64,000 bases of DNA, taken from the NCBI GenBank assembly GCA_005116835.1, contig SWDM01000016.1, forward strand, positions 593,105 to 657,104, read 5' to 3'. The stretch comes from Nitrospira sp. (GTDB lineage Bacteria > Nitrospirota > Nitrospiria > Nitrospirales > Nitrospiraceae). The position numbers were made by a program, and so were the translations under genes. This document shows positions 1 to 64,000 of this stretch, one piece after another (the stretch's first letter is position 1; every line of letters starts with the position of its first letter). Under the pieces are notes generated by a model, which searched no databases, was not told where the DNA came from, and was given only the letters and a program-made list of their open reading frames with translations.

Positions 1-441
1 GTACTAACTTTACTAAAAATAGTACAAAGTAGTAGTTCGCGTGTAAAGCTCTTACGTATCAATATGTTGTGCGGGCCACTGAGAACCACTGAAAGAGATG
101 GATTAGTAAGAGACGGACTTCGGCAACTTAGCGTAGAGGTAGCTTCATGTTTTATTGGCGATACCCTGAGCGAACTCTAGTCGGCTGCTGATAATTTCGA
201 CCCTCTCACCCGCCTCTTTTGGTTCTCTCGCACATTCGCCTTCGACATACTCTTGGGTCTCCCTTTGAGCGCATTGAGTCGTCGATTTATCAGTCGAGCC
301 TCTGGGGGTTCGCCGAAGAGCTCGCGCCCTCGCCAGCAAAACATTCGAGTCGACAGGTATACTGTGCGTCAGTACTTCAACAATGGTGAGACCGTTTCAT
401 CGTGAGGCCTCTGCGAGCAAGGAAGAAGGAACTTTAGGCCC
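1..441. other. intergenic stretch at window edge, no gene recognised
   Basis: I see no convincing coding sequence; the one short minus-strand reading frame here is arginine-rich and looks like chance. The first 40 bases are A+T rich and hold an inverted repeat, GTACTA at 1-6 with TAGTAC at 20-25. Inside it is a tighter pair, TACTA (11-15) and TAGTA (20-24), with a 4-base spacer. This resembles an operator half-cut by the window edge. The word GTACTAACT at 1-9 recurs in the promoter at 16256-16283. Confidence 0.5.
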
Positions 442-1479
442 TCAGTCCGCCATTTGGCCTTCCTGGAACAGCTGATTCAAAATGGCGTTTTTCTTTTCTG
501 GATCTTTGTAGTACTTTAGCGCCTTCGTAAAATTGTCCAGGGCGCTCTCTCGCTTTCCTTTTTGGGAATAGTATTCGGCGATGCCGTGGTAAGCCCGAGG
601 GTCTTGATCGTTGGACTTGAGGGCGCGATTGAAAGATTCGTAGGCGGTCTGCAGATGCTGCTTGGCCAGCTCTAACCAGCCGATCGCGGAATGAGCAGGA
701 CCAAAGTTCGGATCGGCAATGAGGGCCGCGTCATATTCTTTTTGCGCCAGGTCCAGACGGCCCCTCATGTCGTAGAAATCTCCCAGCGCGAAGTGCACGG
801 CTGCGTCCTTGGGGTTCAAGCGCAACGATTCCTTGTAGGACTGCAGGGCCGGCTCGAACTTCCCCTGCTCGGCGAGCGCGCAGGCGAGGTTGGCGTGTAT
901 GGTCGCATCCTGTGGCTTCAGCTTGATGATCTCCCGATATTGCGGGATCGCCATCTCCAGCCGGCCCTGCTCTTGATAGGCCACACCTAGATTGGTCCGT
1001 GCCGGCACATGGGAGGGATCGAGTCGGACGGCTTCGCGATATTCCTTGATGGCCATTTCCAGGTGGTTGGCCCGCTCATGAATCTGGGCAAGAAAATAAT
1101 GGGGGTGGGCTGATTGTGGCGCGAATCTGATCGACTCCTTGTAGGCGGTGATCGACTGTTCGGACTGGCCTGACTGGGCCAGAAATAGGCCCAGTATCAG
1201 ATGGGCGTTGGCCTGCTCAGGCTGTCGCGCGAGGAATCCCTCGATCCATTCTTTGATTTGGGCAATGTCATCGGATTCTTCTAAACACTTCGGGTGAGTG
1301 TTATAGGCTTCTGCGAACTCGCCGCGAAGCAGGTAGATGACGTTCAGGGCGAAATGGGGCCGGGGATCCAGGTCTGTGCCGGGGGCAGGATGGCGAGCCC
1401 AAGCCAGAGCGACCTGCTGAGCTTGGTCCCATTGGCCTTCCAACAGCCTTGCTTCACATTGGGCTTGATAATCGGTCAT
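442..1479 (-). CDS. TPR-repeat protein
   Basis: A 345-residue protein made largely of tandem 34-residue tetratricopeptide repeats, with recurring patterns such as AHLILGLFLAQSGQSEQSI and ARTNLGVAYQEQGRLEMAI. TPR solenoids are protein-protein interaction scaffolds; no enzymatic domain, signal peptide or membrane segment is visible, so it is probably cytoplasmic. I chose the ATG at 1479 (MTDYQAQ) because an upstream in-frame start would run into the 3' end of thyX, which ends only 14 bases away. It is probably cotranscribed with thyX. The partner is unknown. Confidence 0.85.
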   Translation of the reverse strand: MTDYQAQCEARLLEGQWDQAQQVALAWARHPAPGTDLDPRPHFALNVIYLLRGEFAEAYNTHPKCLEESDDIAQIKEWIEGFLARQPEQANAHLILGLFLAQSGQSEQSITAYKESIRFAPQSAHPHYFLAQIHERANHLEMAIKEYREAVRLDPSHVPARTNLGVAYQEQGRLEMAIPQYREIIKLKPQDATIHANLACALAEQGKFEPALQSYKESLRLNPKDAAVHFALGDFYDMRGRLDLAQKEYDAALIADPNFGPAHSAIGWLELAKQHLQTAYESFNRALKSNDQDPRAYHGIAEYYSQKGKRESALDNFTKALKYYKDPEKKNAILNQLFQEGQMAD

Positions 1480-1493
1480 CGGGGCCGGCCTAA

Positions 1494-2981
1494 TTATCTG
1501 GTAAGGGTATCTTCGATGTCCGGCGAGGTGGCCTGAATACGATCTCCCAGCGAAGGATAACGCGCCGCAAGCTTTTGTTTCATCAGCCAGGCGATGGTCC
1601 TGTACGACCAATGGCCTTTCACACCGGAGCGGAGCTTGGCGATGTATTCGGCCTCGGCATAGTCCATCTTAAAGAGACACCGCACCTTGAATCCGAACGG
1701 CGTCGCGTAGAGAGACGCTTCTGCGCTCGTTTTCTTCAGCTGTTCGATGTCCATCCGAACCGCGTCCATCGCCTGCCGGTATTCCTGATCCAACCCTGCT
1801 TGCACAAGCGGCGGCGGGACTTCGTAGCCATGCAGCGTCGTAAAATTCTGCTGAATCTGCTGGCAGCGCCGGTGCCGATGCATGTCGCGCCAGCCTCCGA
1901 TATCCATCAGTACGTCGAAGATGAAGGCATAGCCGCTGCGGAACTCTTTGATGAGTTCGTCGTGGGGCCCTCGCGCGCTTGTCGCTACATCGATCGCCTC
2001 CTGTTTCTGCTTTTCCGTCCAAGTGCGGACGACCGCGAGGAGGTTCCGATAGGGCGCGTGAGCGACACGGTACAGCAAGGTGGTCACGATTTCGTCCAAT
2101 GGATCGTGATGTTCCAGAAGGTCCACCATCTCCGGCTCGCCCCAGGACGCCGGTTGATCTAACCCAGCTCCCCTGAGCGCGTCCTTCGCATATTTGGCAA
2201 GGTCTTGGTAGACCGAGGCCTGATATTCGTTCGGCTTGGCATGGCGAGCGAGCGTCGGCGCGAGAGGCTCTTGTAATCCCATTGACTGCCCGCTCAGCTC
2301 GCCCCAGAGATTGACGGGTGAGCGCTGGCAAGCGTCTTTGAGTTCGTCTCCGATCGATCGCAACTCCGGTAATTGCGATGAGAGCAATCTGGTGATTTGC
2401 TTCTCCAAGGTCCTAATACTGACGACCTGCCCGACGTTCGTCTTGGCTGCCAAAGGCAGAAGGTAGCGAGTTACATCGAAGGCGCGCGCAGCGATCGTTC
2501 GTTGGTAATCCGCCGGTTTCATCGACTCAGGGCGAGGCTCGCGCTCCGATAAAAATTGGGTCAGGGGTTGGTGTAAGAGCCGATAGATCTCGGCGAGGCT
2601 CCGGAGAATGCCGTGGTAGGTGCCCTCCGTCTCGGACCCTCGAATGGAATCCGGCACATACCATCCTCCGGACGCAAAGTTCTGATAGCGGCTCGATTTT
2701 GCTTGGCCGTCCCATAAGGGCTCGTCTTCGAGTCGGATGGCCGCGAGTTCGGAAATATCCTCGAAACAGATGATGACATGGCCCAAATCGGCGATCGAGG
2801 CATGGCCATAGTCGAAATAAAACTGATCCCAGAACTTCTCCGCCGAATGGCCATGCACCCAACGGAGGCTGTCCTCGATCGAATCGGGTGAGCGGCTATA
2901 GCGGGCCAGGGCATAGGCAGATTTCTCGGGCGGCATGGGTGCCAGCGCGATAACACGGCGAGTCGGTTGATCGTGGCTCAT
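1494..2981 (-). CDS. thyX: double-domain ThyX-like flavin-dependent thymidylate synthase
   Basis: 495 residues, about twice the usual ThyX length of 210-250. ThyX makes dTMP from dUMP using FAD, NADPH and methylene-tetrahydrofolate. Two ThyX-like halves are visible. The first (about 20-230) has GHASIAD near 59-65 and SSRY near 96-99, then a stretch around 166-215 resembling the ThyX C-terminal helices, but lacks the RHR signature. The second (about 290-480) has RHR at 369-371 but no following S-x-R-Y. The active-site motifs thus seem divided between the halves. No thyA is visible in the window. Start ATG 2981; the TPR gene follows directly. Confidence 0.8.
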   Translation of the reverse strand: MSHDQPTRRVIALAPMPPEKSAYALARYSRSPDSIEDSLRWVHGHSAEKFWDQFYFDYGHASIADLGHVIICFEDISELAAIRLEDEPLWDGQAKSSRYQNFASGGWYVPDSIRGSETEGTYHGILRSLAEIYRLLHQPLTQFLSEREPRPESMKPADYQRTIAARAFDVTRYLLPLAAKTNVGQVVSIRTLEKQITRLLSSQLPELRSIGDELKDACQRSPVNLWGELSGQSMGLQEPLAPTLARHAKPNEYQASVYQDLAKYAKDALRGAGLDQPASWGEPEMVDLLEHHDPLDEIVTTLLYRVAHAPYRNLLAVVRTWTEKQKQEAIDVATSARGPHDELIKEFRSGYAFIFDVLMDIGGWRDMHRHRRCQQIQQNFTTLHGYEVPPPLVQAGLDQEYRQAMDAVRMDIEQLKKTSAEASLYATPFGFKVRCLFKMDYAEAEYIAKLRSGVKGHWSYRTIAWLMKQKLAARYPSLGDRIQATSPDIEDTLTR

Positions 2982-3205
2982 AACGATTCAGGATTTCCTA
3001 TAGGTCGCGCACTATACCGCCGCGAGAATGCCTGCGCAAGAATCTAATCCGTCAGCGGTCGCTCGTCAATCGTGAACAGACACGAGCATACCCTCGCTAT
3101 TCAACGCCACATGCCCTTTGACAACTGCAATTGACGCTTCTGGCCGCGTTGACTTGCCTGCAACCCGTCGTTATAGTCCCGAATCTTTCGCGATGGTTGC
3201 TGAAC

Positions 3206-4468
3206 ATGGACACGATCAAGGGCATTAAGGGCGTCAAAGATATACTTCCCGAGGAGACTCCCCGGTGGCGGTTCATTGAAGATGCCGCGCGACGTTGGGC
3301 GCTGGCGTATGGATATCAAGAGATTCGTATCCCGATCTTCGAACTCACTGCGCTCTTTGCCCGAAGTATCGGTTCGTCGACGGATATCGTCGAAAAGGAG
3401 ATGTATACCTTTCCTGACCGAGATGGATCCTCACTGACCTTGCGCCCGGAGGGCACGGCCGGCACGGTGCGTGCCTTCATCGAACACAATCGGGCGGCTG
3501 ATCCTGTCCCGCAAAAGTACTTCTACCTGGGCCCGATGTTTCGCCATGAACGGCCGCAGGCAGGACGTCTCAGGCAGTTTCATCAATTTGGGGTTGAGTC
3601 GTTCGGCACATCGGATCCTCGTGCGGACATCGAAGTCATCGCGCTGCTCTGGCGGCTGTTATCGGATCTGGCCCTGCCGGACTTGACGCTGGAGATCAAT
3701 AGCTTGGGCGGCGCCGGTGACCGCGCTGCCTATAAGCCTCTCTTGCGCTCGTTTCTCTCACAGCAGGAATCCCGCCTCTGCGAAAACTGCCGGCGCCGTA
3801 TGGAGACGAACCCCTTACGTGTCTTGGATTGCAAGGTGCCGGACTGCCGAACTGTGACTGAGTCGGCCCCCCGGTTGACCGACCACCTCTCTCCAGATGC
3901 CCGTACCCATTTCGACCAGGTACTTGAAGGTCTTACGGCTATCGGAGTCCCTTATCGCCTCAATCCTCGCTTAGTGCGGGGGCTGGACTATTATTGTTTG
4001 ACAAGTTTTGAGGTCACGTCGACTCATTTAGGGGCTCAAAACGCGGTGGGCGCCGGTGGGCGCTACGATGGCTTAGTGGAAACGCTTGGCGGCCCCTCTG
4101 TTCCGGCAGTGGGATTTGCCGTCGGGCTAGAGCGTATGTCGTTGATGCTCCCCCCGGAATCATTTTCTTCCACAAACGATTGTCACTTTTACGTCGCTGC
4201 CTTTGGAGAGAAAGGAACTCGCATTGGTCTGGTCCTGCTTGATGAACTCCGCAGAGCTGGACTATCGACACAATGTGACTACCGCTCCACCACACTCAAA
4301 GCTCACCTCCGGCAAGCTGATCGATTACAGTGTCGTTACGCCATTCTTCTAGGCGACGATGAAGCCAATTGTGGTTCTATTACTCTCCGCAACCTCGAAT
4401 CCAAGGCTCAAGAAAATCTTCCGCTCGCTGGGCTCCCATCTCTCCTTAAATCGCGTGTTTCCCTCTGA
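3206..4468 (+). CDS. hisS: histidyl-tRNA synthetase
   Basis: A 420-residue class II aminoacyl-tRNA synthetase that charges tRNA-His. It shows the N-terminal GIKGVKDILPEE start typical of HisRS, motif 2 (FRHERPQAGRLRQFHQ), the histidine-specific LVRGLDYY motif and motif 3 (AVGFAVGLERM), followed by the anticodon-binding alpha/beta domain. I chose ATG 3206 because HisRS proteins begin with this segment; an in-frame start at 3131 would add a non-homologous leader. It is divergent from thyX across about 220 bases and is followed by a small hairpin and the DsrE-like genes. Confidence 0.96.
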   Translation: MDTIKGIKGVKDILPEETPRWRFIEDAARRWALAYGYQEIRIPIFELTALFARSIGSSTDIVEKEMYTFPDRDGSSLTLRPEGTAGTVRAFIEHNRAADPVPQKYFYLGPMFRHERPQAGRLRQFHQFGVESFGTSDPRADIEVIALLWRLLSDLALPDLTLEINSLGGAGDRAAYKPLLRSFLSQQESRLCENCRRRMETNPLRVLDCKVPDCRTVTESAPRLTDHLSPDARTHFDQVLEGLTAIGVPYRLNPRLVRGLDYYCLTSFEVTSTHLGAQNAVGAGGRYDGLVETLGGPSVPAVGFAVGLERMSLMLPPESFSSTNDCHFYVAAFGEKGTRIGLVLLDELRRAGLSTQCDYRSTTLKAHLRQADRLQCRYAILLGDDEANCGSITLRNLESKAQENLPLAGLPSLLKSRVSL

Positions 4469-4470
4469 TA

Positions 4471-4492
4471 CAACAGCGACTTTTTGCTGTTG
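4471..4492 (+). terminator. possible hisS terminator hairpin
   Basis: CAACAGC (4471-4477) and GCTGTTG (4486-4492) form a perfect 7-bp stem with a T-rich 8-base loop, beginning two bases after the hisS stop. The run of T lies in the loop and not after the stem, so this is at best a weak intrinsic terminator. Confidence 0.4.
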
Positions 4493-4575
4493 ACTTTCTA
4501 AAATAAACCTCGTACCCTCGCAGGCTATATTTCATGTAAATGATTGATTGTATTGATATCTTTTATTATTAAACG

Positions 4576-4896
4576 ATGCCGTCTCGCAAATTAGGTCTCT
4601 TGTTATCCACAGCCCCTTCTCATCCAAGTGTTGAGACTGTGACTCAGCTTGCTCACGCTGCTTTAAGACAAGGAATTGAGGTGTATCTCTATCTCATCGA
4701 TGAAGGGGTCAAGTCAGCGGTGGATCAACGATATCGTGTGCTTATCGATGCAGGTGTAAAGATGTCTGTTTGCGCGTATGGCTGTCAGCAACATGGTGTT
4801 CCAACATCGACTGTGGATTCGAGAGTCTCCTTGTCCGGGCTGGTCGTTCTGTCTGGAATCATTGACGGTTGTGACAGGTTTCTTGCTTTTACATAA
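4576..4896 (+). CDS. DsrE/TusD-like sulfur-relay family protein
   Basis: 106 residues with the DsrE-family pattern: an N-terminal beta strand (KLGLLLSTAP), then ETVTQLAHAALRQGIEVYLYLIDEGV, and a cysteine in CAYGC near residue 70 at the usual active-site region. DsrE/TusD proteins carry persulfide sulfur between partners in the cytoplasm, for example during tRNA thiolation or dissimilatory sulfur metabolism. It is the first of three small related genes. The coding sequence is visibly richer in A+T than hisS or dnaA. A perfect DnaA-box sequence TTATCCACA lies inside it at 4603-4611. The exact sulfur substrate is unknown. Confidence 0.75.
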   Translation: MPSRKLGLLLSTAPSHPSVETVTQLAHAALRQGIEVYLYLIDEGVKSAVDQRYRVLIDAGVKMSVCAYGCQQHGVPTSTVDSRVSLSGLVVLSGIIDGCDRFLAFT

Positions 4897-4923
4897 TAAT
4901 GATCGCTCGTGGCGCCTTCTTCT

Positions 4924-5265
4924 ATGTCCAAACGGATTGCGGTGGTGATTTCTGAAGATCCCTGTAGGACGGCTCGTTCTGTTGAAGCCCTGCGTATTGC
5001 ATTGGGGCTCTGTGCCGGAGACCATGAAACGACTGTTATCCTCCTAGGACCAGCTTCCCGGCTCCTCATGGAAGATACTGAAGACATCATCGATGTCGAT
5101 ATACTCGAAAAGTATCTTCCTTCTTTTCAAGGTTTGTCTGTTCCGTTCATCGTTGAACCAGGGACATCATTGGATAGCTGGTCGGATGATTTTTCTATCA
5201 CGACAAGATCAGCAGATGAAATTAGACAGTTCGTTCGTTCAGCCGACAGAAGTCTGGTCTTTTAG
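4924..5265 (+). CDS. DsrE/TusC-like family protein
   Basis: 113 residues starting MSKRIAVVISEDP, with an alternating strand-helix pattern (EALRIALGLCAGDHETTVILLG) typical of the DsrE/F fold. The equivalent of the DsrE active-site cysteine is not obvious, as in TusC/DsrF-type subunits, which are often structural. A GTG at 4909 is an alternative start; ATG 4924 puts the first beta strand at the N-terminus as in the family. It lies 27 bases after the DsrE-like gene and 17 bases before the DsrH-like gene, so the three are probably one operon. Confidence 0.65.
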   Translation: MSKRIAVVISEDPCRTARSVEALRIALGLCAGDHETTVILLGPASRLLMEDTEDIIDVDILEKYLPSFQGLSVPFIVEPGTSLDSWSDDFSITTRSADEIRQFVRSADRSLVF

Positions 5266-5282
5266 ACACACTCCATATAGTT

Positions 5283-5525
5283 ATGACTTCTACTCTCTAT
5301 ATTCTCCGACAACAGCCTAATGTGATTTCTCCCGCTCTCTTTCAACAAGATGAAGCTGATACGGAGGTTGTTTTTATTGAACAAGCCTTTCCAATGCCCT
5401 CTTTCGGTATCAAAGGATCGATTGTCTCTGATGAAAAAGTGGCAGGAGGAGGTTCTGTTCCAACAATGACGTACGATGACCTTGTAAAGAAAATTTTTTC
5501 GTTCGACCATACTGTTGTTTTATAG
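5283..5525 (+). CDS. DsrH/TusB-like small protein
   Basis: 80 residues. The N-terminus MTSTLYILRQQP and the acidic C-terminal segment MTYDDLVKKIFSFDHTVVL resemble DsrH/TusB proteins, the smallest member of DsrEFH/TusBCD heterohexamers. The usual conserved cysteine of DsrH is not seen, so sulfur transfer by this subunit is uncertain. Gene order (DsrE-like, TusC-like, DsrH-like) supports the call more than sequence does. Low G+C like its two upstream neighbours. It is followed by the putative origin region. Confidence 0.55.
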   Translation: MTSTLYILRQQPNVISPALFQQDEADTEVVFIEQAFPMPSFGIKGSIVSDEKVAGGGSVPTMTYDDLVKKIFSFDHTVVL

Positions 5526-5860
5526 AGGTATAACCAGCTCTTCTCTTAATATTATGGTCTATTAAAGAGAATTAGTCGTAGGAGTAGGGATAGTAGTAGG
5601 CACAGTGGATACTGTGGATTAAGACCAACGAATTGAATTGAATGGTTTATTTATACTGTGTCTTTGTGAAGAGGGCTGGGGGTTGACTCTGGGTAACCAC
5701 TGCATGCAGAGTCAATAGCCTGTGGAAACCAATACAACGGCCATCTGACTATTCGGTTAGTCGCCGGAAGATGATTCTGTTAGATGAAGAAAAACCACAT
5801 GAAAAACCAGGTTATCAACAGGTGTGTATAACTCTGTGAATAGACAATGATACGTAGACT
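5526..5860 (+). other. putative replication origin region upstream of dnaA
   Basis: A 335-base gap without genes, just upstream of dnaA. DnaA-box-like 9-mers are TTATCAACA at 5812-5820, and on the other strand GTTTCCACA (5721-5729) and TAATCCACA (5613-5621), each one or two mismatches from TTATCCACA. An A+T-rich segment at about 5627-5656 could serve as the unwinding element. A 9-bp inverted repeat is described separately. Position next to dnaA and clustered boxes are the basis; origin activity is inferred. Confidence 0.6.
5683..5715. repeat. inverted repeat inside the putative oriC
   Basis: TTGACTCTG (5683-5691) and CAGAGTCAA (5707-5715) are a perfect 9-bp inverted repeat around a 15-base centre. 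The centre overlaps an 8-bp palindrome, TGCATGCA, at 5701-5708. It could be a cruciform, a binding site for an initiation regulator, or an operator of dnaA. Confidence 0.6.
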
Positions 5861-7207
5861 ATGACAACGTTAAGCGTATGGCAGGATACCTTGGCTTATA
5901 TCCAAGGGAAGGTGCCCAAACAGGTCTATGAAACGTGGTTTGTTCCGATTCACCTTGAACGGATTGAGGAATCTACCGCTCAGGTCGGCGTCCCGAGCAA
6001 GTTCTTTGGCGACTGGCTACGCCAACACTATGGATCTCTCCTCACCGAGGCTGTCTCCGCCGCGCGAGGTGGAGAAGAGACCGAAATCGTGTTCGTCATT
6101 CCCCATAAGCAGGATTTGAAAGAGCAGGAGGAGAGCGGGCCTTCCGTTGGCACTGGTCGCGCCAACACCGGGGCGCGAGCGAAACGAGGAATCCAGCTCA
6201 ACCCAAGGTATACATTCAAAAGTTTCGTCGTCGGCGCAGGAAACCAGTTTGCCCATGCCGCCTGCATGGCGGTCGCCGAGCAGCCGGCGAAGGCCTATAA
6301 CCCCCTCTTTATCTATGGGGAAACAGGACTGGGAAAGACGCACCTCTTGAATGCCATAGGAAATTATGTGGCGGAGCGAACCGACCTCCGAATTGCCTAT
6401 TTGACGACAGAGCAGTTTACAAATGAGGTGATCAACTCCATTCGCTACGACAAAATGATGGATCTGCGGAAGCGGTATCGTCATATCGATATGTTGATGA
6501 TCGACGACATTCAATTTTTGGCGGGGAAGGAACGGACGCAGGAGGAATTCTTCCACACGTTCAATGCGCTCTATGAAGCGCACAAACAGCTCGTTCTCTC
6601 GAGCGACCGCTTTCCGAAGGATATGCCGGATATAGAGGAACGGCTGCGGTCACGGTTTGAATGGGGACTGATCGCAGATCTCCAGCCGCCGGACGTGGAA
6701 ACCAGGATCGCCATCTTGCGGAAAAAGTCCGAGGACGAGGGTGTCACGTTGCCGGTCGATGTGATCCAGTTCCTCGCCACGACGATGAAAAGCAATATAC
6801 GAGAACTTGAAGGATCGCTGGTGCGGCTCGGCGCCTATGCCTCGCTGACCGGACAAACGATCACACTGGAGATGGCCAAGAGCGTGCTCCGGGATTTGAT
6901 CGGCTCGAAGAAAAAGATCGTGTCGATGGATGACATTCAGGAAACAGTGGGCGCGCGATTCCATGTCAAGATCGCCGATTTGAAATCCCGTCGCCGGAGT
7001 AAGATGCTCGTGCATCCGAGACAGATCGCCATGTATCTCTGCCGGGAATTGACGGACTCATCCTATCCGGAGATCGGGCGGCAGTTTGGAGGCAAAGACC
7101 ACACGACGATCATCCATGCCTGCAAGCAGGTCATCAAAGCGAAGGATAACGACAGTGCCTTGAGTGCCACATTGGACAGCTTACGGGAGCAGATCCTGCG
7201 AGCGTGA
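5861..7207 (+). CDS. dnaA: chromosomal replication initiator DnaA
   Basis: 448 residues with all four DnaA domains. There is an N-terminal helicase-loading domain (WQDTLAYIQGKVPKQVYETW), a variable linker around 85-110, and an AAA+ ATPase with Walker A GETGLGKT and Walker B MLMIDDIQFL. The C-terminal DNA-binding domain has the DnaA signature SRRRSKMLVHPRQIAMYLCR and GGKDHTTIIHA. It opens the origin by binding DnaA boxes in its ATP form. Start ATG 5861 fits the family N-terminus. dnaN starts 25 bases downstream. Confidence 0.98.
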   Translation: MTTLSVWQDTLAYIQGKVPKQVYETWFVPIHLERIEESTAQVGVPSKFFGDWLRQHYGSLLTEAVSAARGGEETEIVFVIPHKQDLKEQEESGPSVGTGRANTGARAKRGIQLNPRYTFKSFVVGAGNQFAHAACMAVAEQPAKAYNPLFIYGETGLGKTHLLNAIGNYVAERTDLRIAYLTTEQFTNEVINSIRYDKMMDLRKRYRHIDMLMIDDIQFLAGKERTQEEFFHTFNALYEAHKQLVLSSDRFPKDMPDIEERLRSRFEWGLIADLQPPDVETRIAILRKKSEDEGVTLPVDVIQFLATTMKSNIRELEGSLVRLGAYASLTGQTITLEMAKSVLRDLIGSKKKIVSMDDIQETVGARFHVKIADLKSRRRSKMLVHPRQIAMYLCRELTDSSYPEIGRQFGGKDHTTIIHACKQVIKAKDNDSALSATLDSLREQILRA

Positions 7208-7232
7208 GGGGCTGCGCCAAGGGGAAGAGACT

Positions 7233-8360
7233 ATGAAACTGCGAATGGGACGAGTTGAACTCTTGACGGGCCTTCAGCGGGTCCAGGGTGTCGTCGAGAA
7301 GCGCAATACGATGCCGATCCTCTCGAACATCTTGATCGAGGCCAAACAGGATGGGGTAGAAATTGTCGCGACCGACCTTGAAATCGGCATGCGGGGGCAC
7401 TACAAGGCAACCGTGGAGAAGCCGGGAGGAGTCACGGTTTCGGCTCGGAAACTCTACGAGATCATCAAGGAACTGGCCGTCAGCGACATCGACATCATCT
7501 CCGGTGAGAATAATTGGACGACCATTCACGCGGGCAAGAGCCAATTCAAAATCGTCGGGCTCCCCAGCACCGACTATCCTGCGCTGCCGACGATCGAACG
7601 GGAAGGGCTCATTCCCCTGGCCGGGGCCGGTCTCCTCGAACTGATTCGGAAGACCCTCTTCGCAGCCGGAGACAATGACGCCCGCTATATCCTCAACGGT
7701 CTGTTGGTGACCCTCATCACGTCGGAGAAGAAAACGATCTTGCGTCTGGTGGGAACCGATGGACATCGGTTGGCGGTTGCCGAGCAGGAAGTCGGAAATG
7801 TCGGCGCGAAAGGCGCCCCACAGGAAATCAAAGCCATCATTCCAAAGAAAGCGGCGCACGAAATGCAGCGACTGCTGGAAGAAGGCGGTGAGGGCGAGCC
7901 CTTGATCGGGTTCACCAAGAATCTCATGATTTTCAGGAAGAGCGGGTTGCTGTTGACTTCGCGGCTGATGGAAGGAAACTACCCGAACTATCAACAGGTG
8001 ATTCCGAAAGAGAGCGGCGCAAAAATCGGAGTCAATCGCAACGAGCTTGAAAGCGCGCTTCGTCGTGTTTCAGTTCTGTCCCGTGACAAGGCGAGCGCGG
8101 TGAAGGTATCGTTCGTTTCCGGGCAGATGACGCTGTTCTCTAGCAATCCTGATTTTGGGGAAGCGACTGAAGAGCTTGCGGCGCAGTACGAGGGGCAGGC
8201 TCTGAATACAGGATTCAACGCCCGCTATTTGCTGGATGTGCTCGGGGTAATGGATGGAGAGACGATCACTCTGCAAATGGATAATCCACTGAGCCCCTGT
8301 TTGATCCAGGAGTCGGATAGTCCCGGGTTCAAGTGCGTGGTCATGCCCATTAAAATCTAG
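7233..8360 (+). CDS. dnaN: DNA polymerase III beta sliding clamp
   Basis: 375 residues, close to the usual clamp length of about 366-380. Three repeated clamp folds are visible, beginning MKLRMGRVELLTGLQRVQGV and ending VVMPIKI, the usual clamp C-terminus. The ring tethers polymerase and other partners to DNA. I chose ATG 7233, preceded by the purine-rich GGGGAAGAGA, because an in-frame start at 7164 would overlap dnaA and add a non-family leader. It lies between dnaA and gyrB in the classic replication cluster. Confidence 0.97.
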   Translation: MKLRMGRVELLTGLQRVQGVVEKRNTMPILSNILIEAKQDGVEIVATDLEIGMRGHYKATVEKPGGVTVSARKLYEIIKELAVSDIDIISGENNWTTIHAGKSQFKIVGLPSTDYPALPTIEREGLIPLAGAGLLELIRKTLFAAGDNDARYILNGLLVTLITSEKKTILRLVGTDGHRLAVAEQEVGNVGAKGAPQEIKAIIPKKAAHEMQRLLEEGGEGEPLIGFTKNLMIFRKSGLLLTSRLMEGNYPNYQQVIPKESGAKIGVNRNELESALRRVSVLSRDKASAVKVSFVSGQMTLFSSNPDFGEATEELAAQYEGQALNTGFNARYLLDVLGVMDGETITLQMDNPLSPCLIQESDSPGFKCVVMPIKI

Positions 8361-8370
8361 CTGGGTCCGG

Positions 8371-8430
8371 CAATCAGCGGTCAGCCGTCAGGTAGGTCGC
8401 TGAAGGCTGAAAGCAGAGAGCTGATGGCTG
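8371..8430. repeat. dispersed repeat A (CTGAYAGCTGA-type words) before gyrB
   Basis: The gap between dnaN and gyrB contains iterated, slightly varied words such as CAGCGGTCAGCCGTCAG and GCTGAAGGCTGAAAGC that can fold back on each other. The same words recur either side of the small gene between gyrB and gyrA. Confidence 0.55.
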
Positions 8431-8433
8431 TAA

Positions 8434-10920
<2,487 letters not shown>

Positions 10921-10923
10921 CAG

Positions 10924-11293
10924 GGAAGCTGTCAGCTATCAGCATTCAGCAAGAAAGTGATGTCTGAAATGGAATACATATACCCGGACGAGAGGTTCAC
11001 CCACTACGAGCAAGGGTATTCGAAAGATGAAGCGAACTTTGAATACAGGTGGTGTGAGGCGGACGGTTTCAACATAGGAGAGCTAGGCTGGAGAGAAACA
11101 CTTGAAAGGCTCGCACAAGAGAAGCTCACTAGGTTGAGACAGCGAGATCCAACATGGGAACCCTTCCTTGTCATTCGTGACAGCATAATCGGTACTGACA
11201 GCGAACCTGATATGAGGCCGCTAGCCTTTAGTTTTAGACGCAAGAAAGTTCTCCCTATTCCTGTTTGCTGATAGCTGACGGCTGAAAGCTTCC
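10924..11293. repeat. inverted repeat A copies flanking the small gene
   Basis: GGAAGCTGTCAGCTATCAGC starts at 10924 just after the gyrB stop. Its complement-like partner, GCTGATAGCTGACGGCTG followed by AAAGCTTCC, occupies 11267-11293 just before gyrA. Together they bracket the 103-residue reading frame like terminal inverted repeats. Confidence 0.6.
10960..11271 (+). CDS. small hypothetical protein between gyrB and gyrA
   Basis: 103 residues, rich in charged and aromatic amino acids (EYIYPDERFTHYEQGY, then WRETLERLAQEKLTRLRQRD). No signal peptide or membrane segment. I do not recognise the family. Start is uncertain: GTG 10957, ATG 10960 and ATG 10969 are all in frame and the upstream AAGAAAG is a weak ribosome site. 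It is A+T richer than the gyrase genes and is bracketed by inverted copies of repeat A, which suggests it was inserted or carried as a unit. It could also be non-coding. Confidence 0.45.
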   Translation: MSEMEYIYPDERFTHYEQGYSKDEANFEYRWCEADGFNIGELGWRETLERLAQEKLTRLRQRDPTWEPFLVIRDSIIGTDSEPDMRPLAFSFRRKKVLPIPVC

Positions 11294-11304
11294 TTAGGAG
11301 ATAC

Positions 11305-13767
11305 ATGCCACCTGATGAACGACTAGGACACATCGCCATCGAAGACGAGATGCGCTCGTCGTACCTGAGTTACGCGATGAGCGTCATCGTGGGCCGGGCG
11401 CTCCCCGACGTGCGTGACGGCCTCAAGCCGGTCCATCGCCGTATTCTCCACGGCATGAACGAAATGGGCCTGGCGTCAAACCGGGCCTACCGCAAGTCCG
11501 CCAAGATTGTCGGCGAGATCATGGGGAACTACCATCCCCACGGGGACAGTGCGATCTACGACACCCTCGTCCGCATGGCACAACCCTTCAACATGCGCTA
11601 TATGCTCGTGGACGGGCAGGGAAATTATGGATCGGTCGACGGAGACCCGCCGGCAGCCATGCGGTATACCGAAGCCCGCCTGACCAAGGTCGCGGAGGAT
11701 ATGCTCGCCGATATCGACAAAGATACGGTCGATTTCGGGCCGAACTACGACGAGTCGCTGGTCGAACCGCTGGTGCTCCCCTCTAAAATTCCGAATCTTC
11801 TCGTCAACGGCGCCGGCGGCATTGCGGTGGGCTATGCCACCAACATTCCGACCCACAATATCGGTGAAGTGATCGAGGCGCTCCTCCTCTTCTTGGAGAA
11901 CCCGGACGTCACGATTGCCCAGTTGATGAAAAAGATTCCCGGCCCTGATTTTCCAACGGCAGGATTCATCTACGGAACGGCCGGCATCAAGTCTGCCTAT
12001 GAAAGCGGACGGGGTCTCCTGACGCTACGCGCGAAAGTGAAGGTCGAGTCCGATGAGCGCACGGATCGCGAGCGGTTGATCGTCACCGAGCTGCCCTACC
12101 AGGTCAATAAGTCCAAGCTGATCGAGAAGATCGCCGAATTGATCCGGGACGAACGGATCAAAGGAATTTCCGATCTGCGCGACGAGTCGGATCGGGACGG
12201 TATTCGCGTCGTCATTGAGCTCAAGCGCGGTGAAATCCCGATCATCACCCTGAACAACCTGTACAAGCTCACGCAGCTCCAGACGACGTTCGGCGTCATC
12301 ATGCTGGCGTTGGTGAACAACCGGCCTGAAGTGCTGAATCTCAAGCAGATCCTGCATCATTTCATCGAGCACCGGCGCGAAGTCATCGTCCGTCGAACGG
12401 CCTTCGAGTTGCGCAAGGCGGAAGAACGGGCTCATATCCTCGAGGGCCTCAAGATTGCCCTCGATAACCTGGATGCGGTGATTACCTTGATCCGGCAGGC
12501 GCAATCGCCCGATGAAGCCCGTGTCGGCCTGATGCGGAGGTTTGCGCTGAGCGAACTGCAGTCGAACGCGATTTTGGAAATGCGGCTCCAGCGGCTTACG
12601 CAATTGGAGCGCAATAAACTCATCGAGGAATACACAGAGGTCTTGAAGCAGATCGAGCGTCTCAAGTCGATCCTGGGCAGCGAAGCGCTGGTTCGCACGA
12701 TCGTCAAGGATGAGTTGATCGAGGTGCGCGAGGCCTACAAGGACGACCGCCGCACGCAGATCGTGAAAGAAGAAGCGGAGATCACCCTGGAAGACATGAT
12801 CGCAAACGAAGAAGTGGTCGTGACGATCTCGCATGCCGGCTACATCAAGCGTAACCCGGTCACCCTGTACCGGGCGCAGCGGCGAGGCGGCAAGGGCAAG
12901 ATCGGGATGGGGGTCAAGGACGAGGATTTTGTTGTGACCTTGTTCACCGCGACCACGCACGAGTCGCTCCTGTTCTTCACGGACGCCGGGAAGGTCTATT
13001 GGCTGAAGGTTCATGAGATTCCGGACGCCGGCCGGGCCGCCAAGGGCAAAGCGCTTGTCAATCTCTTGGCATTGTCCGGCGAAGAGAAGGTCACGGCGAC
13101 AGTGCCGGTCAAAGAGTTCAGAGAAGACCGGTTTATCGTGATGGCCACCGCGCAGGGCATCATCAAGAAGACGGAACTCTCGGCCTATGGGAATCCCCGC
13201 CAGGGCGGTATTATCGCCCTGTCGTTGGATAAGGGAGATCGTCTCATCGGTGTGCAGCTTACCGACGGCCAACGGGAAATCTTGTTGGGCACGAAGAAGG
13301 GGATCACGATCCTCTTTAAAGAAGAAGACGTCCGCCCGATGGGCCGCACGGCGCATGGGGTGCGCGGCATCACGCTGGAAGAAGGCAACGAAGTCATCGG
13401 CATGGAGACCATCACCCCCGACTCCACGACCCAAATCCTCACGGTCACAGAGGGCGGGTACGGAAAACGTACAGCGGTAAGCGAGTATCGCGTCCAGGGA
13501 CGCGGAGGGAAGGGCATCATCAGCGTGAAGACCAACGAACGCAACGGACTGGCCGTCGGGTTTCTTCAGGTCCGAGATGGCGATGAGATCATGCTGATGG
13601 CCGCCCAAGGCAAGGTGCTTCGTTGCAAGGTGGATGAGTTCCGTGAAATCGGTCGGAATACCCAGGGGGTTCGGATCCTTGACCTCGAGGGAGCGGGCGA
13701 CCGGGTCGTGGCTGTCGCGCGGTTGGCGGACAGCGCCGAGGTGCTTTCAGAGGAAGGTGGCGGGTAA
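11305..13767 (+). CDS. gyrA: DNA gyrase subunit A
   Basis: 820 residues. The breakage-reunion domain has the catalytic tyrosine in [10 protein letters not shown], and the quinolone-resistance region reads [10 protein letters not shown], with the serine and aspartate of the drug-sensitive form. The C-terminal beta-pinwheel carries the GyrA box QRRGGKG, which marks it as gyrase and not topoisomerase IV. It forms the DNA gate of gyrase with GyrB. ATG 11305 is preceded by TTAGGAG. A membrane-anchored hypothetical gene follows after 27 bases. Confidence 0.98.
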
Positions 13768-13794
13768 CGGCTCACACGAAATTCTACGCCTTCC

Positions 13795-14406
13795 ATGCAA
13801 CAGCAGGATCCCACTCCAACGCCCACTCCTCCATCCAAGCCCAAGAAGCGACTGGACACGGTCGTCAAATTGGCCCTCGGTGTGGTGGCCATGTCCTTTA
13901 CCCTGATCTGGGGCGGAATGTACCTCACTCGTCCCGATCGCACGATCCCTCCGTATAGTGTAGGCTCCCAGGTCGGCCACATTGTTGCGGCGCATGTGCC
14001 TCACGACACGACAGATCTAGGGGTCGAAACCTTGGTGAAGCGGTTTCGCAAGGTCGGTCGCCAGACCCACCATTTTGCCAAGATGAAGATTCAACCCACG
14101 ACGCCGGGGGATCCGAACGGTTGGTACAGGAAGGTCGTGGTGTATGTGTTTGTCAACGACGGGTGGGCTGAGCCAGATGTGCTCAATAAATTCTTGGCCG
14201 GAGATCCGACGACGGTTAAGAACTATGAAAAAGAGATGCGAGGTTACTATCGATTGCAGGATCAGGAAGAGGAAGGAGGTCTCGGCCCAATTCCCAAGGC
14301 CGGCGCTGAGGTCTCCGATGCCACGCGCATTCTCTTCAAGGGACTTATCACTGACCCTGTCCCCGCGGAGTTAGAGTACGAAGATTTCTCGATATCACCG
14401 ATGTAA
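13795..14406 (+). CDS. membrane-anchored hypothetical protein
   Basis: 203 residues. A proline/threonine-rich start (DPTPTPTPPSKPKK) is followed by one transmembrane helix at about 27-47 and a soluble domain of about 150 residues, probably outside the inner membrane. Motifs include VVVYVFVNDGWAEPDVLNKF. I do not recognise the family. It follows gyrA by 27 bases and may be cotranscribed. Its last 59 bases overlap the 3' end of the convergent DUF721 gene. Confidence 0.7.
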   Translation: MQQQDPTPTPTPPSKPKKRLDTVVKLALGVVAMSFTLIWGGMYLTRPDRTIPPYSVGSQVGHIVAAHVPHDTTDLGVETLVKRFRKVGRQTHHFAKMKIQPTTPGDPNGWYRKVVVYVFVNDGWAEPDVLNKFLAGDPTTVKNYEKEMRGYYRLQDQEEEGGLGPIPKAGAEVSDATRILFKGLITDPVPAELEYEDFSISPM

Positions 14407-14836
14407 ACAGCAGGCGGAGGTCGGGATCTTGTATCGCTGAGACATGGGACGATACCTCAGCCACCTCGGCTTCTGACATCGTCAAATCGCCATCGATAGG
14501 CGGCATTATGGCGGACGCTGCTGCCCGTGCAGGGATCTCACCCACGCGCAATACAATATCAGTCACGGTTTCCCCGCCGGCTACGCGGTTGAGTTTTTCG
14601 ATCAGCGTCGGCTTGAGGAACGTGAGTTGGTGCAGCCAGACACTGTTATGCACCAGGAGATAGAGTTTCTTATAGCGAATCTGGTCGGGCCAGGTATTCG
14701 AGGCGATAGGTTCCCCGACGATGGTGACCCAGTCCCGACGCATGCGATTTTCGAGCAGTTTCGATTCGAGGCCCAGGCGGCGTGCCACCCCTTCGAGGAT
14801 GCTGGAGAGAGAGTCGATGGGGCCAGGTCCGCGCAT
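14348..14836 (-). CDS. DUF721 (DciA-like) family protein
   Basis: 162 residues beginning MRGPGPIDSLSSILEGVARRLG. The central segment MRRDWVTIVGEPIASNTWP and the hydrophobic LYLLVHNSVWLHQLTFLKPTLIEKLN are the hallmark of DUF721. DUF721 includes DciA, which helps load the replicative helicase in bacteria lacking DnaC, consistent with a location near dnaA. I chose ATG 14836 because longer reading in this frame runs antisense through smpB. Whether it is a true DciA functional homologue is inferred from family and context. Confidence 0.75.
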   Translation of the reverse strand: MRGPGPIDSLSSILEGVARRLGLESKLLENRMRRDWVTIVGEPIASNTWPDQIRYKKLYLLVHNSVWLHQLTFLKPTLIEKLNRVAGGETVTDIVLRVGEIPARAAASAIMPPIDGDLTMSEAEVAEVSSHVSAIQDPDLRLLFTSVISRNLRTLTPRGQGQ

Positions 14837-14884
14837 GGCAGCATCATAGCAAAATCTGTTGTGGCAATCAGCAGCCAGTAAGTG

Positions 14885-14945
14885 TGAGAGGTAAGACGTG
14901 AAAGGTGAAAGGTGAAACGTGAAACGCAGGATTGCAGGGTGTTGC
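14885..14945. repeat. dispersed repeat D (GTGAAACGTGAAAGG-type words)
   Basis: Iterated words GACGTGAAAGGTGAAAGG and TGAAACGTGAAACGC fill the gap between the divergent DUF721 and smpB genes. Related sequence, in hairpin form, occurs at 41391-41476, 44131-44196 and 46551-46632. Confidence 0.6.
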
Positions 14946-14965
14946 GAGTGGAAGGCTGACACCTG

Positions 14966-15439
14966 ATGGGGAAAGAGAAAGACAGTTTCGAAAAAGCCGT
15001 CGTCACTAATCGCAAGGCCTACCACGACTATTTCATAGAAGAGAAGTTCGAGGCGGGTATCATGCTCCAGGGTACGGAGGTCAAGTCCCTGCGAGATGGG
15101 CGTGTGAATCTGCAAGACAGTTACGCCAGCGTGAGAGAAGGGGAGATCTTTCTCCACCATTGCCACATCAGTCCCTACAGCCACGGCAACATCATGAATC
15201 ACGAACCCCTCCGCACCAGGAAGCTGCTCCTCCACCGCAAGGAGATCAATAAGCTTCTCGGCAAGACGCAACAGCAAGGACTGACGCTCATCCCCCTCCG
15301 TATCTATTTCTCCAAACGAGGCCTTGCGAAGGTCGAACTCGGGTTGGCCAAAGGGAAAAAGATGCACGATCGCCGGGAGACCATTAAGACGCGCGAAGCC
15401 AGCCGCGAAGTGGAGCGGGCCATGAAAGAAAGGAAGTAA
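14966..15439 (+). CDS. smpB: SsrA-binding protein SmpB
   Basis: 157 residues, the usual length. Family motifs are in order: [39 protein letters not shown], the [12 protein letters not shown] segment, and the basic C-terminal tail [20 protein letters not shown] that enters the ribosomal mRNA channel. SmpB with tmRNA rescues stalled ribosomes. The tmRNA gene is in this same window at 44207-44556, about 29 kb away. Start ATG 14966 (MGKEKDSF) fits the family. Confidence 0.97.
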
Positions 15440-15454
15440 GCAACCAACCGTCCT

Positions 15455-15525
15455 TCTTGCTCGCAGAGCGCGCACGATCGGAATGTGCTCGCTCGATGCG
15501 CGCAGTAAAGGACAGTATGGTTGCA
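15455..15525 (-). repeat. dispersed repeat B, reverse copy
   Basis: Read on the minus strand this matches the copy near 22322-22380, including GAGCACATTCC, TCGTGCGCG and TGCGAGCA with only scattered differences. It lies directly after smpB. The reading frames that cross it on either strand are arginine-rich and not believable as genes. Confidence 0.65.
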
Positions 15526-15550
15526 TACTTTAAAGGAGTGCGTTGGCTGG

Positions 15551-16048
15551 TTAATCTTGGGTCCGGTCGATCCAGAGCACGAAAACTTCCGGTGAAACTC
15601 CTGTTTCGTCTGTCTTCGTTCCTCCAACAACATGGACTAACAGATCGACGCGGTCGCCGGCTGTAAGCATAGGCGCTCGCACCGCGCTTCGATTCCTTCC
15701 ACAAGCTCCCTTGTCGAGGACGTCCAACGTTCCACTTTCGTCCTCCAGTGAGAAGGTTGTCAGCTCATAGGGAGTCGCACAGCCCTGAGTCATGATCCGC
15801 GTCTCTATCGTGCGGAGGGTGCCGCCTATCCTGACTTCTCGCAAGTGGTAGCTGGTGGGATCTGAGAACAGCTTCGAGATGGGAACCCTGTTGTATGAGA
15901 GAAGAGGAATTCGTAGCGATCCCACTCGCGGAGAGCGAGGAAGCGGGTCGAGCGCGAAGCTCGGCCCTGGGCCTACAATCATGACCGTGCCGATCAGGGC
16001 AAAAAAGGAGAGCAAGAAGAAACAGATTCGTACAGCGCGAGTCAGCAT
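15551..16048 (-). CDS. secreted hypothetical protein
   Basis: 165 residues. A signal peptide is clear: MLTRAVR, a hydrophobic stretch to about residue 28, and a likely cleavage after SFA near 31. The mature part (ISKLFSDPTSYHLREVRIGGTLRT, then FSLEDESGTLDVLDKGACG) resembles the small OB-fold domains of periplasmic DNA/ligand-binding-like proteins and has two cysteines that could pair. The product is probably periplasmic. It is transcribed towards smpB, and a long gap separates it from the operon promoter at 16256. Function unknown. Confidence 0.7.
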   Translation of the reverse strand: MLTRAVRICFFLLSFFALIGTVMIVGPGPSFALDPLPRSPRVGSLRIPLLSYNRVPISKLFSDPTSYHLREVRIGGTLRTIETRIMTQGCATPYELTTFSLEDESGTLDVLDKGACGRNRSAVRAPMLTAGDRVDLLVHVVGGTKTDETGVSPEVFVLWIDRTQD

Positions 16049-16255
16049 CGCCCGACGACTCCCTCTTGGCTATTTCCTCTCAGCAAGAGATCATTAACCC
16101 TACCCTACCACAGTCACGAAACGGCTTGGGAAGTCTGGCGTAAGGTTCAGATCGGGACCGTAAGCGAATTCGAGTAAAGCCTGCTTCCTGGCCGGACACA
16201 ATTAGTTGAGGTGTCGAAGAGCTTCTGGGCAGTTGTCCAGGGAAAAATTTCATAC

Positions 16256-16283
16256 TTGACTTAGTACTAACTAGAACTATAAT
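16256..16283 (+). promoter_or_regulatory. sigma-70 promoter with palindromic operator for the redox operon
   Basis: TTGACT at 16256-16261 and TATAAT at 16278-16283 are separated by 16 bases. The spacer begins with TTAGTACTAA (16261-16270), a perfect 10-bp palindrome, followed by CTAG. A repressor bound there would block the promoter. The first gene starts about 120 bases downstream. The TACTAA/TTAGTA-type site is in the style of operators of HxlR-family quinone/electrophile sensors, but no regulator gene is next to it. Confidence 0.7.
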
Positions 16284-16401
16284 ACTCCCTACGGGCCATG
16301 GGAGGACATGGACGCGTTGCGATAAAGAGTTTAATTAAATAGCCGGACGATCGGATGATTGACGAGCAGGTTTGACATCGGCACATAAAGGAGGCTTCAT
16401 C

Positions 16402-17259
16402 ATGTTTGTTGTCGTTGGTGCCACAGGGAATACGGGGTCGGCAGTCGTAGAGACCTTGCTGAGTCGGAACCAGGCGGTGCGGATTGTTGTGCGGTCGGCT
16501 GATAAGGGCGCATCATGGACAGCGAAGGGGGCAGAGATTGCCGTTGCCTCGCTTGATGACATACCGGCACTGACTAAGGCCTTTCAGGGAGCGAGTGGCC
16601 TCTATCTCCTAGTACCGCCAAACTATGGGGCTCAGGCCTGGCTGACCGAACAGAGCGCGCGAATGGGTCGTGCCGCAGAAGCCATAGAGAAAAGCGGTGT
16701 CCCTCATGTGGTGTTTTTGTCCTCAATCGGTGGCCACATCGCTGAAGGAACCGGTCCAATCAGAGCCGTCCGTCATGGCGAACAAGTGCTCGCAAGAGCG
16801 GTGAAGAATCTGACGATTCTCCGCCCTCCGTACTTCATGGAGAACTGGGCCCCGGTCCTCGGAGCGGTGAAGGGGCAGGGACTATTGCCGACGTTCATCG
16901 CGCCAATGGCAAAGATTCCGATGATTGCCACAGACGACATTGGCCGAATCGCCGCAGAGCAACTCATTGCCGGTGGTCACGGGCGAAAGGTCGTCGAAAT
17001 GGCCGGGCCTGAGGAATACAGTCCGGATCAGGTTGCGGCTGCCCTCGGTCAGATTCTGGGAAAGTCTGTGACGGCTCAGCATGCGCCGTTGAGCGCAGTG
17101 GCGCCCACATTCAAATCGTTTGGTTTTTCCGATGAAGCGGCGAAACTGTTTGAGGAAATGTACACATCATTTTCTACGGGGAGGATTGGGTATGAGCATC
17201 CTGAAACGCTTGTGCGCGGGAACGTCACATTAGCCGAAGCGTTGCGAGGAATGGTGTAA
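16402..17259 (+). CDS. NmrA-type NAD(P)-binding oxidoreductase
   Basis: 285 residues. The Rossmann motif VVVGATGNTGSAVVETLL is at the N-terminus and the atypical-SDR pattern continues with LRPPYFMENW. Members of this group include quinone oxidoreductase QorB (YtfG) and NmrA-like redox sensors. There is no classical Tyr-x3-Lys pair, so it may reduce quinones or merely sense NADPH/NADP. ATG 16402 follows a strong ribosome site, AAAGGAGG. It is the first gene of a tightly packed operon running to 21964. Confidence 0.85.
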   Translation: MFVVVGATGNTGSAVVETLLSRNQAVRIVVRSADKGASWTAKGAEIAVASLDDIPALTKAFQGASGLYLLVPPNYGAQAWLTEQSARMGRAAEAIEKSGVPHVVFLSSIGGHIAEGTGPIRAVRHGEQVLARAVKNLTILRPPYFMENWAPVLGAVKGQGLLPTFIAPMAKIPMIATDDIGRIAAEQLIAGGHGRKVVEMAGPEEYSPDQVAAALGQILGKSVTAQHAPLSAVAPTFKSFGFSDEAAKLFEEMYTSFSTGRIGYEHPETLVRGNVTLAEALRGMV

Positions 17260-17273
17260 GAAGGGAGGTTGTC

Positions 17274-18158
17274 ATGGCGACAGAAACGACCACGATGAAG
17301 AGATTGATCGGCATATACCAGCCAGGCTCTCGGCATATGGTCGGCGATGGGTTTCCCGTGCGGAACCTCTTTCCCAGCAACGACCTTGATCGCGAAGTCA
17401 GCCCATTTCTGATGCTGGACCATGCTGGGCCACAGTACTTCGAGCCGACTGACCATCCGCGCGGCGTGGGAGAACATCCTCATCGCGGGTTTGAAACCGT
17501 CACCATTGTTTACGAAGGCTTGGTGGCCCATCGTGATTCAGCTGGGAATGCCGGGGTGATCGGCCCAGGCGATGTCCAATGGATGACCGCGGCTTCCGGC
17601 ATCGTGCATGAAGAATTGCACGAAAAGGAATGGGCCAAGAATGGCGGGACGCTCCATGCGATTCAGTTGTGGGTCAATCTTCCGAAGGCGTCGAAAATGT
17701 CGGCGCCTGGCTATCAGACGATTCTCGACGCGGACATCCCGGCAATCGATCTCGACGGCGGGGCTGGTCGATTGCGGGTGATCGCCGGATCATTTCTTGG
17801 ACACAAGGGACCGGCCCATACCTTCACGCCGGTTGAGCTGTATGACCTGCAGTTGAAGGCTGGAAAGTTGGTTGTTCTGGCCTTGCCCGAAGGGCACAAT
17901 ACATCCATCTTTGTCTTGCGGGGCCTCGCCTCCGTGAATGGGTCGGAGAAGGCAGGAGAAGCAGAATTGATCGTGTGCACACGCAATGGATCACAGGTCA
18001 CGATAGATGCGCATGAGAATAGCCGGCTCTTGGTGATGGCCGGAGAGCCGATCGAAGAACCGATTGCGCGCTATGGCCCGTTCGTTATGAATACCCGTGC
18101 AGAGTTGATGCAAGCCGCTCAGGACTATCAAGCAGGAAAGATGGGACATCTGTCATGA
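17274..18158 (+). CDS. pirin family protein
   Basis: 294 residues, bicupin. Pirin metal-binding residues are visible in GEHPHRGFET (two histidines) and SGIVHEELHE (His and Glu). The C-terminal cupin carries FVLRGLASVNGS. Pirins bind iron; some bacterial ones have quercetinase activity or respond to redox state. The start follows a GAAGGGAGG ribosome site 14 bases after the NmrA gene. Its stop overlaps the start of the next gene (ATGA), implying translational coupling. Confidence 0.93.
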   Translation: MATETTTMKRLIGIYQPGSRHMVGDGFPVRNLFPSNDLDREVSPFLMLDHAGPQYFEPTDHPRGVGEHPHRGFETVTIVYEGLVAHRDSAGNAGVIGPGDVQWMTAASGIVHEELHEKEWAKNGGTLHAIQLWVNLPKASKMSAPGYQTILDADIPAIDLDGGAGRLRVIAGSFLGHKGPAHTFTPVELYDLQLKAGKLVVLALPEGHNTSIFVLRGLASVNGSEKAGEAELIVCTRNGSQVTIDAHENSRLLVMAGEPIEEPIARYGPFVMNTRAELMQAAQDYQAGKMGHLS

Positions 18159-18823
18159 CGGATCTCGGGCTCACGATCGACATCTATTCCGATATCGTGT
18201 GCCCCTGGTGCTACGTCGGGAAGCGTCGACTGGAACGGGCGTTGACTCAACTGAATGGCGGCGCACATGCGCGCATTACCTGGCGTCCGTTCCAATTGAA
18301 TCCAACGATGCCCCTCGATGGAATGGATCGGACCACTTACCTGAAAGCCAAGTTTGGGAGCTTGGAGGCTTTTGGCCCGATGGAAGAGCAGCTTCTCATT
18401 GCCGGTACTGATGAACAGATTCCCTTTGCCTTCGAGAAAATTCAGCGGACACCGAACACATTTTTGGCGCATCGGCTGGTCTGGTACGCAGCACAACAGG
18501 GGAAACAAGACGAAATGGTTGAGACTCTCTTTCGTGGTTATTTTCTAGAAGGCAAGAATATTGGTGATCCGAAGACCCTGACGCATATAGCTGCTGAAGC
18601 CGGACTGGGTCGGAGAGAGACGGAAGAGTTTCTGGCGAGCGACAAAGGCGTGGTTGAGGTCAAGGCAGAAGAAGCAGTCGGTCGTCGGTTGGGCATCCGC
18701 GGGGTGCCCTACTTTGTCTTCAACGGCAGCATCGCAATCTCCGGAGCCCAGCCTCCCGATATCATTGTGTCGGCCATTCGGCAAGCCGATGAGTCAGTAA
18801 TAAGTGGAAAGGAAGGAACGTAA
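18155..18823 (+). CDS. DsbA/FrnE-like thioredoxin-fold protein
   Basis: 222 residues. IYSDIVCPWCYVGKRRLE carries a CPWC redox motif at about residues 15-18, and GIRGVPYFVFNGSIAISGAQ carries the cis-proline loop, both typical of the FrnE subgroup of DsbA-like proteins. There is no signal peptide, so this one is cytoplasmic. FrnE-like proteins act as disulfide oxidoreductases or isomerases, often linked to oxidative stress or polyketide handling. It overlaps pirin by 4 bases and its last base is the first base of the next gene's start. Confidence 0.92.
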   Translation: MTDLGLTIDIYSDIVCPWCYVGKRRLERALTQLNGGAHARITWRPFQLNPTMPLDGMDRTTYLKAKFGSLEAFGPMEEQLLIAGTDEQIPFAFEKIQRTPNTFLAHRLVWYAAQQGKQDEMVETLFRGYFLEGKNIGDPKTLTHIAAEAGLGRRETEEFLASDKGVVEVKAEEAVGRRLGIRGVPYFVFNGSIAISGAQPPDIIVSAIRQADESVISGKEGT

Positions 18824-19257
18824 TGGCAGTCCAAGTCTACGGTTGTAACCATATCGTCATTGAAGTAACCGACGCCAGGAAAGCGGTGAAGTTCTACTCG
18901 GATGTGTTCGGGCTGAAGATGTTGCGCGGTGGCGAGGGCGCTGCCTGGTGCAAGCTGGGCGAGCATCAGTTCATGGCCATATTCGAGGTGGACAAGCTGC
19001 AACTGGATCGTGTGAAACATTTCGGTTTGATGGTTCGCGATGCCGCGCAGATTAAAGAAGTGCGGAAGAAGCTCACCAACAAGTACAAACTGAAGCCGGC
19101 GTCCGACCTTCGCTGCGATTTCCGCGATCCCTGGGGAAACCGCTTTCAGGTTGGCGATCTCAGCGATGAGTCGCTGGTTTGGCTCCTCCCCTATCAGGAA
19201 GTGCAGAAAGCAGGGATTACATTCACCAGTAAATCGAAGAAGGAGAAGAAGTCATGA
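18823..19257 (+). CDS. VOC (glyoxalase/dioxygenase fold) protein
   Basis: 144 residues: one vicinal-oxygen-chelate module pair, starting NHIVIEVTDARKAVKFYSDVFGL, then HFGLMVRDA and DFRDPWGNRFQVGDL. The usual C-terminal metal glutamate seems replaced in RFQVG, so a classical metal site is doubtful. The substrate cannot be read from sequence. The C-terminus is lysine-rich. The start overlaps the DsbA-like stop and the stop overlaps the next start (ATGA), so it is embedded in the operon. Confidence 0.88.
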   Translation: MAVQVYGCNHIVIEVTDARKAVKFYSDVFGLKMLRGGEGAAWCKLGEHQFMAIFEVDKLQLDRVKHFGLMVRDAAQIKEVRKKLTNKYKLKPASDLRCDFRDPWGNRFQVGDLSDESLVWLLPYQEVQKAGITFTSKSKKEKKS

Positions 19258-19625
19258 GCACAGTCAATTTACAACAGCGGCTGAACGATCTGTTCGGCTA
19301 CATACGCCAGGGTAAGATCATTGAAGCCATGAACGAGTTTTACGAGAACGATACTGTGATGCAAGACAATGCCAATCCACCCACAAAGGGACTGGCCGCC
19401 AATATCGAGCGGGAAAAGCAGTTCATGAGCGGCGTCAAAGAGTGGAAGGGGTTTAACGTCACAGCCTCAGGCGTCGGCGACAACGTGACTTTCTACGAGT
19501 GCAACATGGACTTTATCGCTACCAGCGGCCAACCGGTGCATATGGAGCAGGTCGTCGTCTCCAAGTGGAAGAACGGCAAGATCGTGCACGAGCGGTTTTA
19601 TTATGACACCGGCGCGGGCAAGTAA
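19254..19625 (+). CDS. SnoaL/NTF2-like protein
   Basis: 123 residues of the NTF2-like cone fold: QQRLNDLFGYIRQGKIIEAMNEFYENDTVMQDNA, then an amphipathic beta sheet ending in WKNGKIVHERFYYD, the typical SnoaL C-terminal pattern. Members are small-molecule isomerases, cyclases or ligand binders. No catalytic residues can be assigned. It overlaps the VOC gene by 4 bases. Confidence 0.85.
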   Translation: MSTVNLQQRLNDLFGYIRQGKIIEAMNEFYENDTVMQDNANPPTKGLAANIEREKQFMSGVKEWKGFNVTASGVGDNVTFYECNMDFIATSGQPVHMEQVVVSKWKNGKIVHERFYYDTGAGK

Positions 19626-19658
19626 GGCATCATGACTTCATCTTAGAAGGAGCCTCTC

Positions 19659-20765
19659 ATGCCTGACACACAATGGACGGACATCGGAAGCGTCGAAGGG
19701 TTGAAGAAGAAGCCCTTGCAAGAAGTCTCCTTTGGGAAGACGACCATCGCGCTGACGTACAAAGATGGTTCGTTTGCTGCAATCTCAGGGGTTTGTAATC
19801 ATGTCGGTGGTCCGTTGGGTGAAGGGACCCTCGATGGGGACTATGTCGTCTGCCCCTGGCATTACTGGAAATTTCATCACAAGACTGGTCAAGGAGAGCC
19901 AGGGTACGAACAGGATCAAGTTCCGAGCTATGCCACCAAGATCGAGAACGGCCGGCTTTATATCGATCTGTCGTCCGCCACGAAGCGGAAGAAGCAGTTG
20001 CACAAACCCCATCCGCTCGCACGCCCGGTGTTGCGCCAGGCTGGTCCGATCCGAGTGGTGGGAATCTCGACGACGGCGATGACCACAGAACATCCACGGT
20101 ACAGCACCTCCGACGCGATGCTGGACGTGGCCTTGGACCATGCCAAAAGCGCGCTGAAACTGGAAACGCAATGTATCAAGCTCCGCGAGCTGAACTTTCG
20201 CCCGTGCGAAGGTTTCTATTCGAAGGCGGCGCAGGCCTGCACCTGGCCTTGCTCGATCACGCAAATGGACCCGACCGATCAGCTCGATCGGGTGTACGAA
20301 GCCATCGTGCATTGGGCCGATGTCATTCTGATTTCAACCCCGATCCGCTGGGGCAACGCCAGCAGCTTGTATTATAAGATGGTCGAACGGATGAACTGCA
20401 TCCAAAATCAGGAGACCATCGCAAACAAACATTTGCTGAAGAACAAAGTGGCGGCGTTTATCATTATGGGCGGGCAAGACAACGTCCAAGGTGTGGCCGG
20501 GCAGCTCATGACCTTTTTCGCCGAGGTCGGCTGTCAGTTCCCTCAATTCCCGTTTATCGCCCATTCGAGGGGCTGGAGCGCGGAGGACATGGAACGGAAT
20601 GTCAGCGAGGTCCAGAATAGCCGGGCACTGCGTGAAGGCGCACAACAACTCGTGACACGTGCTGCAGATATGGCAACCCTCATGGTCGGCGGTCAGGTTC
20701 CAGAACATTTGCTCGCTCGTGGCGGACGCAAGGCCCATCAGCTCGATAGTGAGCCGACCGGGTAG
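19659..20765 (+). CDS. Rieske ferredoxin fused to flavodoxin-like FMN reductase
   Basis: 368 residues in two parts. Residues 1-105 are a Rieske [2Fe-2S] domain with ligands C46 and H48 (VCNHVGGPLGEG) and C65 and H68 (CPWHYW). After a basic, proline-containing linker (about 108-128), residues 130-340 match NADPH-dependent FMN reductases of the flavodoxin fold (IRVVGISTTA, then STPIRWGNASSLYYKMVERM). This suggests a self-contained NAD(P)H-to-flavin-to-Rieske electron path. The usual partner, a terminal oxygenase, is not in the window. ATG 19659 follows AGAAGGAG. Confidence 0.88.
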   Translation: MPDTQWTDIGSVEGLKKKPLQEVSFGKTTIALTYKDGSFAAISGVCNHVGGPLGEGTLDGDYVVCPWHYWKFHHKTGQGEPGYEQDQVPSYATKIENGRLYIDLSSATKRKKQLHKPHPLARPVLRQAGPIRVVGISTTAMTTEHPRYSTSDAMLDVALDHAKSALKLETQCIKLRELNFRPCEGFYSKAAQACTWPCSITQMDPTDQLDRVYEAIVHWADVILISTPIRWGNASSLYYKMVERMNCIQNQETIANKHLLKNKVAAFIIMGGQDNVQGVAGQLMTFFAEVGCQFPQFPFIAHSRGWSAEDMERNVSEVQNSRALREGAQQLVTRAADMATLMVGGQVPEHLLARGGRKAHQLDSEPTG

Positions 20766-20853
20766 AGGCAGCAATTCAATGGAGCCGCGATCCCAGTCGG
20801 CACACGAGGCAGTACGAAATCTGTAGGCGAGCTGTAGGCAAGGGAGTTGGATC

Positions 20854-21264
20854 ATGTCGGGGCGAGACCGTGCACATCTGAACGATCTTTTCCAAGCGTT
20901 GCTTCGTCTGCACAAAGCCTTGCTGGACGACGAACGAGTGTCCTATGAGCGTGTGCATGGACGTATCCCATCCAATGGAGCATTTTTGCAGCTGGTGCTG
21001 GGGGATGCGTGGTTTGCCTGGCTGCGTCCGCTGTCTCAATTGATGGCCAAGCTTGATGAACTCGCCGAAGAATCATCAGACGGCCTCGATACGGCCCCCC
21101 TTGTTGCGTCGATCCGAACACTCCTGACGCCGACAGAAGAGGGGGAGGGGTTCGGCAGACAATATCATGACGCGTTGCAACGAGGGCCCGAAGTGGTGTT
21201 GGCGCATGCGGCGGTCAAAGCGTTGCTCTTGCAGCCTTCGTCCAACAAGGAGCGAACCATATGA
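20854..21264 (+). CDS. conserved-looking helical protein of unknown function
   Basis: 136 residues, predicted almost wholly helical: HLNDLFQALLRLHKALLDDER, then GAFLQLVLGDAWFAWLRPLSQLMAKLDEL. No cysteines, signal peptide or membrane segment. I do not assign a family. ATG 20854 follows GGGAGTTGGATC. It sits inside the operon and its stop overlaps the next start (ATGA), so it is probably made with the VOC protein downstream. Confidence 0.75.
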   Translation: MSGRDRAHLNDLFQALLRLHKALLDDERVSYERVHGRIPSNGAFLQLVLGDAWFAWLRPLSQLMAKLDELAEESSDGLDTAPLVASIRTLLTPTEEGEGFGRQYHDALQRGPEVVLAHAAVKALLLQPSSNKERTI

Positions 21265-21707
21265 AAGCACATTTCCTCGGACACGTTGTCTTCTACGTCA
21301 AGGATCTGGAACAGTCCTTGGCTTTTTATCGCGACCTGCTGGGATTTCAAGAGGTGGGCAGAATTTTTAATGGGGCGGCTGCGGCGTTGACATCCGGTCG
21401 TACCCATCACGAGTTGCTCTTGATCCAGGTGGGTGACGCACCAGGGCCATTGTCAGGGAGGCGTCGGGGGCTCTACCATATCGGGATCAAGGTGGGGGAC
21501 AGTCTGGGTGAGTTGCGTGCCGCAAAGAACGATCTTGAACAAGCTGGCGTCACCATCGACGGCATGAGCGATCATACCGTGAGTCAAAGTCTCTATCTGC
21601 GCGACCCTGACGGCAACGAAGTGGAACTCTATGTAGACGCAGACGAGGCGTTGTGGAAAAATAACCCCGCTTCTGTCCTCGCGCCGATCAAGCCGTTGCA
21701 GTTGTAA
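21261..21707 (+). CDS. VOC family protein, extradiol-dioxygenase-like
   Basis: 148 residues. The N-terminal half begins GHVVFYVKDLEQSLAFYRDLLGF; the second half has LYHIGIKVG and LYLRDPDGNEVELYVD. The metal-binding set His (GHVVF), His (LYHIGI) and Glu (NEVELY) appears complete, unlike the first VOC gene of the operon. Members include glyoxalases and catechol 2,3-dioxygenases. The ending, in which ADEALWKNNPASV follows the last strand, is typical of short catechol-dioxygenase-like members. Coupled by a 4-base overlap to the upstream gene. Confidence 0.88.
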   Translation: MKAHFLGHVVFYVKDLEQSLAFYRDLLGFQEVGRIFNGAAAALTSGRTHHELLLIQVGDAPGPLSGRRRGLYHIGIKVGDSLGELRAAKNDLEQAGVTIDGMSDHTVSQSLYLRDPDGNEVELYVDADEALWKNNPASVLAPIKPLQL

Positions 21708-21727
21708 TTTAACAAGGAGGGCCGTTC

Positions 21728-21964
21728 ATGGAGAAACCACGCATTGCAGCCAAAGAGCCCGAAGTACTGACGTTGGAAGCGGGAACGTACTATTGGTGTC
21801 AATGTGGACGCTCGAGGGACCAACCGTTCTGTGACGGAGCCCACCAAGGAACCGGAATCGAGCCGGTCGAGTTTATGGTGGATGAAACGAAAGAAGTCGC
21901 CTTGTGCATGTGCAAGCAGACGAAAACTCCGCCGTTCTGCGACGGGACGCACCAGACTCTTTGA
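21728..21964 (+). CDS. double CDGSH iron-sulfur protein
   Basis: 78 residues with two CDGSH-type [2Fe-2S] motifs, CQCGRSRDQPFCDGAH and CMCKQTKTPPFCDGTH, each a Cys3-His1 ligand set. This matches the small tandem (class 3 mitoNEET-related) prokaryotic form. Such proteins transfer electrons or clusters and are redox sensitive. ATG 21728 follows AAGGAGGG. It is the last gene of the operon, followed by a strong hairpin. Confidence 0.93.
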   Translation: MEKPRIAAKEPEVLTLEAGTYYWCQCGRSRDQPFCDGAHQGTGIEPVEFMVDETKEVALCMCKQTKTPPFCDGTHQTL

Positions 21965-21973
21965 GCATTATCG

Positions 21974-22008
21974 TCGCTACGTGAGCCACAGTGGCGCTCA
22001 CGTAGCGA
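21974..22008 (+). terminator. strong hairpin ending the redox operon
   Basis: TCGCTACGTGAGC (21974-21986) pairs perfectly with GCTCACGTAGCGA (21996-22008): a 13-bp stem with a 9-base loop, 10 bases after the CDGSH stop. There is no T run after it, so it may work as a bidirectional or mRNA-stabilising hairpin and not as a classic intrinsic terminator. Confidence 0.6.
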
Positions 22009-22457
22009 TCGATCTCTGTGCATCTCAGGGTAGTGGCAGGATTGCTCAAAAAGACCAGACTTCTCACCCGCCCAACCCTGTTCCCTCATTACTTTCTTTC
22101 AAGGGATGGCCTGGCTTGGTCCCCAACTGCGCACGACCTTCTCACCCGCCCAACCCCGGTCGCGTTGAAGCGCGACCTTTTCCCAAGCGACCACTGCCCT
22201 CATTCTAATTGATCCTTCCGAGCTCGCTCATTCTCTCTTCAGGGATGGGGGCTGATTGATCTTCCACTGCGCGCGGTATCCTAATCCCCCACTTCATGTT
22301 CAAGGGTAGCCTGGTCGATCCTCGATTGCGCGCGTCGAACGAGCACATTCCTATCGTGCGCGTTCCGCGAGCAGGAGGACGACTAGGCTGCCCTTCCCGT
22401 CCTTCTGAGACCGCGCGTTCCGCGAGCACAGAAGATCATCAGGCTCCATCCCCCCGC
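22009..22457. repeat. repeat-filled intergenic stretch (repeat B family)
   Basis: No gene recognised. The phrase CTTCTCACCCGCCCAACCC occurs twice (near 22060 and 22137). A 42-base block at 22234-22275 (TCTCTTCAGGGATGGGGGCT and onward) is identical to 28252-28293. The stretch at about 22322-22380 matches the reverse copy at 15455-15525, and 22403-22445 nearly matches 28309-28350. Frames crossing it read as arginine-rich nonsense shared among copies. Confidence 0.7.
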
Positions 22458-22829
22458 CTATGCTTCGACAATATCTTTCTTCAAGGATTGCACGAAGGCG
22501 ACCACTTCACCCCGCTCAGTCGGGGGAACTTTAAATGCATCTAGGGTCGCATTGGCGTGGCCCAAAAATGCGGTCCAATCGGCTTCACTGATCTTCATCC
22601 CTGTATGAGACACCTTCATATCTCGCCCGGTGTAGTACATGGGACCGCCTGAATTCGCGCAGAGAAAATCGATCAGGAGTTGCTTTTCTCGGGCGATGCC
22701 GTCCGCTCCTCGATGTTCCCAAAAGCGTTTCAGCCGAGAATCCGACATGAGGCGTGGCAACAGGTCCCCGGAGACCGCAACGATTGCGTCATAGCCCCCA
22801 AGACGTTCATAGAGTGATTTTGTGCTCAT
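22458..22829 (-). CDS. truncated haemoglobin, group I-like
   Basis: 123 residues. The trHb start SLYERLGGYDAI, the FCANSGGPMYYTGRDM-type E-F region (here FLCANSGGPMYYTGRDM) and the proximal histidine H75 in MKVSHTGMKI are all visible. These haem proteins bind O2 or NO and act in NO detoxification or oxygen handling. ATG 22829 follows a strong GGAGGGAG site. A second, group II, globin gene lies about 240 bases upstream on the same strand. Confidence 0.92.
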   Translation of the reverse strand: MSTKSLYERLGGYDAIVAVSGDLLPRLMSDSRLKRFWEHRGADGIAREKQLLIDFLCANSGGPMYYTGRDMKVSHTGMKISEADWTAFLGHANATLDAFKVPPTERGEVVAFVQSLKKDIVEA

Positions 22830-23065
22830 CGCTCGCTCTCCCTCCTGTTATTTATAAATGGGGAATAACCAGAGCTGGCCCGACATCGCCGGCGCCAGCC
22901 TGTCCTACTCAACACGTCGCCGCCAAATTTACTGAAAAAGCCAAACCAATGTCTACTGGTTCCAGCGGAAACTCGGCCCGTGAGGATATGGTGTATTGGG
23001 GGCTTGGAGGGGTTTAACGTCAGGTTGTGCCGTGGCGGTATACCGTTCGCGGATCTCTGCCGGCT

Positions 23066-23473
23066 CTAGATCCCCATTTCATTGACCAGCCTGATTCGTT
23101 CCGCTGGAATGTGTAAACGAGCCACTAAGTACTCTTTAAACGAGGCCTCATAGGGCTGCACGGCAATGGCATGTTGCATACAATACATCCACGCGTCTCG
23201 CTCGTCATACCCAATTGGGAATTGGCTATGAAAATCAGGGAGGTTGATTTCGCCGTAATGTTCAATAAACAGTCGAGGACCGCCGAGTACTCCGCATAGA
23301 AAGTACGTGAGTTTTTTCCGCGACTCGGTCAAATCCTCCGGATGCATCTTCCTAATCACACGGGCTTCCGGAAAGCGATCCATGTTGGCGTAGAACGCAT
23401 CGACGAGACTCGTGATCCCCGCCAGTTCTCCAGATGCACGATAGGGGTTCATGTCGTTGCCGTCTTCATTCAT
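23066..23473 (-). CDS. truncated haemoglobin, group II
   Basis: 135 residues from ATG 23473. Group II signatures are clear: GELAGITSLVDAFYANMD, then LGGPRLFIEHYGEINL, the proximal His in LPDFHSQFPIGYDERDAW with the conserved Trp, and CMQHAI. Longer reading upstream to 23635 enters repeat C and is not part of the gene; MNPYRAS at 23452 is an alternative start. Likely functions are NO or peroxide chemistry. Carrying both trHb types side by side suggests a nitrosative or microaerobic stress role. Confidence 0.9.
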   Translation of the reverse strand: MNEDGNDMNPYRASGELAGITSLVDAFYANMDRFPEARVIRKMHPEDLTESRKKLTYFLCGVLGGPRLFIEHYGEINLPDFHSQFPIGYDERDAWMYCMQHAIAVQPYEASFKEYLVARLHIPAERIRLVNEMGI

Positions 23474-23519
23474 GTGCCTATGAATCCTGTTTGAGCGTGG
23501 TGAATAAATCTCACTATAT

Positions 23520-23670
23520 AGAGACTGATCCGCGTAAGATGCAGAGGTCTGGCTTTCTGTCCGTATAACACACCTTGGGACGCCTTGAACAGAATGGGGG
23601 CATTCTGAATTGTTGCGGGCAGCGGGTCGACCCACCCGTCAAGCCAACCAGAATGCCCCCTGAAGATTTC
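23520..23670. repeat. dispersed repeat C
   Basis: Begins CTGATCCGCGTAAGATGC and contains GGGGGCATTCTGAAT at 23596-23610, identical to 26413-26427, followed by TGTTGCGGGC. Lies between the divergent group II globin and alcohol dehydrogenase genes, so it occupies their promoter region. Confidence 0.65.
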
Positions 23671-23690
23671 ACACATCTAGGAGCACGCCG

Positions 23691-24818
23691 ATGACCACCA
23701 TGCGGAATACTCAGACGCGAGAGATCAAGGCGGCGGTCGTCCGCAAGAAAGGCGGACCGTTTCAGATCGAGACTCTCGCGTTGGACGAGCCTCGTCCCTA
23801 TGAGGTGCTGATTCGGATCGTCGCAACCGGCATGTGCCATACCGACATGGTGGCACGCGATCAATTGTATACCGTACCCCTGCCCATCGTGCTCGGCCAC
23901 GAAGGCGCCGGTGTTGTCGAGCAGGTCGGCAGCAATGTCAAAAAAATCGCAGCGGGCGACCACGTAGTGCTGACCTACATGTGGTGCGGCCACTGCACAC
24001 CCTGCCTGCGCGGCGACCTGACCTACTGCGCGAATTTCTACGCCCTGAATTTCGGCGGCGCCCGCGAAGATGGGAGTACCTCCACGCAGGACAAGCAGGG
24101 ATCGGTCCACGACCACTTCTTCGGGCAGTCGTCGTTCGGCACATTCACTCTTGCCCATGAACGTAATGTGATCAAAGTTCCGAACAATGCCCCGCTGGAA
24201 CTGCTTGGCCCCCTTGGCTGCGGCATTCAAACCGGCGCGGGGGCCGTGATGAACGCACTGAGCGTCAGACCCGGCGCCAGCTTTGCCGCATTCGGGGGAG
24301 GAGCGGTCGGCTTGAGCGCCGTGATGGCCGCACGTGTAGCCGGTGCGACAACCATTATCGCAGTGGACGTGGTGCCGTCACGACTCGCGTTGGCCAAGGA
24401 ACTCGGCGCGACTCATACGGTGAATAGCCGAGAAACCGATCCCGTCGAGGCCGTGCGCAAGATCACCGGCGGCGTCGATTTCACGCTCGAATCTAGTGGT
24501 CGGCCCGCTGTGTTGCGCCAGGCCATCGACGCGCTGGCAATTCGCGGAACTTGCGGCATCGTGGGAGCGCCGGCGTTGGGTACAGAAGCGAGTTTTGATG
24601 TGAATGGGGTTATGACGACCGGCAAACGGATTATCGGCATCGTCGAAGGCGACAGCGTTCCGGATCTCTTCATCCCGAGTCTTGTCGAACTCTACACACA
24701 GGGGCGCTTTCCGTTCGACAAGCTGGTGAAGTTCTACAACCTCGATCAGATCAACCAAGCGGCTGAAGACAGCGAGAAAGGCATCACGATTAAGCCGATC
24801 ATCCGCCTACAGTCATGA
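23691..24818 (+). CDS. zinc-dependent alcohol dehydrogenase (aryl-alcohol type)
   Basis: 375 residues of the MDR family. Catalytic zinc ligands are in [11 protein letters not shown] and [13 protein letters not shown]; the structural zinc site is [15 protein letters not shown]; the nucleotide fold is [19 protein letters not shown] followed by an acidic residue (VDVV), suggesting NAD preference. The overall pattern ([20 protein letters not shown]) matches benzyl/aryl-alcohol dehydrogenases. It oxidises primary alcohols to aldehydes reversibly; the substrate is uncertain. ATG 23691 with a second ATG at 23700; TAGGAG lies upstream. Confidence 0.93.
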
Positions 24819-24892
24819 GCGGAGCCGTCAACGAACCGCGTTGTTCCATAAGAGGTCAGAGCGCATGCGCATCCTCAGGGAACGAGAACAGG

Positions 24893-24970
24893 GGCATGCT
24901 GAAATGTTGCTATGGCTATTCGAATCATGGATCAAGAAAACCGGAAAATCCGCGTAAGTTTTCTACGCGC
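24893..24970. repeat. dispersed repeat C, partial copy
   Basis: Right-hand part of repeat C: GGGGCATGCTGAAATGTTGC, then AACCGGAAAATCCGCGTAAG and TTTTCTACGCGC. The last 38 bases closely match 26458-26494. Confidence 0.6.
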
Positions 24971-24987
24971 GTCTGAGAACGCCAGAC

Positions 24988-25365
24988 TTATGTCCTCTGT
25001 GCCGGAGCGCAGAGTTCCAAGTCATGACCGTCAGGGTCGGAGAAATAGATGGACTTCGCCGGCATCCACTCGTGGAACACGGGCCCCGTGACGGCAATAC
25101 CTCGCTTCCGCAGGACTGCCGCGGCCCCTTCTAGATCGGTTTCCATGACCGTGAAGGCAAGATGCTGCGTCGGCCAAGTTCCTTTTTCCTCCTGGAGCAC
25201 CAACATCCCTGCTTGTCCTCCAACCCTCAGGAACAACCAGTTTCGTCGTTCGTCTCTCGCACCGACTTCAAGACCCAAGAGTTCGCAGTAGAACTCTTCG
25301 GATTTCGTGAGGTCCTTGACACGGATGGCTACTTCATAGAGGCCGCGAAGGGGCAACATGTCCAC
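24988..25365 (-). CDS. VOC family protein (glyoxalase/fosfomycin-resistance-like)
   Basis: 125 residues. Starts LYEVAIRVKDLTKSEEFYCELLGL and ends SIYFSDPDGHDLELCAP; the second-half metal ligands are in THLAF-like QHLAFTV and HDLELC. A complete VOC module pair, but the first expected His is replaced by the Glu in YEVAIRV, so metal binding is uncertain. The GTG at 25365 directly follows the NmrA stop (ATG at 25359 is an alternative), so the two genes are coupled. Confidence 0.85.
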   Translation of the reverse strand: MDMLPLRGLYEVAIRVKDLTKSEEFYCELLGLEVGARDERRNWLFLRVGGQAGMLVLQEEKGTWPTQHLAFTVMETDLEGAAAVLRKRGIAVTGPVFHEWMPAKSIYFSDPDGHDLELCAPAQRT

Positions 25366-26262
25366 CTACCTATTGATTGATTCTTCGGTCCGGCAATTAA
25401 TTCCAAAAGCGCCGGCGAAGTCTCTGCAGAACTGTGCAATGCTTCGAGGTGCCTTGCCCGTCACGCGCTGGAAGTCGTCGGTGACCAGATCCCCCCAGTT
25501 CGCGCTGTAGGCGGCGGAATAATCACCCAGTAAGTTCGCCGTCCACTCGTCCATTCCCATCTGGAGTATCGACTGCCGCTGAGCCTCGACGGTAACCGGC
25601 ACGTACGTCACGGCCTTCCCAATGGCGTCGCCGATCGCCGCTGCAACCTGGTGCATCGATACCGAAGCTGGCCCGGTGATGGTGTAGGTCTTTCCCTCGT
25701 GGCCTGCGGTCGTCAATACCTGTGCGGCGAAATCGCTGATGTCGCGTGAATCGATGAGCCCCATTTTTCCGTCGGCAAGGGCGAAGTACATCGTCGCCTG
25801 TTGGGCGACGCTCTGCGCTGCGCTCATGAGGTTTTGCATGAAGTAATGCGGCTTCAGAATGGTGAACGGAATGCCCGATTCAACCAGCTCGGCGTCGGAA
25901 AGTGCGTGAAGGCGGCTGTTGATCGTTGGTGCAGTATGCGCTGCGCCGAATGCCGACAGGCGTACGACGTGTTTGGCGCTCGCCTGCCTCGCCGCCCAGA
26001 GCGCGTTCGAGCACTGCTCAGGTGCGCGAGGTCCTGGCGGTGCCAAAATCCAGACGATGTCCGCGCCTGCGAAGGCAGAACCGAGCGTCCACGGCTTCTC
26101 CAGATCGCCGACTCGAAGTTCGACGCCCTGTCGCGTGAGTTCTTCAGCTTTTTCCGGGTTTCGCACCAGTGCCAGGAGGCGATGTTCTGAGCCCTTGAGC
26201 TGGCTAATGATGCCCGATGAAATGTTTCCGGTCGCGCCGGTGATCAGAATGGTTTTGGTCAT
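25366..26262 (-). CDS. NmrA-like NAD(P)-binding protein
   Basis: 298 residues: ILITGATGNISSGIISQLKG gives the Rossmann glycine motif, and LKPHYFMQNL the NmrA/QorB-like central motif. It is a paralogue, at family level, of the gene at 16402, again paired with a VOC gene. It may be a quinone reductase or a redox-sensing regulator. ATG 26262 is preceded on its strand by AAAGGATATCCTCC, a strong ribosome site. Confidence 0.88.
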   Translation of the reverse strand: MTKTILITGATGNISSGIISQLKGSEHRLLALVRNPEKAEELTRQGVELRVGDLEKPWTLGSAFAGADIVWILAPPGPRAPEQCSNALWAARQASAKHVVRLSAFGAAHTAPTINSRLHALSDAELVESGIPFTILKPHYFMQNLMSAAQSVAQQATMYFALADGKMGLIDSRDISDFAAQVLTTAGHEGKTYTITGPASVSMHQVAAAIGDAIGKAVTYVPVTVEAQRQSILQMGMDEWTANLLGDYSAAYSANWGDLVTDDFQRVTGKAPRSIAQFCRDFAGAFGINCRTEESINR

Positions 26263-26335
26263 GGAGGATATCCTTTGATCTGTGGTTGAGCTGGGGGTAC
26301 GACCGAGCCGAGTCGCTAAGCGGTCTCACTCTCAC

Positions 26336-26494
26336 TTAGGCTGATCCGCATAAAATGCCGAGTTCAGATTTTCTACCCGTTAACATACCGTGAGATGTCT
26401 GGAAAAATAAACGGGGGCATTCTGAATGGCTGCTGGCAGTGGCTCGATTCAGGCTTCAAGCAAACCGGAAAATCAGCTTAAGTTTTCTGCGCGC
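26336..26494. repeat. dispersed repeat C, fullest copy
   Basis: Runs from GGCTGATCCGCATAAAATGC through GGGGGCATTCTGAAT (26413-26427) to AACCGGAAAATCAGCTTAAG and TTTTCTGCGCGC. The two ends share an approximate inverted GCTGAT word. With the rest of the gap (26263-26617) I see no gene. Confidence 0.65.
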
Positions 26495-26617
26495 ACGGTT
26501 AGAAAAAAATATTCCCGACCCCTTTGTTTCCCTTCTGTTCCCCAATTCGTAGACCTAACCGGCTGACGCGGTTTCTGCGGAAGTCCGGTTGAACGCTGGG
26601 TTACGCCTAGCTCAAAA

Positions 26618-26926
26618 TTACACCGGTGAATGGACCGCCTGCGCCACCAAGCGCACCCCCAAGGCCGCGCAGACACGGCTGATGGTATCGAAGCGCGGCT
26701 GCGCATCGGGGCGTAGCGCTTTATACAACGCCTCGCGGGTGAGACCGGATGCCTTGGCAATCTCGCTCATGCCGCGAGCGCGGGCGATATCGCCCAGCGC
26801 GGAAGCCAACAAGGCCGGATCGTTCGCTTCAAGAATGTCGGTCAAGTAAGCCGCAACCGCCGCTTCGCTACCAAGATAGGGGGCGGTATCAAACTCAGGC
26901 AGATCAGCTACCTTGATACGTTTCAT
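26618..26926 (-). CDS. HigA-type antitoxin (HI1420-like HTH protein)
   Basis: 102 residues. The DLPEFDTAPYLGSEAAVAAYL start and the helix-turn-helix MSEIAKASGLTREALYKAL match the addiction-module antidote family that pairs with HI1419-like toxins. It binds its own operator and neutralises the toxin. ATG 26926 follows GAAGGAGATC, 15 bases after the toxin stop. The toxin-first order is typical of HigBA-like modules. Confidence 0.9.
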   Translation of the reverse strand: MKRIKVADLPEFDTAPYLGSEAAVAAYLTDILEANDPALLASALGDIARARGMSEIAKASGLTREALYKALRPDAQPRFDTISRVCAALGVRLVAQAVHSPV

Positions 26927-26941
26927 AGTGATCTCCTTCGG

Positions 26942-27235
26942 TCAATCTAGTCGAGAAGCCAAGGCTCTGGCTCGCTTGATATCGGCTTTCTGGGTGCGCT
27001 TGGCGCCGCCGGCAAGCAACACGATCACTTCTTTTCCGCGTTGCACAAAGTACACACGCCAGCCCGCACCGATGTGAATGCGCAATTCCGACACACCGCC
27101 TCCAACTGGCTCAACGTCACCCATCAAGCCCAGAGCGAGGCGTTTAATGCGTGCCGCGATAATCCCGCGCACAGATTCATCGGTCAGGCCATCAAGCCAC
27201 GCAGTGAATTCGGGAAGCGGTTTGATCGAGTGCAC
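26942..27235 (-). CDS. HigB/RelE-like toxin (HI1419-like)
   Basis: 97 residues with the RelE-fold pattern: PEFTAWLDGLTDE, IAARIKRLALGLMGDV, ELRIHIGAGWRVYFVQRG, and VIVLLAGGAKRTQKADIKRA. Family members are ribosome-dependent mRNA endonucleases or close relatives. The start is a GTG at 27235, which lies 6-7 bases after the -10 box, so the transcript would begin at or next to the start codon and be leaderless. It is cotranscribed with the antitoxin. Confidence 0.9.
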   Translation of the reverse strand: MHSIKPLPEFTAWLDGLTDESVRGIIAARIKRLALGLMGDVEPVGGGVSELRIHIGAGWRVYFVQRGKEVIVLLAGGAKRTQKADIKRARALASRLD

Positions 27236-27241
27236 AGCTAA

Positions 27242-27270
27242 ATTGTAATCGAACGATTACAGGCAGTCAA
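27242..27270 (-). promoter_or_regulatory. promoter and operator of the toxin-antitoxin module
   Basis: On the minus strand, TTGACT (27270-27265) and TACAAT (27247-27242) are separated by exactly 17 bases. The perfect inverted repeat TGTAATCG-AA-CGATTACA at 27244-27261 fills most of the spacer and enters the -10 box, an ideal place for autorepression by the HTH antitoxin. Confidence 0.8.
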
Positions 27271-27374
27271 GGAGTTTGACATACGAGTGTGAGTGATTCT
27301 TGAGGAGTAGAACTGGAGGCTCATGAACTTATACAGTCGCACGGGTCCGGTGCATCGACGTGTTGGGCGTAACA

Positions 27375-27800
27375 TCAGCGCCCGTTGAGGTATTCGTGGA
27401 TTGGTAGGTCATCTACAACCATGTGATCGGTGACACGAAATGCTTCCTTCACGAGTGGATGCTTGAGCGCTTCGTCACGATTGAGCGTACGGCCAATGAC
27501 CCGTGCATCTCGCCATGGCGAGTCTTGAGCATCCAGCAACCCAACCTGATATTCTCCGTCAGCTGAACACAGTTTCAGAGCAAACGCCACACGTTGCTTG
27601 GGCGTCGAGTTCTCGCCCCACTCGCCAATGCTGACGGTCGCGAGCACTGCACGATCGGGATGATTGTTGGAGAAGCGAGCATAATAAATGGCGTAAGCAT
27701 CTCCGTCTCGATAGACGAACCGCGTCAAGGCAGTTGTTCGGCCTCCACAGCATTCGCACGGCTCGGACTCACGCGGTGGCTCAAACTCGATGGTCAGCAT
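27375..27800 (-). CDS. hypothetical protein with CECCGG motif
   Basis: 141 residues from ATG 27800 (MLTIEFEPP); a TTG at 27812 is also possible. Near the N-terminus is EPCECCGGRTTALTRFVYRDGDAYAIYYARF, in which a Cys-x-Cys-Cys cluster could bind metal. The rest alternates strands and helices (AVLATVSIGEWGE, QRVAFALKLC) and ends DHMVVDDLPIHEYLNGR. No signal peptide. I do not assign a function. It stands alone between the toxin-antitoxin module and a repeat region. Confidence 0.65.
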   Translation of the reverse strand: MLTIEFEPPRESEPCECCGGRTTALTRFVYRDGDAYAIYYARFSNNHPDRAVLATVSIGEWGENSTPKQRVAFALKLCSADGEYQVGLLDAQDSPWRDARVIGRTLNRDEALKHPLVKEAFRVTDHMVVDDLPIHEYLNGR

Positions 27801-28403
27801 AGTGATGCCCAATTATTATTTGAGTCCAGGGGCAATATCGTTATAGTGGCTCCTATCCCACCAACCTTCTTATTTCTACATGCCGGATTTTCTGGCATTG
27901 TTATGAACTTTTGAACATGTGTCAATGAGGCTTCCCAGGATAAGGTCGCCAGCACGGCAGCTGACTTTCTCCACTTCGTTCTCAGGGGAGTAGCCAGACT
28001 GTCCTTCCCTGCGTGCATTGAGCGACCCTCATTCTTCTAAATGATCCTTCCAAGCTCGCTTGGGTTCCCTCTCCTGGCAGGGGCATCCATGTTGGTCTAA
28101 GTGCGGTCGTCGAACGAGGCCCTTCTCAGGACGCGCGTTCCGGGAGCACAGGACCAGCATGGGTACTCCCTGCCTATCCTATCGTGCGCGTTCTGCGAGC
28201 AAAGAGGGCACCTGGGGGGCTCCCTCCCCATTCTTCCGATACCGCTCGTTATCTCTTCAGGGATGGGGGCTGATTGATCTTCCACTGCGCGCGTCCAACG
28301 AGGGCCTTCTGAGGCCGCGCGTTGCGCGAGCACAGAAGATCATCAGTCTCCATCCCTTCCCCCTCTTGAGCCCTTACCGACTCATACGCCATACTGCCCC
28401 TCT
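27801..28403. repeat. repeat B-rich intergenic stretch
   Basis: About 600 bases without a recognisable gene. From 28040 on it is a patchwork of repeat B: CGTCGAACGAGG and CGCGCGTTCCGGGAGCACAG near 28105-28152, TCGTGCGCGTTCTGCGAGCA near 28180-28200, the 42-base block 28252-28293 identical to 22234-22275, and a block at 28309-28350 nearly identical to 22403-22445. The first 240 bases show nothing I can name. Confidence 0.7.
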
Positions 28404-30998
28404 ATGGAGACACCTTCCTCATCACCCTGTGAAACTCTCGCGGAGCGGTACCAAGCTCTGCTGGAGGTTGCGCAGGCGATCTCCATTCACCGAGATTTGC
28501 ACGCACTCTTTCAAGATCTCGCCCAGCGCCTTCCCCGAGTGGTGCATGTCAATTTCGTTGCCCTGACGTTACACGATCCTGTGCGGAACACGATGCGGTT
28601 GCACAGCATTCAGGCGAACGTGCCTGCCGATCTCGTGGGCGGCCATGAGGGGCCGGTCGATGAAAGCCCTGCCGGATTGGTGTGGCTGACGCAACAGCCG
28701 ATCCTTGTGCCGGATCTTGCCGAAGAACGTCGTTGGCCCAAGGTCATTGGGCATATGAATGAGGACGGCGCGAAATCATTGTGCTTCGTTCCTTTGACCA
28801 CGGCGGTGCGGCGGCTGGGCGCGATGGGATTTTTAAGTGTGCAAAAAGAAGCCTATGGTGAAACGGATCTTGAATTTCTCCAACAAGTAGGCAAGCAAGT
28901 CGCGGTTGCCGTGGATAATGTTCTCCATCATCAAGACCTGACTCACGATCATGACCGGTTACGGCTTCTCCTCGAGGTGTCCGAAGCCATCGTGTCGCAC
29001 CGCGACCTGTCCGCGCTCTTTCGGGACCTCGCGCAACGCCTCCCGATAGTCGCCCCGTTCAATTTCATCGGCTTGATTCTCCACGACTCCACAAAGAACG
29101 TAATGAAGGTCCACGTATTGGAAACCGCAGCCGCTCACCACCTCACCACCAGATTGGATGGGCTGGAGCTGCCAATCGAGGAGTCCTCCAGCGGCTGGGT
29201 TTGGACTCACCAGCAACCCTTGATCATTCCGTCTCTCGACGAGGAAACTCGATTTTCGATGGGAATGGCAGCCCTGAAAGACATCGGCGTCCAGTCCGTC
29301 TGCCTGTTTCCCTTGACGACCGCCATGCGACGTCTCGGCGCGATTGGGTTTGGGAGTCTCGAACCTCGCACATTCGGAGACCAGAATCTGGGATTGCTCG
29401 GTCAGGTGGCGAAACAGGTGGCCGTGGCCGTGGACAACGTGCTCCATTTCTCCAGCACGGAAGCCGCGCAGCAGTCTCTGGCTCGAGAGCGAGATCGGCT
29501 CAGCTTAGTGCTAGAGATCAACAACGCTGTCGTGTCTCATCTCGAATTGCGAGCACTTCTGAAAGCGATCTCCGCCTGCCTCGGTCGTGTGATCCCGCAC
29601 GATTTCGCGTCGTTTTGTCTCTACGATTCCGCCATCCACCAGTTGCGGGCTCATGCGCTCGACTTCCCCGGCAATCAAGACTTTGTCGGGGCTGGGGATC
29701 CCGTTCCGTTGGAAGGAACCCCGGAAGGGTTAGCGTTCACGACTCAGCAGACCGTTCACGTCAGGCGTCTCAGCCTCACGGAATTTCCTGCGGAGATCAT
29801 GAAGCGGGCAGAGGCCGAGGGCTTGAAGTCGGGATGTGCGGTTCCACTTATCTTGCACGGACGAGCCCTGGGCACGTTGAGCGTCGTCAGTAAGCGCGAG
29901 AACGCATTCACCGACGATGATGCCACATTGCTTAGCCGGATTGGCGCGCAGATAGCGCTCGCCGCGGCGAATTCGATGGCCTATCAAGAAATCTCCTCGC
30001 TGAAGGACAAGCTGGCAAAGGAAAAGCTGTATCTGGAAGAGGAAATCCAGATTGCCTACAACTTCGAGGAAATCGTCGGGGACAGCCGGGCTCTCAAGCT
30101 GGTTCTCAAAGAGGTTCAGACTGTGGCGACAACCGATTCGACGGTCCTGATCTTGGGCGAGACAGGGAGCGGGAAGGAACTGGTGGCGCGGGCGCTCCAC
30201 AATCTCAGCAACCGGCGGGAGCGAACATTCGTGAAGCTCAATTGCGCCGCGATTCCGACCGGGCTGCTTGAAAGCGAACTCTTCGGACATGAACGAGGCG
30301 CCTTCACCGGTGCGATTGCCACCAAGGTCGGCCGGTTTGAATTGGCCGACCGTGGCACGATCTTCCTCGACGAGGTGGGGGAAATTCCGTTGGAGCTACA
30401 AGTGAAGTTGCTCCGGGTACTTCAAGAACAAGAATTCGAACGATTGGGGAGCACCAAGACGATCCGTGTCAATGTACGCATCATTGCCGCAACCAATCGC
30501 GATCTTGATCACATGGTGGAGGAGCAGAGGTTTCGTAGCGATCTCTATTACCGGCTCAAAGTCTTTCCGATCACCGTCCCTCCCCTGCGCGAGCGTGTGG
30601 AAGATATCCCCTTGCTGGTCAGACACTTTGCCCAGAAGTTCGCCCAACGGATGAAAAAGCGCATCGAGACGATCCCGTCTGAGGCGATGAAAGCGCTTCA
30701 AGCCTATCACTGGCCCGGTAACGTGCGTGAGCTGGAGAATTTCATTGAGCGAGCGGTGATTCTGACTCAAGGGCCGGATCTGTTCGTCTCGCTCGCAGAA
30801 TTAAAACGGACGCCAAGTCATCTCACGAACTCGGGGACTACGACGCTTGAACAAGCTGAACGTGAACACATTCTCAAAGCACTTCGCGAGTCGGACTGGA
30901 CCATCGGTGGTCCTGCTGGCGCAGCCACCAAGCTTGGCATGAAGCGCACGACTCTGCAATCCAAGATGCAGAAGCTCGGTATCGCTCGCCATCCATAG
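28404..30998 (+). CDS. sigma-54-dependent transcriptional activator with three GAF domains
   Basis: 864 residues. Three GAF sensor domains start near residues 14, 184 and 364, each preceded by a similar helix (LLEVAQAISIHRDL, LLEVSEAIVSHRDL, VLEINNAVVSHLEL). The AAA+ domain begins near 552, with Walker A GETGSGKE and the sigma-54 contact loop ERGAFTGA near 630. A Fis-type HTH lies at the C-terminus (AATKLGMKRTTLQSKMQKLG). The architecture is that of FhlA/NorR-type activators. The ligand is unknown, and I found no convincing -24/-12 site next to it. Confidence 0.93.
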   Translation: METPSSSPCETLAERYQALLEVAQAISIHRDLHALFQDLAQRLPRVVHVNFVALTLHDPVRNTMRLHSIQANVPADLVGGHEGPVDESPAGLVWLTQQPILVPDLAEERRWPKVIGHMNEDGAKSLCFVPLTTAVRRLGAMGFLSVQKEAYGETDLEFLQQVGKQVAVAVDNVLHHQDLTHDHDRLRLLLEVSEAIVSHRDLSALFRDLAQRLPIVAPFNFIGLILHDSTKNVMKVHVLETAAAHHLTTRLDGLELPIEESSSGWVWTHQQPLIIPSLDEETRFSMGMAALKDIGVQSVCLFPLTTAMRRLGAIGFGSLEPRTFGDQNLGLLGQVAKQVAVAVDNVLHFSSTEAAQQSLARERDRLSLVLEINNAVVSHLELRALLKAISACLGRVIPHDFASFCLYDSAIHQLRAHALDFPGNQDFVGAGDPVPLEGTPEGLAFTTQQTVHVRRLSLTEFPAEIMKRAEAEGLKSGCAVPLILHGRALGTLSVVSKRENAFTDDDATLLSRIGAQIALAAANSMAYQEISSLKDKLAKEKLYLEEEIQIAYNFEEIVGDSRALKLVLKEVQTVATTDSTVLILGETGSGKELVARALHNLSNRRERTFVKLNCAAIPTGLLESELFGHERGAFTGAIATKVGRFELADRGTIFLDEVGEIPLELQVKLLRVLQEQEFERLGSTKTIRVNVRIIAATNRDLDHMVEEQRFRSDLYYRLKVFPITVPPLRERVEDIPLLVRHFAQKFAQRMKKRIETIPSEAMKALQAYHWPGNVRELENFIERAVILTQGPDLFVSLAELKRTPSHLTNSGTTTLEQAEREHILKALRESDWTIGGPAGAATKLGMKRTTLQSKMQKLGIARHP

Positions 30999-31261
30999 TA
31001 AGCCAGGCCTCGCACCCAGCCCCCATGAATCTTAAAGGCTCGCGCCGACATTTCGGCACTGTGCCGTCGCTTCGGCAGGTCGTCTTCGGCATCTCATTTC
31101 TTTCTCGCGAAACCTTTCAGAAAGAAGTCGCTCAATCTCCCGTAGTTTCAGCAACATCGATGAGTCAGGTCGTGCAGGGAGCTCTCCTGGAACGCGAGTT
31201 GCCAGTACATCTCATTATGAATGGCGTGAAGCAAACCGGTCGATCGCTGGAGGAGGCTTCG

Positions 31262-31627
31262 ATGGGTACGGCGCTGGCGGTTACGCAACAGCAATCAAGT
31301 GAGGCAACGGATCGAAGTTGGGCAAGAATCTACAACAGGGATCGTTGTCCGCGCTGCAGCGGACTCATGGTCGCCGAGTGGTGCGAGGATTTGTCGGACC
31401 ACCGCGCTCAGCGCTGTGTGCAATGTGGCGAGATCATCGATCCGGTTATCTTGCTCAACCGAGGGGACCTGCAAAGACCGATGACAATTCAGAGTGCAGG
31501 GAAGGCTTTGCCAAACGATTGCATGGCGGGAGATCGAAAGAGAGGTGGCGCCGGAATGTTCACGGCGTCTTCCGCTGGGGTAGATACGCCCCTCTCTACA
31601 CCCCGGAGGGGCGTATCTGCTCGGTGA
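31262..31627 (+). CDS. small zinc-ribbon protein
   Basis: 121 residues from ATG 31262, which follows GGAGGAGGCTTCG. A zinc ribbon is formed by CPRCSGLM and, 22 residues later, CVQCGEII. The N-terminal 30 residues are polar. The frame extends upstream to 31025 but without a comparable ribosome site. Proteins of this type often act in regulation or nucleic-acid binding, but nothing here fixes a role. The last 15 codons are formed by a perfect 13-bp inverted repeat, so the C-terminal tail may be incidental. Confidence 0.6.
   Translation: MGTALAVTQQQSSEATDRSWARIYNRDRCPRCSGLMVAEWCEDLSDHRAQRCVQCGEIIDPVILLNRGDLQRPMTIQSAGKALPNDCMAGDRKRGGAGMFTASSAGVDTPLSTPRRGVSAR
31582..31618. repeat. 13-bp perfect inverted repeat at the end of the zinc-ribbon gene
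   Basis: AGATACGCCCCTC (31582-31594) and GAGGGGCGTATCT (31606-31618) around an 11-base loop, a few bases before the stop codon. It may be a transcription-termination or mRNA-stability hairpin that has been read into the frame. Confidence 0.65.
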
Positions 31628-31754
31628 CCCACAGAGACGGGTGACGACAATACATGGGACTGTCGGCAGTGAGGAAGGGGGCGATATGGGCCAGAGTATC
31701 TTGTGCGCAAGAGGTAGCAGCATATCTCGAGGCTCCGAACAGAAGGAGTTGACC

Positions 31755-32342
31755 ATGATGACGCATATGACAGGGGTATGCTCAACGGTACTTTTTCTTG
31801 TTGTCGCACTGTCCCACCCTGAACTCGTTGCTGCTCATGGAGGGGTGAGTGGAGAAGACGACCCATGTTTGCGGCAGGTGGGGGAGCGAGCGGTCCATTT
31901 CAACGCCTATCAGCCGCAGTACCAGTTGAAAGAGCAGTACTGTACGGACATTCCCAAGGAAGGCGAGACTTTTCTGGTCGTGGATCTCGTGGACCCGGCG
32001 CTACGAGACGAGCCGGTTGGGATGCGGGTCGTGAAGGGGAACGGGAGTAAAGACACAGAGGATCAGATTGTTGCGGATATTCGTCCACGCACTCACCCTG
32101 ACGGTGTACTGAGAGGCGAGGTCAGGCTGGATGAAGGCCTGTATACGGTCACCATTGCGACGGAGAAGCAGAATCTGATGAAGCGTCCGCAGTATCTCTT
32201 GCGGGTCCATATGACTGATTATCAGAAGCTGTTGCGCGCCGTGGCCGTTCCGCTGCTGGGCATGTTGTTTGTGGCCTGGCTCGGGTACAAACTCATGCGA
32301 TCGACGTGGCTGCGTAATTGGTGGGCGGTCCTCCGTTCGTAG
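31755..32342 (+). CDS. exported protein with C-terminal membrane anchor
   Basis: 195 residues. ATG 31755 follows AGAAGGAG; the in-frame extension to 31641 lacks such a site. A signal peptide (MTGVCSTVLFLVVALSHPELVAAHG) leads to a periplasmic domain with two cysteines (DPCLRQ and EQYCTD) and a beta-rich body (GETFLVVDLVDPALRDEPVG). One membrane helix near 160-180 (VPLLGMLFVAWLGYKLM) and a basic tail follow. This is a type I topology. Function unknown; possibly a copper or redox-related surface domain, but no metal motif is evident. Confidence 0.75.
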   Translation: MMTHMTGVCSTVLFLVVALSHPELVAAHGGVSGEDDPCLRQVGERAVHFNAYQPQYQLKEQYCTDIPKEGETFLVVDLVDPALRDEPVGMRVVKGNGSKDTEDQIVADIRPRTHPDGVLRGEVRLDEGLYTVTIATEKQNLMKRPQYLLRVHMTDYQKLLRAVAVPLLGMLFVAWLGYKLMRSTWLRNWWAVLRS

Positions 32343-32359
32343 GATGCCGGGCGCCACGC

Positions 32360-32430
32360 GAGGAAAAGTAACGGGGGTATTCTGAGTTGTTGCTGGCGGC
32401 ATATCGAATCGAGGGTCAGAACAGAATTGT
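32360..32430. repeat. dispersed repeat C, partial copy
   Basis: GGGGGTATTCTGAGTTGTTG then CTGGCGGCATATCGAATCGA, the central part of repeat C, directly after the exported protein gene. Confidence 0.55.
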
Positions 32431-32625
32431 GGTTCGTGGTCGACAGTATTCCATTACCGCCTCTTCTGTATATGTCAGGATATCGGCATAATATCTCCGC
32501 CGGTTAGCCTGTCGAATGGACTGTACGTTAAGCGTCATCGTTCGTTCAGGTAGATTGGATGGCATAGCCGATTGGTGTTGCTGGAACGGGCCTTTCCCAT
32601 TAGTCTGGAGCAGGGAACACGCGAG

Positions 32626-32943
32626 ATGCTGAAGATCACCGGACAGAAAGATGCCGCGCAGGCCTCCATGTCGATCATCCTCGAAGGAAAACTCGCGGGT
32701 CCTTGGGTCGAGGAACTCAACTCCTATTGGCGTCAAATCTCTGGGAGCCTACAGAGTGGCGCGGTGATCGACTTGACCGGCGTGACGTTCATCGATGCCA
32801 ACGGCAAGACGCTGTTGACCAAACTGTGGCAGCAAGGCGCAGAACTTCGTGCGGCAAGTTGCCTGACCAAGTGCATCGTTGAGGAGATTACAGGGTCCAG
32901 TCGAGTCGTATCATCGTGTCATGACAAGAACGAGCCCAACTAA
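32626..32943 (+). CDS. STAS-domain protein
   Basis: 105 residues. After an initial strand (MSIILEGKLAGPWVEELNSYW), the core GAVIDLTGVTFIDANGKTLLTKLW is the anti-sigma-factor-antagonist (STAS) pattern. The usual phosphorylatable serine position after the DLTGV strand reads FIDANGK, so it lacks an obvious target serine. ATG 32626 chosen; a GTG at 32572 would add 18 residues. Such stand-alone STAS proteins regulate by partner binding. It precedes the efflux operon. Confidence 0.75.
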   Translation: MLKITGQKDAAQASMSIILEGKLAGPWVEELNSYWRQISGSLQSGAVIDLTGVTFIDANGKTLLTKLWQQGAELRAASCLTKCIVEEITGSSRVVSSCHDKNEPN

Positions 32944-32955
32944 CAGAGCGAGGCC

Positions 32956-33054
32956 ATGATGGAACTGATCATATTATTCATCATTATCGTGTTCCCGATG
33001 CTGTTTTCGGCCTTTCCGGCCATGGGCTTGCTGCCGCTGCATCCCCGCCGGTAG
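32956..33054 (+). CDS. small hydrophobic peptide
   Basis: 32 codons: MMELIILFIIIVFPMLFSAF, then PAMGLLPLHPRR, a single membrane helix with a basic end. It begins 12 bases after the STAS gene stop. The ribosome site is weak (GAGCGAGG). It may be a small membrane protein made with the STAS protein, or chance. Confidence 0.35.
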   Translation: MMELIILFIIIVFPMLFSAFPAMGLLPLHPRR

Positions 33055-33118
33055 AATGCTCAGTTCCACGTGCGATATGAAGGTTCGACGAGGATAAGAA
33101 ACTACGGAGCAGATCGCT

Positions 33119-34306
33119 ATGGTTTTTTCGGGAACTAAACCGTTCGGATATGCCGCTGTGCTGCTCGTGTTGGCTACGACAGCCGGACTGTCTGGCTGTA
33201 AACAGGAAGCCGGCTCAGCGCCGGCGCAGCAAATATCGCAGGTTGAGGTGATCACCGTCACGACGCAGACGATCCCCGATGAACCCGAGTTCATTGGTAA
33301 AGCAGAGGCCTCTCGGCCGGTGGAGATCCGTTCGCAAGTGACCGGCTTGCTGAAGGCGGTGCTGTATCCGGAAGGGCGTGATGTCAAGAAGGGCGACCGT
33401 CTCTATCAGATCGATCCCGTCCCCTTCCAAGCAGCCGTATCACGGGCGAAGGCCAGGATTGCTGAGGCTGAAGCGCGTGTCGTGCAGGCGCAACAAGACC
33501 TCGCCCGCGTGAAGCCGTTGTTGGAGGAACAAGCAGTCAGCCAGAAAGACGTGGACGATGCCGTGGCAGGCGACCTGACAGCCAAAGCGCTGCTGCAGGG
33601 CGCTAAAGCAGAATTCACCAAGGCAAAGTTCGATCTCGACAATACCCTCATCACCGCTCCCATCGACGGTCTGAGCGAACGAAGCCGTTATTACGAAGGG
33701 CGCTTGGTTTCAGCGCAAACGGATTTATTGACGGTTGTGCATCGTGTCGACCCTATGTATGTGGTCGTGAGTGTGCCGGAGACCTTTATCCTGAAACGGC
33801 GTCGGGATATCGAATCGAAGAAGATTACGCATCCGGGGGTTTACCAGTTACGAGGCAGGCTCACCCTCATGGATGATTCGGTCTATCCCTATGAAGGCGT
33901 CCTCGATCTCCTGGAGCCTGGCCTACGAACGGAAACCGGTTCACGCCAAACCAGAATCACGTTCCCCAATCCAAAACGTACCCTTCTGCCGGGGCAATTT
34001 GTGAAGGTGCGATTCACCGGCGATACGAATACGGAAGCGATCCTCATTCCTCAGCGCGCCGTGATGCAAGGTCCCCAGGGCCCCTTCGTCTATGTGGTCG
34101 GTCAGGATGAGAAGATCGACATTCGAGACGTGACCGCGTCCGATTGGAAGGGGGACCAATGGCTGATTGATGGGGGACTGAAAACTGGAGATCGTGTGGT
34201 CGTGAACGGCCTTATGAAGGTCGGTCCCGGCACCCCGGTGAAGGCTGTGCCATGGAGTCCAACCGGTCCAACGGCTTCAAATGCAGTTCCCCCCATCCCT
34301 CAATAA
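33119..34306 (+). CDS. RND efflux periplasmic adaptor (membrane fusion protein)
   Basis: 395 residues. A lipoprotein signal with lipobox LSGC places the mature N-terminal Cys near residue 26. Then come barrel-sandwich halves (GRDVKKGDRLYQIDPVPFQ and DNTLITAPIDGLSERS) flanking a coiled-coil hairpin (about 100-170), and the beta-barrel and membrane-proximal domains (PGQFVKVRF, LIPQRAV). It links the inner-membrane RND pump to the outer-membrane channel. The first gene of a three-gene operon: pump 9 bases downstream, then channel. Confidence 0.95.
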   Translation: MVFSGTKPFGYAAVLLVLATTAGLSGCKQEAGSAPAQQISQVEVITVTTQTIPDEPEFIGKAEASRPVEIRSQVTGLLKAVLYPEGRDVKKGDRLYQIDPVPFQAAVSRAKARIAEAEARVVQAQQDLARVKPLLEEQAVSQKDVDDAVAGDLTAKALLQGAKAEFTKAKFDLDNTLITAPIDGLSERSRYYEGRLVSAQTDLLTVVHRVDPMYVVVSVPETFILKRRRDIESKKITHPGVYQLRGRLTLMDDSVYPYEGVLDLLEPGLRTETGSRQTRITFPNPKRTLLPGQFVKVRFTGDTNTEAILIPQRAVMQGPQGPFVYVVGQDEKIDIRDVTASDWKGDQWLIDGGLKTGDRVVVNGLMKVGPGTPVKAVPWSPTGPTASNAVPPIPQ

Positions 34307-34315
34307 GGATCATTT

Positions 34316-37300
34316 GTGACATTGAAGGTTTTCATCGAACGGCCGATCCTGGCCTCGGTTGTCTCCATCATTATTGTCGTGATGGGACTGCTGGCCATGC
34401 AGTTCCTGCCGATCGCGCAGTTTCCGGACATCACTCCGCCGGTCGTACAGATCGATGCGGACTATCCCGGCGCCAGCGCTGAAGTGGCGGCTGAAGCCGT
34501 GGCTCGACCGATTGAGGTGACGCTCCCCGGCATCGATAATCTGCTCTATTTCGAATCCACCAGCAGCAACGATGGGCATGTGACCATCAAGCTGACATTT
34601 GAAATTGGCACCAACCCCGACATTGCCCAAGTCCAAACGCAGAACCGTGAAAAGCTTGCGGAGCCGTTGCTGCCGACGGAAGTGATCCGGCAGGGCGTGT
34701 CCGTCAAGAAAGTATCTCCGAGCCTGGTACAGGTCATCGTCTTAAAGTCCACCGATCCCAGGCACGACGCCATCTATCTCTCGAACTATGCCACGCTCCG
34801 GCTGGTCGACGATCTGAAACGGGTGAAAGGCGTCGGGGATGCGGTGGTGTTCGGTCAACAGAACTACAGCATGCGGATCATTCTGAATCCCTTGCACATG
34901 GCAAAGCTGGGCCTGATCCCGAGCGACGTGACGGCCATCATTAGAGAACAGAACCGGGATTATCCGGCCGGGACCATCGGACGGGAGCCGGCGCCGAAGG
35001 GCACAGAGCTGACCATCCCGATCATCACGAAGGGCCGGCTGACTGATGTGAAAGATTTCGAGGAACTGATTGTTCGTGCGCTCCCGGATGGTTCCTCGGT
35101 CCGGCTCAAGGATGTCGCGCGCATCGAACTGGGCGCTCAGTCCTATGCCCTTGAAGGGCGCTGGAACAGCAAGCCCACCACCTTCATCTTAACCTTCCTC
35201 TCGCCGGGAGCCAATGCGCTCGATATGGCTCACCGCACGCGCATGCAGATGGACGAGCTCGCGAAGGACTTTCCGCCCGGTGTGTCTTACGAATTCTCCT
35301 ACGACACGACACTCTTCATCGAAGTCTCGATCAAGGAAGTGATCAAGACCTTAGCGGAGGCCATGGTCCTTGTTGTGCTCGTGGTGTATCTGTTTCTCCA
35401 AAGCTGGCGCGCCACCATCATTCCCTTGGTTGCCGTTCCGGTCTCGCTGATCGGCACCTTCACCGGACTGTATGCATTGGGATTTTCGATCAACACGATT
35501 ACCCTGTTCGGGATGGTCCTCGCCATCGGGATCGTCGTAGACGACGCCATCGTGGTCGTGGAAAACGTCGAGCGCCATATGCGCGAAGATCGCCTATCGG
35601 CTAAAGATGCGGCCAAACGGGCTATGGGCGAAGTCACGGCTCCGATCATCGCGATCGTGTTGGTGCTGGTGTCTGTTTTCGTTCCCGTGGGTTTCATCGG
35701 CGGGATCACCGGCGCGCTCTACAAACAGTTTGCCGCCACGATCGCCATCTCGGTGATCGTGTCGGGGTTTGTGGCCTTGACGCTGAGCCCGGCGCTCTGC
35801 GCCCTGGTGCTCACTCCGCAGCATGGAGTCCGGGGCGGGTTCTGGGCCATCTTTGACCGGATGTTCGGCTCGACCCAGAGGGGCTATACAAACTCGGTCG
35901 GCCGGCTTGTAGCGAGACCGGTGTTGGTGATGCTGGCCTTCGGAGGTCTCCTCGTAGTGTCGCTGGGGCTGTTCGATAAACTTCCCAAGAGTTTTTTACC
36001 GGAAGAAGATCAAGGCTACTTTATCGTGGTGGCACAGTTGCCGGACGGGGCATCGAAGCAGCGAACCGATGCGGTCCTCGAACGGATAGAACGGTTTTTT
36101 CAGGCGAATCCGGCAGTCTTTTCAACGGATTCCCTTACAGGCCAAAACTTCGTCTTTGGCACCAGGGGGCCGAACTCCGCGACCATGTTTGTGCCGTTGA
36201 TTCATTGGGACAAGCGGAGCGAACCACAGAATCAGGCGCAGGCGATGGTTGGCGCTGCCTATGGTGAGTTTGCGAAGATTCCGGAAGCGCTGTTGTTGGC
36301 CTTCAATGCGCCGGCCATCGAGGGCGTGGGCGCTGCCGGGGGCTTCTCCGTGCAAATACAAGATCCCGGCGGCGGAGATTTCAAGAAGTTTGCGGCGGTC
36401 GCACAGCAATTCGTCGAGCGGGCTCAGAAGGAACCGGCGATCGGTCGGGTTGGGACGAATTTCCGTGTCTCCTCTCCCCGGCTATATGCCCATGTGAACC
36501 GGGAGCGTGCGAAGGCTCTGGGGATACCGATTTCAGATATCTTCGATACGCTGCAAGCGTATTTCGGAAATTTTTACATCAACGACTTTGTGAAATTTGG
36601 CCGTGTATACCATGTGCAAACGGAAGCAGACGCGGAGTTCCGGGCCACCCCTCAAGATTTGTCGCGGATCTATGTGCGGGCGATGACCGCTCAGGGTACG
36701 AACATGATTCCAGTCGATACCGTGGTCACGGCGGAGTTTCAGAGCGGACCGGATCCGGTGAACCACTTCAATGGCTACAATACCGCACTGGTGATGGGCG
36801 CAGCTACGCCAGGCTTCAGTTCAGGCCAGGCGCTCGAAGCGCTCGATCGTGTGGGCAAGGAGGTGCTCATTCCGCAAGGCTACGCGATCGACTACAGCAA
36901 CATTTCGTTTCAGGAGCGGCGAGTGGGCGGTCAATCGGCCTATGTCTTCGGGATCGGCCTCTTGATGGTATTTCTCGTGTTGGCGGCGCAGTTCGAGAGC
37001 TGGGTCGTCCCCTTCGCAGTCATCCTGGCCGTGCCCTTTGCGATGTTCGGCGCCCTCTCGGCCGTATGGTTGCGCGGCTTCGAAAACGATATCTATTTCC
37101 AGATCGGATTGGTCACATTGATCGGCTTGTCCGCGAAGAATGCGATTCTCATCGTCGAGTTTGCCAATACCCGTTATGAAGCGGGACGGCCCTTGATTGA
37201 GGCGGCGTTGGAAGCGGCGAGGCTGCGGTTCCGGCCGATTATCATGACCTCCATGGCCTTTATCTTCGGCATGGTCCCGTTGGTCTGGGCGACCGGCGCT

Positions 37301-37489
37301 GGGTCGGCAAGCCGTCAGTCGATCGGGACCGGGGTCATGGGCGGGATGCTCGCGGCCACGTTCCTGGCGATCTTCTTCGTGCCGCTGTTTTATGTGCTTA
37401 TCCGCAAGTTGAGCCAACGTAAGCCACATCCGGTCGCATCGCCGGAACAGCCGGCCACCTCGCCGGCGTCGTTGGAGGGCGAATCGTAA
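34316..37489 (+). CDS. RND multidrug efflux transporter (HAE1 family)
   Basis: 1057 residues, normal for AcrB-type pumps. Starts MTLKVFIERPILASVVSIII with a GTG codon. Twelve membrane helices in two halves enclose two large periplasmic loops. The proton-relay aspartates in helix 4 are present in GIVVDDAIVVVENVERHM. The second half has GLSAKNAILIVEFAN and ends with an MGGMLAATFLAIFFVPLFYV helix. It exports hydrophobic compounds with proton antiport. The start codon lies 9 bases after the adaptor stop, with AAGGATC upstream. Confidence 0.96.
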   Translation: MTLKVFIERPILASVVSIIIVVMGLLAMQFLPIAQFPDITPPVVQIDADYPGASAEVAAEAVARPIEVTLPGIDNLLYFESTSSNDGHVTIKLTFEIGTNPDIAQVQTQNREKLAEPLLPTEVIRQGVSVKKVSPSLVQVIVLKSTDPRHDAIYLSNYATLRLVDDLKRVKGVGDAVVFGQQNYSMRIILNPLHMAKLGLIPSDVTAIIREQNRDYPAGTIGREPAPKGTELTIPIITKGRLTDVKDFEELIVRALPDGSSVRLKDVARIELGAQSYALEGRWNSKPTTFILTFLSPGANALDMAHRTRMQMDELAKDFPPGVSYEFSYDTTLFIEVSIKEVIKTLAEAMVLVVLVVYLFLQSWRATIIPLVAVPVSLIGTFTGLYALGFSINTITLFGMVLAIGIVVDDAIVVVENVERHMREDRLSAKDAAKRAMGEVTAPIIAIVLVLVSVFVPVGFIGGITGALYKQFAATIAISVIVSGFVALTLSPALCALVLTPQHGVRGGFWAIFDRMFGSTQRGYTNSVGRLVARPVLVMLAFGGLLVVSLGLFDKLPKSFLPEEDQGYFIVVAQLPDGASKQRTDAVLERIERFFQANPAVFSTDSLTGQNFVFGTRGPNSATMFVPLIHWDKRSEPQNQAQAMVGAAYGEFAKIPEALLLAFNAPAIEGVGAAGGFSVQIQDPGGGDFKKFAAVAQQFVERAQKEPAIGRVGTNFRVSSPRLYAHVNRERAKALGIPISDIFDTLQAYFGNFYINDFVKFGRVYHVQTEADAEFRATPQDLSRIYVRAMTAQGTNMIPVDTVVTAEFQSGPDPVNHFNGYNTALVMGAATPGFSSGQALEALDRVGKEVLIPQGYAIDYSNISFQERRVGGQSAYVFGIGLLMVFLVLAAQFESWVVPFAVILAVPFAMFGALSAVWLRGFENDIYFQIGLVTLIGLSAKNAILIVEFANTRYEAGRPLIEAALEAARLRFRPIIMTSMAFIFGMVPLVWATGAGSASRQSIGTGVMGGMLAATFLAIFFVPLFYVLIRKLSQRKPHPVASPEQPATSPASLEGES

Positions 37490-37490
37490 C

Positions 37491-38909
37491 GTGCGTACCC
37501 TACTGGCCATCGGATTATCCTGTCTCTTCCTGTCCTGTTCCATGGGGCCCGATTATCAACGGCCGAAGATGGAAGAAGCCGCTTCGTTCCGGATGGCGGA
37601 AGGATCGCCCGATATTCCTTCCCTGGCCAATCTCCCCTGGTGGGATCTGCTGCGTGACGAGCAGTTGCAGGGCTTGATCAAGGTCGCATTGGCAGAGAAC
37701 AGGGATCTCCGGCAGGCGGTCGCGACGGTCGAGGAGTTTCAGGCCCGCGCCTTCATCGCCCGATCCGACTATTTCCCCGGCCTCACGGCGTCGGGTAATG
37801 CGCCGGCATTCGGCCGCAAGACCGTGTTCCTGTTTCCAGGATTTGCCAGTCCCTTCAATTATTACCTCCAAGGCAATCTGGCGTGGGAGCTCGATATCTG
37901 GGGGCGTATTCGTCGATCGAATGAGGCGGCGCGCGCCGATCTGCTGTCGAAGGAAGAGAATCGCCGCGCTGTAACCATCCAGTTGGTGAGTTCGGTCGGT
38001 GAAGCGTACTTCAATCTCCTCCAGTTTGACGCACAGCTCGATATCGCGAAACGGACGCTGCAATCCTGGGAGGAATCTGTCCGAATTGCGCAGGCTCGCC
38101 TGAAACAGGGGTTTAGTTCGCGTCTGGATATGGATCAGTTCGAGGCGGAGAGGGCCCATGCTGCGGCACGTATGGCCGAGCTTGAACGGCAGATGGTGCA
38201 TGCAGAGAACCAATTGAGTGTGCTGATGGGCCGCAAACCTTTTGCCATCACGCGCGGCAGGTCTCTGTACGACCAGGCCATGCCCCCAGACGTTCCGCCC
38301 GGACTGCCCTCGGAACTCTTGCAGCGGAGGCCCGACATTCTCGTGGCCGAGCAACAGCTTGTCGCTGCCACGGCTCGCATCGGCGCGGCGAAGGCAGATC
38401 GGTTTCCTAAAATCACGCTCACAGGCCTGCTCGGTGCGGCCAGTCCGCAACTGTCAAAATTCTTTACCGACCCTGCAACATTCGGCGTGGCGGGAGCCGG
38501 ATTCACCGGTCCGCTCCTGAACGCTCAGATGCTGGGATTTCAGCAGGACATTGCCGAGGCGCAAGCTAAACAGTCGCTTGCGCAGTATGAACAGAGCATC
38601 CTCGTTGCCTTCCGTGAGGTGGAGGACTCTCTTGTGGCCGTCCGCACGGCGCGAACGCAGAACGAGGCCCAACAACAACAGGTCACAGCGCTCCAGTCGG
38701 CGCTGAAGCTGGCTGAACTCCGCTACAAAGGCGGTCTGGCCAATTATCTCGACGTGCTCGTGTCCCGGCGTAACCTGTTCGAAGCGGAATTGGCGATGAC
38801 CAGCTCACGCCGTCTCCATCTCGTCTCGGTGGTGCAACTCTACAAGGCCCTTGGCGGGGGCTGGTCTCCCGAGTCTAACCGATCCAAGGGCGATAGCAAA
38901 GGATCGTAA
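37491..38909 (+). CDS. outer-membrane efflux channel (NodT/OprM family lipoprotein)
   Basis: 472 residues. Lipobox LFLSCS gives an acylated Cys near residue 16. The TolC-like repeats follow: PWWDLLRDEQLQGLIKVALAEN, WELDIWGRIRRS and, in the second repeat, LLQRRPDILVAEQQLVAATA, FPKITLTG, then LRYKGGLANYLDVLVS. Completes the tripartite pump. GTG 37491 lies one base after the pump stop, so translation is coupled. The polar C-terminal tail (SNRSKGDSKGS) overlaps nothing; the nitroreductase starts 4 bases later. Confidence 0.95.
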   Translation: MRTLLAIGLSCLFLSCSMGPDYQRPKMEEAASFRMAEGSPDIPSLANLPWWDLLRDEQLQGLIKVALAENRDLRQAVATVEEFQARAFIARSDYFPGLTASGNAPAFGRKTVFLFPGFASPFNYYLQGNLAWELDIWGRIRRSNEAARADLLSKEENRRAVTIQLVSSVGEAYFNLLQFDAQLDIAKRTLQSWEESVRIAQARLKQGFSSRLDMDQFEAERAHAAARMAELERQMVHAENQLSVLMGRKPFAITRGRSLYDQAMPPDVPPGLPSELLQRRPDILVAEQQLVAATARIGAAKADRFPKITLTGLLGAASPQLSKFFTDPATFGVAGAGFTGPLLNAQMLGFQQDIAEAQAKQSLAQYEQSILVAFREVEDSLVAVRTARTQNEAQQQQVTALQSALKLAELRYKGGLANYLDVLVSRRNLFEAELAMTSSRRLHLVSVVQLYKALGGGWSPESNRSKGDSKGS

Positions 38910-38913
38910 AGAC

Positions 38914-39519
38914 ATGGAAAAGCCGGCTGACAATCAGTACCCGATCCACGATTTATTGCGTCAACGTTGGAGCCCTCGCGCCTTTGACGATCGGCCTATC
39001 GAGACGGAGAAACTGCGGAGTCTCTTCGAAGCGGCACGATGGGCGCCTTCATCGAATAATGGACAGCCCTGGCGATTCCTGGTTGCTACGAACAATCACA
39101 AAACGGAGTACGATCGGTTGTTCGATTGCCTGGTCGAAGGCAATCAGACATGGGCGCATCGCGCACCGGTGCTGATTCTGTCCGTGGCGAAACTGGATTT
39201 CGAGGATGGTTCGCCGAATCGTCATGCCCTCCATGACACGGGCATGGCGGCAGAAAATCTCTCCATACAGGCCACGGCGCTCGGGCTGGTTGTCCATCAG
39301 ATGGCCGGGTTTGACATCGAACGCGCGCGCGCGGACTGTCGGATCCCGGACGGCTATGAGCTGGTGGCCATGATGGCGGTCGGGTATCCAGGCGATCCTG
39401 TCCTGCTCCCGGATCGACTGCGCGCAAGGGAAGTTCAGCCAAGAGTCCGAAAGCCATTCACAGAGTTTGTATACTCAGCGACTTGGGGGCAACCGGCGTC
39501 CCTTCTCGGTAAAGAGTGA
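38914..39519 (+). CDS. nitroreductase family protein
   Basis: 201 residues. HDLLRQRWSPRAFDDRPIE and ARWAPSSNNGQPWRFLVA are the FMN-binding nitroreductase signatures; HDTGMAAENLSIQATALGL is the dimer-interface helix region. Uses NAD(P)H and FMN to reduce nitroaromatics, quinones or similar compounds. ATG 38914 is 4 bases after the channel gene, so it probably belongs to the efflux operon, coupling chemical modification to export. Confidence 0.93.
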   Translation: MEKPADNQYPIHDLLRQRWSPRAFDDRPIETEKLRSLFEAARWAPSSNNGQPWRFLVATNNHKTEYDRLFDCLVEGNQTWAHRAPVLILSVAKLDFEDGSPNRHALHDTGMAAENLSIQATALGLVVHQMAGFDIERARADCRIPDGYELVAMMAVGYPGDPVLLPDRLRAREVQPRVRKPFTEFVYSATWGQPASLLGKE

Positions 39520-39601
39520 ATTCCATCCCACCACAAGGGTAGGATCGAGTACACGTCAACGACGAAGCGAGAGCCGGTATCAGATACGGAGAGGAACGAG
39601 C

Positions 39602-40333
39602 ATGAAGCCACTCAGCGGAAAAATTGCGATTGTCACCGGGGCTTCCAATGGGATTGGGCGAGGGATAGCGGAGCGGTTGGCGGATGATGGGGCGATTGTG
39701 GTCGTGAACTACGGATCGAGCGCGGAGAAGGCCCATCAAGTCGTGACGGGCATTCAGGCCAAGGGTGGAAAGGCCGTTGCTGTCCAAGCCGACATGAGTC
39801 AGGTTGCAGAAGCGCGCCGCTTGGTGAATGAGACGGTGAAACAATTCAGCCGGCTCGACATTCTCGTCAACAATGCCGGTCGATTTATGCCCAAGGCGCT
39901 TCTCGACACGACCGAGGCTGACTTCGATCAGATCATCGCTTTAAATGCGAAGGGGCCTTACTTCGCAATGCAGGAAGCGGCCAAGGTTCTCAAAGAGGGC
40001 GGCCGAATCGTGAACATTTCCACCGATGGAACCCATTTGAGTTTTCCCGGCGCAACCGCCTATCTCGGGAGCAAGGGCGCGTTGGAACAGTACACGAGAG
40101 GACTGGCGCAGGAGCTTGCTCCGCGAGGGATTACGGTCAATACGGTCTCGCCGGGTTTTACCGACACCGGTATGATGACCGATCAATTTCGCCAGATCGG
40201 CATCCAGCTATCTCCGTTAAAGCGGCTTGGACTTCCTAAGGACATTGCCGATGTGGTGGCGTTCGTCGTGAGCGAGGAAGCGCGGTGGTTGACGGGTCAG
40301 AATATTCATGCCGGCGGCGGCATTGTCATGTAG
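39602..40333 (+). CDS. short-chain dehydrogenase/reductase
   Basis: 243 residues of the classical SDR type: cofactor motif IVTGASNGIGRGIAERLA, NNAG (ILVNNAGRFM), active-site YLGSK within GATAYLGSKGALEQYTRG, and PRGITVNTVSPGFTDTGM. Basic and acidic residues after the second strand do not settle the cofactor. ATG 39602 follows GAGAGGAACGAGC. Reduces or oxidises an unidentified carbonyl or alcohol. The RidA gene follows after 14 bases. Confidence 0.93.
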   Translation: MKPLSGKIAIVTGASNGIGRGIAERLADDGAIVVVNYGSSAEKAHQVVTGIQAKGGKAVAVQADMSQVAEARRLVNETVKQFSRLDILVNNAGRFMPKALLDTTEADFDQIIALNAKGPYFAMQEAAKVLKEGGRIVNISTDGTHLSFPGATAYLGSKGALEQYTRGLAQELAPRGITVNTVSPGFTDTGMMTDQFRQIGIQLSPLKRLGLPKDIADVVAFVVSEEARWLTGQNIHAGGGIVM

Positions 40334-40347
40334 GAGGCAAGCGAGCG

Positions 40348-40737
40348 ATGGGGCGACAGAATATTTCCACTGGTGGTCCATGGGAAGGTAAGCTTGGGTA
40401 CTCGCGGGCGGTGCGAGTCGGTTCCTCGATTTCCGTTTCCGGTTCGTCTGCCATGACATCCTCTGGTTTGGTCGGTAAGGGGGATCCCTATGCCCAAACG
40501 GTTCAGATCTTAAAGACAATTGAAGCGGCGCTCCAACAGGCCGGGGCCTCGCTCGCCGATGTGGTTCGGACCCGCATGTACCTGGTGAATATCGATCAGT
40601 GGCAGGAGGTTGGTCGAGCCCATGGCGAAGTGTTTGGGACCATCAGGCCTGCCACGACGATCGTGGAGGTGAAACGGTTGATCGATCCGGACATGTTGGT
40701 CGAGATCGAGGCCGATGCCATTCTGAGCCAGGGATAA
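40348..40737 (+). CDS. RidA (YjgF/UK114) family protein
   Basis: 129 residues. The Rid signature is VVRTRMYLVNIDQ, FGTIRPATTIVEVKRL and DMLVEIEADAI, including the Arg and Glu that bind enamine/imine intermediates. RidA deaminates reactive 2-aminoacrylate-type compounds. ATG 40348 follows TAGGAGG. It is 14 bases after the SDR stop. As this copy begins KLGYSRAVRVGSSISVSG it belongs to the RidA-like subgroups with roles less certain than archetypal RidA. Confidence 0.9.
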   Translation: MGRQNISTGGPWEGKLGYSRAVRVGSSISVSGSSAMTSSGLVGKGDPYAQTVQILKTIEAALQQAGASLADVVRTRMYLVNIDQWQEVGRAHGEVFGTIRPATTIVEVKRLIDPDMLVEIEADAILSQG

Positions 40738-40753
40738 TTGTCGGGGAAGACGC

Positions 40754-41392
40754 GTGGGTATTCCGATGAATCGGCAGACACCGGAAAGTAGGTATCTGGC
40801 CAAGACGGATCCGGTCATGCGCCGGTTGATCCGTGAGGTAGGCCCCTTCACCTTGACTCCCCGATCGAGGCGGTCGCCGTTTGAATCGCTGGCACGAGCG
40901 ATTGCCTATCAACAACTGCACGACAAGGCAGCGGAAAGCATTTTGCGCCGTTTCGTCGCCCTGTTCCCGGCAAAGCGGTTCCCTCAACCGGCTGATCTGC
41001 TTGCAATGGACGCGCAGGCGATTCGCGGCGCGGGATTTTCACAGGCCAAGGTTGCGGCGCTCCGCGATTTGGCTGCAAAAGCCCTTGATGGTACTGTCCC
41101 GACGGGCGCCGTCGTCAGAAAGCTTGACGACGAGGCGATCATCGAGCGGCTCATGGCGGTTCGCGGGGTTGGCCGTTGGACGGTTGAAATGTTATTGATC
41201 TTCCAGCTGGGGCGACCGGACGTCCTGCCGGTCGACGACTTCGGTGTGCGTAATGGGTTCCGCATTGCCTATGGCAAGCGTTCGATGCCGAAGCCGAACG
41301 AAGTACGAAGATACGGGGAACGTTGGAAGCCCTACCGCACCGCCGCAGCTTGGTATCTATGGCGGGCAGCCGATCGGGCCAAGGAAGCGTGA
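40754..41392 (+). CDS. DNA-3-methyladenine glycosylase (AlkA-like, HhH-GPD)
   Basis: 212 residues. SPFESLARAIAYQQLHDKAA starts the HhH-GPD fold; the helix-hairpin-helix is LMAVRGVGRWTVEMLLIF, followed by the catalytic Asp in VLPVDDFGVRNGFR. Removes alkylated bases in base-excision repair. GTG 40754 sits 4 bases after GGGGAAG; ATG 40766 is an alternative. Length matches the short Mag1-like AlkA form without the N-terminal domain. Confidence 0.92.
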   Translation: MGIPMNRQTPESRYLAKTDPVMRRLIREVGPFTLTPRSRRSPFESLARAIAYQQLHDKAAESILRRFVALFPAKRFPQPADLLAMDAQAIRGAGFSQAKVAALRDLAAKALDGTVPTGAVVRKLDDEAIIERLMAVRGVGRWTVEMLLIFQLGRPDVLPVDDFGVRNGFRIAYGKRSMPKPNEVRRYGERWKPYRTAAAWYLWRAADRAKEA

Positions 41393-41476
41393 AACGTAAG
41401 AAGTAGAAGGTGAAATGTGGGACTGCTGAGCACTTTTCCTCCCAAGCCTTTCACGTTTTACGTTTCACCTTTCACG
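41391..41476. repeat. dispersed repeat D, hairpin copy
   Basis: GTGAAACGTAAGAAG and AAGGTGAAATG on the left face CCTTTCACG, TTTTACG and TTTCACCTTTCAC on the right, so the copy can fold. The centre reads GGACTGCTGAGCACTTTTCC, nearly the same as GAACTGCCGAGTACTTTTCT at 46577-46596. Confidence 0.65.
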
Positions 41477-41492
41477 AATGACAGGGTTGACT

Positions 41493-42374
41493 ATGGCCGA
41501 TGAAAAAAAACGACTCGACTCCAATGTGGCAGGCAACTTTTATGTCGATGCGACCTGCATCAACTGTGATACGTGCAGGCAGCTAGCGCCGGGGAGTTTT
41601 GAGGAAGTCGGTAACTTCTCCGCAGTCACCACGCAGCCGACAGATGAATGGCGTTCTCGTCAGGCCTATCAAGCGCTCCTCGCCTGTCCCGTTGGCTCGA
41701 TCGGCGCCGAGCAGAGCGACAAGTTGCGGATGCAGGAAGCCATGGCAAGCTTTCCACTCCAACTTGAAGGCGAGGTGTCGTACTGCGGTTTCAATTCAGA
41801 GAAGTCGTTTGGCGCAAATAGCTTCTTTATCGAACATCCGAACGGCAACTGGCTCGTCGATTCACCCCGTTACCTCAAACATCTCGTTGAGGCTTTCGAA
41901 CGCAAGGGTGGCATCGCATACATCTTCCTCACGCATAAAGACGATGTGGCCGATGCAGAGAAGTATGCCGCTCACTTCGGCGCGAAACGGATCATTCATC
42001 GGGCGGACATCGAAGCGGCTCCTGATGCGGAATGGATCATTGAAGGGGCTGAAAGCCTACAAGTCATGCCGCAGTTTCGGATCATTCCTGTTCCGGGCCA
42101 CACGGCAGGCAGCATGGCCTTGCTCTACAAGAACCGGTTCCTCTTCACGGGTGATCATCTCTGGTGGGACTCAGTACAGAAGAGGCTCAGTGCGCCGAGC
42201 CAGCTGGTGTGGAGGAAGCATGTATTGATGGATTCCATCCAGAAACTTCTCGACCACCCATTCGAATGGGTGCTGGCCGGACATGGAGATCGGACGTGCT
42301 TGCCGGCTCATGAGATGCGCGCACTGTTACAGGCGTTGGTCGAACGTCGGCAACCAGGCAAGGTATCATCCTAA
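41493..42374 (+). CDS. ferredoxin-metallo-beta-lactamase fold fusion protein
   Basis: 293 residues from ATG 41493 (an ATG at 41478 adds five). Residues about 15-75 form a single [4Fe-4S] ferredoxin domain, with ATCINCDTCRQLAP and a distal LACPVGSIG. The rest is a metallo-beta-lactamase-like hydrolase: NSFFIEHPNGNWLVDSPR, FLTHKDDVADAEKYAAHFGA, PVPGHTAGSMALLYKNRFLFTGDHLWW, and LAGHGDR. The first metal motif, normally HxHxDH, reads H-K-D-D-V-A-D, so the metal site is altered. The combination suggests an electron-linked hydrolase or sulfur/thiol reaction. Confidence 0.85.
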   Translation: MADEKKRLDSNVAGNFYVDATCINCDTCRQLAPGSFEEVGNFSAVTTQPTDEWRSRQAYQALLACPVGSIGAEQSDKLRMQEAMASFPLQLEGEVSYCGFNSEKSFGANSFFIEHPNGNWLVDSPRYLKHLVEAFERKGGIAYIFLTHKDDVADAEKYAAHFGAKRIIHRADIEAAPDAEWIIEGAESLQVMPQFRIIPVPGHTAGSMALLYKNRFLFTGDHLWWDSVQKRLSAPSQLVWRKHVLMDSIQKLLDHPFEWVLAGHGDRTCLPAHEMRALLQALVERRQPGKVSS

Positions 42375-42376
42375 CG

Positions 42377-44011
42377 ATGCTCCCGCAGCTCGCCCGCTGG
42401 ATCGACCGTAACATTCTTTCCCTTGGCCGTGACATGCGGCTCTCCTATCTACCCCCGCTCATGGTCTACATGGCCTACGGAATCTCCGGTCTCACCGGTA
42501 TCGTCGGAACCTTCTTCGTCAAGGACTACCTCGGCCTCTCCGCCTCTTTTCTTGCCGCGCTGGGATTTTGGGCCGGGATACCCTGGGCGCTCAAGATGCC
42601 GATCGGACATCTCGTCGATCTCTTATGGCGCTGGAAAGGCTGGCTTGTGGGACTCGGAGCCGGGTTGCTGGCTACCAGTCTTGGGATCATGGCGGCATTG
42701 ATTGGGAGCCGGGAAGTGATGACCGCAATCTTACCGGCGGAAGTGTGGTTTGTGGTCAGCACCTTGCTCGGGCCGATCGGCTACGTAGTGCAAGATGCGG
42801 TCGCAGATGCGATGACGGTCGATGCCGTACCACGGGTTGATGAACGAGGGCAGCCGTATGATCAGCCGACATTCAAGCTCATGCACACCACCATGCAGAC
42901 ACTAGGGCGTGTGGCCATTATCGGCGGCGGGATTCTGGTGGCGATGATCAATGTGTATGTCTTTACAGGAGTCGAAGGGCTTCCGCAGGCAGAGGTTGTT
43001 CGGCTCTACAAGCAGGTCTACCTCATGGCGCTCGTCATCCCGTTCGTCTCGGTGCTCGGCGTCGCTATGGCATGGATGTTGAGGCGGCAACAAAAAAACA
43101 CACTGCTCCGGCAAGGTTTTTCTACGGATCACGCAGAGCAATTGGTAAATGTACGCGATGACACACCTGAACCCACGAAGCCCAACTGGTGGATTCTTGG
43201 CGGGAGTCTCGTCTTTGTCTTGTTCACGCTCACGGTTGGATTCGGCGGATTACCCTATAGCGAAGAAATTGTCTTTACCGGCTCAATGGCCATCGTCTTG
43301 TTCTTGATGGCTCGCCTCGTGCGAGAGCTGGAGCCAGACAAGCGGTTCACCTTGGTTGGGACAGCGGTCGTGGTCTTTATTTTCCGGGCCATCCCAGGGA
43401 CCGGGCCAGGAACGACCTGGTGGATGATCGATCAATTGAAGTTCGATCAGCAGTTTCTCTCAATCCTCTCGCTGATCGGCAGCGCGCTCACCTTGGCAGG
43501 CATGTTCGTGTTTCGCCGTTTCATGGCGGAGCGGTCGATCGCCTATGTCGTGGGGTTTCTCACGGTGATCGGAACCATTCTGACCCTCCCGATCGTGAGC
43601 ATGTTCTACGGATTGCACGAGTGGACAGCCAGCATCACAGGCGGAGTGGTCGACGCGCGGTTCATCGCGCTGATCGACACAGCGCTGGAGTCACCTCTTG
43701 GGCAGATCTCAATGATTCCAATGTTGGCCTGGATCGCGAACTCAGCGCCGGCGAATTTGAAAGCCACCTTCTTTGCCGTGATGGCCTCATTTACGAATCT
43801 GGCCTTGTCATTGAGTCAGCTCGGCACCAAATACATGAACGAAATCTATGTGGTCAGCCGGGAGGTCCGTGACCAGGCCTCCGGCGCGATTCAAGCGCCT
43901 GCCGACTATAGCCACCTTGGCTCGCTCCTCATCGCGCAATTGCTTCTAGGCCTCGCCCTCCCTTTCGCAGCGATTGTGTTTGCGAAGGTGACCCGCTTCA
44001 AAAGCGCATAG
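42377..44011 (+). CDS. BT1/MFS-type membrane transporter
   Basis: 544 residues with 12 or so membrane helices. Segments such as LPPLMVYMAYGISGLTGIVGTFFVKDYLGL and PIGYVVQDAVADAMTVDAVP resemble the folate-biopterin transporter (BT1) branch of the major facilitator superfamily. The start lies 2 bases after the ferredoxin-MBL stop, so the two are translated together. A substrate cannot be assigned; pterin or folate is only a family-based guess, although pterin dehydratase is encoded at 49447. Confidence 0.75.
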   Translation: MLPQLARWIDRNILSLGRDMRLSYLPPLMVYMAYGISGLTGIVGTFFVKDYLGLSASFLAALGFWAGIPWALKMPIGHLVDLLWRWKGWLVGLGAGLLATSLGIMAALIGSREVMTAILPAEVWFVVSTLLGPIGYVVQDAVADAMTVDAVPRVDERGQPYDQPTFKLMHTTMQTLGRVAIIGGGILVAMINVYVFTGVEGLPQAEVVRLYKQVYLMALVIPFVSVLGVAMAWMLRRQQKNTLLRQGFSTDHAEQLVNVRDDTPEPTKPNWWILGGSLVFVLFTLTVGFGGLPYSEEIVFTGSMAIVLFLMARLVRELEPDKRFTLVGTAVVVFIFRAIPGTGPGTTWWMIDQLKFDQQFLSILSLIGSALTLAGMFVFRRFMAERSIAYVVGFLTVIGTILTLPIVSMFYGLHEWTASITGGVVDARFIALIDTALESPLGQISMIPMLAWIANSAPANLKATFFAVMASFTNLALSLSQLGTKYMNEIYVVSREVRDQASGAIQAPADYSHLGSLLIAQLLLGLALPFAAIVFAKVTRFKSA

Positions 44012-44130
44012 CCGGATGTTGAGACACGCGGGCAAGCGCGATAAGCCTCCATCATGATCCCTATTGGAGGGGTATTGTCTTATCTGGTATCTAGTTGACC
44101 GGTGCGGTATCATGAACACCTGAGACTCTA

Positions 44131-44196
44131 GACGTGAAAGGTTACGGTCGAGGTATTTCCCAATCCTTTCACGTCTCACGTTTTACATTTTACGCA
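44131..44196. repeat. dispersed repeat D copy upstream of tmRNA
   Basis: GACGTGAAAGGTTACGG on the left and CCTTTCACGTCTCACG then TTTTACATTTTACGC on the right form an imperfect hairpin that ends about 10 bases before the mature tmRNA. Confidence 0.6.
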
Positions 44197-44206
44197 GAAA
44201 AGAAAG

Positions 44207-44556
44207 GGGGGCGACCGGAATCGACGGGGATACTAACGTCAGCGGTGCATGTCGAGCTCTCGGGGTCTCGTAAATCCTCCGGGAAAATGTAACTGCCAAT
44301 CAAGAACTGGCACTCGCAGCTTAATTAACTGCGACGTTCCTCCACCTGAGGCCCGCGGGGGTGGAAGGAGCGCGATACAGCGGGCTGGTCCAAAGCTGGT
44401 GCTCAGCGGCTGAGGACGAGACAATACTGGGCTAGTGGCCAGTCTAAGCTAGCCGGTGGGCGTGGGTGGCTGCGAAATTAAAACGATCGGCTACACATGT
44501 AGATCCGTTGTGCGGAAGGTCTTCGGACCCGGGTTCAACTCCCGGCGCCTCCACCA
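44207..44556 (+). ncRNA. ssrA: tmRNA (SsrA), one-piece
   Basis: The 5' end GGGGGCG pairs with CGCCTCC near the 3' end, which finishes ACCA, giving the tRNA-like acceptor stem. GACCGGAATCGACGGG is the conserved 5' region and GGGTTCAACTCCC the T arm. The tag reading frame at 44295-44324 encodes ANQELALAA followed by TAA and then TTAA. It rescues stalled ribosomes with SmpB (14966). The mature length is about 350 bases. Confidence 0.96.
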
Positions 44557-44572
44557 AACCTCGCTTGTGCGG

Positions 44573-44597
44573 CCCCGCGCCTTAATTACGCGCGGGG
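44573..44597 (+). terminator. hairpin after tmRNA
   Basis: CCCCGCGC (44573-44580) and GCGCGGGG (44590-44597) form a perfect 8-bp stem with a 9-base loop, 17 bases after the tmRNA CCA end. There is no T run directly after, so termination is inferred from position. Confidence 0.5.
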
Positions 44598-44709
44598 ATC
44601 GCCCGCGTCTTCGCCCTAGATTTGCCCTTATCTTTTTGGGTACTCTGGTGGGCCTGTCCATGCAATGGGCAGACGGTTTTCATTCGCGGTGCATTGAATC
44701 TGGATTTAA

Positions 44710-45648
44710 ATGAGTATGTGGTCTCGAGGGATGCTTCCCGTAGTGGTGATCGGTCTATTATTTTCGTGGTTGGCCCTGGACCAAGGCGTAGCCTTGGCCA
44801 ACGAGCATGCTACCACCAAACCCGATCCAGTTCCGGTGAAGCCTGATCCGGCTTCTCCGAAATCGTGGGAAAAACTGCGACATTCTACAAGCAGAAGCCA
44901 GGCCTCAAAGGCAACGGCACTGCACAAGCTGCCTGTCACGATCATCGGCAGGGATGGAGCGCCGATGGAGCTGGTGTCTGCAGGGGAGTTCACAATGGGA
45001 AGCGAGCATGGCGACGATGACGAGCAGCCGATCCATCGCGTCTTCCTCGACAGTTTTTATCTGGATACGTTTGAAGTAACGAACGGACGGTTTGCCAAGT
45101 TTGTCGAGGCGATTCAGAGTGAACCCCCGTGGGGTTTCGCTGACCAGGAGACGCCAGTGGCTCATGCGGAGAAGCCGGTGCGTTGGGTGAATTGGCTGGA
45201 GGCGACGGGCTATTGTCTTTGGGCGGGGAAGCGTTTGCCGACCGAAGCGGAGTGGGAGAAAGCGGCGCGAGGTACGGAGGGCCGGACGTATCCATGGGGA
45301 AACGATCTGCCGACGGCGGCCCATGCGGTCTTTGGATTGAAGGAAGGCGCCGACACAGTGGCTCCCATCGGCAATCGCGACCTAGGGCGCAGCGCCTATG
45401 GCATCCACGACCTGGCAGGCAACCTCTATGAATGGGTAGCCGACTGGTATGACGAAACCTTCTACACAACACAGCCCACCGTTAATCCCCGCGGCCCAGT
45501 GGAGGGCACCGTCAAGGTGCAACGAGGTGGTTCGTATATAAATGGTCCTTACAGGCTCCGATCCACTTTCCGGACAAAAAGCGATCCCACCGAGCATGAC
45601 GCCCACGTCGGTTTCCGTTGTGCCCAAGACGCGCCAGCCCAGCCCTAG
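44710..45648 (+). CDS. exported formylglycine-enzyme-like (SUMF1-domain) protein
   Basis: 312 residues. Signal peptide (MLPVVVIGLLFSWLALDQGVA), a Pro/Lys-rich linker (about 32-75), then the FGE-sulfatase domain: GEFTMGSEHGDDDEQPIHRV, DTFEVTNGRFAKFVEA, WAGKRLPTEAEWEKAARG, YPWGND, DLAGNLYEWVADWYD, RGGSY and HVGFRCA. The RGGSY stretch lacks the cysteine used by true formylglycine-generating enzymes, so it is probably a carbohydrate-, copper- or ligand-binding relative located outside the cytoplasm. It follows the tmRNA on the same strand. Confidence 0.88.
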   Translation: MSMWSRGMLPVVVIGLLFSWLALDQGVALANEHATTKPDPVPVKPDPASPKSWEKLRHSTSRSQASKATALHKLPVTIIGRDGAPMELVSAGEFTMGSEHGDDDEQPIHRVFLDSFYLDTFEVTNGRFAKFVEAIQSEPPWGFADQETPVAHAEKPVRWVNWLEATGYCLWAGKRLPTEAEWEKAARGTEGRTYPWGNDLPTAAHAVFGLKEGADTVAPIGNRDLGRSAYGIHDLAGNLYEWVADWYDETFYTTQPTVNPRGPVEGTVKVQRGGSYINGPYRLRSTFRTKSDPTEHDAHVGFRCAQDAPAQP

Positions 45649-45768
45649 CCTTCAATATTTCTGAGCACTTCGGCTGCATCTGGTCTCGCCATTCGGTCGG
45701 TTAACCACTGTTTCACGTATGCCTCCCTCCCGTCGTAGGCTCGGCTCTGAATCCTGCCTCGCCCACTC

Positions 45769-45851
45769 CTCCAAGGGGGCCAACCCCCTTGGAGTATCCC
45801 CACGAAGGGGGCGCACCCCCTTCGTAACTCCCAGGCGGAGAAACCCCGCCT
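45769..45851. repeat. cluster of three tandem hairpins
   Basis: Three near-perfect hairpins in 83 bases: CTCCAAGGGGG/CCCCCTTGGAG with loop CCAA (45769-45794), ACGAAGGGGG/CCCCCTTCGT with loop CGCA (45802-45825), and AGGCGG/CCGCCT with a 7-base loop (45833-45851). Stems are G+C-rich with 4-base loops for the first two. Confidence 0.75.
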
Positions 45852-46070
45852 CACAGCTCCGCGCGCCGGTTGCTCATGGCGACTGCGCGATTTCGCGACG
45901 AACCGTCATGCTGACTAGATGATATTAGAGAGGGCCTAGCTCCAGGCAGGTTCTAACTCTCGCTGCGGTCATAACGGCGTATGTCTTTCGAAATCACTTC
46001 GCTCGTGCTCGGCATTTGTAGCAGGTACGTTTTATGCCAGACGAATCGGCAAATAAAAATGATTTCTCCA

Positions 46071-46099
46071 TTGACACGATTTTCTAATGGGCGTATGAA
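46071..46099 (+). promoter_or_regulatory. canonical sigma-70 promoter of an orphan transcript
   Basis: TTGACA at 46071-46076 and TATGAA at 46094-46099, exactly 17 bases apart, in an A+T-rich setting. No protein gene follows on this strand before the permease, which is encoded on the opposite strand. Confidence 0.65.
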
Positions 46100-46105
46100 A
46101 AACCT

Positions 46106-46526
46106 ACGGCCCATTCATTCACTCGATAGGGGGACTGGACAGGGTGCGTTACTGTCAACGGGTTCCCCCGCCAACTTTCCAAGAGAGGAGGGTAGCGATG
46201 GATGACTTGACTCCACCTGGCCACTCAGGCCCGCCGATTCGAGGGCGGGCTGCTGATCGGTCGCGCTAGCTGGTTCTCCACTGGCTGTGTCGTAACGGCA
46301 CTACAACCAACAAGGCTATAGCCTTATACGTGATGGAGAATTCGACGCTGGCGCGAGGAACACAAGCGCCTGGGATGATTTCGTTTCCCCCGATTAGTTG
46401 CCGATGCTTTTGATATCGTGCGGGCCTCAGTTTTCGTTGGGCCGCGACAATCTCATAGCTGACTTGGCGTCCTAAGCGCCAAGAACGGGCGACCTCCCAC
46501 CTAGTGCAGGGTCGCCCGCTTCTTTT
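46106..46526 (+). ncRNA. candidate structured non-coding RNA (or small-peptide transcript)
   Basis: Runs from the promoter at 46071 to an intrinsic terminator at 46486-46526, about 420 bases. Visible structure: GGGGGA (46129-46134) with TCCCCC (46164-46169) enclosing GACAG/CTGTC; GCCCGCC/GGCGGGC at 46229-46250; a 14-bp palindrome AAGGCTATAGCCTT at 46312-46325; CTTGGCG/CGCCAAG at 46463-46483. A 23-codon frame at 46198 (MDDLTPPGHSGPPIRG and on) follows a strong ribosome site, GAGAGGAGGGTAGCG. I could not match it to RNase P, 6S, SRP RNA or a known riboswitch. Confidence 0.5.
46486..46526 (+). terminator. intrinsic terminator of the orphan transcript
   Basis: CGGGCGACC (46486-46494) pairs perfectly with GGTCGCCCG (46510-46518), followed by CTTCTTTTT. 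This is the clearest Rho-independent terminator in the window. Confidence 0.8.
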
Positions 46527-46550
46527 TCGCATCACTCTCAAGCGCAGTAA

Positions 46551-46632
46551 CACATGAGATGTGAAAGGTGAAACAGAGAACTGCCGAGTACTTTTCTCCG
46601 GATCCTTGCATCTTTAACAATTAACATCTCCC
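46551..46632. repeat. dispersed repeat D copy
   Basis: GAGATGTGAAAGGTGAAAC on the left and ACATCTC on the right (46556-46562 with 46624-46630) bracket the conserved centre GAACTGCCGAGTACTTTTCT, which matches the centre of the copy at 41391-41476. Confidence 0.6.
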
Positions 46633-46726
46633 GGACCGACCGTCGTTGTTCCATCGCCCAGTGCCCCGCCATATGATGGGCTCTTTGCGACCTACCAGGC
46701 TACTGTAGACAATGACTAGCTGAGAC

Positions 46727-48067
46727 TTATCGTGGCTTGGATTGGTAGGGGCCCTGCCGTCTGCGCCAAAAATAATAGAGCGGAATTCCGCTCAGGACTG
46801 TTGCCGCGCCGTACAACGATTCTGTAGGTCGCTGGATGAGACTGTAGATGACTAATGCGGCGGCCCCGATCACGAGAGTTGCTGGTAAGAGTGGATAGAA
46901 TGGGGCTTGGTATTGGCTGGGGTCCACGACGGTTGTAGAACGGAGTCGAAAGATCGTGGAGAGGGTCAAGGCCAAGAACAGCGAGAGAACAAGACCGCTG
47001 TAGACCAGGAGTTGCTCGAATGTTCCGCTCAGAATAAGCATTGAGGCCCAGAGGCTTTGGAAGACGATGGCGCGGTCTGGCGCCGCAGTGCGCGGGTGGA
47101 GACGAGCAAGCCAGGGGCTGATCATGCCGTCGCGCGCCATGGCCCAGTAGACGCGGGGTCCTGCCCAGGTCATGGCGCTCACCGCTCCAGCGATGGAAAG
47201 ACAGAGAACGGCGGCGACCAGCCGCCCACTCTGCGGCCCCCACAAGGCTGCAGCCGCTTTCTCCGCAACCGGTACGATCGGTTCGCTGGCTAACTCCGTG
47301 ATCGAGAGCGCCGAGAGATAGACGACGTTTAGCAGGAGATAGATTACCGCGACGAAGGCTGTGCCTCCGATCATGATCTTCGGCAGAATCCGTCTGGCAT
47401 CGGCGATGTCGGCGGCAATATACCCTGCAACGTTCCAGCCAAGATAGCAGTAGGTCACAATGACGAGCGCGATGGCGGAAGTTCCAAGCGTCGATTGTTG
47501 AACGATAGGTCTTGCGAGGAGATGGTCCCAGTGTCCAGCCACTGCCGCCAGTCCGCCGAGAATCAATCCCCCAATGGCAACGACTTTTGTGGTCGTCAAC
47601 AGCAATTGCATGCGGCCGCCTGCTCCCACTCCTCGACAATGCAGGATGGTCGCGATCCACAGCAGCGAGAGCGAGAGACCCTTCGCGACCCATCCCTCTT
47701 CGTCTTCGATCGGAACGACGCGCAACGCATAGGATGAGAAACTGATGGCCGAGGCCGCGACTGCCGCTCCAAAGCCGATCGTAAACGAGGTCCATCCACT
47801 GAGAAACGCCACCAGCGGTCCGTAGGCCTCTCTCAGGTAGACGTAATCCCCTCCCGCATGAGGGAGCGCGGCTCCCAATTCTCCATAGACCATGGCGCCA
47901 CCGAGCGCAAAGAGCGCCCCGACGAACCACAAGAGAAGAATCAGCATGGGGTCGCCGACATCGCGGGCCATCAATCCGGTGGTGGTGAAGATCCCGCCCC
48001 CGATAATGTTGCTCACGAGCACGCAGGAGGCTGTGAACCAGCCGATCTTTTTCGTGATTGAACTCAC
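46727..48067 (-). CDS. amino acid permease (APC family)
   Basis: 446 residues with about 12 membrane helices. The APC start is clear: VLVSNIIGGGIFTTTGLMA, then LFALGGAMVYGELGAALPHAGGDYVYLREAYGP, the substrate-binding helix 1 GGGIF motif and helix 6-type motif VIVTYCYLGWNVAGYIAADI. It imports or exchanges amino acids or polyamines across the inner membrane. ATG 48067. It is divergent from the ParB-domain gene. Confidence 0.9.
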   Translation of the reverse strand: MSSITKKIGWFTASCVLVSNIIGGGIFTTTGLMARDVGDPMLILLLWFVGALFALGGAMVYGELGAALPHAGGDYVYLREAYGPLVAFLSGWTSFTIGFGAAVAASAISFSSYALRVVPIEDEEGWVAKGLSLSLLWIATILHCRGVGAGGRMQLLLTTTKVVAIGGLILGGLAAVAGHWDHLLARPIVQQSTLGTSAIALVIVTYCYLGWNVAGYIAADIADARRILPKIMIGGTAFVAVIYLLLNVVYLSALSITELASEPIVPVAEKAAAALWGPQSGRLVAAVLCLSIAGAVSAMTWAGPRVYWAMARDGMISPWLARLHPRTAAPDRAIVFQSLWASMLILSGTFEQLLVYSGLVLSLFLALTLSTIFRLRSTTVVDPSQYQAPFYPLLPATLVIGAAALVIYSLIQRPTESLYGAATVLSGIPLYYFWRRRQGPYQSKPR

Positions 48068-48153
48068 GTTTGGTCACTTATCGACGGATCGTTCATAGCG
48101 TGGCTGGATCGGGGGCTTTCTTTTCTTCCGTACCTTCCCTACCATACTGGGCG

Positions 48154-49152
48154 ATGGCTGGGAAGCAAACAAAAGTCCCTCGCGTCGCCGCCGGCACACG
48201 TCGTCGTCGCACACCTGCTCATGGGTCGAGCGGTTTGGCCGCGATCGAACTTCAAGCTGCAGCTCCTCCGAACGATGTGGCTGAACTGCATCGAGTGATC
48301 GAGGCTGATGGGGGGAAAATCCTCGCGATCTATCGAGAGCCCTATGGCGGGCGCTGGTTGCTCTTGGCAGCCCTGCCGATCGAACTTGTCGAGCCGACCC
48401 CTTTTCAACGCAATCTTTCCGACACGCACGTTCGCAAGTTAGAACTCGTGATCGACAAGATCGGGCGATTTCTCGATCCGATCATCGCCGTGCGTGCTCC
48501 AACGAGTGAACAGGTTGCCAAGTACTGGACTCCCAACGGCAACCATCGGCTCTCGGCGATGAAGGCGCTCGGGGCGAAGAGCATCGTCGCGATCATGGTG
48601 CCGGAACCGGCTGCAGCCTACCAGATTCTTGCGATGAACACCGAGAAGGCACACAATCTGCGAGAGAAATCCATCGAGGTTATTCGTATGTACAAGGAGC
48701 TGGCACAGCTCGACGACGCGACGGAAGAGACCTATGCCTTGGAGTTCGAAGAGCCGGCTTTCATTACGCTGGGCCTCTGCTATGAAGAGCGACCGAGATT
48801 CAGCGGCGGGGCCTATCATCCGGTGTTGAAACGGGTGGATGAATTTCTGAAGAAACAGATGAATGTGGCGATTGACTTGCGGCGCGAACGAGCAAAGACT
48901 CTGCTAGCTCTGGACGACCGAATCGTCGAACAGGTCGAGGCATTGAAAGCAAAGGGTCTGACCAGTCCCTACCTCAAGAGTTTCGTAGTGGCGCGGGTGA
49001 ATCCGATCCGGTTCCAGCCAAAGGATGCCGCTCCTCTGTCGTTCGATGAAGCGCTCGATCGGATGACAACCGCAACGGCCAAATTCAATCCAGAGAAGAT
49101 CAAGATGGATGACCTGGCCCGCTCGGGCGGTGTAGCCGATGAGGCAGAGTAA
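48154..49152 (+). CDS. stand-alone ParB/Srx-fold domain protein
   Basis: 332 residues from ATG 48154 (MAGKQTK). After a basic leader, residues about 100-190 form a ParB-like N-terminal domain: RNLSDTHVRKLELVIDKIGRFLDPIIAV and the nucleotide-binding TPNGNHRLSAMKALGAKSI. The rest is helical (LREKSIEVIRMYKELAQL; RRERAKTLLALDDRIVEQVEAL), unlike ParB's HTH. There is no ParA neighbour, so it is not a segregation gene; CTPase/nuclease-like or DNA-modification-linked roles are possible. Confidence 0.75.
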   Translation: MAGKQTKVPRVAAGTRRRRTPAHGSSGLAAIELQAAAPPNDVAELHRVIEADGGKILAIYREPYGGRWLLLAALPIELVEPTPFQRNLSDTHVRKLELVIDKIGRFLDPIIAVRAPTSEQVAKYWTPNGNHRLSAMKALGAKSIVAIMVPEPAAAYQILAMNTEKAHNLREKSIEVIRMYKELAQLDDATEETYALEFEEPAFITLGLCYEERPRFSGGAYHPVLKRVDEFLKKQMNVAIDLRRERAKTLLALDDRIVEQVEALKAKGLTSPYLKSFVVARVNPIRFQPKDAAPLSFDEALDRMTTATAKFNPEKIKMDDLARSGGVADEAE

Positions 49153-49219
49153 CCGCCTCGTCATCTAACTTCACCACCTTGCCCTTCCTCTTACAGCCCC
49201 TTTAGAATACCTGCGTGGT

Positions 49220-49341
49220 AGGATGCTGAAAAATTCCGCCAGCAGCGTTCTCGCATCGTTCAGACCCTCCACGTACCTCAGAGAGTACGCTCCGGGTCTT
49301 CGCTCGCTGCGGCCTTGCTGGACGATCTTATTGAGCATCCT
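49220..49341. mobile_element. MITE-like element
   Basis: A 122-base element bounded by AGGATGCT (49220-49227) and AGCATCCT (49334-49341). The similarity of the two ends extends imperfectly inward for about 25 bases (TTCCGCCAGCA against the complement of TGCTGGACGATC). No coding content. Lies in the promoter region of the pterin dehydratase gene. Mobility is inferred from structure only. Confidence 0.5.
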
Positions 49342-49446
49342 CCAAAGCGTTCTGCCATTGAGTCGCGCGCGTGCAAGACAGTTTTTGAGTAGTGTGCCGG
49401 ACAGGATCGACGTACGACGGTGCTTTCCATATCAGGAGGTGGTGAC

Positions 49447-49797
49447 ATGAGTCTTGCTGACAACAAATGTATCCCTTGCCGTGGCGGTGTGCCGTCCGTC
49501 CCTGCGGATCGCGCGCAGGCTCTGTTGAAAGAGCTTGGGCGCGGATGGTTGCTGAACCAGGCCGGACATCTTGAGCGCTTGTATACGTTTAGCGATTTCG
49601 CCAAAGCCTTGGCCTATGTGAACAAGGTAGGGGCTGTGGCAGAAGCGGAAGGCCACCATCCAGACCTCTATCTGGCCTGGGGCAAGTGCAAGGTCGAAAT
49701 TTGGACACACAAGATCAACGGACTGACAGAAAGCGACTTCTACTTGGCGGCCAAGGCGGATCGCGAATTCGAACCGTTCCGCTCGGCGGGCGGGTAA
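49447..49797 (+). CDS. pterin-4a-carbinolamine dehydratase
   Basis: 116 residues. The PCD/DCoH signature is complete: AEGHHPDLYLAWGKCKVEIW, then THKINGLTESDFYLAAKAD. It recycles 4a-hydroxytetrahydrobiopterin or a similar pterin, or acts in molybdopterin/folate-linked pathways in bacteria without aromatic hydroxylases. ATG 49447 follows CAGGAGGTGGTGAC. An N-terminal CIPCRGG motif with two cysteines is an extra of this subgroup. The radical SAM gene starts 42 bases downstream. Confidence 0.95.
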   Translation: MSLADNKCIPCRGGVPSVPADRAQALLKELGRGWLLNQAGHLERLYTFSDFAKALAYVNKVGAVAEAEGHHPDLYLAWGKCKVEIWTHKINGLTESDFYLAAKADREFEPFRSAGG

Positions 49798-49839
49798 CCA
49801 CATACCGGCCGCTCCGCCCATGTACCAACGAGGTGTTTA

Positions 49840-51699
49840 GTGAGCGACAAGGCCCAGGTGGCGCTCGTCAACATGCCTTTCAGCTTCTCGAAGTATCCTT
49901 CGATTCAATTGGGCACGCTCTCCGCGCTGCTCAAGTCGAAGGACATTCCTGTCGACTGCCATCATCTGAACGTCCGTTTTGCCCACAAGATCGGTGTCCC
50001 TCTTTATGAAATGATTTGCGAAAAGCGGGCGTTGTTCGGCGAATGGATTTTTTCTTATCTTTTATTTCGCGACAATCCGAAGCGCGCTGAGTATCCCCGC
50101 CTGTTTAAGCCGGTGTTCGAGCAAATTGCCATGGAGAGCGGCTGTCCCGCTTCATTCTTCGAAGACATGGCGTCGAGAACCGCGCCACAGTTCTTGACCT
50201 GGGCTCTGACCGCCATCGACTGGGGGCAGTATAAGATCGTGGGTTTCACTTCTACGTTCGATCAAAACGTCGCAAGCCTCACGATGGCGAAACTCATTAA
50301 AGACCTCTACCCAGACGTGACCATTGTATTCGGCGGCGCGAACTATGACGGCGAAATGGGGCTGGAATATTTCCGGGCCTTCCCCTTCATCGATCATGTG
50401 GTGGTGGGCGAGGGAGAAGAAGTGTTTCCTGAATTAGTTCGTTACCTCCTCGCAGGAAGGGTCGGGACAATCCCAAACGGTGTGACCCGTCGGGAAGGAA
50501 CGTCAGTCTCGCTTACGCCAAACCACTCGCTCTTCTCGGACTTTGCGAAGACCGGTCCACCCGACTATGACGACTACTACCATCTGCTGGCGGAGTTGGG
50601 CGAATCGGCTCAGGGGCTCGACCGAGTGTTGTTGTACGAAGGTTCACGGGGCTGTTGGTGGGGAGAGAAACACCACTGTACATTTTGTGGATTAAATGCC
50701 CAAAGCATGAAATTTCGCGCTAAATCGTCCGAGCAAGCGGCCAGGGAGATGGGCTATCTTTCCAGCCGCTATGATACGGCGCGGTTCCGCCTGGTGGATA
50801 ACATCATCGACATGAAATATATCGAGAACCTTTTTGGTCGGTTTGCGGCAGACCATTGCGACCTCGATGTATTCATCGAGACCAAGAGCAATCTTCAGAA
50901 GAGCCAGATTCGAATGCTCGCTGCCGGAGGGGTCAAGTGTATGCAGCCGGGCTTAGAAAGCCTGAGCCTCAATCAATTGCAGGCGATGGACAAGGGCGTG
51001 ACGCCGATGCAGAATATTATCTGTCTGAAGTGGAGCGCCTATTATCATGTCGCCGTTTCCTGGAACATCTTGCTAGGGTTTCCAGGGGAAACGAATGAAG
51101 ACTACCGCCGCCAGATCGACTTAATTCCCTCGTTGTTTCATCTGCACCCGCCGGAGGCGACCGGAAAGTTCTGGCTGCAACGATTTAGCCCCTACCATAC
51201 GAAGCCACATGAGTATGGCATCCGCATCACCGGTCCATGGACAGCATACGAGCATGTCTACGACGCCAGGCAGGTGGATGTGAAAAAGATTGCCTACGAT
51301 TTTGAGTATGAGCTGGAAAATTGGAATGTGGACCAGCAGGTCTACCAGGAATTGGTCGATCTCGTGCAGAAGTGGCAGAAGCTGGCCGGATCGAGCGATC
51401 GGCCATTTCTCTATTACTCGAAGGCGATGAACTATGTCACAGTCTACGACGGTCGGAACCCAAAGGCGCCGATGCGTCGGCGCTACGAGTGGCCCGCAGC
51501 TGGTATCATCGAAGTCTGCAACGAAGCGGCCAAGAGTCCGGATCAAATCCGCACTCTGCTGGCCAACCCACCTGACAGGCCCGCAATTGTCGATGGAGAA
51601 ATCGAACAGGCGCTCGGTGTATTGACAGAAGCGCAGATTCTCTACGAAGAACGAGGCAAGTACTTTACGCTGGCCGTTCCTGAAAACCCCTACCTTTGA
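49840..51699 (+). CDS. B12-binding radical SAM enzyme, RiPP-maturation type
   Basis: 619 residues. The N-terminal half (VALVNMPFSFSKYPSIQLGT, KIVGFTSTFDQN, IVFGGANYDGEMG, VVVGEGEEVFPELV) is a cobalamin-binding Rossmann-like domain. The radical SAM domain has an unusual cluster motif Cys272-x7-Cys280-x2-Cys283 in SRGCWWGEKHHCTFCGLN. This pattern belongs to the family annotated as RiPP maturation radical SAM proteins (bacteriocin type), which methylate peptide carbons. GTG start. No precursor peptide is evident nearby. A close orphan role is also possible. Confidence 0.85.
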   Translation: MSDKAQVALVNMPFSFSKYPSIQLGTLSALLKSKDIPVDCHHLNVRFAHKIGVPLYEMICEKRALFGEWIFSYLLFRDNPKRAEYPRLFKPVFEQIAMESGCPASFFEDMASRTAPQFLTWALTAIDWGQYKIVGFTSTFDQNVASLTMAKLIKDLYPDVTIVFGGANYDGEMGLEYFRAFPFIDHVVVGEGEEVFPELVRYLLAGRVGTIPNGVTRREGTSVSLTPNHSLFSDFAKTGPPDYDDYYHLLAELGESAQGLDRVLLYEGSRGCWWGEKHHCTFCGLNAQSMKFRAKSSEQAAREMGYLSSRYDTARFRLVDNIIDMKYIENLFGRFAADHCDLDVFIETKSNLQKSQIRMLAAGGVKCMQPGLESLSLNQLQAMDKGVTPMQNIICLKWSAYYHVAVSWNILLGFPGETNEDYRRQIDLIPSLFHLHPPEATGKFWLQRFSPYHTKPHEYGIRITGPWTAYEHVYDARQVDVKKIAYDFEYELENWNVDQQVYQELVDLVQKWQKLAGSSDRPFLYYSKAMNYVTVYDGRNPKAPMRRRYEWPAAGIIEVCNEAAKSPDQIRTLLANPPDRPAIVDGEIEQALGVLTEAQILYEERGKYFTLAVPENPYL

Positions 51700-51714
51700 A
51701 CGACGCGGATCAAT

Positions 51715-51803
51715 CGTCAAATGTCATTGGTCAAACGTGCAGAAGGCTCATTGCTGGTCGGTGAAGAGCGGTTGGCGATTGACCGTTGACGAATGACATG
51801 ACC
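51715..51803. repeat. short inverted repeat after the radical SAM gene
   Basis: ATGTCATTGGTCAAA (from 51721) faces TTGACCGTTGAC and AATGACAT (51792-51799). The terminal 8 bases pair perfectly. The iterated GGTCAA/TTGACC words follow the same style as repeats A and D. Lies between convergent genes and may act as a shared terminator. Confidence 0.5.
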
Positions 51804-51808
51804 GCGCA

Positions 51809-52141
51809 CTACATCGACAGTTTGTCTGCGACGTTGCGCATCTGGACCCCGTGCGCAAGTGAAGCGCCGCCTCGGATGGCGCAGGCGACGTGAACGGCTT
51901 CCGTCATTTCTTCGATATTCGATCCTTTTTCCAGGGAGGCCTGGGTGTAAGCATCGATGCAGTAAGGGCATTGAACTGCGTGGGCGACAGCGAGGGCGAT
52001 GAGGGCCTTCTCTCGTTCCGTCAAGGCTCCTTCAGCAAAGACGGCGCTGTAGTAGGCCATGAATTTGTCCCACAGGTCTTTGTTCCCCTTGCCTATATCA
52101 GGAAACTTGCCTAGATCATGGGGGTGATAATAGGTTTCCAT
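51809..52141 (-). CDS. AhpD-like carboxymuconolactone decarboxylase family protein
   Basis: 110 residues. The AhpD-fold helix carries ALIALAVAHAVQCPYCIDAYTQ, with the CPYC redox pair and downstream histidine region (VHVACAIRGGASLAHGVQM). The whole protein resembles the peroxidase-like protein found with arsenosugar biosynthesis genes; none of those genes lie within this window. Likely a thiol-dependent peroxidase or similar. ATG 52141 follows TGGAGCC. Convergent with the radical SAM gene. Confidence 0.88.
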   Translation of the reverse strand: METYYHPHDLGKFPDIGKGNKDLWDKFMAYYSAVFAEGALTEREKALIALAVAHAVQCPYCIDAYTQASLEKGSNIEEMTEAVHVACAIRGGASLAHGVQMRNVADKLSM

Positions 52142-52170
52142 AAGGGCTCCAGATGGTGAATGTTAAAGTT

Positions 52171-52231
52171 TGAATGCTGAATGAGCGCGCATTCCGTCAG
52201 TCATTACCCGCGATTCATCATTCAGCATCGC
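52171..52231. repeat. 11-bp inverted repeat in intergenic gap
   Basis: ATGCTGAATGA (52174-52184) and TCATTCAGCAT (52218-52228) pair perfectly around a 33-base centre, between two minus-strand genes. Confidence 0.55.
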
Positions 52232-52238
52232 TTTGCGA

Positions 52239-52523
52239 TCATGCGTTGCTGGGGGGGGCAGGATCAGCTTGTGCGAGCACCTGCGAAAACCTTGTGCCGA
52301 CGATGGCTGTCACCTTGGCCATGAGGTCTGTCACTTCTTGCCATTCCTGTGGCAGAAGATCCTGTTTCAGTTGGGGATGAATGGCCCATTGGGCATCGAC
52401 CTGAGTTCCCTTCCGGCTTACGAGCACTTGGAGCAATTCCACATCCTTGGTCTGCGATCCTGATCCTTCGGCTTTGTGTGAAAGTCCGTTTGAGTCTCCC
52501 GATGGAGGCAGTGAATGCGCCAT
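52239..52523 (-). CDS. small hypothetical protein
   Basis: 94 residues. A polar first 25 residues (MAHSLPPSGDSNGLSHKAEG) precede a compact helical region (WAIHPQLKQDLLPQEWQEVTDLMAKVTAIVG), ending in a Pro-rich tail. No cysteines. ATG 52523 follows a strong AAAAGGAGATCGG site, which is why I accept it as a gene. It lacks the Gly-Gly-type cleavage site and Cys/Ser/Thr-rich core expected of a RiPP precursor. It is about 100 bases upstream of the AhpD-like gene on the same strand and may be cotranscribed. Confidence 0.6.
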   Translation of the reverse strand: MAHSLPPSGDSNGLSHKAEGSGSQTKDVELLQVLVSRKGTQVDAQWAIHPQLKQDLLPQEWQEVTDLMAKVTAIVGTRFSQVLAQADPAPPSNA

Positions 52524-52677
52524 ATAGCCGATCTCCTTTTATAGCAGGGATCATACTTCATCCTCGTTCTATCTGTATATCTTCAGGAAGGCCCAAGTGA
52601 CGAGCCGGTCCTACGTCAGGGTTGTCGTAGCGGCGTATCGGCGATCGAGGCGGGGATGGTTTCATGAGCGAAACAGG

Positions 52678-53496
52678 TTATGAGGTGGCTCCATCCTCTT
52701 GAAGCAGGTTGAGCATGGCTTGGTGGATTAGGCCGTTACTTGCCACCAATTCTTTCCCGTAAATCGAGTGGGTATTACCCATGAAGTCCGTCACTCGTCC
52801 GCCGGCTTCGAGAAGGATGACGACTCCCGCCGCCATGTCCCAAGGGTTCAGAGCCACTTCCCAAAATCCATCGAACCGGCCGGCCGCAACGTAGCAGAGA
52901 TCCAGCGCTGCCGTTCCAGTTCGGCGCAATCCTTGTACGTTTAAAGCGAATCGCGCAAAGTGGTTCAAGTTATTGTTTGGAGAATCGCGAATGTCGTAGG
53001 CAAATCCGGTTACGAGTAGCGCATGATCGAGGAGGTTTGTTTTGGACACAGCAATGGGAACCCCGTTGAGGTGGGCTCCGTGACCGATTTGCGCGGTAAA
53101 GAGTTCGTCTCGAGTCGGATCGTAGACCACTCCAAGAATCCCACGTCCATCACATTCCACCCCAATGGAAACACAGTATGCGGGGAACCCATGAGCAAAA
53201 TTGGTTGTGCCATCGAGCGGATCGATTACCCATTTGTATCGAGAAGGCGATTGCTCGGTGAGCCCTCGCTCCTCGGCAAGGACATGATGGGTTGGGAAGG
53301 AATCGTAGATGACATCAATGATCCGTTGCTCTGCCCGGTGATCGGCATCGGTGACGAGGTTGATGACCTGTTTGTGCTCAATGCGAAAGCCCGCGCGCGT
53401 ACATTCAGCCAGAACGGCTCCAGCCTGGCGCGCCGCGTCAGTGGCGACGGAGGTGAGCCTATCGAGCGGGATTTCCAGATCGTATGGTAAGGACAT
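52678..53496 (-). CDS. inositol monophosphatase family protein
   Basis: 272 residues. Metal and substrate motifs are in order: NLVTDADHRAEQRI, HVLAEERGL, WVIDPLDGTTNFAHGFP and, near the C-terminus, NPWDMAAGVVILLEAGG. Hydrolyses inositol-1-phosphate or related sugar phosphates with Mg2+; bacterial SuhB-like members also affect rRNA antitermination. ATG 53496. Divergent from the HARE-HTH gene. Confidence 0.94.
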   Translation of the reverse strand: MSLPYDLEIPLDRLTSVATDAARQAGAVLAECTRAGFRIEHKQVINLVTDADHRAEQRIIDVIYDSFPTHHVLAEERGLTEQSPSRYKWVIDPLDGTTNFAHGFPAYCVSIGVECDGRGILGVVYDPTRDELFTAQIGHGAHLNGVPIAVSKTNLLDHALLVTGFAYDIRDSPNNNLNHFARFALNVQGLRRTGTAALDLCYVAAGRFDGFWEVALNPWDMAAGVVILLEAGGRVTDFMGNTHSIYGKELVASNGLIHQAMLNLLQEDGATS

Positions 53497-53636
53497 GAGA
53501 TGGCATCATAACTCATCGGTGACAATATCGGACTGGTTTCTTGCTACTCTTATCGACAGAGCATATGACATCATGGGAAAGCACGGACTAGTTTGAAAGC
53601 GATCATGCCATGCAAGCAGTGATCAAACGTTTACTA

Positions 53637-53665
53637 TTGACTTGTTATGCAAGCAATGCTATAAA
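53637..53665 (+). promoter_or_regulatory. sigma-70 promoter of the HARE-HTH gene
   Basis: TTGACT (53637-53642) and TATAAA (53660-53665) are 17 bases apart, with the GTG start about 30 bases after the -10 box. The word ATGCAAGCA occurs at 53610-53618 and again at 53647-53655 inside the spacer, a possible operator pair. Confidence 0.75.
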
Positions 53666-53694
53666 GCAAACATGCTTCACTTGGGGGCTAGTTT

Positions 53695-54204
53695 GTGGAA
53701 GAACTCACCGATATATTGGTTGGCCTTGAACAGCGAATCAGCGCCTACAAGAACCGGCTGCAAGAGCTTGAAAAAAAACGTCGTCGCCTGGACGACGAGA
53801 TTGCCACGATCAAGAAGTACTTGGAGTTGGCAGAAACGCTCTATCGAGTTGAAGCTGATAAAGCCAAGCTTGCCAGTCTCTCCAGTCAATTCTATTCCGA
53901 CGAAAAAGGCGCTCGCCAACGACCGAATACGGACGTTACTGACCAATCGAGGGAAATCCTCATGGGTCGGAGTAAGTATTCTGGGAAAAGTGTCTCGGAA
54001 GCCGCGTATGAAATGCTCCGTGAGGCGAACCGCTCCATGCATGCAAAAGAACTCGTGCAGCGATTGGTCGAAGGGGGACTCCAGATCAAGGGGAAAACGC
54101 CTCTGACATCTGTGGCGACATCCTTGAAACGGGACAAGCGGTTCAAGAAAGTGGGTCCGAACACGTTCGAAGCATTGGAAGAGTCACTGATCCGTGCGGT
54201 GTAG
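53695..54204 (+). CDS. coiled-coil protein with HARE-HTH domain
   Basis: 169 residues with a GTG start. Residues 5-65 are a coiled coil (ILVGLEQRISAYKNRLQELEKKRRRLDDEI). After a polar linker, residues about 100-160 form a winged-helix HARE-HTH domain: SVSEAAYEMLREANRSMHAKELVQRL, then TPLTSVATSLKRDKRFKKVGPNTF. HARE-HTH domains link chromatin/DNA modification and transcription proteins and are proposed to recognise DNA or modified bases. Probably a dimeric DNA-binding regulator. Promoter and direct repeats lie upstream. Confidence 0.8.
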   Translation: MEELTDILVGLEQRISAYKNRLQELEKKRRRLDDEIATIKKYLELAETLYRVEADKAKLASLSSQFYSDEKGARQRPNTDVTDQSREILMGRSKYSGKSVSEAAYEMLREANRSMHAKELVQRLVEGGLQIKGKTPLTSVATSLKRDKRFKKVGPNTFEALEESLIRAV

Positions 54205-54243
54205 TGTGTCTGGTTAGTTAGACCTTAAAATACTCGAAGGGGG

Positions 54244-54291
54244 GTGAGAGTCTTGGCGACGAAGAAAGCAGCAAAAAAGAAGAAGAAGTAG
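54244..54291 (+). CDS. possible lysine-rich micro-peptide
   Basis: A 15-codon frame from GTG 54244, or 12 codons from TTG 54253, reading MATKKAAKKKKK from the latter. It is preceded by GAAGGGGGG. It looks like the tail of a histone H1-like or ribosomal-type basic protein. It may be a genuine micro-ORF, a remnant, or chance; too short to judge. Confidence 0.25.
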   Translation: MRVLATKKAAKKKKK

Positions 54292-54307
54292 TCCCCGCCT
54301 TGATTCG

Positions 54308-54341
54308 AGCGTCGGGAGCAAGGCCACTTGCTCTCGACGCT
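54308..54341. terminator. 15-bp hairpin between HARE-HTH and lpxC genes
   Basis: AGCGTCGGGAGCAAG (54308-54322) and CTTGCTCTCGACGCT (54327-54341) pair throughout with one G-U pair and a 4-base loop. It lies between convergent genes and could stop transcription from both sides, although there is no T run. Confidence 0.6.
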
Positions 54342-54427
54342 AAATCGTATCTGAGCTTATTACACGGCACATGCATCTCGCCTGAGTCGGCAAGATCGCG
54401 CACATTTCCATTCACATTAGGACAGAG

Positions 54428-55363
54428 CTAGGACGCTTGAAGGGCTGCAACCGTTGCTGGTCTGGGTGAAGCCTTGGCAGAACGAGGTTTAGAGGCAGCG
54501 ACTGTTTCGTCGCCATCGAGCAACACCCAGCTATCGGGGTGAGAGAGAATCTGTTGAACGAGGCGCGTGTGTATGGCATGCCCTGAGCGATCGGCAATCA
54601 AATGTCCGATAAAGGGCATACCGAGCAATGAAAAGTCTCCGATCAAATCGAGGATCTTATGGCGCACGAATTCATTGGTAAAGCGAAGGCCTGTTTCATT
54701 GAGAATGCCGTCTTGAGAGAGAACGATGGTATTGTCCAGATTGCCACCCTGGCCTAGCCCGCGAGCCCAGAGAGCTTCCACTTCCTGCAAGAAACCGAAT
54801 GTCCTGGCATCAGCAATCTCACGTTCGAATGCGTGGGCTGTATGCTCATAGACGTAGGTCTGGGTCTGGATCAACGGATGATCGTAGTGAATAGAATAGG
54901 TAATCTTGGTGGTCGGAGATGGTTCGATTCGAACCCGGCGAGCTCCATCCGATACTTCAAGAGGCCGCGTGATTTTCAGATAGGGTTGCCGCCGGTTCTG
55001 TGAGACAATCCCGGCTGATCGAATCAGGCGAACAAAGTGTGCTGCGCTACCGTCCATAACGGGAGCTTCGCCGGCGTCAATCTCCACATATATGTTATCG
55101 ATGTCGAGTCCCGCCAATGCGGCGAGGATGTGCTCGATGGTCTTGACCTGAAACCCATTACCGCTGATCGCCGTACAGAGTTCTGTGGGAACCAAATGCT
55201 CGATGGAAGCAGCCAGTGAGGCTCCGTCTTTCCCATTACGGTTGACAAAGACAATACCTGTATTTGGTGGGGCCGGCCTGAGCGTCAGGGTGACTGGCTG
55301 TCCAGAGTGGAGCCCAATTCCCGCACAACTCACTGCATTTGCTAATGTTTGCTGAACTCTCAC
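54428..55363 (-). CDS. lpxC: UDP-3-O-acyl-N-acetylglucosamine deacetylase
   Basis: 311 residues with a GTG start after GAGGGCAC. Zinc and catalytic motifs: GIGLHSG, KTIEHILAALAGL with its histidine, APVMDGSAA, and RHKILDLIGDFSLLG. It performs the committed step of lipid A synthesis in the cytoplasm, which shows the organism has lipopolysaccharide. A C-terminal extension of about 25 Ala/Pro/Lys-rich residues is an oddity compared with typical LpxC. Upstream is a 350-base A+T-rich gap. Confidence 0.97.
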   Translation of the reverse strand: MRVQQTLANAVSCAGIGLHSGQPVTLTLRPAPPNTGIVFVNRNGKDGASLAASIEHLVPTELCTAISGNGFQVKTIEHILAALAGLDIDNIYVEIDAGEAPVMDGSAAHFVRLIRSAGIVSQNRRQPYLKITRPLEVSDGARRVRIEPSPTTKITYSIHYDHPLIQTQTYVYEHTAHAFEREIADARTFGFLQEVEALWARGLGQGGNLDNTIVLSQDGILNETGLRFTNEFVRHKILDLIGDFSLLGMPFIGHLIADRSGHAIHTRLVQQILSHPDSWVLLDGDETVAASKPRSAKASPRPATVAALQAS

Positions 55364-55714
55364 AAAGTGCCCTCAATAATGACACAGGGATATCAGCAAC
55401 TCGTGTGCCAGCCAATGTTTTCAAGATAAACCAGCATATCTAATTGAAAACAAACGATTAATATATAAACTCGAAAATGTGAAGTCATGTGGTAAAAACA
55501 TTACACCTGTGACTTTTCAAGGATTTTCGAATCGTAATTTCTACCTTAACCGTGATGCGCCACCATCAACGATACATGGAGTCAATCGCCTCACTTGGCA
55601 TCGCTGGTTGACGGAGTGCAATACCTCATGGAGATGTCGTGGTGATTTAGTTGGAGAGGAGGAGCTGTAAGCCGGTTGTCAGGCTAGAATATTTCCCCTT
55701 GGTACTATGAATAG
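55364..55714. other. A+T-rich intergenic gap
   Basis: About 350 bases between lpxC and the two-component system, both on the minus strand. The first 150 bases are notably A+T rich and must contain the lpxC promoter, but I could not fix the boxes. No gene or repeat is evident. Confidence 0.5.
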
Positions 55715-56386
55715 CTACGGTCTGGGATCCAACTCGATAAGTCCTTTCCGAATGGCCAGAATGGCAGCTTGAGTGCGATCGTACACTTGGAGTTTATGAA
55801 AGATGTTCCGCACGTGGTTTTTGACGGTCTTCTCGCTTAGGTCCAAGTTGTTGGCAATCTCCTTGTTCGTCTTCCCGTCTGCGACCAGGCGCAAGACCGT
55901 GATCTCTCGTTCCGTCAGATCGTGTTCGACCCAGCCAGGTTTTTTGCCTTTTTTCTGAGACATCAGGGAGAATTCAGCCAGAATCTTGCTCGCCACAGAC
56001 GGATGGATCAGGGATTCGCCTTTGTAGATCGCACGAATGGCAGCCACGATCTGAGAGGACTCGGAGTCTTTCAAGAGATATCCGGTGGCGCCAGCGCGCA
56101 CCAAATCGAAGATATACTGTTGTTCATCGTACATGGTCAGGGCTACGATGCCGATGTGAGGAAACTCACGCTTGATTTGTCTAGTCGCCTCGACTCCTCC
56201 CATCCGAGGCATACTCACGTCCATCAGCACGACGTCAGGAACCAGCGTCCTCACTTTTTCGACTGCTTCCACGCCATCCTGCGCCTCGCCTACGATCTGA
56301 ATGTCGTCTTTCGTCTTGAGAATTGCGGCAAGCCCTTCGCGTACCACGCGATGGTCATCCGAGATGAGCACCTTAATCTTTTCCAC
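55715..56386 (-). CDS. NarL/FixJ-type response regulator
   Basis: 223 residues from a GTG at 56386 that follows GGAGGCGACAG. The receiver domain begins KIKVLISDDHRVVREGLAAIL, with the phospho-acceptor Asp in VVLMDVSMPRMGG and the conserved Thr and Lys in ALTMYD and LLKDSE. The LuxR-type HTH is LTEREITVLRLVADGKTNKE followed by IANNLDLSEKTVKNHVRNIF. It is the partner of the histidine kinase upstream, overlapping it by 14 bases. The kinase C-terminus and regulator start are thus translationally coupled. Confidence 0.95.
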   Translation of the reverse strand: MEKIKVLISDDHRVVREGLAAILKTKDDIQIVGEAQDGVEAVEKVRTLVPDVVLMDVSMPRMGGVEATRQIKREFPHIGIVALTMYDEQQYIFDLVRAGATGYLLKDSESSQIVAAIRAIYKGESLIHPSVASKILAEFSLMSQKKGKKPGWVEHDLTEREITVLRLVADGKTNKEIANNLDLSEKTVKNHVRNIFHKLQVYDRTQAAILAIRKGLIELDPRP

Positions 56387-57485
56387 GGGCTGTCGCCTCC
56401 TTTTTAGCCAGAGGGATGTCGACGATGATCGTCGTGCCACGCCCCTTCTTCGAATCGATCTTGCCTTCACCCCCGACGAGTCGAGCCCGTTCCAGGATTC
56501 CACGAATCCCGAAATGGTCCCACTTGTCGGGGTCGCGCAGGACTGTGTCCATGTCGAACCCCACGCCGTTATCCGCGATGGTGACCTTGAGGCGTTCGGG
56601 ATCGATGTCCAGCCCCACGGTGACGCGAGTCGCTTTTGCGTGCCTCTCCACGTTACTCAGGGCCTCTTGCACAATACGAAACAGGAAAATCTTGGTACGC
56701 GGGAACAAGATCTGCTCATCGCCGGATACGTGGAACTGGGTCTTGATATGGTACTGGGTCTCGTACGAGGTGAGATAGTTGGTCAGGGCCGGGAACAGCT
56801 CCATCTTGTCGTAGTGAAGCGGGCGGAGATTGAAAATGACTTGTCGCGCTTCATGGATGGCCAGCTTCAGTTGGGCTTTACTTTCTCGCAAGGAAGCCAG
56901 GCTGGCTTTCGGGTCTTTTCGAATCAGTTGCAAGCTTAGGTCGAGCTTGAAATTGACCCCGGCCAAGTTCTGCACGAGACCGTCGTGCATCTCACATGCA
57001 ATGCGAGTCCGTTCCTCCGTCACCGCCACACCTGTTTCTTTGACGTACAGCCGATAGAGCGATTGATACTTGTTCAGCGTTTTCTCGATTTCAGACGTGG
57101 CGCGAATGCGAGCCTCAATAAGTTCCCACATAAATTTTGCGCTGGCCCCGCCGATGATGGTCACGCCCATCCGATGGAAGTCTTGGAGCAACTCCCAGAC
57201 CTTGGAATCACCAGACACATCGATGATGAGATCCACACGTTCAAGGTCCAGAAGCCGCCGATAATCGCGGGTTACGGGGATACCGAGCCGTTTTGCCAGT
57301 TCGATGCCCGGGGCGTTTTTCCGAACTTCGGCCACGCACACGATCTTTACCAGCGGGTCTGTCGCGAAGATCTCCATCAAGGCAGTGCCGCCGCGGCCTG
57401 CGCCGATGATCGCCACATGGGTACTGTTTTGAGGGCCGGTCTTGGGCGGTCGTCTGGGAGACTTGGATTGAATTGTCGGTATCAT
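56373..57485 (-). CDS. histidine kinase with N-terminal Rossmann-type NAD(P)-binding domain
   Basis: 370 residues from ATG 57485 (GTG 57494 is possible). Residues about 20-125 form a dinucleotide-binding domain: HVAIIGAGRGGTALMEIFA, VCVAEVRKNAPGIELA, VDLIIDVSGDSKVW, VTIIGGASAKFMWELIEARI. A helix then leads to the HisKA_3 dimerisation domain with the phospho-accepting His near residue 167 (ERTRIACEMHDGLVQNLAGV). The ATPase domain has IVQEALSNVERHAKA and VTIADNGVGFD. There is no membrane segment, so it senses a cytoplasmic signal, plausibly NAD(P)H redox state. Confidence 0.88.
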   Translation of the reverse strand: MIPTIQSKSPRRPPKTGPQNSTHVAIIGAGRGGTALMEIFATDPLVKIVCVAEVRKNAPGIELAKRLGIPVTRDYRRLLDLERVDLIIDVSGDSKVWELLQDFHRMGVTIIGGASAKFMWELIEARIRATSEIEKTLNKYQSLYRLYVKETGVAVTEERTRIACEMHDGLVQNLAGVNFKLDLSLQLIRKDPKASLASLRESKAQLKLAIHEARQVIFNLRPLHYDKMELFPALTNYLTSYETQYHIKTQFHVSGDEQILFPRTKIFLFRIVQEALSNVERHAKATRVTVGLDIDPERLKVTIADNGVGFDMDTVLRDPDKWDHFGIRGILERARLVGGEGKIDSKKGRGTTIIVDIPLAKKEATARGKD

Positions 57486-57582
57486 GACAAGCACTTCCGA
57501 GAAAGCGCACCTCGCTGTTAGTCGACAAACGGAGGAAGAGCCTGGAGAGGACGATGAGGAGAGAGAAAGAATCCCGCGACCC

Positions 57583-58047
57583 TCATCGTTCGCGGCGTTG
57601 CTGAGCCAGCGTTTTCAGTTCGTCCATAAACTGGTCGATGTCTTTGAACTCGCGGTAGACAGAAGCAAACCGAACATAGGCGACTTGATCGAGCTGATGC
57701 AGCTCTTTCATCAACTCTTCACCCACAATCCGGCTCTCGATTTCAGTTTCACCCATCTCCTGAATATGCTTCTCAATGCGATCCGTCACGGTTTCGATGG
57801 TTCCGGTGCTGATGGGCCGTTTTTCACAGGCCTTCTTGAGGCCGGCCAGAATTTTGGTGCGGTCGAACGATTCCCGGCGGCCGTCTTTCTTTACCACCAC
57901 AGGAAGAATTTCATCGACGCGTTCGTACGTGGTATAGCGACGCTTGCAGCCGAGGCATTCGCGTCGTCGGCGAATCACCTCGCCCTCCTTCGCCATACGC
58001 GAGTCGACGACCTTGTCTTCGAGTTCATCGCAGAACGGACATTTCAC
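57583..58047 (-). CDS. nrdR: transcriptional repressor NrdR
   Basis: 154 residues. The zinc ribbon is CPFC and CLGC within [17 protein letters not shown] and [16 protein letters not shown]. The ATP-cone domain follows ([20 protein letters not shown]). It represses ribonucleotide reductase genes according to (d)ATP level. It sits between glyA and the two-component kinase on the minus strand, 30 bases after glyA, a common nrdR neighbourhood. Confidence 0.97.
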
Positions 58048-58077
58048 AGGCGGTAGTCCTGCCCCGTCTGACGCGGT

Positions 58078-59340
58078 TTAGTAGGGATGAAAGATTGGGA
58101 AACGGCCGCAGAGCGCTTTGGCTTGAGCGCGGATTTCGTCAAGTACCGCAGGGTCTTGCCGGTTCTGCAAAGCCCGGTCGACTAAGCCCACGATCTCTTT
58201 CATATCGGCTTCCCGCATCCCACGGGTAGACACAACGGGAGTCCCGAGTCGAATGCCACTGGCGACGGCCGGGGGCTTCTCGTCGTAGGGCACAGCATTC
58301 TTGTTGACAATGATGCCGGCTTCGCCTAAAGCAGCGTCCGCTTCTTTGCCGGTAATGCCTTTGTTGGTCAGATTCAACAGCATGAGGTGAGTATCCGTGC
58401 CGCCGGACACGATCTTATATCCACGGTCGATGAGCCCTTGGGCCAGCACCTTCGCATTGGCGATCACCTGCTGCTGGTACCGCGTAAAAGCCGGTGAGAG
58501 GGCTTCCTTGAAGGCGACGGCCTTCGCCGCAATTACATGCATCAAGGGCCCACCTTGTATTCCTGGGAAAAGCAACTTGTCGACCCCTTTGGCATACTCT
58601 TCCTTGCACATTACGACGCCACCGCGTGGACCGCGCAGGGTTTTGTGGGTGGTTGTGGTGACAAAGTCGGCATAGGGGACAGGGTTCGGATGGAGCCCCG
58701 CGGCGATCAGGCCGGCGATGTGGGCGATATCGACCAGCAGATAGGCGCCGACTGATTTGGCGATCTGTTGGAATCGAGGAAAATCGAAGGTGCGAGCATA
58801 GGCGCTGGCGCCTACGACAAGCAGGCGAGGCTTGCATTCCTCCGCTATCTTTTGCACCGCATCATAGTTGATGGTCTCGGTCTCACGCTCAACGCCGTAG
58901 GAAAATACACGGAAGAGGATCCCGGAAAAGTTGACCTTGCTGCCATGGGTGAGGTGCCCCCCCTGGGCGAGGTCCATGCCCAGGATAGTGTCTCCGGGTT
59001 TGAGTACGGACAGGTAGGCCGCCATATTCGCCTGAGATCCTGAATGAGGCTGTACGTTCACATGCTCTGCGCCGAAAATCTGCTTACACCGCTGGATGGC
59101 GAGATCCTCAACCGTGTCCACATGCTGACAGCCACCGTAGTAACGTTTCCCCGGATACCCTTCGGCATATTTGTTGGTCATGATCGAACCCTGGGCGGCC
59201 AGGACGGCGGGACTGGCGAAGTTTTCCGAGGCGATCAGAAGCAGCCTGTCACGCTGCCGTTCTTCCTCGGCAAGAATCGCGGCATAGACATCCGGGTCCG
59301 TGGCTTTGAGCGCGTCTAAAGAACCGACCGCATTACTCAT
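58078..59340 (-). CDS. glyA: serine hydroxymethyltransferase
   Basis: 420 residues. PLP-binding lysine in [15 protein letters not shown], with other family motifs: [48 protein letters not shown] and [12 protein letters not shown]. Interconverts serine and glycine and supplies methylene-tetrahydrofolate, the one-carbon donor that ThyX needs. Start ATG 59340. It lies between rplI and nrdR in a minus-strand cluster. Confidence 0.98.
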
Positions 59341-59357
59341 GACAGCTCGTTCTTTCG

Positions 59358-59831
59358 TTAGGCCTCTGCGGGGGCCGCTTCGGCTTCCTGTTTCTTCACG
59401 ACGTGAATCACCACGGTGGCAGTGACGTCTCGCGGCAGCTTGATCGGCACGGTGAAGGTGCCGAGTTCCTTGATCGGATGGTCCAGTTGGATCTTGCGCC
59501 GATCCACAGTAAAGCCCTGCTCTGCCAATCTTTCTCCAATGTCTTTGGTCGTCACAGATCCGAACATCTTGTCGTCCTTACCGACCTGGGCCTGCACTGT
59601 GATGGACACGGCCGAGATGCTCTTGGCGTGGGTTTCAATCTCAAGTTTTTCTTTTTTTGCCCGTTCGCCGGCCACACGCTTGATATGCTCAAAGGCCTTG
59701 ATGCTGCGACTATCTGCCAGGACAGCTTTTTTTCTCGGGAGCAGGAAATTCCTTGCATACCCATCTTTCACGTCAAGCAGATCTCCGAGATGTCCGACCC
59801 CTTCCATCGTTTCCTGTAGTATGACCTTCAT
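59358..59831 (-). CDS. rplI: 50S ribosomal protein L9
   Basis: 157 residues from ATG 59831 ([17 protein letters not shown]), following AGAAGGAGTTACGGGC. The L9 signature [20 protein letters not shown] is present, then the long connecting helix and the C-terminal domain ([15 protein letters not shown]). The upstream in-frame 20 residues are not part of the family. The tail (EAEAAPAEA) is slightly longer than E. coli L9. glyA starts 17 bases downstream. No rpsR or rpsF is seen next to it. Confidence 0.97.
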
Positions 59832-59956
59832 GCCCGTAACTCCTTCTGTTGGAAAGGAAAAGAGGATACTGGGGGGCCGGCAAAAAGTCAATTCACAATG
59901 TGCAGACGATAGGGTTTTAATGAGGATTCAGGTGGTCGAGCTACAGAAGGTGCTAG

Positions 59957-61480
59957 ATGACAAGCTGGACAGGCGCAAGAGGCCGACCGTATGATGGCGA
60001 CCGCTTGACGAGGACGATTTTCAAAAACTGTATGACCGCACGCGACCTTCTCGAAATATGGGCCTTCCGGCTCGAAGCTGACCAGAAACGGGTGAGCGGC
60101 ACTACACTTGACCAGCCAATTACTCTGGTAGCAGGCCGACTTGTGCATACCATCGGCACTCTTCATCTCTATGAGCTGACACTCCCGCAAGGCTCCTCCA
60201 TTGAACCTGATACCCCGCTCTCGATCATTCCTCCGAACGACTTGGAACCGATCGAAGGCATCGCGCTTGGCGGGGTAAATAACATCGCCCTCGTACAGAC
60301 GTTCGATAGAATCGAGCCATGTGCTGAGACGACCGTAGTGCCAGATCGGGCTGGGCTTCTAGCAACGTCGGCCAGGAGGATGCGTGACATGCTCGCAAAG
60401 CCCGATGCCTATCGGCTTGGGCCAGCAGACCGATTGGCGCCACTCCTTGAATCGGCGACAGGGTCGGATGAATTTGCCGGGGTAGGGACGGGATCATCGG
60501 TCATCGCGACCCTCTGGGCTGACGAACTCTCGATGCGCAGGCAGCGATTGGCAGCACTGACGATCGATCTGATTCGTGCCAACAAACGAATCCTGGTGGT
60601 CTGCCCAAACCATCACGCAGCGGACGCACTCCTCGGAATTCTTGCGCGCGCGATGAAAGCCGTGGGCCTCATGTATAAGACATGGGTGAGTCGTTATGAA
60701 ATGGCACTGGCTCAACAGGCCGAGGGTGTCCGTATCCAAGAATTGGGGTTTGAAGCGCAGATGCATCAGTTCTATGCCAATTCCCATGCGGACAAGGCGG
60801 CGCTCCGGCGCAAGTATGATCGGTTCCGAGAACTGACGCCGATACTGGCCTACAAGGGGCAGAAGCAAAAAGATCTCGATGAAGTGCGCCTCCTGGAATG
60901 GCGGTTGCTGACGCAGGTCAGTGATGTCCAAGCCAAGATCAAGGAAGTGAACGCCACCTTGGCTGAGTACGAAAACCTTCCGCTCTTGCAACGGCTCAGC
61001 CTGCAGGCCGTTGGGAAAAACGTCGAGTCTTTGCGCCAGTATCTTGAGCTATATGAAAGCCAGTGCGCCGCGCTGAGAGGCGAGCTGGATGTCGCTAAGG
61101 TGCGCATAAATGAACTCGTGCCGGAGGCTGCTGTGCCGAAAGATATGCGCCCAGAGTTTGACGAACTTAAAGAGGAGATCATTCGACTGGGTGGGACGAA
61201 AAAGATCCGGGAATTGCTTTCAGCTGAAGAAGACACGAACCGCCAGGCCTTTATTCAGAATCGGCGCGTCGTTGTCACCACGGCATCGCGAGTGTTGAAC
61301 GATCCGTTGTTCAGTCGCGTCCGGTTCGATGTCGTGATCGCCGATGAAGCGCCCTGGATCTCGGCCGCTTCATTACTCGGTGCTGCCGGGCTCGCCCATG
61401 AGCGAATCGTGATCAGCGGAGATCGGCGCGACATTGCATTGAACGGTTTGTGGATCTCACGCGAGTCGGGGCTTCGGTGA
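59957..61480 (+). CDS. SF1 helicase-like protein with degenerate P-loop
   Basis: 507 residues. The last 120 residues resemble helicase motifs Ia-III: RRVVVTTASRVLND, RFDVVIADEAPWIS (Walker B DEA) and ERIVISGDRRD. Near 180-230 is VLVVCPNHHAADALL-type sequence (ILVVCPNHHAADALLGILAR), as follows a P-loop, but the expected GPPGTGKT is absent; VGTGSSVIA lies upstream. Residues 270-400 are a long coiled coil. It ends before any second RecA domain. ATG 59957 follows GAAGGTG; ATG 60032 is an alternative. Function unknown; perhaps a non-catalytic partner. Confidence 0.65.
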   Translation: MTSWTGARGRPYDGDRLTRTIFKNCMTARDLLEIWAFRLEADQKRVSGTTLDQPITLVAGRLVHTIGTLHLYELTLPQGSSIEPDTPLSIIPPNDLEPIEGIALGGVNNIALVQTFDRIEPCAETTVVPDRAGLLATSARRMRDMLAKPDAYRLGPADRLAPLLESATGSDEFAGVGTGSSVIATLWADELSMRRQRLAALTIDLIRANKRILVVCPNHHAADALLGILARAMKAVGLMYKTWVSRYEMALAQQAEGVRIQELGFEAQMHQFYANSHADKAALRRKYDRFRELTPILAYKGQKQKDLDEVRLLEWRLLTQVSDVQAKIKEVNATLAEYENLPLLQRLSLQAVGKNVESLRQYLELYESQCAALRGELDVAKVRINELVPEAAVPKDMRPEFDELKEEIIRLGGTKKIRELLSAEEDTNRQAFIQNRRVVVTTASRVLNDPLFSRVRFDVVIADEAPWISAASLLGAAGLAHERIVISGDRRDIALNGLWISRESGLR

Positions 61481-61543
61481 TCGAACCCGCTTGCTTGACG
61501 GGAACCTCACAAATTCAGGATAATCCGCATTCCACCTCGATGT

Positions 61544-61630
61544 GCCGAAGTGGCGAAACTGGCAGACGCACTAGATTCAGGGTCTAGCGCCCGCAAGGGT
61601 GTGCGGGTTCAAATCCCGCCTTCGGCACCA
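61544..61630 (+). tRNA. tRNA-Leu (anticodon CAG)
   Basis: A type II tRNA with encoded CCA. The acceptor stem is GCCGAAG with CTTCGGC; the D arm contains GGCGAAACTGGCAGAC; the anticodon stem-loop is CTAGA-TTCAGGG-TCTAG with CAG as anticodon; a long variable arm CGCCCGCAAGGGTGTG follows; the T arm has GGGTTCAAATCCC. Reads the CUG codon. Its 3' 55 bases are duplicated at 63003-63057, marking it as the attachment site of an integrative element. Confidence 0.97.
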
Positions 61631-61696
61631 ACTCATTTTCTCAGCTCCTATCAAGGTGTTTCTGCGTTTCCGCCCCATCATTTTGCATACCAACCA

Positions 61697-61712
61697 ACAC
61701 CCCTTCGGGTGT
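61697..61712. terminator. small hairpin after tRNA-Leu
   Basis: ACACCC (61697-61702) and GGGTGT (61707-61712) with a CTTC loop, about 70 bases after the tRNA. It may end tRNA transcription; there is no T run. Confidence 0.35.
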
Positions 61713-61811
61713 CTGCTTAGGCTGAATTGTCAAGTGAGCTGTCCGAATGGGGGTTCACCACCCGAACCGCTGAAGTTAGGTGTTTGGGTGAAAGATGGGC
61801 ATAACGGAGGG

Positions 61812-62087
61812 TCATAGTGGGCGAGGTATGCCTGAGATCGTGAAAATGGAAGTCCGTTTAATGGCGGTCAATTCTTCTCGTGCGTTCTTGCGTAGGAGCT
61901 TCCACTCAACCGCTTTACTCAAGGCATGTTTCAAGGTGGCCATTTCCCGGTTGATCGTAGCGGAACCGACTTTCTCCTCCAGGCGCAAGGCGCGGTACTG
62001 GTCCAACACTTCCACCGTGAGGGTATGAATCAGGGGATTGCCCCCCACGCGCTTGAAGTGGGCGAAGTAATAATGCTTGGTCGCCAC
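61812..62087 (-). pseudogene. tyrosine recombinase (phage integrase) fragment
   Basis: 91 codons matching the core-binding domain of tyrosine integrases: HFKRVGGNPLIHTLTVEVLDQYRALRLEE, then GSATINREMATLKHALSKAVEWKLLRKN. The N-terminal arm domain is missing and the frame ends in an unrelated tail before the catalytic domain, so no R-H-R-Y residues exist. It is a remnant of the enzyme that placed the element at tRNA-Leu. Confidence 0.8.
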
Positions 62088-62406
62088 TCCCCTTTGGTAG
62101 CCAACAAAGGACAGATACCGCTAAACAACGAATAGAAGTACCTGAAGCCGTCCTGCGGTGGTCGAGGGAGACAGGAGTTCGCCGTGGAGAATGTTTTGAT
62201 TGAGCCGCACAACCATGTGCGGCTTCAGCATTACGTGAATCGAAGACCCTTCTTAAAAGCTGACAGCCGAAAACATCCAGGGGGAACTGACCCTCCCCAC
62301 TGGGCGGAGATGGCGTGAGATTTTGAACCATGGGCAGAATATGAGGAAAGCAAGTGTGTGCGGAATCGGAGGGAAGACACGCCGAGTTCCACAGACTGCC
62401 AGGACG
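62088..62406. other. non-coding remnant within the element
   Basis: No gene recognised. A hairpin AGCCGCACA (62203-62211) and TGTGCGGCT (62216-62224) with an ACCA loop stands out. Frames crossing here on the minus strand resemble a shifted mixture and do not continue the integrase. Confidence 0.5.
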
Positions 62407-62610
62407 TCAGATGTCGTCAGGTCGACGGCTCTGAGAAGCTGCTAATCTCTCTCGTTTACGATTCTCTAAACTCAGGCGTTCTATTCGTTCGAGATCCTCC
62501 ATTCTAGCTATTCGCTGAAAATACGCATTCAACATCAATAGCCCGACGACAACGACCCCCCCTATAACGACCCACGCCATATCTCCCAATACCCAATTAC
62601 TAGTCTCCAT
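62407..62610 (-). CDS. small membrane protein
   Basis: 67 residues. One transmembrane helix (MAWVVIGGVVVVGLLMLNAYF) is followed by a charged, helical cytoplasmic tail (RIARMEDLERIERLSLENRKRERL). ATG 62610 follows AAGGAGCTGCTCTG, a good ribosome site, so it looks real. It lies inside the tRNA-Leu element. Function unknown. Confidence 0.6.
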   Translation of the reverse strand: METSNWVLGDMAWVVIGGVVVVGLLMLNAYFQRIARMEDLERIERLSLENRKRERLAASQSRRPDDI

Positions 62611-63183
62611 CAGAGCAGCTCCTTATTGAGTGATATTTTCGACAGACTACCTTCCAGACAACACGTCAAACGGCATAAACGTAAACTCATACGCCATGGC
62701 TTTCAAGCACGAAGTCAGCAAAGGCCGCCCTCTTTTCTCCATGCCACAGCGCCGTAGATGAATGGTTAGGCGTGGGGGGCCCCAAACAGGCCCACCGCCT
62801 GCCGAACAAGCCACCCCCTTCTTCATGCCCCGCCTGCCGACGAAGGCCGGGGGGTGTTCGGTCTCGCCTCGCTCCACTGTCAAGTAACTGCGCAGTCCCA
62901 TTGTTTCCTGCTGTATCGCGCTGTATCGTGAAATCAGTAAACACAAGGAGTTATTCAACAGTACGGCACAGGGTGGTACAGCAAACTATGCCCTGCGCTC
63001 CCTTCAGGGGCTAGCGCCCGCAAGGGTGCGCGGGTTCAAATCCCCCCTTCGGCACCACTTCCTCCCATTTCAGATTTCTAGCGATAAACAACTGCTCGGC
63101 CAGGATGGTGTTCATCACTATTCTCGGCCTACGCCCTTTCCTGGAGAAACGGCACGTATCATGCGCATTCGCGAGTTTATTTA
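62611..63183. other. intergenic stretch with attachment-site duplicate
   Basis: No believable gene; overlapping frames on the minus strand at about 62650-62950 lack ribosome sites and family resemblance. It contains the tRNA-Leu 3' copy at 63003-63057 and, after it, about 125 bases leading to the MerR-type gene's stop. Confidence 0.5.
63003..63057 (+). repeat. tRNA-Leu 3' duplicate (att site)
   Basis: A 55-base copy of tRNA-Leu 61576-61630, starting at TTCAGGG in the anticodon loop and ending CTTCGGCACCA. Three substitutions, one of which would break the T stem, show it is not a functional tRNA end. Confidence 0.9.
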
Positions 63184-64000
63184 TTAATATGAGCGAGCGG
63201 CGAGCATGCGGGGTGACAGTAGCATCGTTAGGCGGCTGTGGAGTGCAGTGAGATCATCAAGCAATTCGATCTTGGTCTCACGAAGGCGATCTCCAATAGC
63301 ACGAGCGCCCTGGCCACCGACAGCCACGGACCAGCGGGTGCCAAGCTGTTCAAGCTCTTTGAGTTGTTGGAGCGCCGCGGCCTCGGGCCTAACCTCAGTG
63401 AGAGAGAGTAGTACGAGATCGGGCTTGATCGTCTCGCAGAAGATCACAAGGTCTGAATTGGGAAGGTTCGGCCCGAGGTAATACACGTGGCAGCCTCTGG
63501 TCGCTGCGATGTAGGCCACGGCTTGGGCGCCGATCTCATGGGTTTCGCCTTCCGGACAGGCGATCAGAATCCGTGGACCGAACTCATTCACCGGAAGCTG
63601 ATTCATGACCGAGAATAATTTCTGTTGGATGATCTTCGTCACATAATGTTCGACGGCGATATTCAATCGACCCTCGTGCCATAGCTCGCCGATTCGCCGT
63701 TGCAGTGGAAGCAGAATCCGCTGGATGGCTTCATCGAACGGAATGACGGCCACTGCGCCGTTCAGTCTGCGCTCGAATCCTGCCTTATCGAGCGGATCAA
63801 GCGATCCCATTAAATCATCTAACAGACGCTCATGAGGTTTCTGCTCCTCTGTAGAAACGGGAGTTGCGACACGCATCCGAGCGACAAGCTGATCGTGTCC
63901 CTCCGATGCAAGGGCGCCGATCGTGGCCCCCTGTTCCATCTGAGACTTCACAAAGCGGAGGAGCGCCACTTCTTCGTCGCTATATTCGCGATACCGATTG
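63184..64000 (-). CDS. CarH-like B12-binding MerR-family regulator (5' end beyond window)
   Basis: About 272 codons visible; the frame is open to the window edge, so the N-terminus is missing. The upstream end reads RYREYSDEEVALLRFVKSQM, the MerR HTH second half. Then a helical bundle with GELWHEGRLNIAVEHYVT (Trp and Glu-His, as in CarH) and a cobalamin-binding domain with the axial His in EGETHEIGAQ. CarH-type proteins repress carotenoid or light-response genes in the dark using adenosylcobalamin. Light sensing is inferred from family. Confidence 0.88.
   Translation of the reverse strand, partial: NRYREYSDEEVALLRFVKSQMEQGATIGALASEGHDQLVARMRVATPVSTEEQKPHERLLDDLMGSLDPLDKAGFERRLNGAVAVIPFDEAIQRILLPLQRRIGELWHEGRLNIAVEHYVTKIIQQKLFSVMNQLPVNEFGPRILIACPEGETHEIGAQAVAYIAATRGCHVYYLGPNLPNSDLVIFCETIKPDLVLLSLTEVRPEAAALQQLKELEQLGTRWSVAVGGQGARAIGDRLRETKIELLDDLTALHSRLTMLLSPRMLAARSY

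Follow-up and report, generated by a model that had tools for sequence, protein, structure and literature searches.

A candidate translation-gated regulatory RNA with a conserved proline-pair reading frame in the order containing Nitrospira

SgrS/SgrT and RNAIII are dual-function small RNAs. 6S RNA is long and rod-like, present in one or few copies and wide within its clade, and it is not known to carry a conserved reading frame. Control by leader peptides has so far, to our knowledge, been tied to a downstream gene. Among nitrite oxidisers Nitrospira dominate, and the complete ammonia oxidisers also belong to them. In the Salmonella mgtA and mgtCBR leader RNAs, the proline-rich frames mgtL and mgtP lie early in a structured RNA and control its structure through EF-P, the speed of translation at the prolines setting the fold (PMC6460261). 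According to Choi et al. (2017, PNAS), as cited in PMC6460261, the released mgtC leader RNA acts in trans. VcdRP of Vibrio cholerae is a stand-alone regulated sRNA gene with a Shine-Dalgarno (SD) sequence, a short ORF and a structured non-coding part; its small protein acts by binding an enzyme, and its RNA part by base-pairing with mRNAs (PMC8672173). Translation is known to pause at PPG and PPD in an EF-P-dependent manner; in vivo, many PPX motifs cause no pause (PMC4140641).

Here we describe a stand-alone transcription unit, read from the sequence at 46071-46527 of a 64,000-nucleotide stretch (the window) of a comammox Nitrospira genome, with a promoter and a terminator at its ends (Table 1). 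That the genome is comammox follows from its amoC genes. We are highly confident that the unit is a real, conserved and structured RNA gene with a translated short frame, and this gene is previously undescribed. An earlier note on this DNA had proposed a candidate new structured RNA with a small frame, and the proposal is borne out by the promoter-terminator unit, the conservation of fold and codons, and the lack of an Rfam match.

The RNA shares with the mgt leaders a short proline-codon ORF early in a structured transcript. However, it has no downstream gene in the transcript, ends at its own terminator and is unrelated in sequence, and it conserves pairs of prolines where the mgt leaders have spaced ones. 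With VcdRP it shares the stand-alone gene, the SD and short ORF and the structured part, whereas its ORF length is not conserved, unlike that of dual-function sRNAs, and the RNA is longer and forms a closed rod. With 6S RNA it has in common a long rod, a low copy number and a broad spread within its clade, but no 6S model matches it. Dual-function RNAs such as VcdRP are the nearest kind: the conserved promoter and terminator and the convergent or varying neighbours indicate an independent transcription unit, and the short ORF shows the signature of codon-level selection. A conserved co-directional downstream gene, as in an attenuator, was not found.

Table 1. Features of the RNA locus, in window positions, and the related amoC ends elsewhere in the genome.
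Feature	Position	Strand	Basis
Upstream inverted-repeat motif GGTACGTTTTATGCC	46024-46038	+	relatives vs shuffles
Promoter: -35 TTGACA, 17-nt spacer, -10 TATGAA	46071-46076 (-35), 46094-46099 (-10)	+	sequence, relatives
Operator-like inverted repeat AATGGGC ... GGCCCATT around -10/start region	46086-46115	.	type I relatives
RNA, about 420 nt, inferred +1 at ~46106	46106-46527	+	promoter spacing, P1 start at 46107, terminator
Closing helix P1 (46107-46112 with 46439-46444)	46107-46444	+	99.2% of cells paired, 42 sequences
5' hairpin P2, CGCGCG-like loop	46129-46169	+	covariation in 6/9 pairs
Shine-Dalgarno AGGAGG	46186-46191	+	conserved in 74 loci
23-codon ORF MDDLTPPGHSGPPIRGRAADRSR and stop; order-wide core M-x-D-x-[T/S]-P-P-[G/D]	46198-46269	+	codon conservation
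Long rod P4, apical hairpin 46287-46301	46228-46426	+	covariation
Hairpin P5	46372-46389	+	covariation analysis
Hairpin P6 GGCGUCCUAAGCGCC	46466-46480	+	near-invariant in family
Intrinsic terminator P7 and U-tract	46486-46527	+	sequence, 42-sequence alignment
amoC 3' ends with P6-P7 (L129, L130)	G000:C10:365127-365186, G000:C16:270928-270983		P6-P7 model

The promoter had been called textbook. Both hexamers and the 17-nt spacer are indeed present, but the word fits only the -35 element: TTGACA and ..GCGTA are conserved in the aligned relatives, while TATGAA varies. Type I copies also keep ..AATGGGCGTA, and order-level members retain TTGACA and usually a (G)CGTAG-like element. At the other end, the intrinsic terminator is present as a hairpin, CGGGCGACC...GGTCGCCCG at 46486-46518, followed by TTCTTTTT; with GGCGTCCTAAGCGCC at 46466-46480 it makes up the two-hairpin 3' end that had been described. 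The 14-bp palindrome AAGGCTATAGCCTT exists at 46312-46325 but is not conserved in relatives. A simple promoter and terminator scan listed neither element, because position 6 of the -10 is not T and the terminator loop is longer than 8 nt. We rejected a larger TTGACA-N15-GCGTA promoter regulon in this genome, which gave 34 matches against 45 for a reversed-pattern control.

Two further repeats lie at the 5' end. The operator-like repeat is conserved in type I relatives and not in type II, and its right arm doubles as the 5' strand of P1. The upstream motif is near-palindromic (GGCAT-N5-ATGCC); its family form, GG[CT]A[CT]-N5-ATGC[C], occurs in 45 of 69 relatives against a shuffle mean of 0.15, mostly 46-51 nt before TTGACA, and within the end of the preceding gene in part of one clade. 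It is probably an activator site of some regulator, a reading that we favour because the spacing to the -35 is fixed. Alternatively, it resembles a degenerate sigma-54 promoter, GG[CT]A[CT]-N5-ATGC being one base off the sigma-54 element GGCAC-N5-TTGC (-24/-12) as well as palindromic.

The RNA strand has a minimum free energy of -182 kcal/mol, compared with -152.6 (sd 6.5) in 100 dinucleotide shuffles (z = -4.5). We derived a consensus with RNAalifold from alignment A8, which comprises 42 type I sequences from two clades, and counted 82 pairs. Paired cells amount to 97.5%, against 40-44% in slid controls (partners displaced by 1-3 columns), and two-sided changes occur in 30/82 pairs (shuffle mean 14.2, slid controls 8-15); the structure comes from the same alignment as the test, which biases it favourably against the slid controls. 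The covariation score is 0.220 compared with 0.152 in shuffled alignments, and 0/500 shuffles score as high. Thus, the predicted fold of the RNA is supported by covariation. In the long rod, 19 of the 33 pairs in four stem segments changed on both sides, and the P6 stem changes compensatorily to GGCA/UGCC in some order-level members. P2 is missing from two type II copies and is not seen in f2-family members. A further helix, P3, is predicted between the SD and codons 6-7 (46213-46218); it is invariant and hence gives no covariation signal.

The 23-codon frame with an excellent ribosome site picked out in the earlier note is present behind AGGAGG, and its codons are conserved. Across 74 loci the ATG is invariant, the SD is kept and no stop falls within codons 1-14. 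Codon differences between sequences lean conservative or synonymous: at differing codons among codons 2-14 the mean BLOSUM62 is 1.54, compared with -0.47 (sd 0.53) after shuffling columns within codons (0/1000 as good) and -0.05 after shuffling them over all (5/1000 as good), and with order-wide sequences codons 2-8 reach 2.30 against -0.10 (sd 0.65; 0/2000 shuffles). Residues D3, T/S5, P6, P7 and G/D8 are nearly invariant, and the PP codons are invariant in 42 representative sequences. PP[G/D] thus occupies codons 6-8, and GPP follows at codons 11-13 in most family members and is lost in some f3 members. Because CCNCC, the sequence of the PP codons, is able to pair with the SD as well, their conservation could be partly structural. 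The length of the frame is variable, with 23 codons in most type I and several type II copies, 14 in others including several genera, 19 in frameshifted copies, and 8 or 9 in another family, where two members encode MQDFTPPD and MTDLSPPKK, each followed by a stop. Within the frame, conservation is confined to the first 8-14 codons. A longer protein on either strand is open in single genomes, but indels after codon 14 are nearly all of 1 nt; in line with the initial view that the unit holds no normal gene, there is no longer conserved ORF and many 1-nt indels lie downstream among relatives.

We compared genomes at increasing depth. A DNA search of 25 genomes of the genus found 21 full-length homologues; apart from the window, they are 76-91% identical. 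Sixteen genomes from other genera of the order gave no homologue. A sequence model built on the ORF region (R2) matched 30 of 32 genomes of the genus and, in the family, 151/175 genomes from 14/22 genera. With a deeper model (R3, E up to 0.01) the order yielded 190/216 genomes and 33/36 genera, and 139 of its 153 high-quality genomes carry the RNA. Just 8 genomes outside the order passed in a phylum sample, all at E 4e-4 to 0.01, and we read these as threshold-level chance matches; a model of the 3' part (R1), run on a sample of 245 genomes, matched none beyond the order. The SD-ORF module is conserved throughout the order containing Nitrospira, and its presence in nearly every genome suggests that the RNA matters for fitness. 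An exact 3' pattern was found in 60 contigs among 84,980 named genomes, labelled Nitrospira, Nitrospiraceae or Nitrospirota/Nitrospirae save for one MAG labelled Nitrosospira. N. moscoviensis NSP M-1 is among them and carries the RNA (L105, L160), so that in this cultured strain the question is directly testable.

Searches of known families gave no relative of the RNA. It remained below gathering in cmscan with Rfam 15, and six relatives were likewise without a match. Nor is it RNase P or 6S RNA, in agreement with the earlier note: neither RF00010 nor RF00013 matches at the locus, and both match elsewhere in the genome. A full RNase P match lies at G000:C16:132551-132978. A sub-threshold 6S match of 38 bits at G000:C11:142806-142875, with a score consistent across the genus, is probably the unannotated 6S RNA of this group. 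A housekeeping RNA is ruled out by the Rfam search and by these matches. A Pfam search with the peptide gave no match and no viral contig in IMG/VR carries the RNA; with the type I copies syntenic, we also rejected a mobile element. Among the papers searched for small or non-coding RNA in Nitrospira or comammox bacteria, none dealt with RNA regulation in them.

The type I place is conserved, with parB, pterin dehydratase, permease or GDPD genes on one side and varied genes on the other (names are our reading of translated sequences, not database assignments). The flanking gene is often convergent, as is the permease that comes next in the window. In another family of the order, a pterin dehydratase gene lies upstream and an FtsK-like gene downstream. 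No gene was consistently found downstream in the same direction, and neighbours differ between clades. Many genomes carry a second copy, and by sequence the RNA belongs to a family with paralogues, with one or more copies per genome. The type II paralogue of the window's genome (G000:C4, about 5470-5925, L128) encodes MADLSPPDHNRPSS before its stop and lies about 3 kb from a glnA-like gene; another type II copy (L025) is directly beside glnA. Tandem divergent copies about 0.5-1.4 kb apart occur in genus g22 and one further genus (L148, L149, L155, L162) and encode different peptides of 14-23 residues, for example MDDSTPPGPYGPPK and MEELTPPDQNGPQT in a g22 pair.

The 5' strand of rod P4 contains ORF codons 11-23 and the stop. 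To complete the frame a ribosome must therefore open the rod, and in this model translation and full folding of the RNA would compete. The act of translation is favoured over a folded product as the object of selection, because ORF length varies and the PP stays. We propose, as a tentative reading that may well hold, that this is a trans-acting regulatory RNA gated by translation of a PP leader peptide. Ribosomes would load at the SD and pause at the conserved proline pairs; a pause at codon 7 would leave the ribosome just short of the rod, whereas a run to codon 23 would melt the lower part of the rod. The state of translation (proline supply, EF-P activity or general ribosome speed) would then set the fold, and with it the activity of the RNA. 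The proposal draws on the overlap of ORF and rod, the variable ORF with its fixed PP, and the precedents of EF-P pausing and mgtL/mgtP.

A micro-mRNA, in which the 14-23 residue peptide is what matters and the rest is a structured 3' UTR stabilising or regulating the message, would also account for conservation of the first codons at the amino-acid level. It would likewise suit the many type I and type II copies, from two clades, that keep 23 codons and end alike (..R.S[CR] before the stop). We consider this rather unlikely, given the frames of 8-9 codons in another family and 14 in several genera, the tolerated frameshifts in the tail, and a covarying structure that far exceeds the ORF in size. 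A regulatory RNA of structural or housekeeping type, for instance a protein-binding rod like 6S RNA with an ORF that just tunes folding or stability, would suit an order-wide, vertically inherited RNA of about 420 nt closed by P1 around a long rod. It is improbable in view of the amino-acid-level selection on the ORF and because this genome has its 6S-like and RNase P matches at other loci. The short proline ORF followed by a terminator is also the classical layout of an attenuator of the next gene, which is nevertheless very hard to sustain here: the permease is convergent in the window and neighbours change between clades, which argues against a leader role, and the members examined have kept their P6-P7 hairpins.

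A link to ammonia oxidation comes from these 3' hairpins. In the window's genome the strongest matches of a P6-P7 model were the two RNAs (type I and type II) and the 3' ends of two amoC genes, and the double hairpin likewise ends amoC in other comammox genomes. Type II/III RNAs adjoin amoC and a CBS-domain gene: amoC with its P6-P7 precedes the type II RNA in G045, and a short-peptide RNA, the CBS-domain gene and the type II RNA are adjacent in G004, G047 and G042. P6-P7 could thus be a regulatory handle on both the RNA and the amoC mRNA, the RNA acting on ammonia-monooxygenase messages or sharing a factor with them. There is only a slim chance of this, since most members are in genomes without a seen amo link, including N. 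moscoviensis, and recombination leaving an RNA terminator behind amoC explains the sharing. G019 has the order amoC, P6-P7, degenerate RNA, CBS gene (L173), and the window's genome amoC, P6-P7, CBS gene; the simplest history would be that an RNA copy once lay downstream of amoC and its terminator was retained.

Returning to translation gating, a broader and more doubtful version is that the RNA represents a new class of autonomous riboregulator, order-wide and without an attached gene. Its active fold would be set by ribosome pausing at the conserved PP leader peptide, and in trans it would report the state of translation or of EF-P; in comammox Nitrospira it would have become wired to ammonia oxidation genes. 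If true, a length-variable PP frame conserved at the amino-acid level would extend leader-peptide control to free regulators.

Some features near the locus are recorded here for completeness. A tmRNA gene (44207-44556, tag ANQELALAA) lies 1.5 kb upstream of the RNA; in N. moscoviensis the tmRNA is 1.2 kb upstream of the ORF, and it is within 1.2-5.3 kb in a few other genomes, which suggests that the neighbourhood is old. Two tandem perfect GC-rich hairpins, CTCCAAGGGGG/CCCCCTTGGAG and ACGAAGGGGG/CCCCCTTCGT, stand at 45769-45825, far above chance, and are followed by a third of GGCGG/CCGCC type, all between a SUMF1-like gene and the RNA. The only hit of a sub-threshold Rfam scan of the stretch, an HDV-like match at 45753-45826 (E 1.3) outside the RNA, is a chance product of two GC-rich hairpins. 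Finally, a contig labelled 'uncultured Nitrosospira sp. isolate CMX' (L083, CAADGK010000056.1) carries the Nitrospira RNA and probably belongs to a mislabelled comammox Nitrospira genome.
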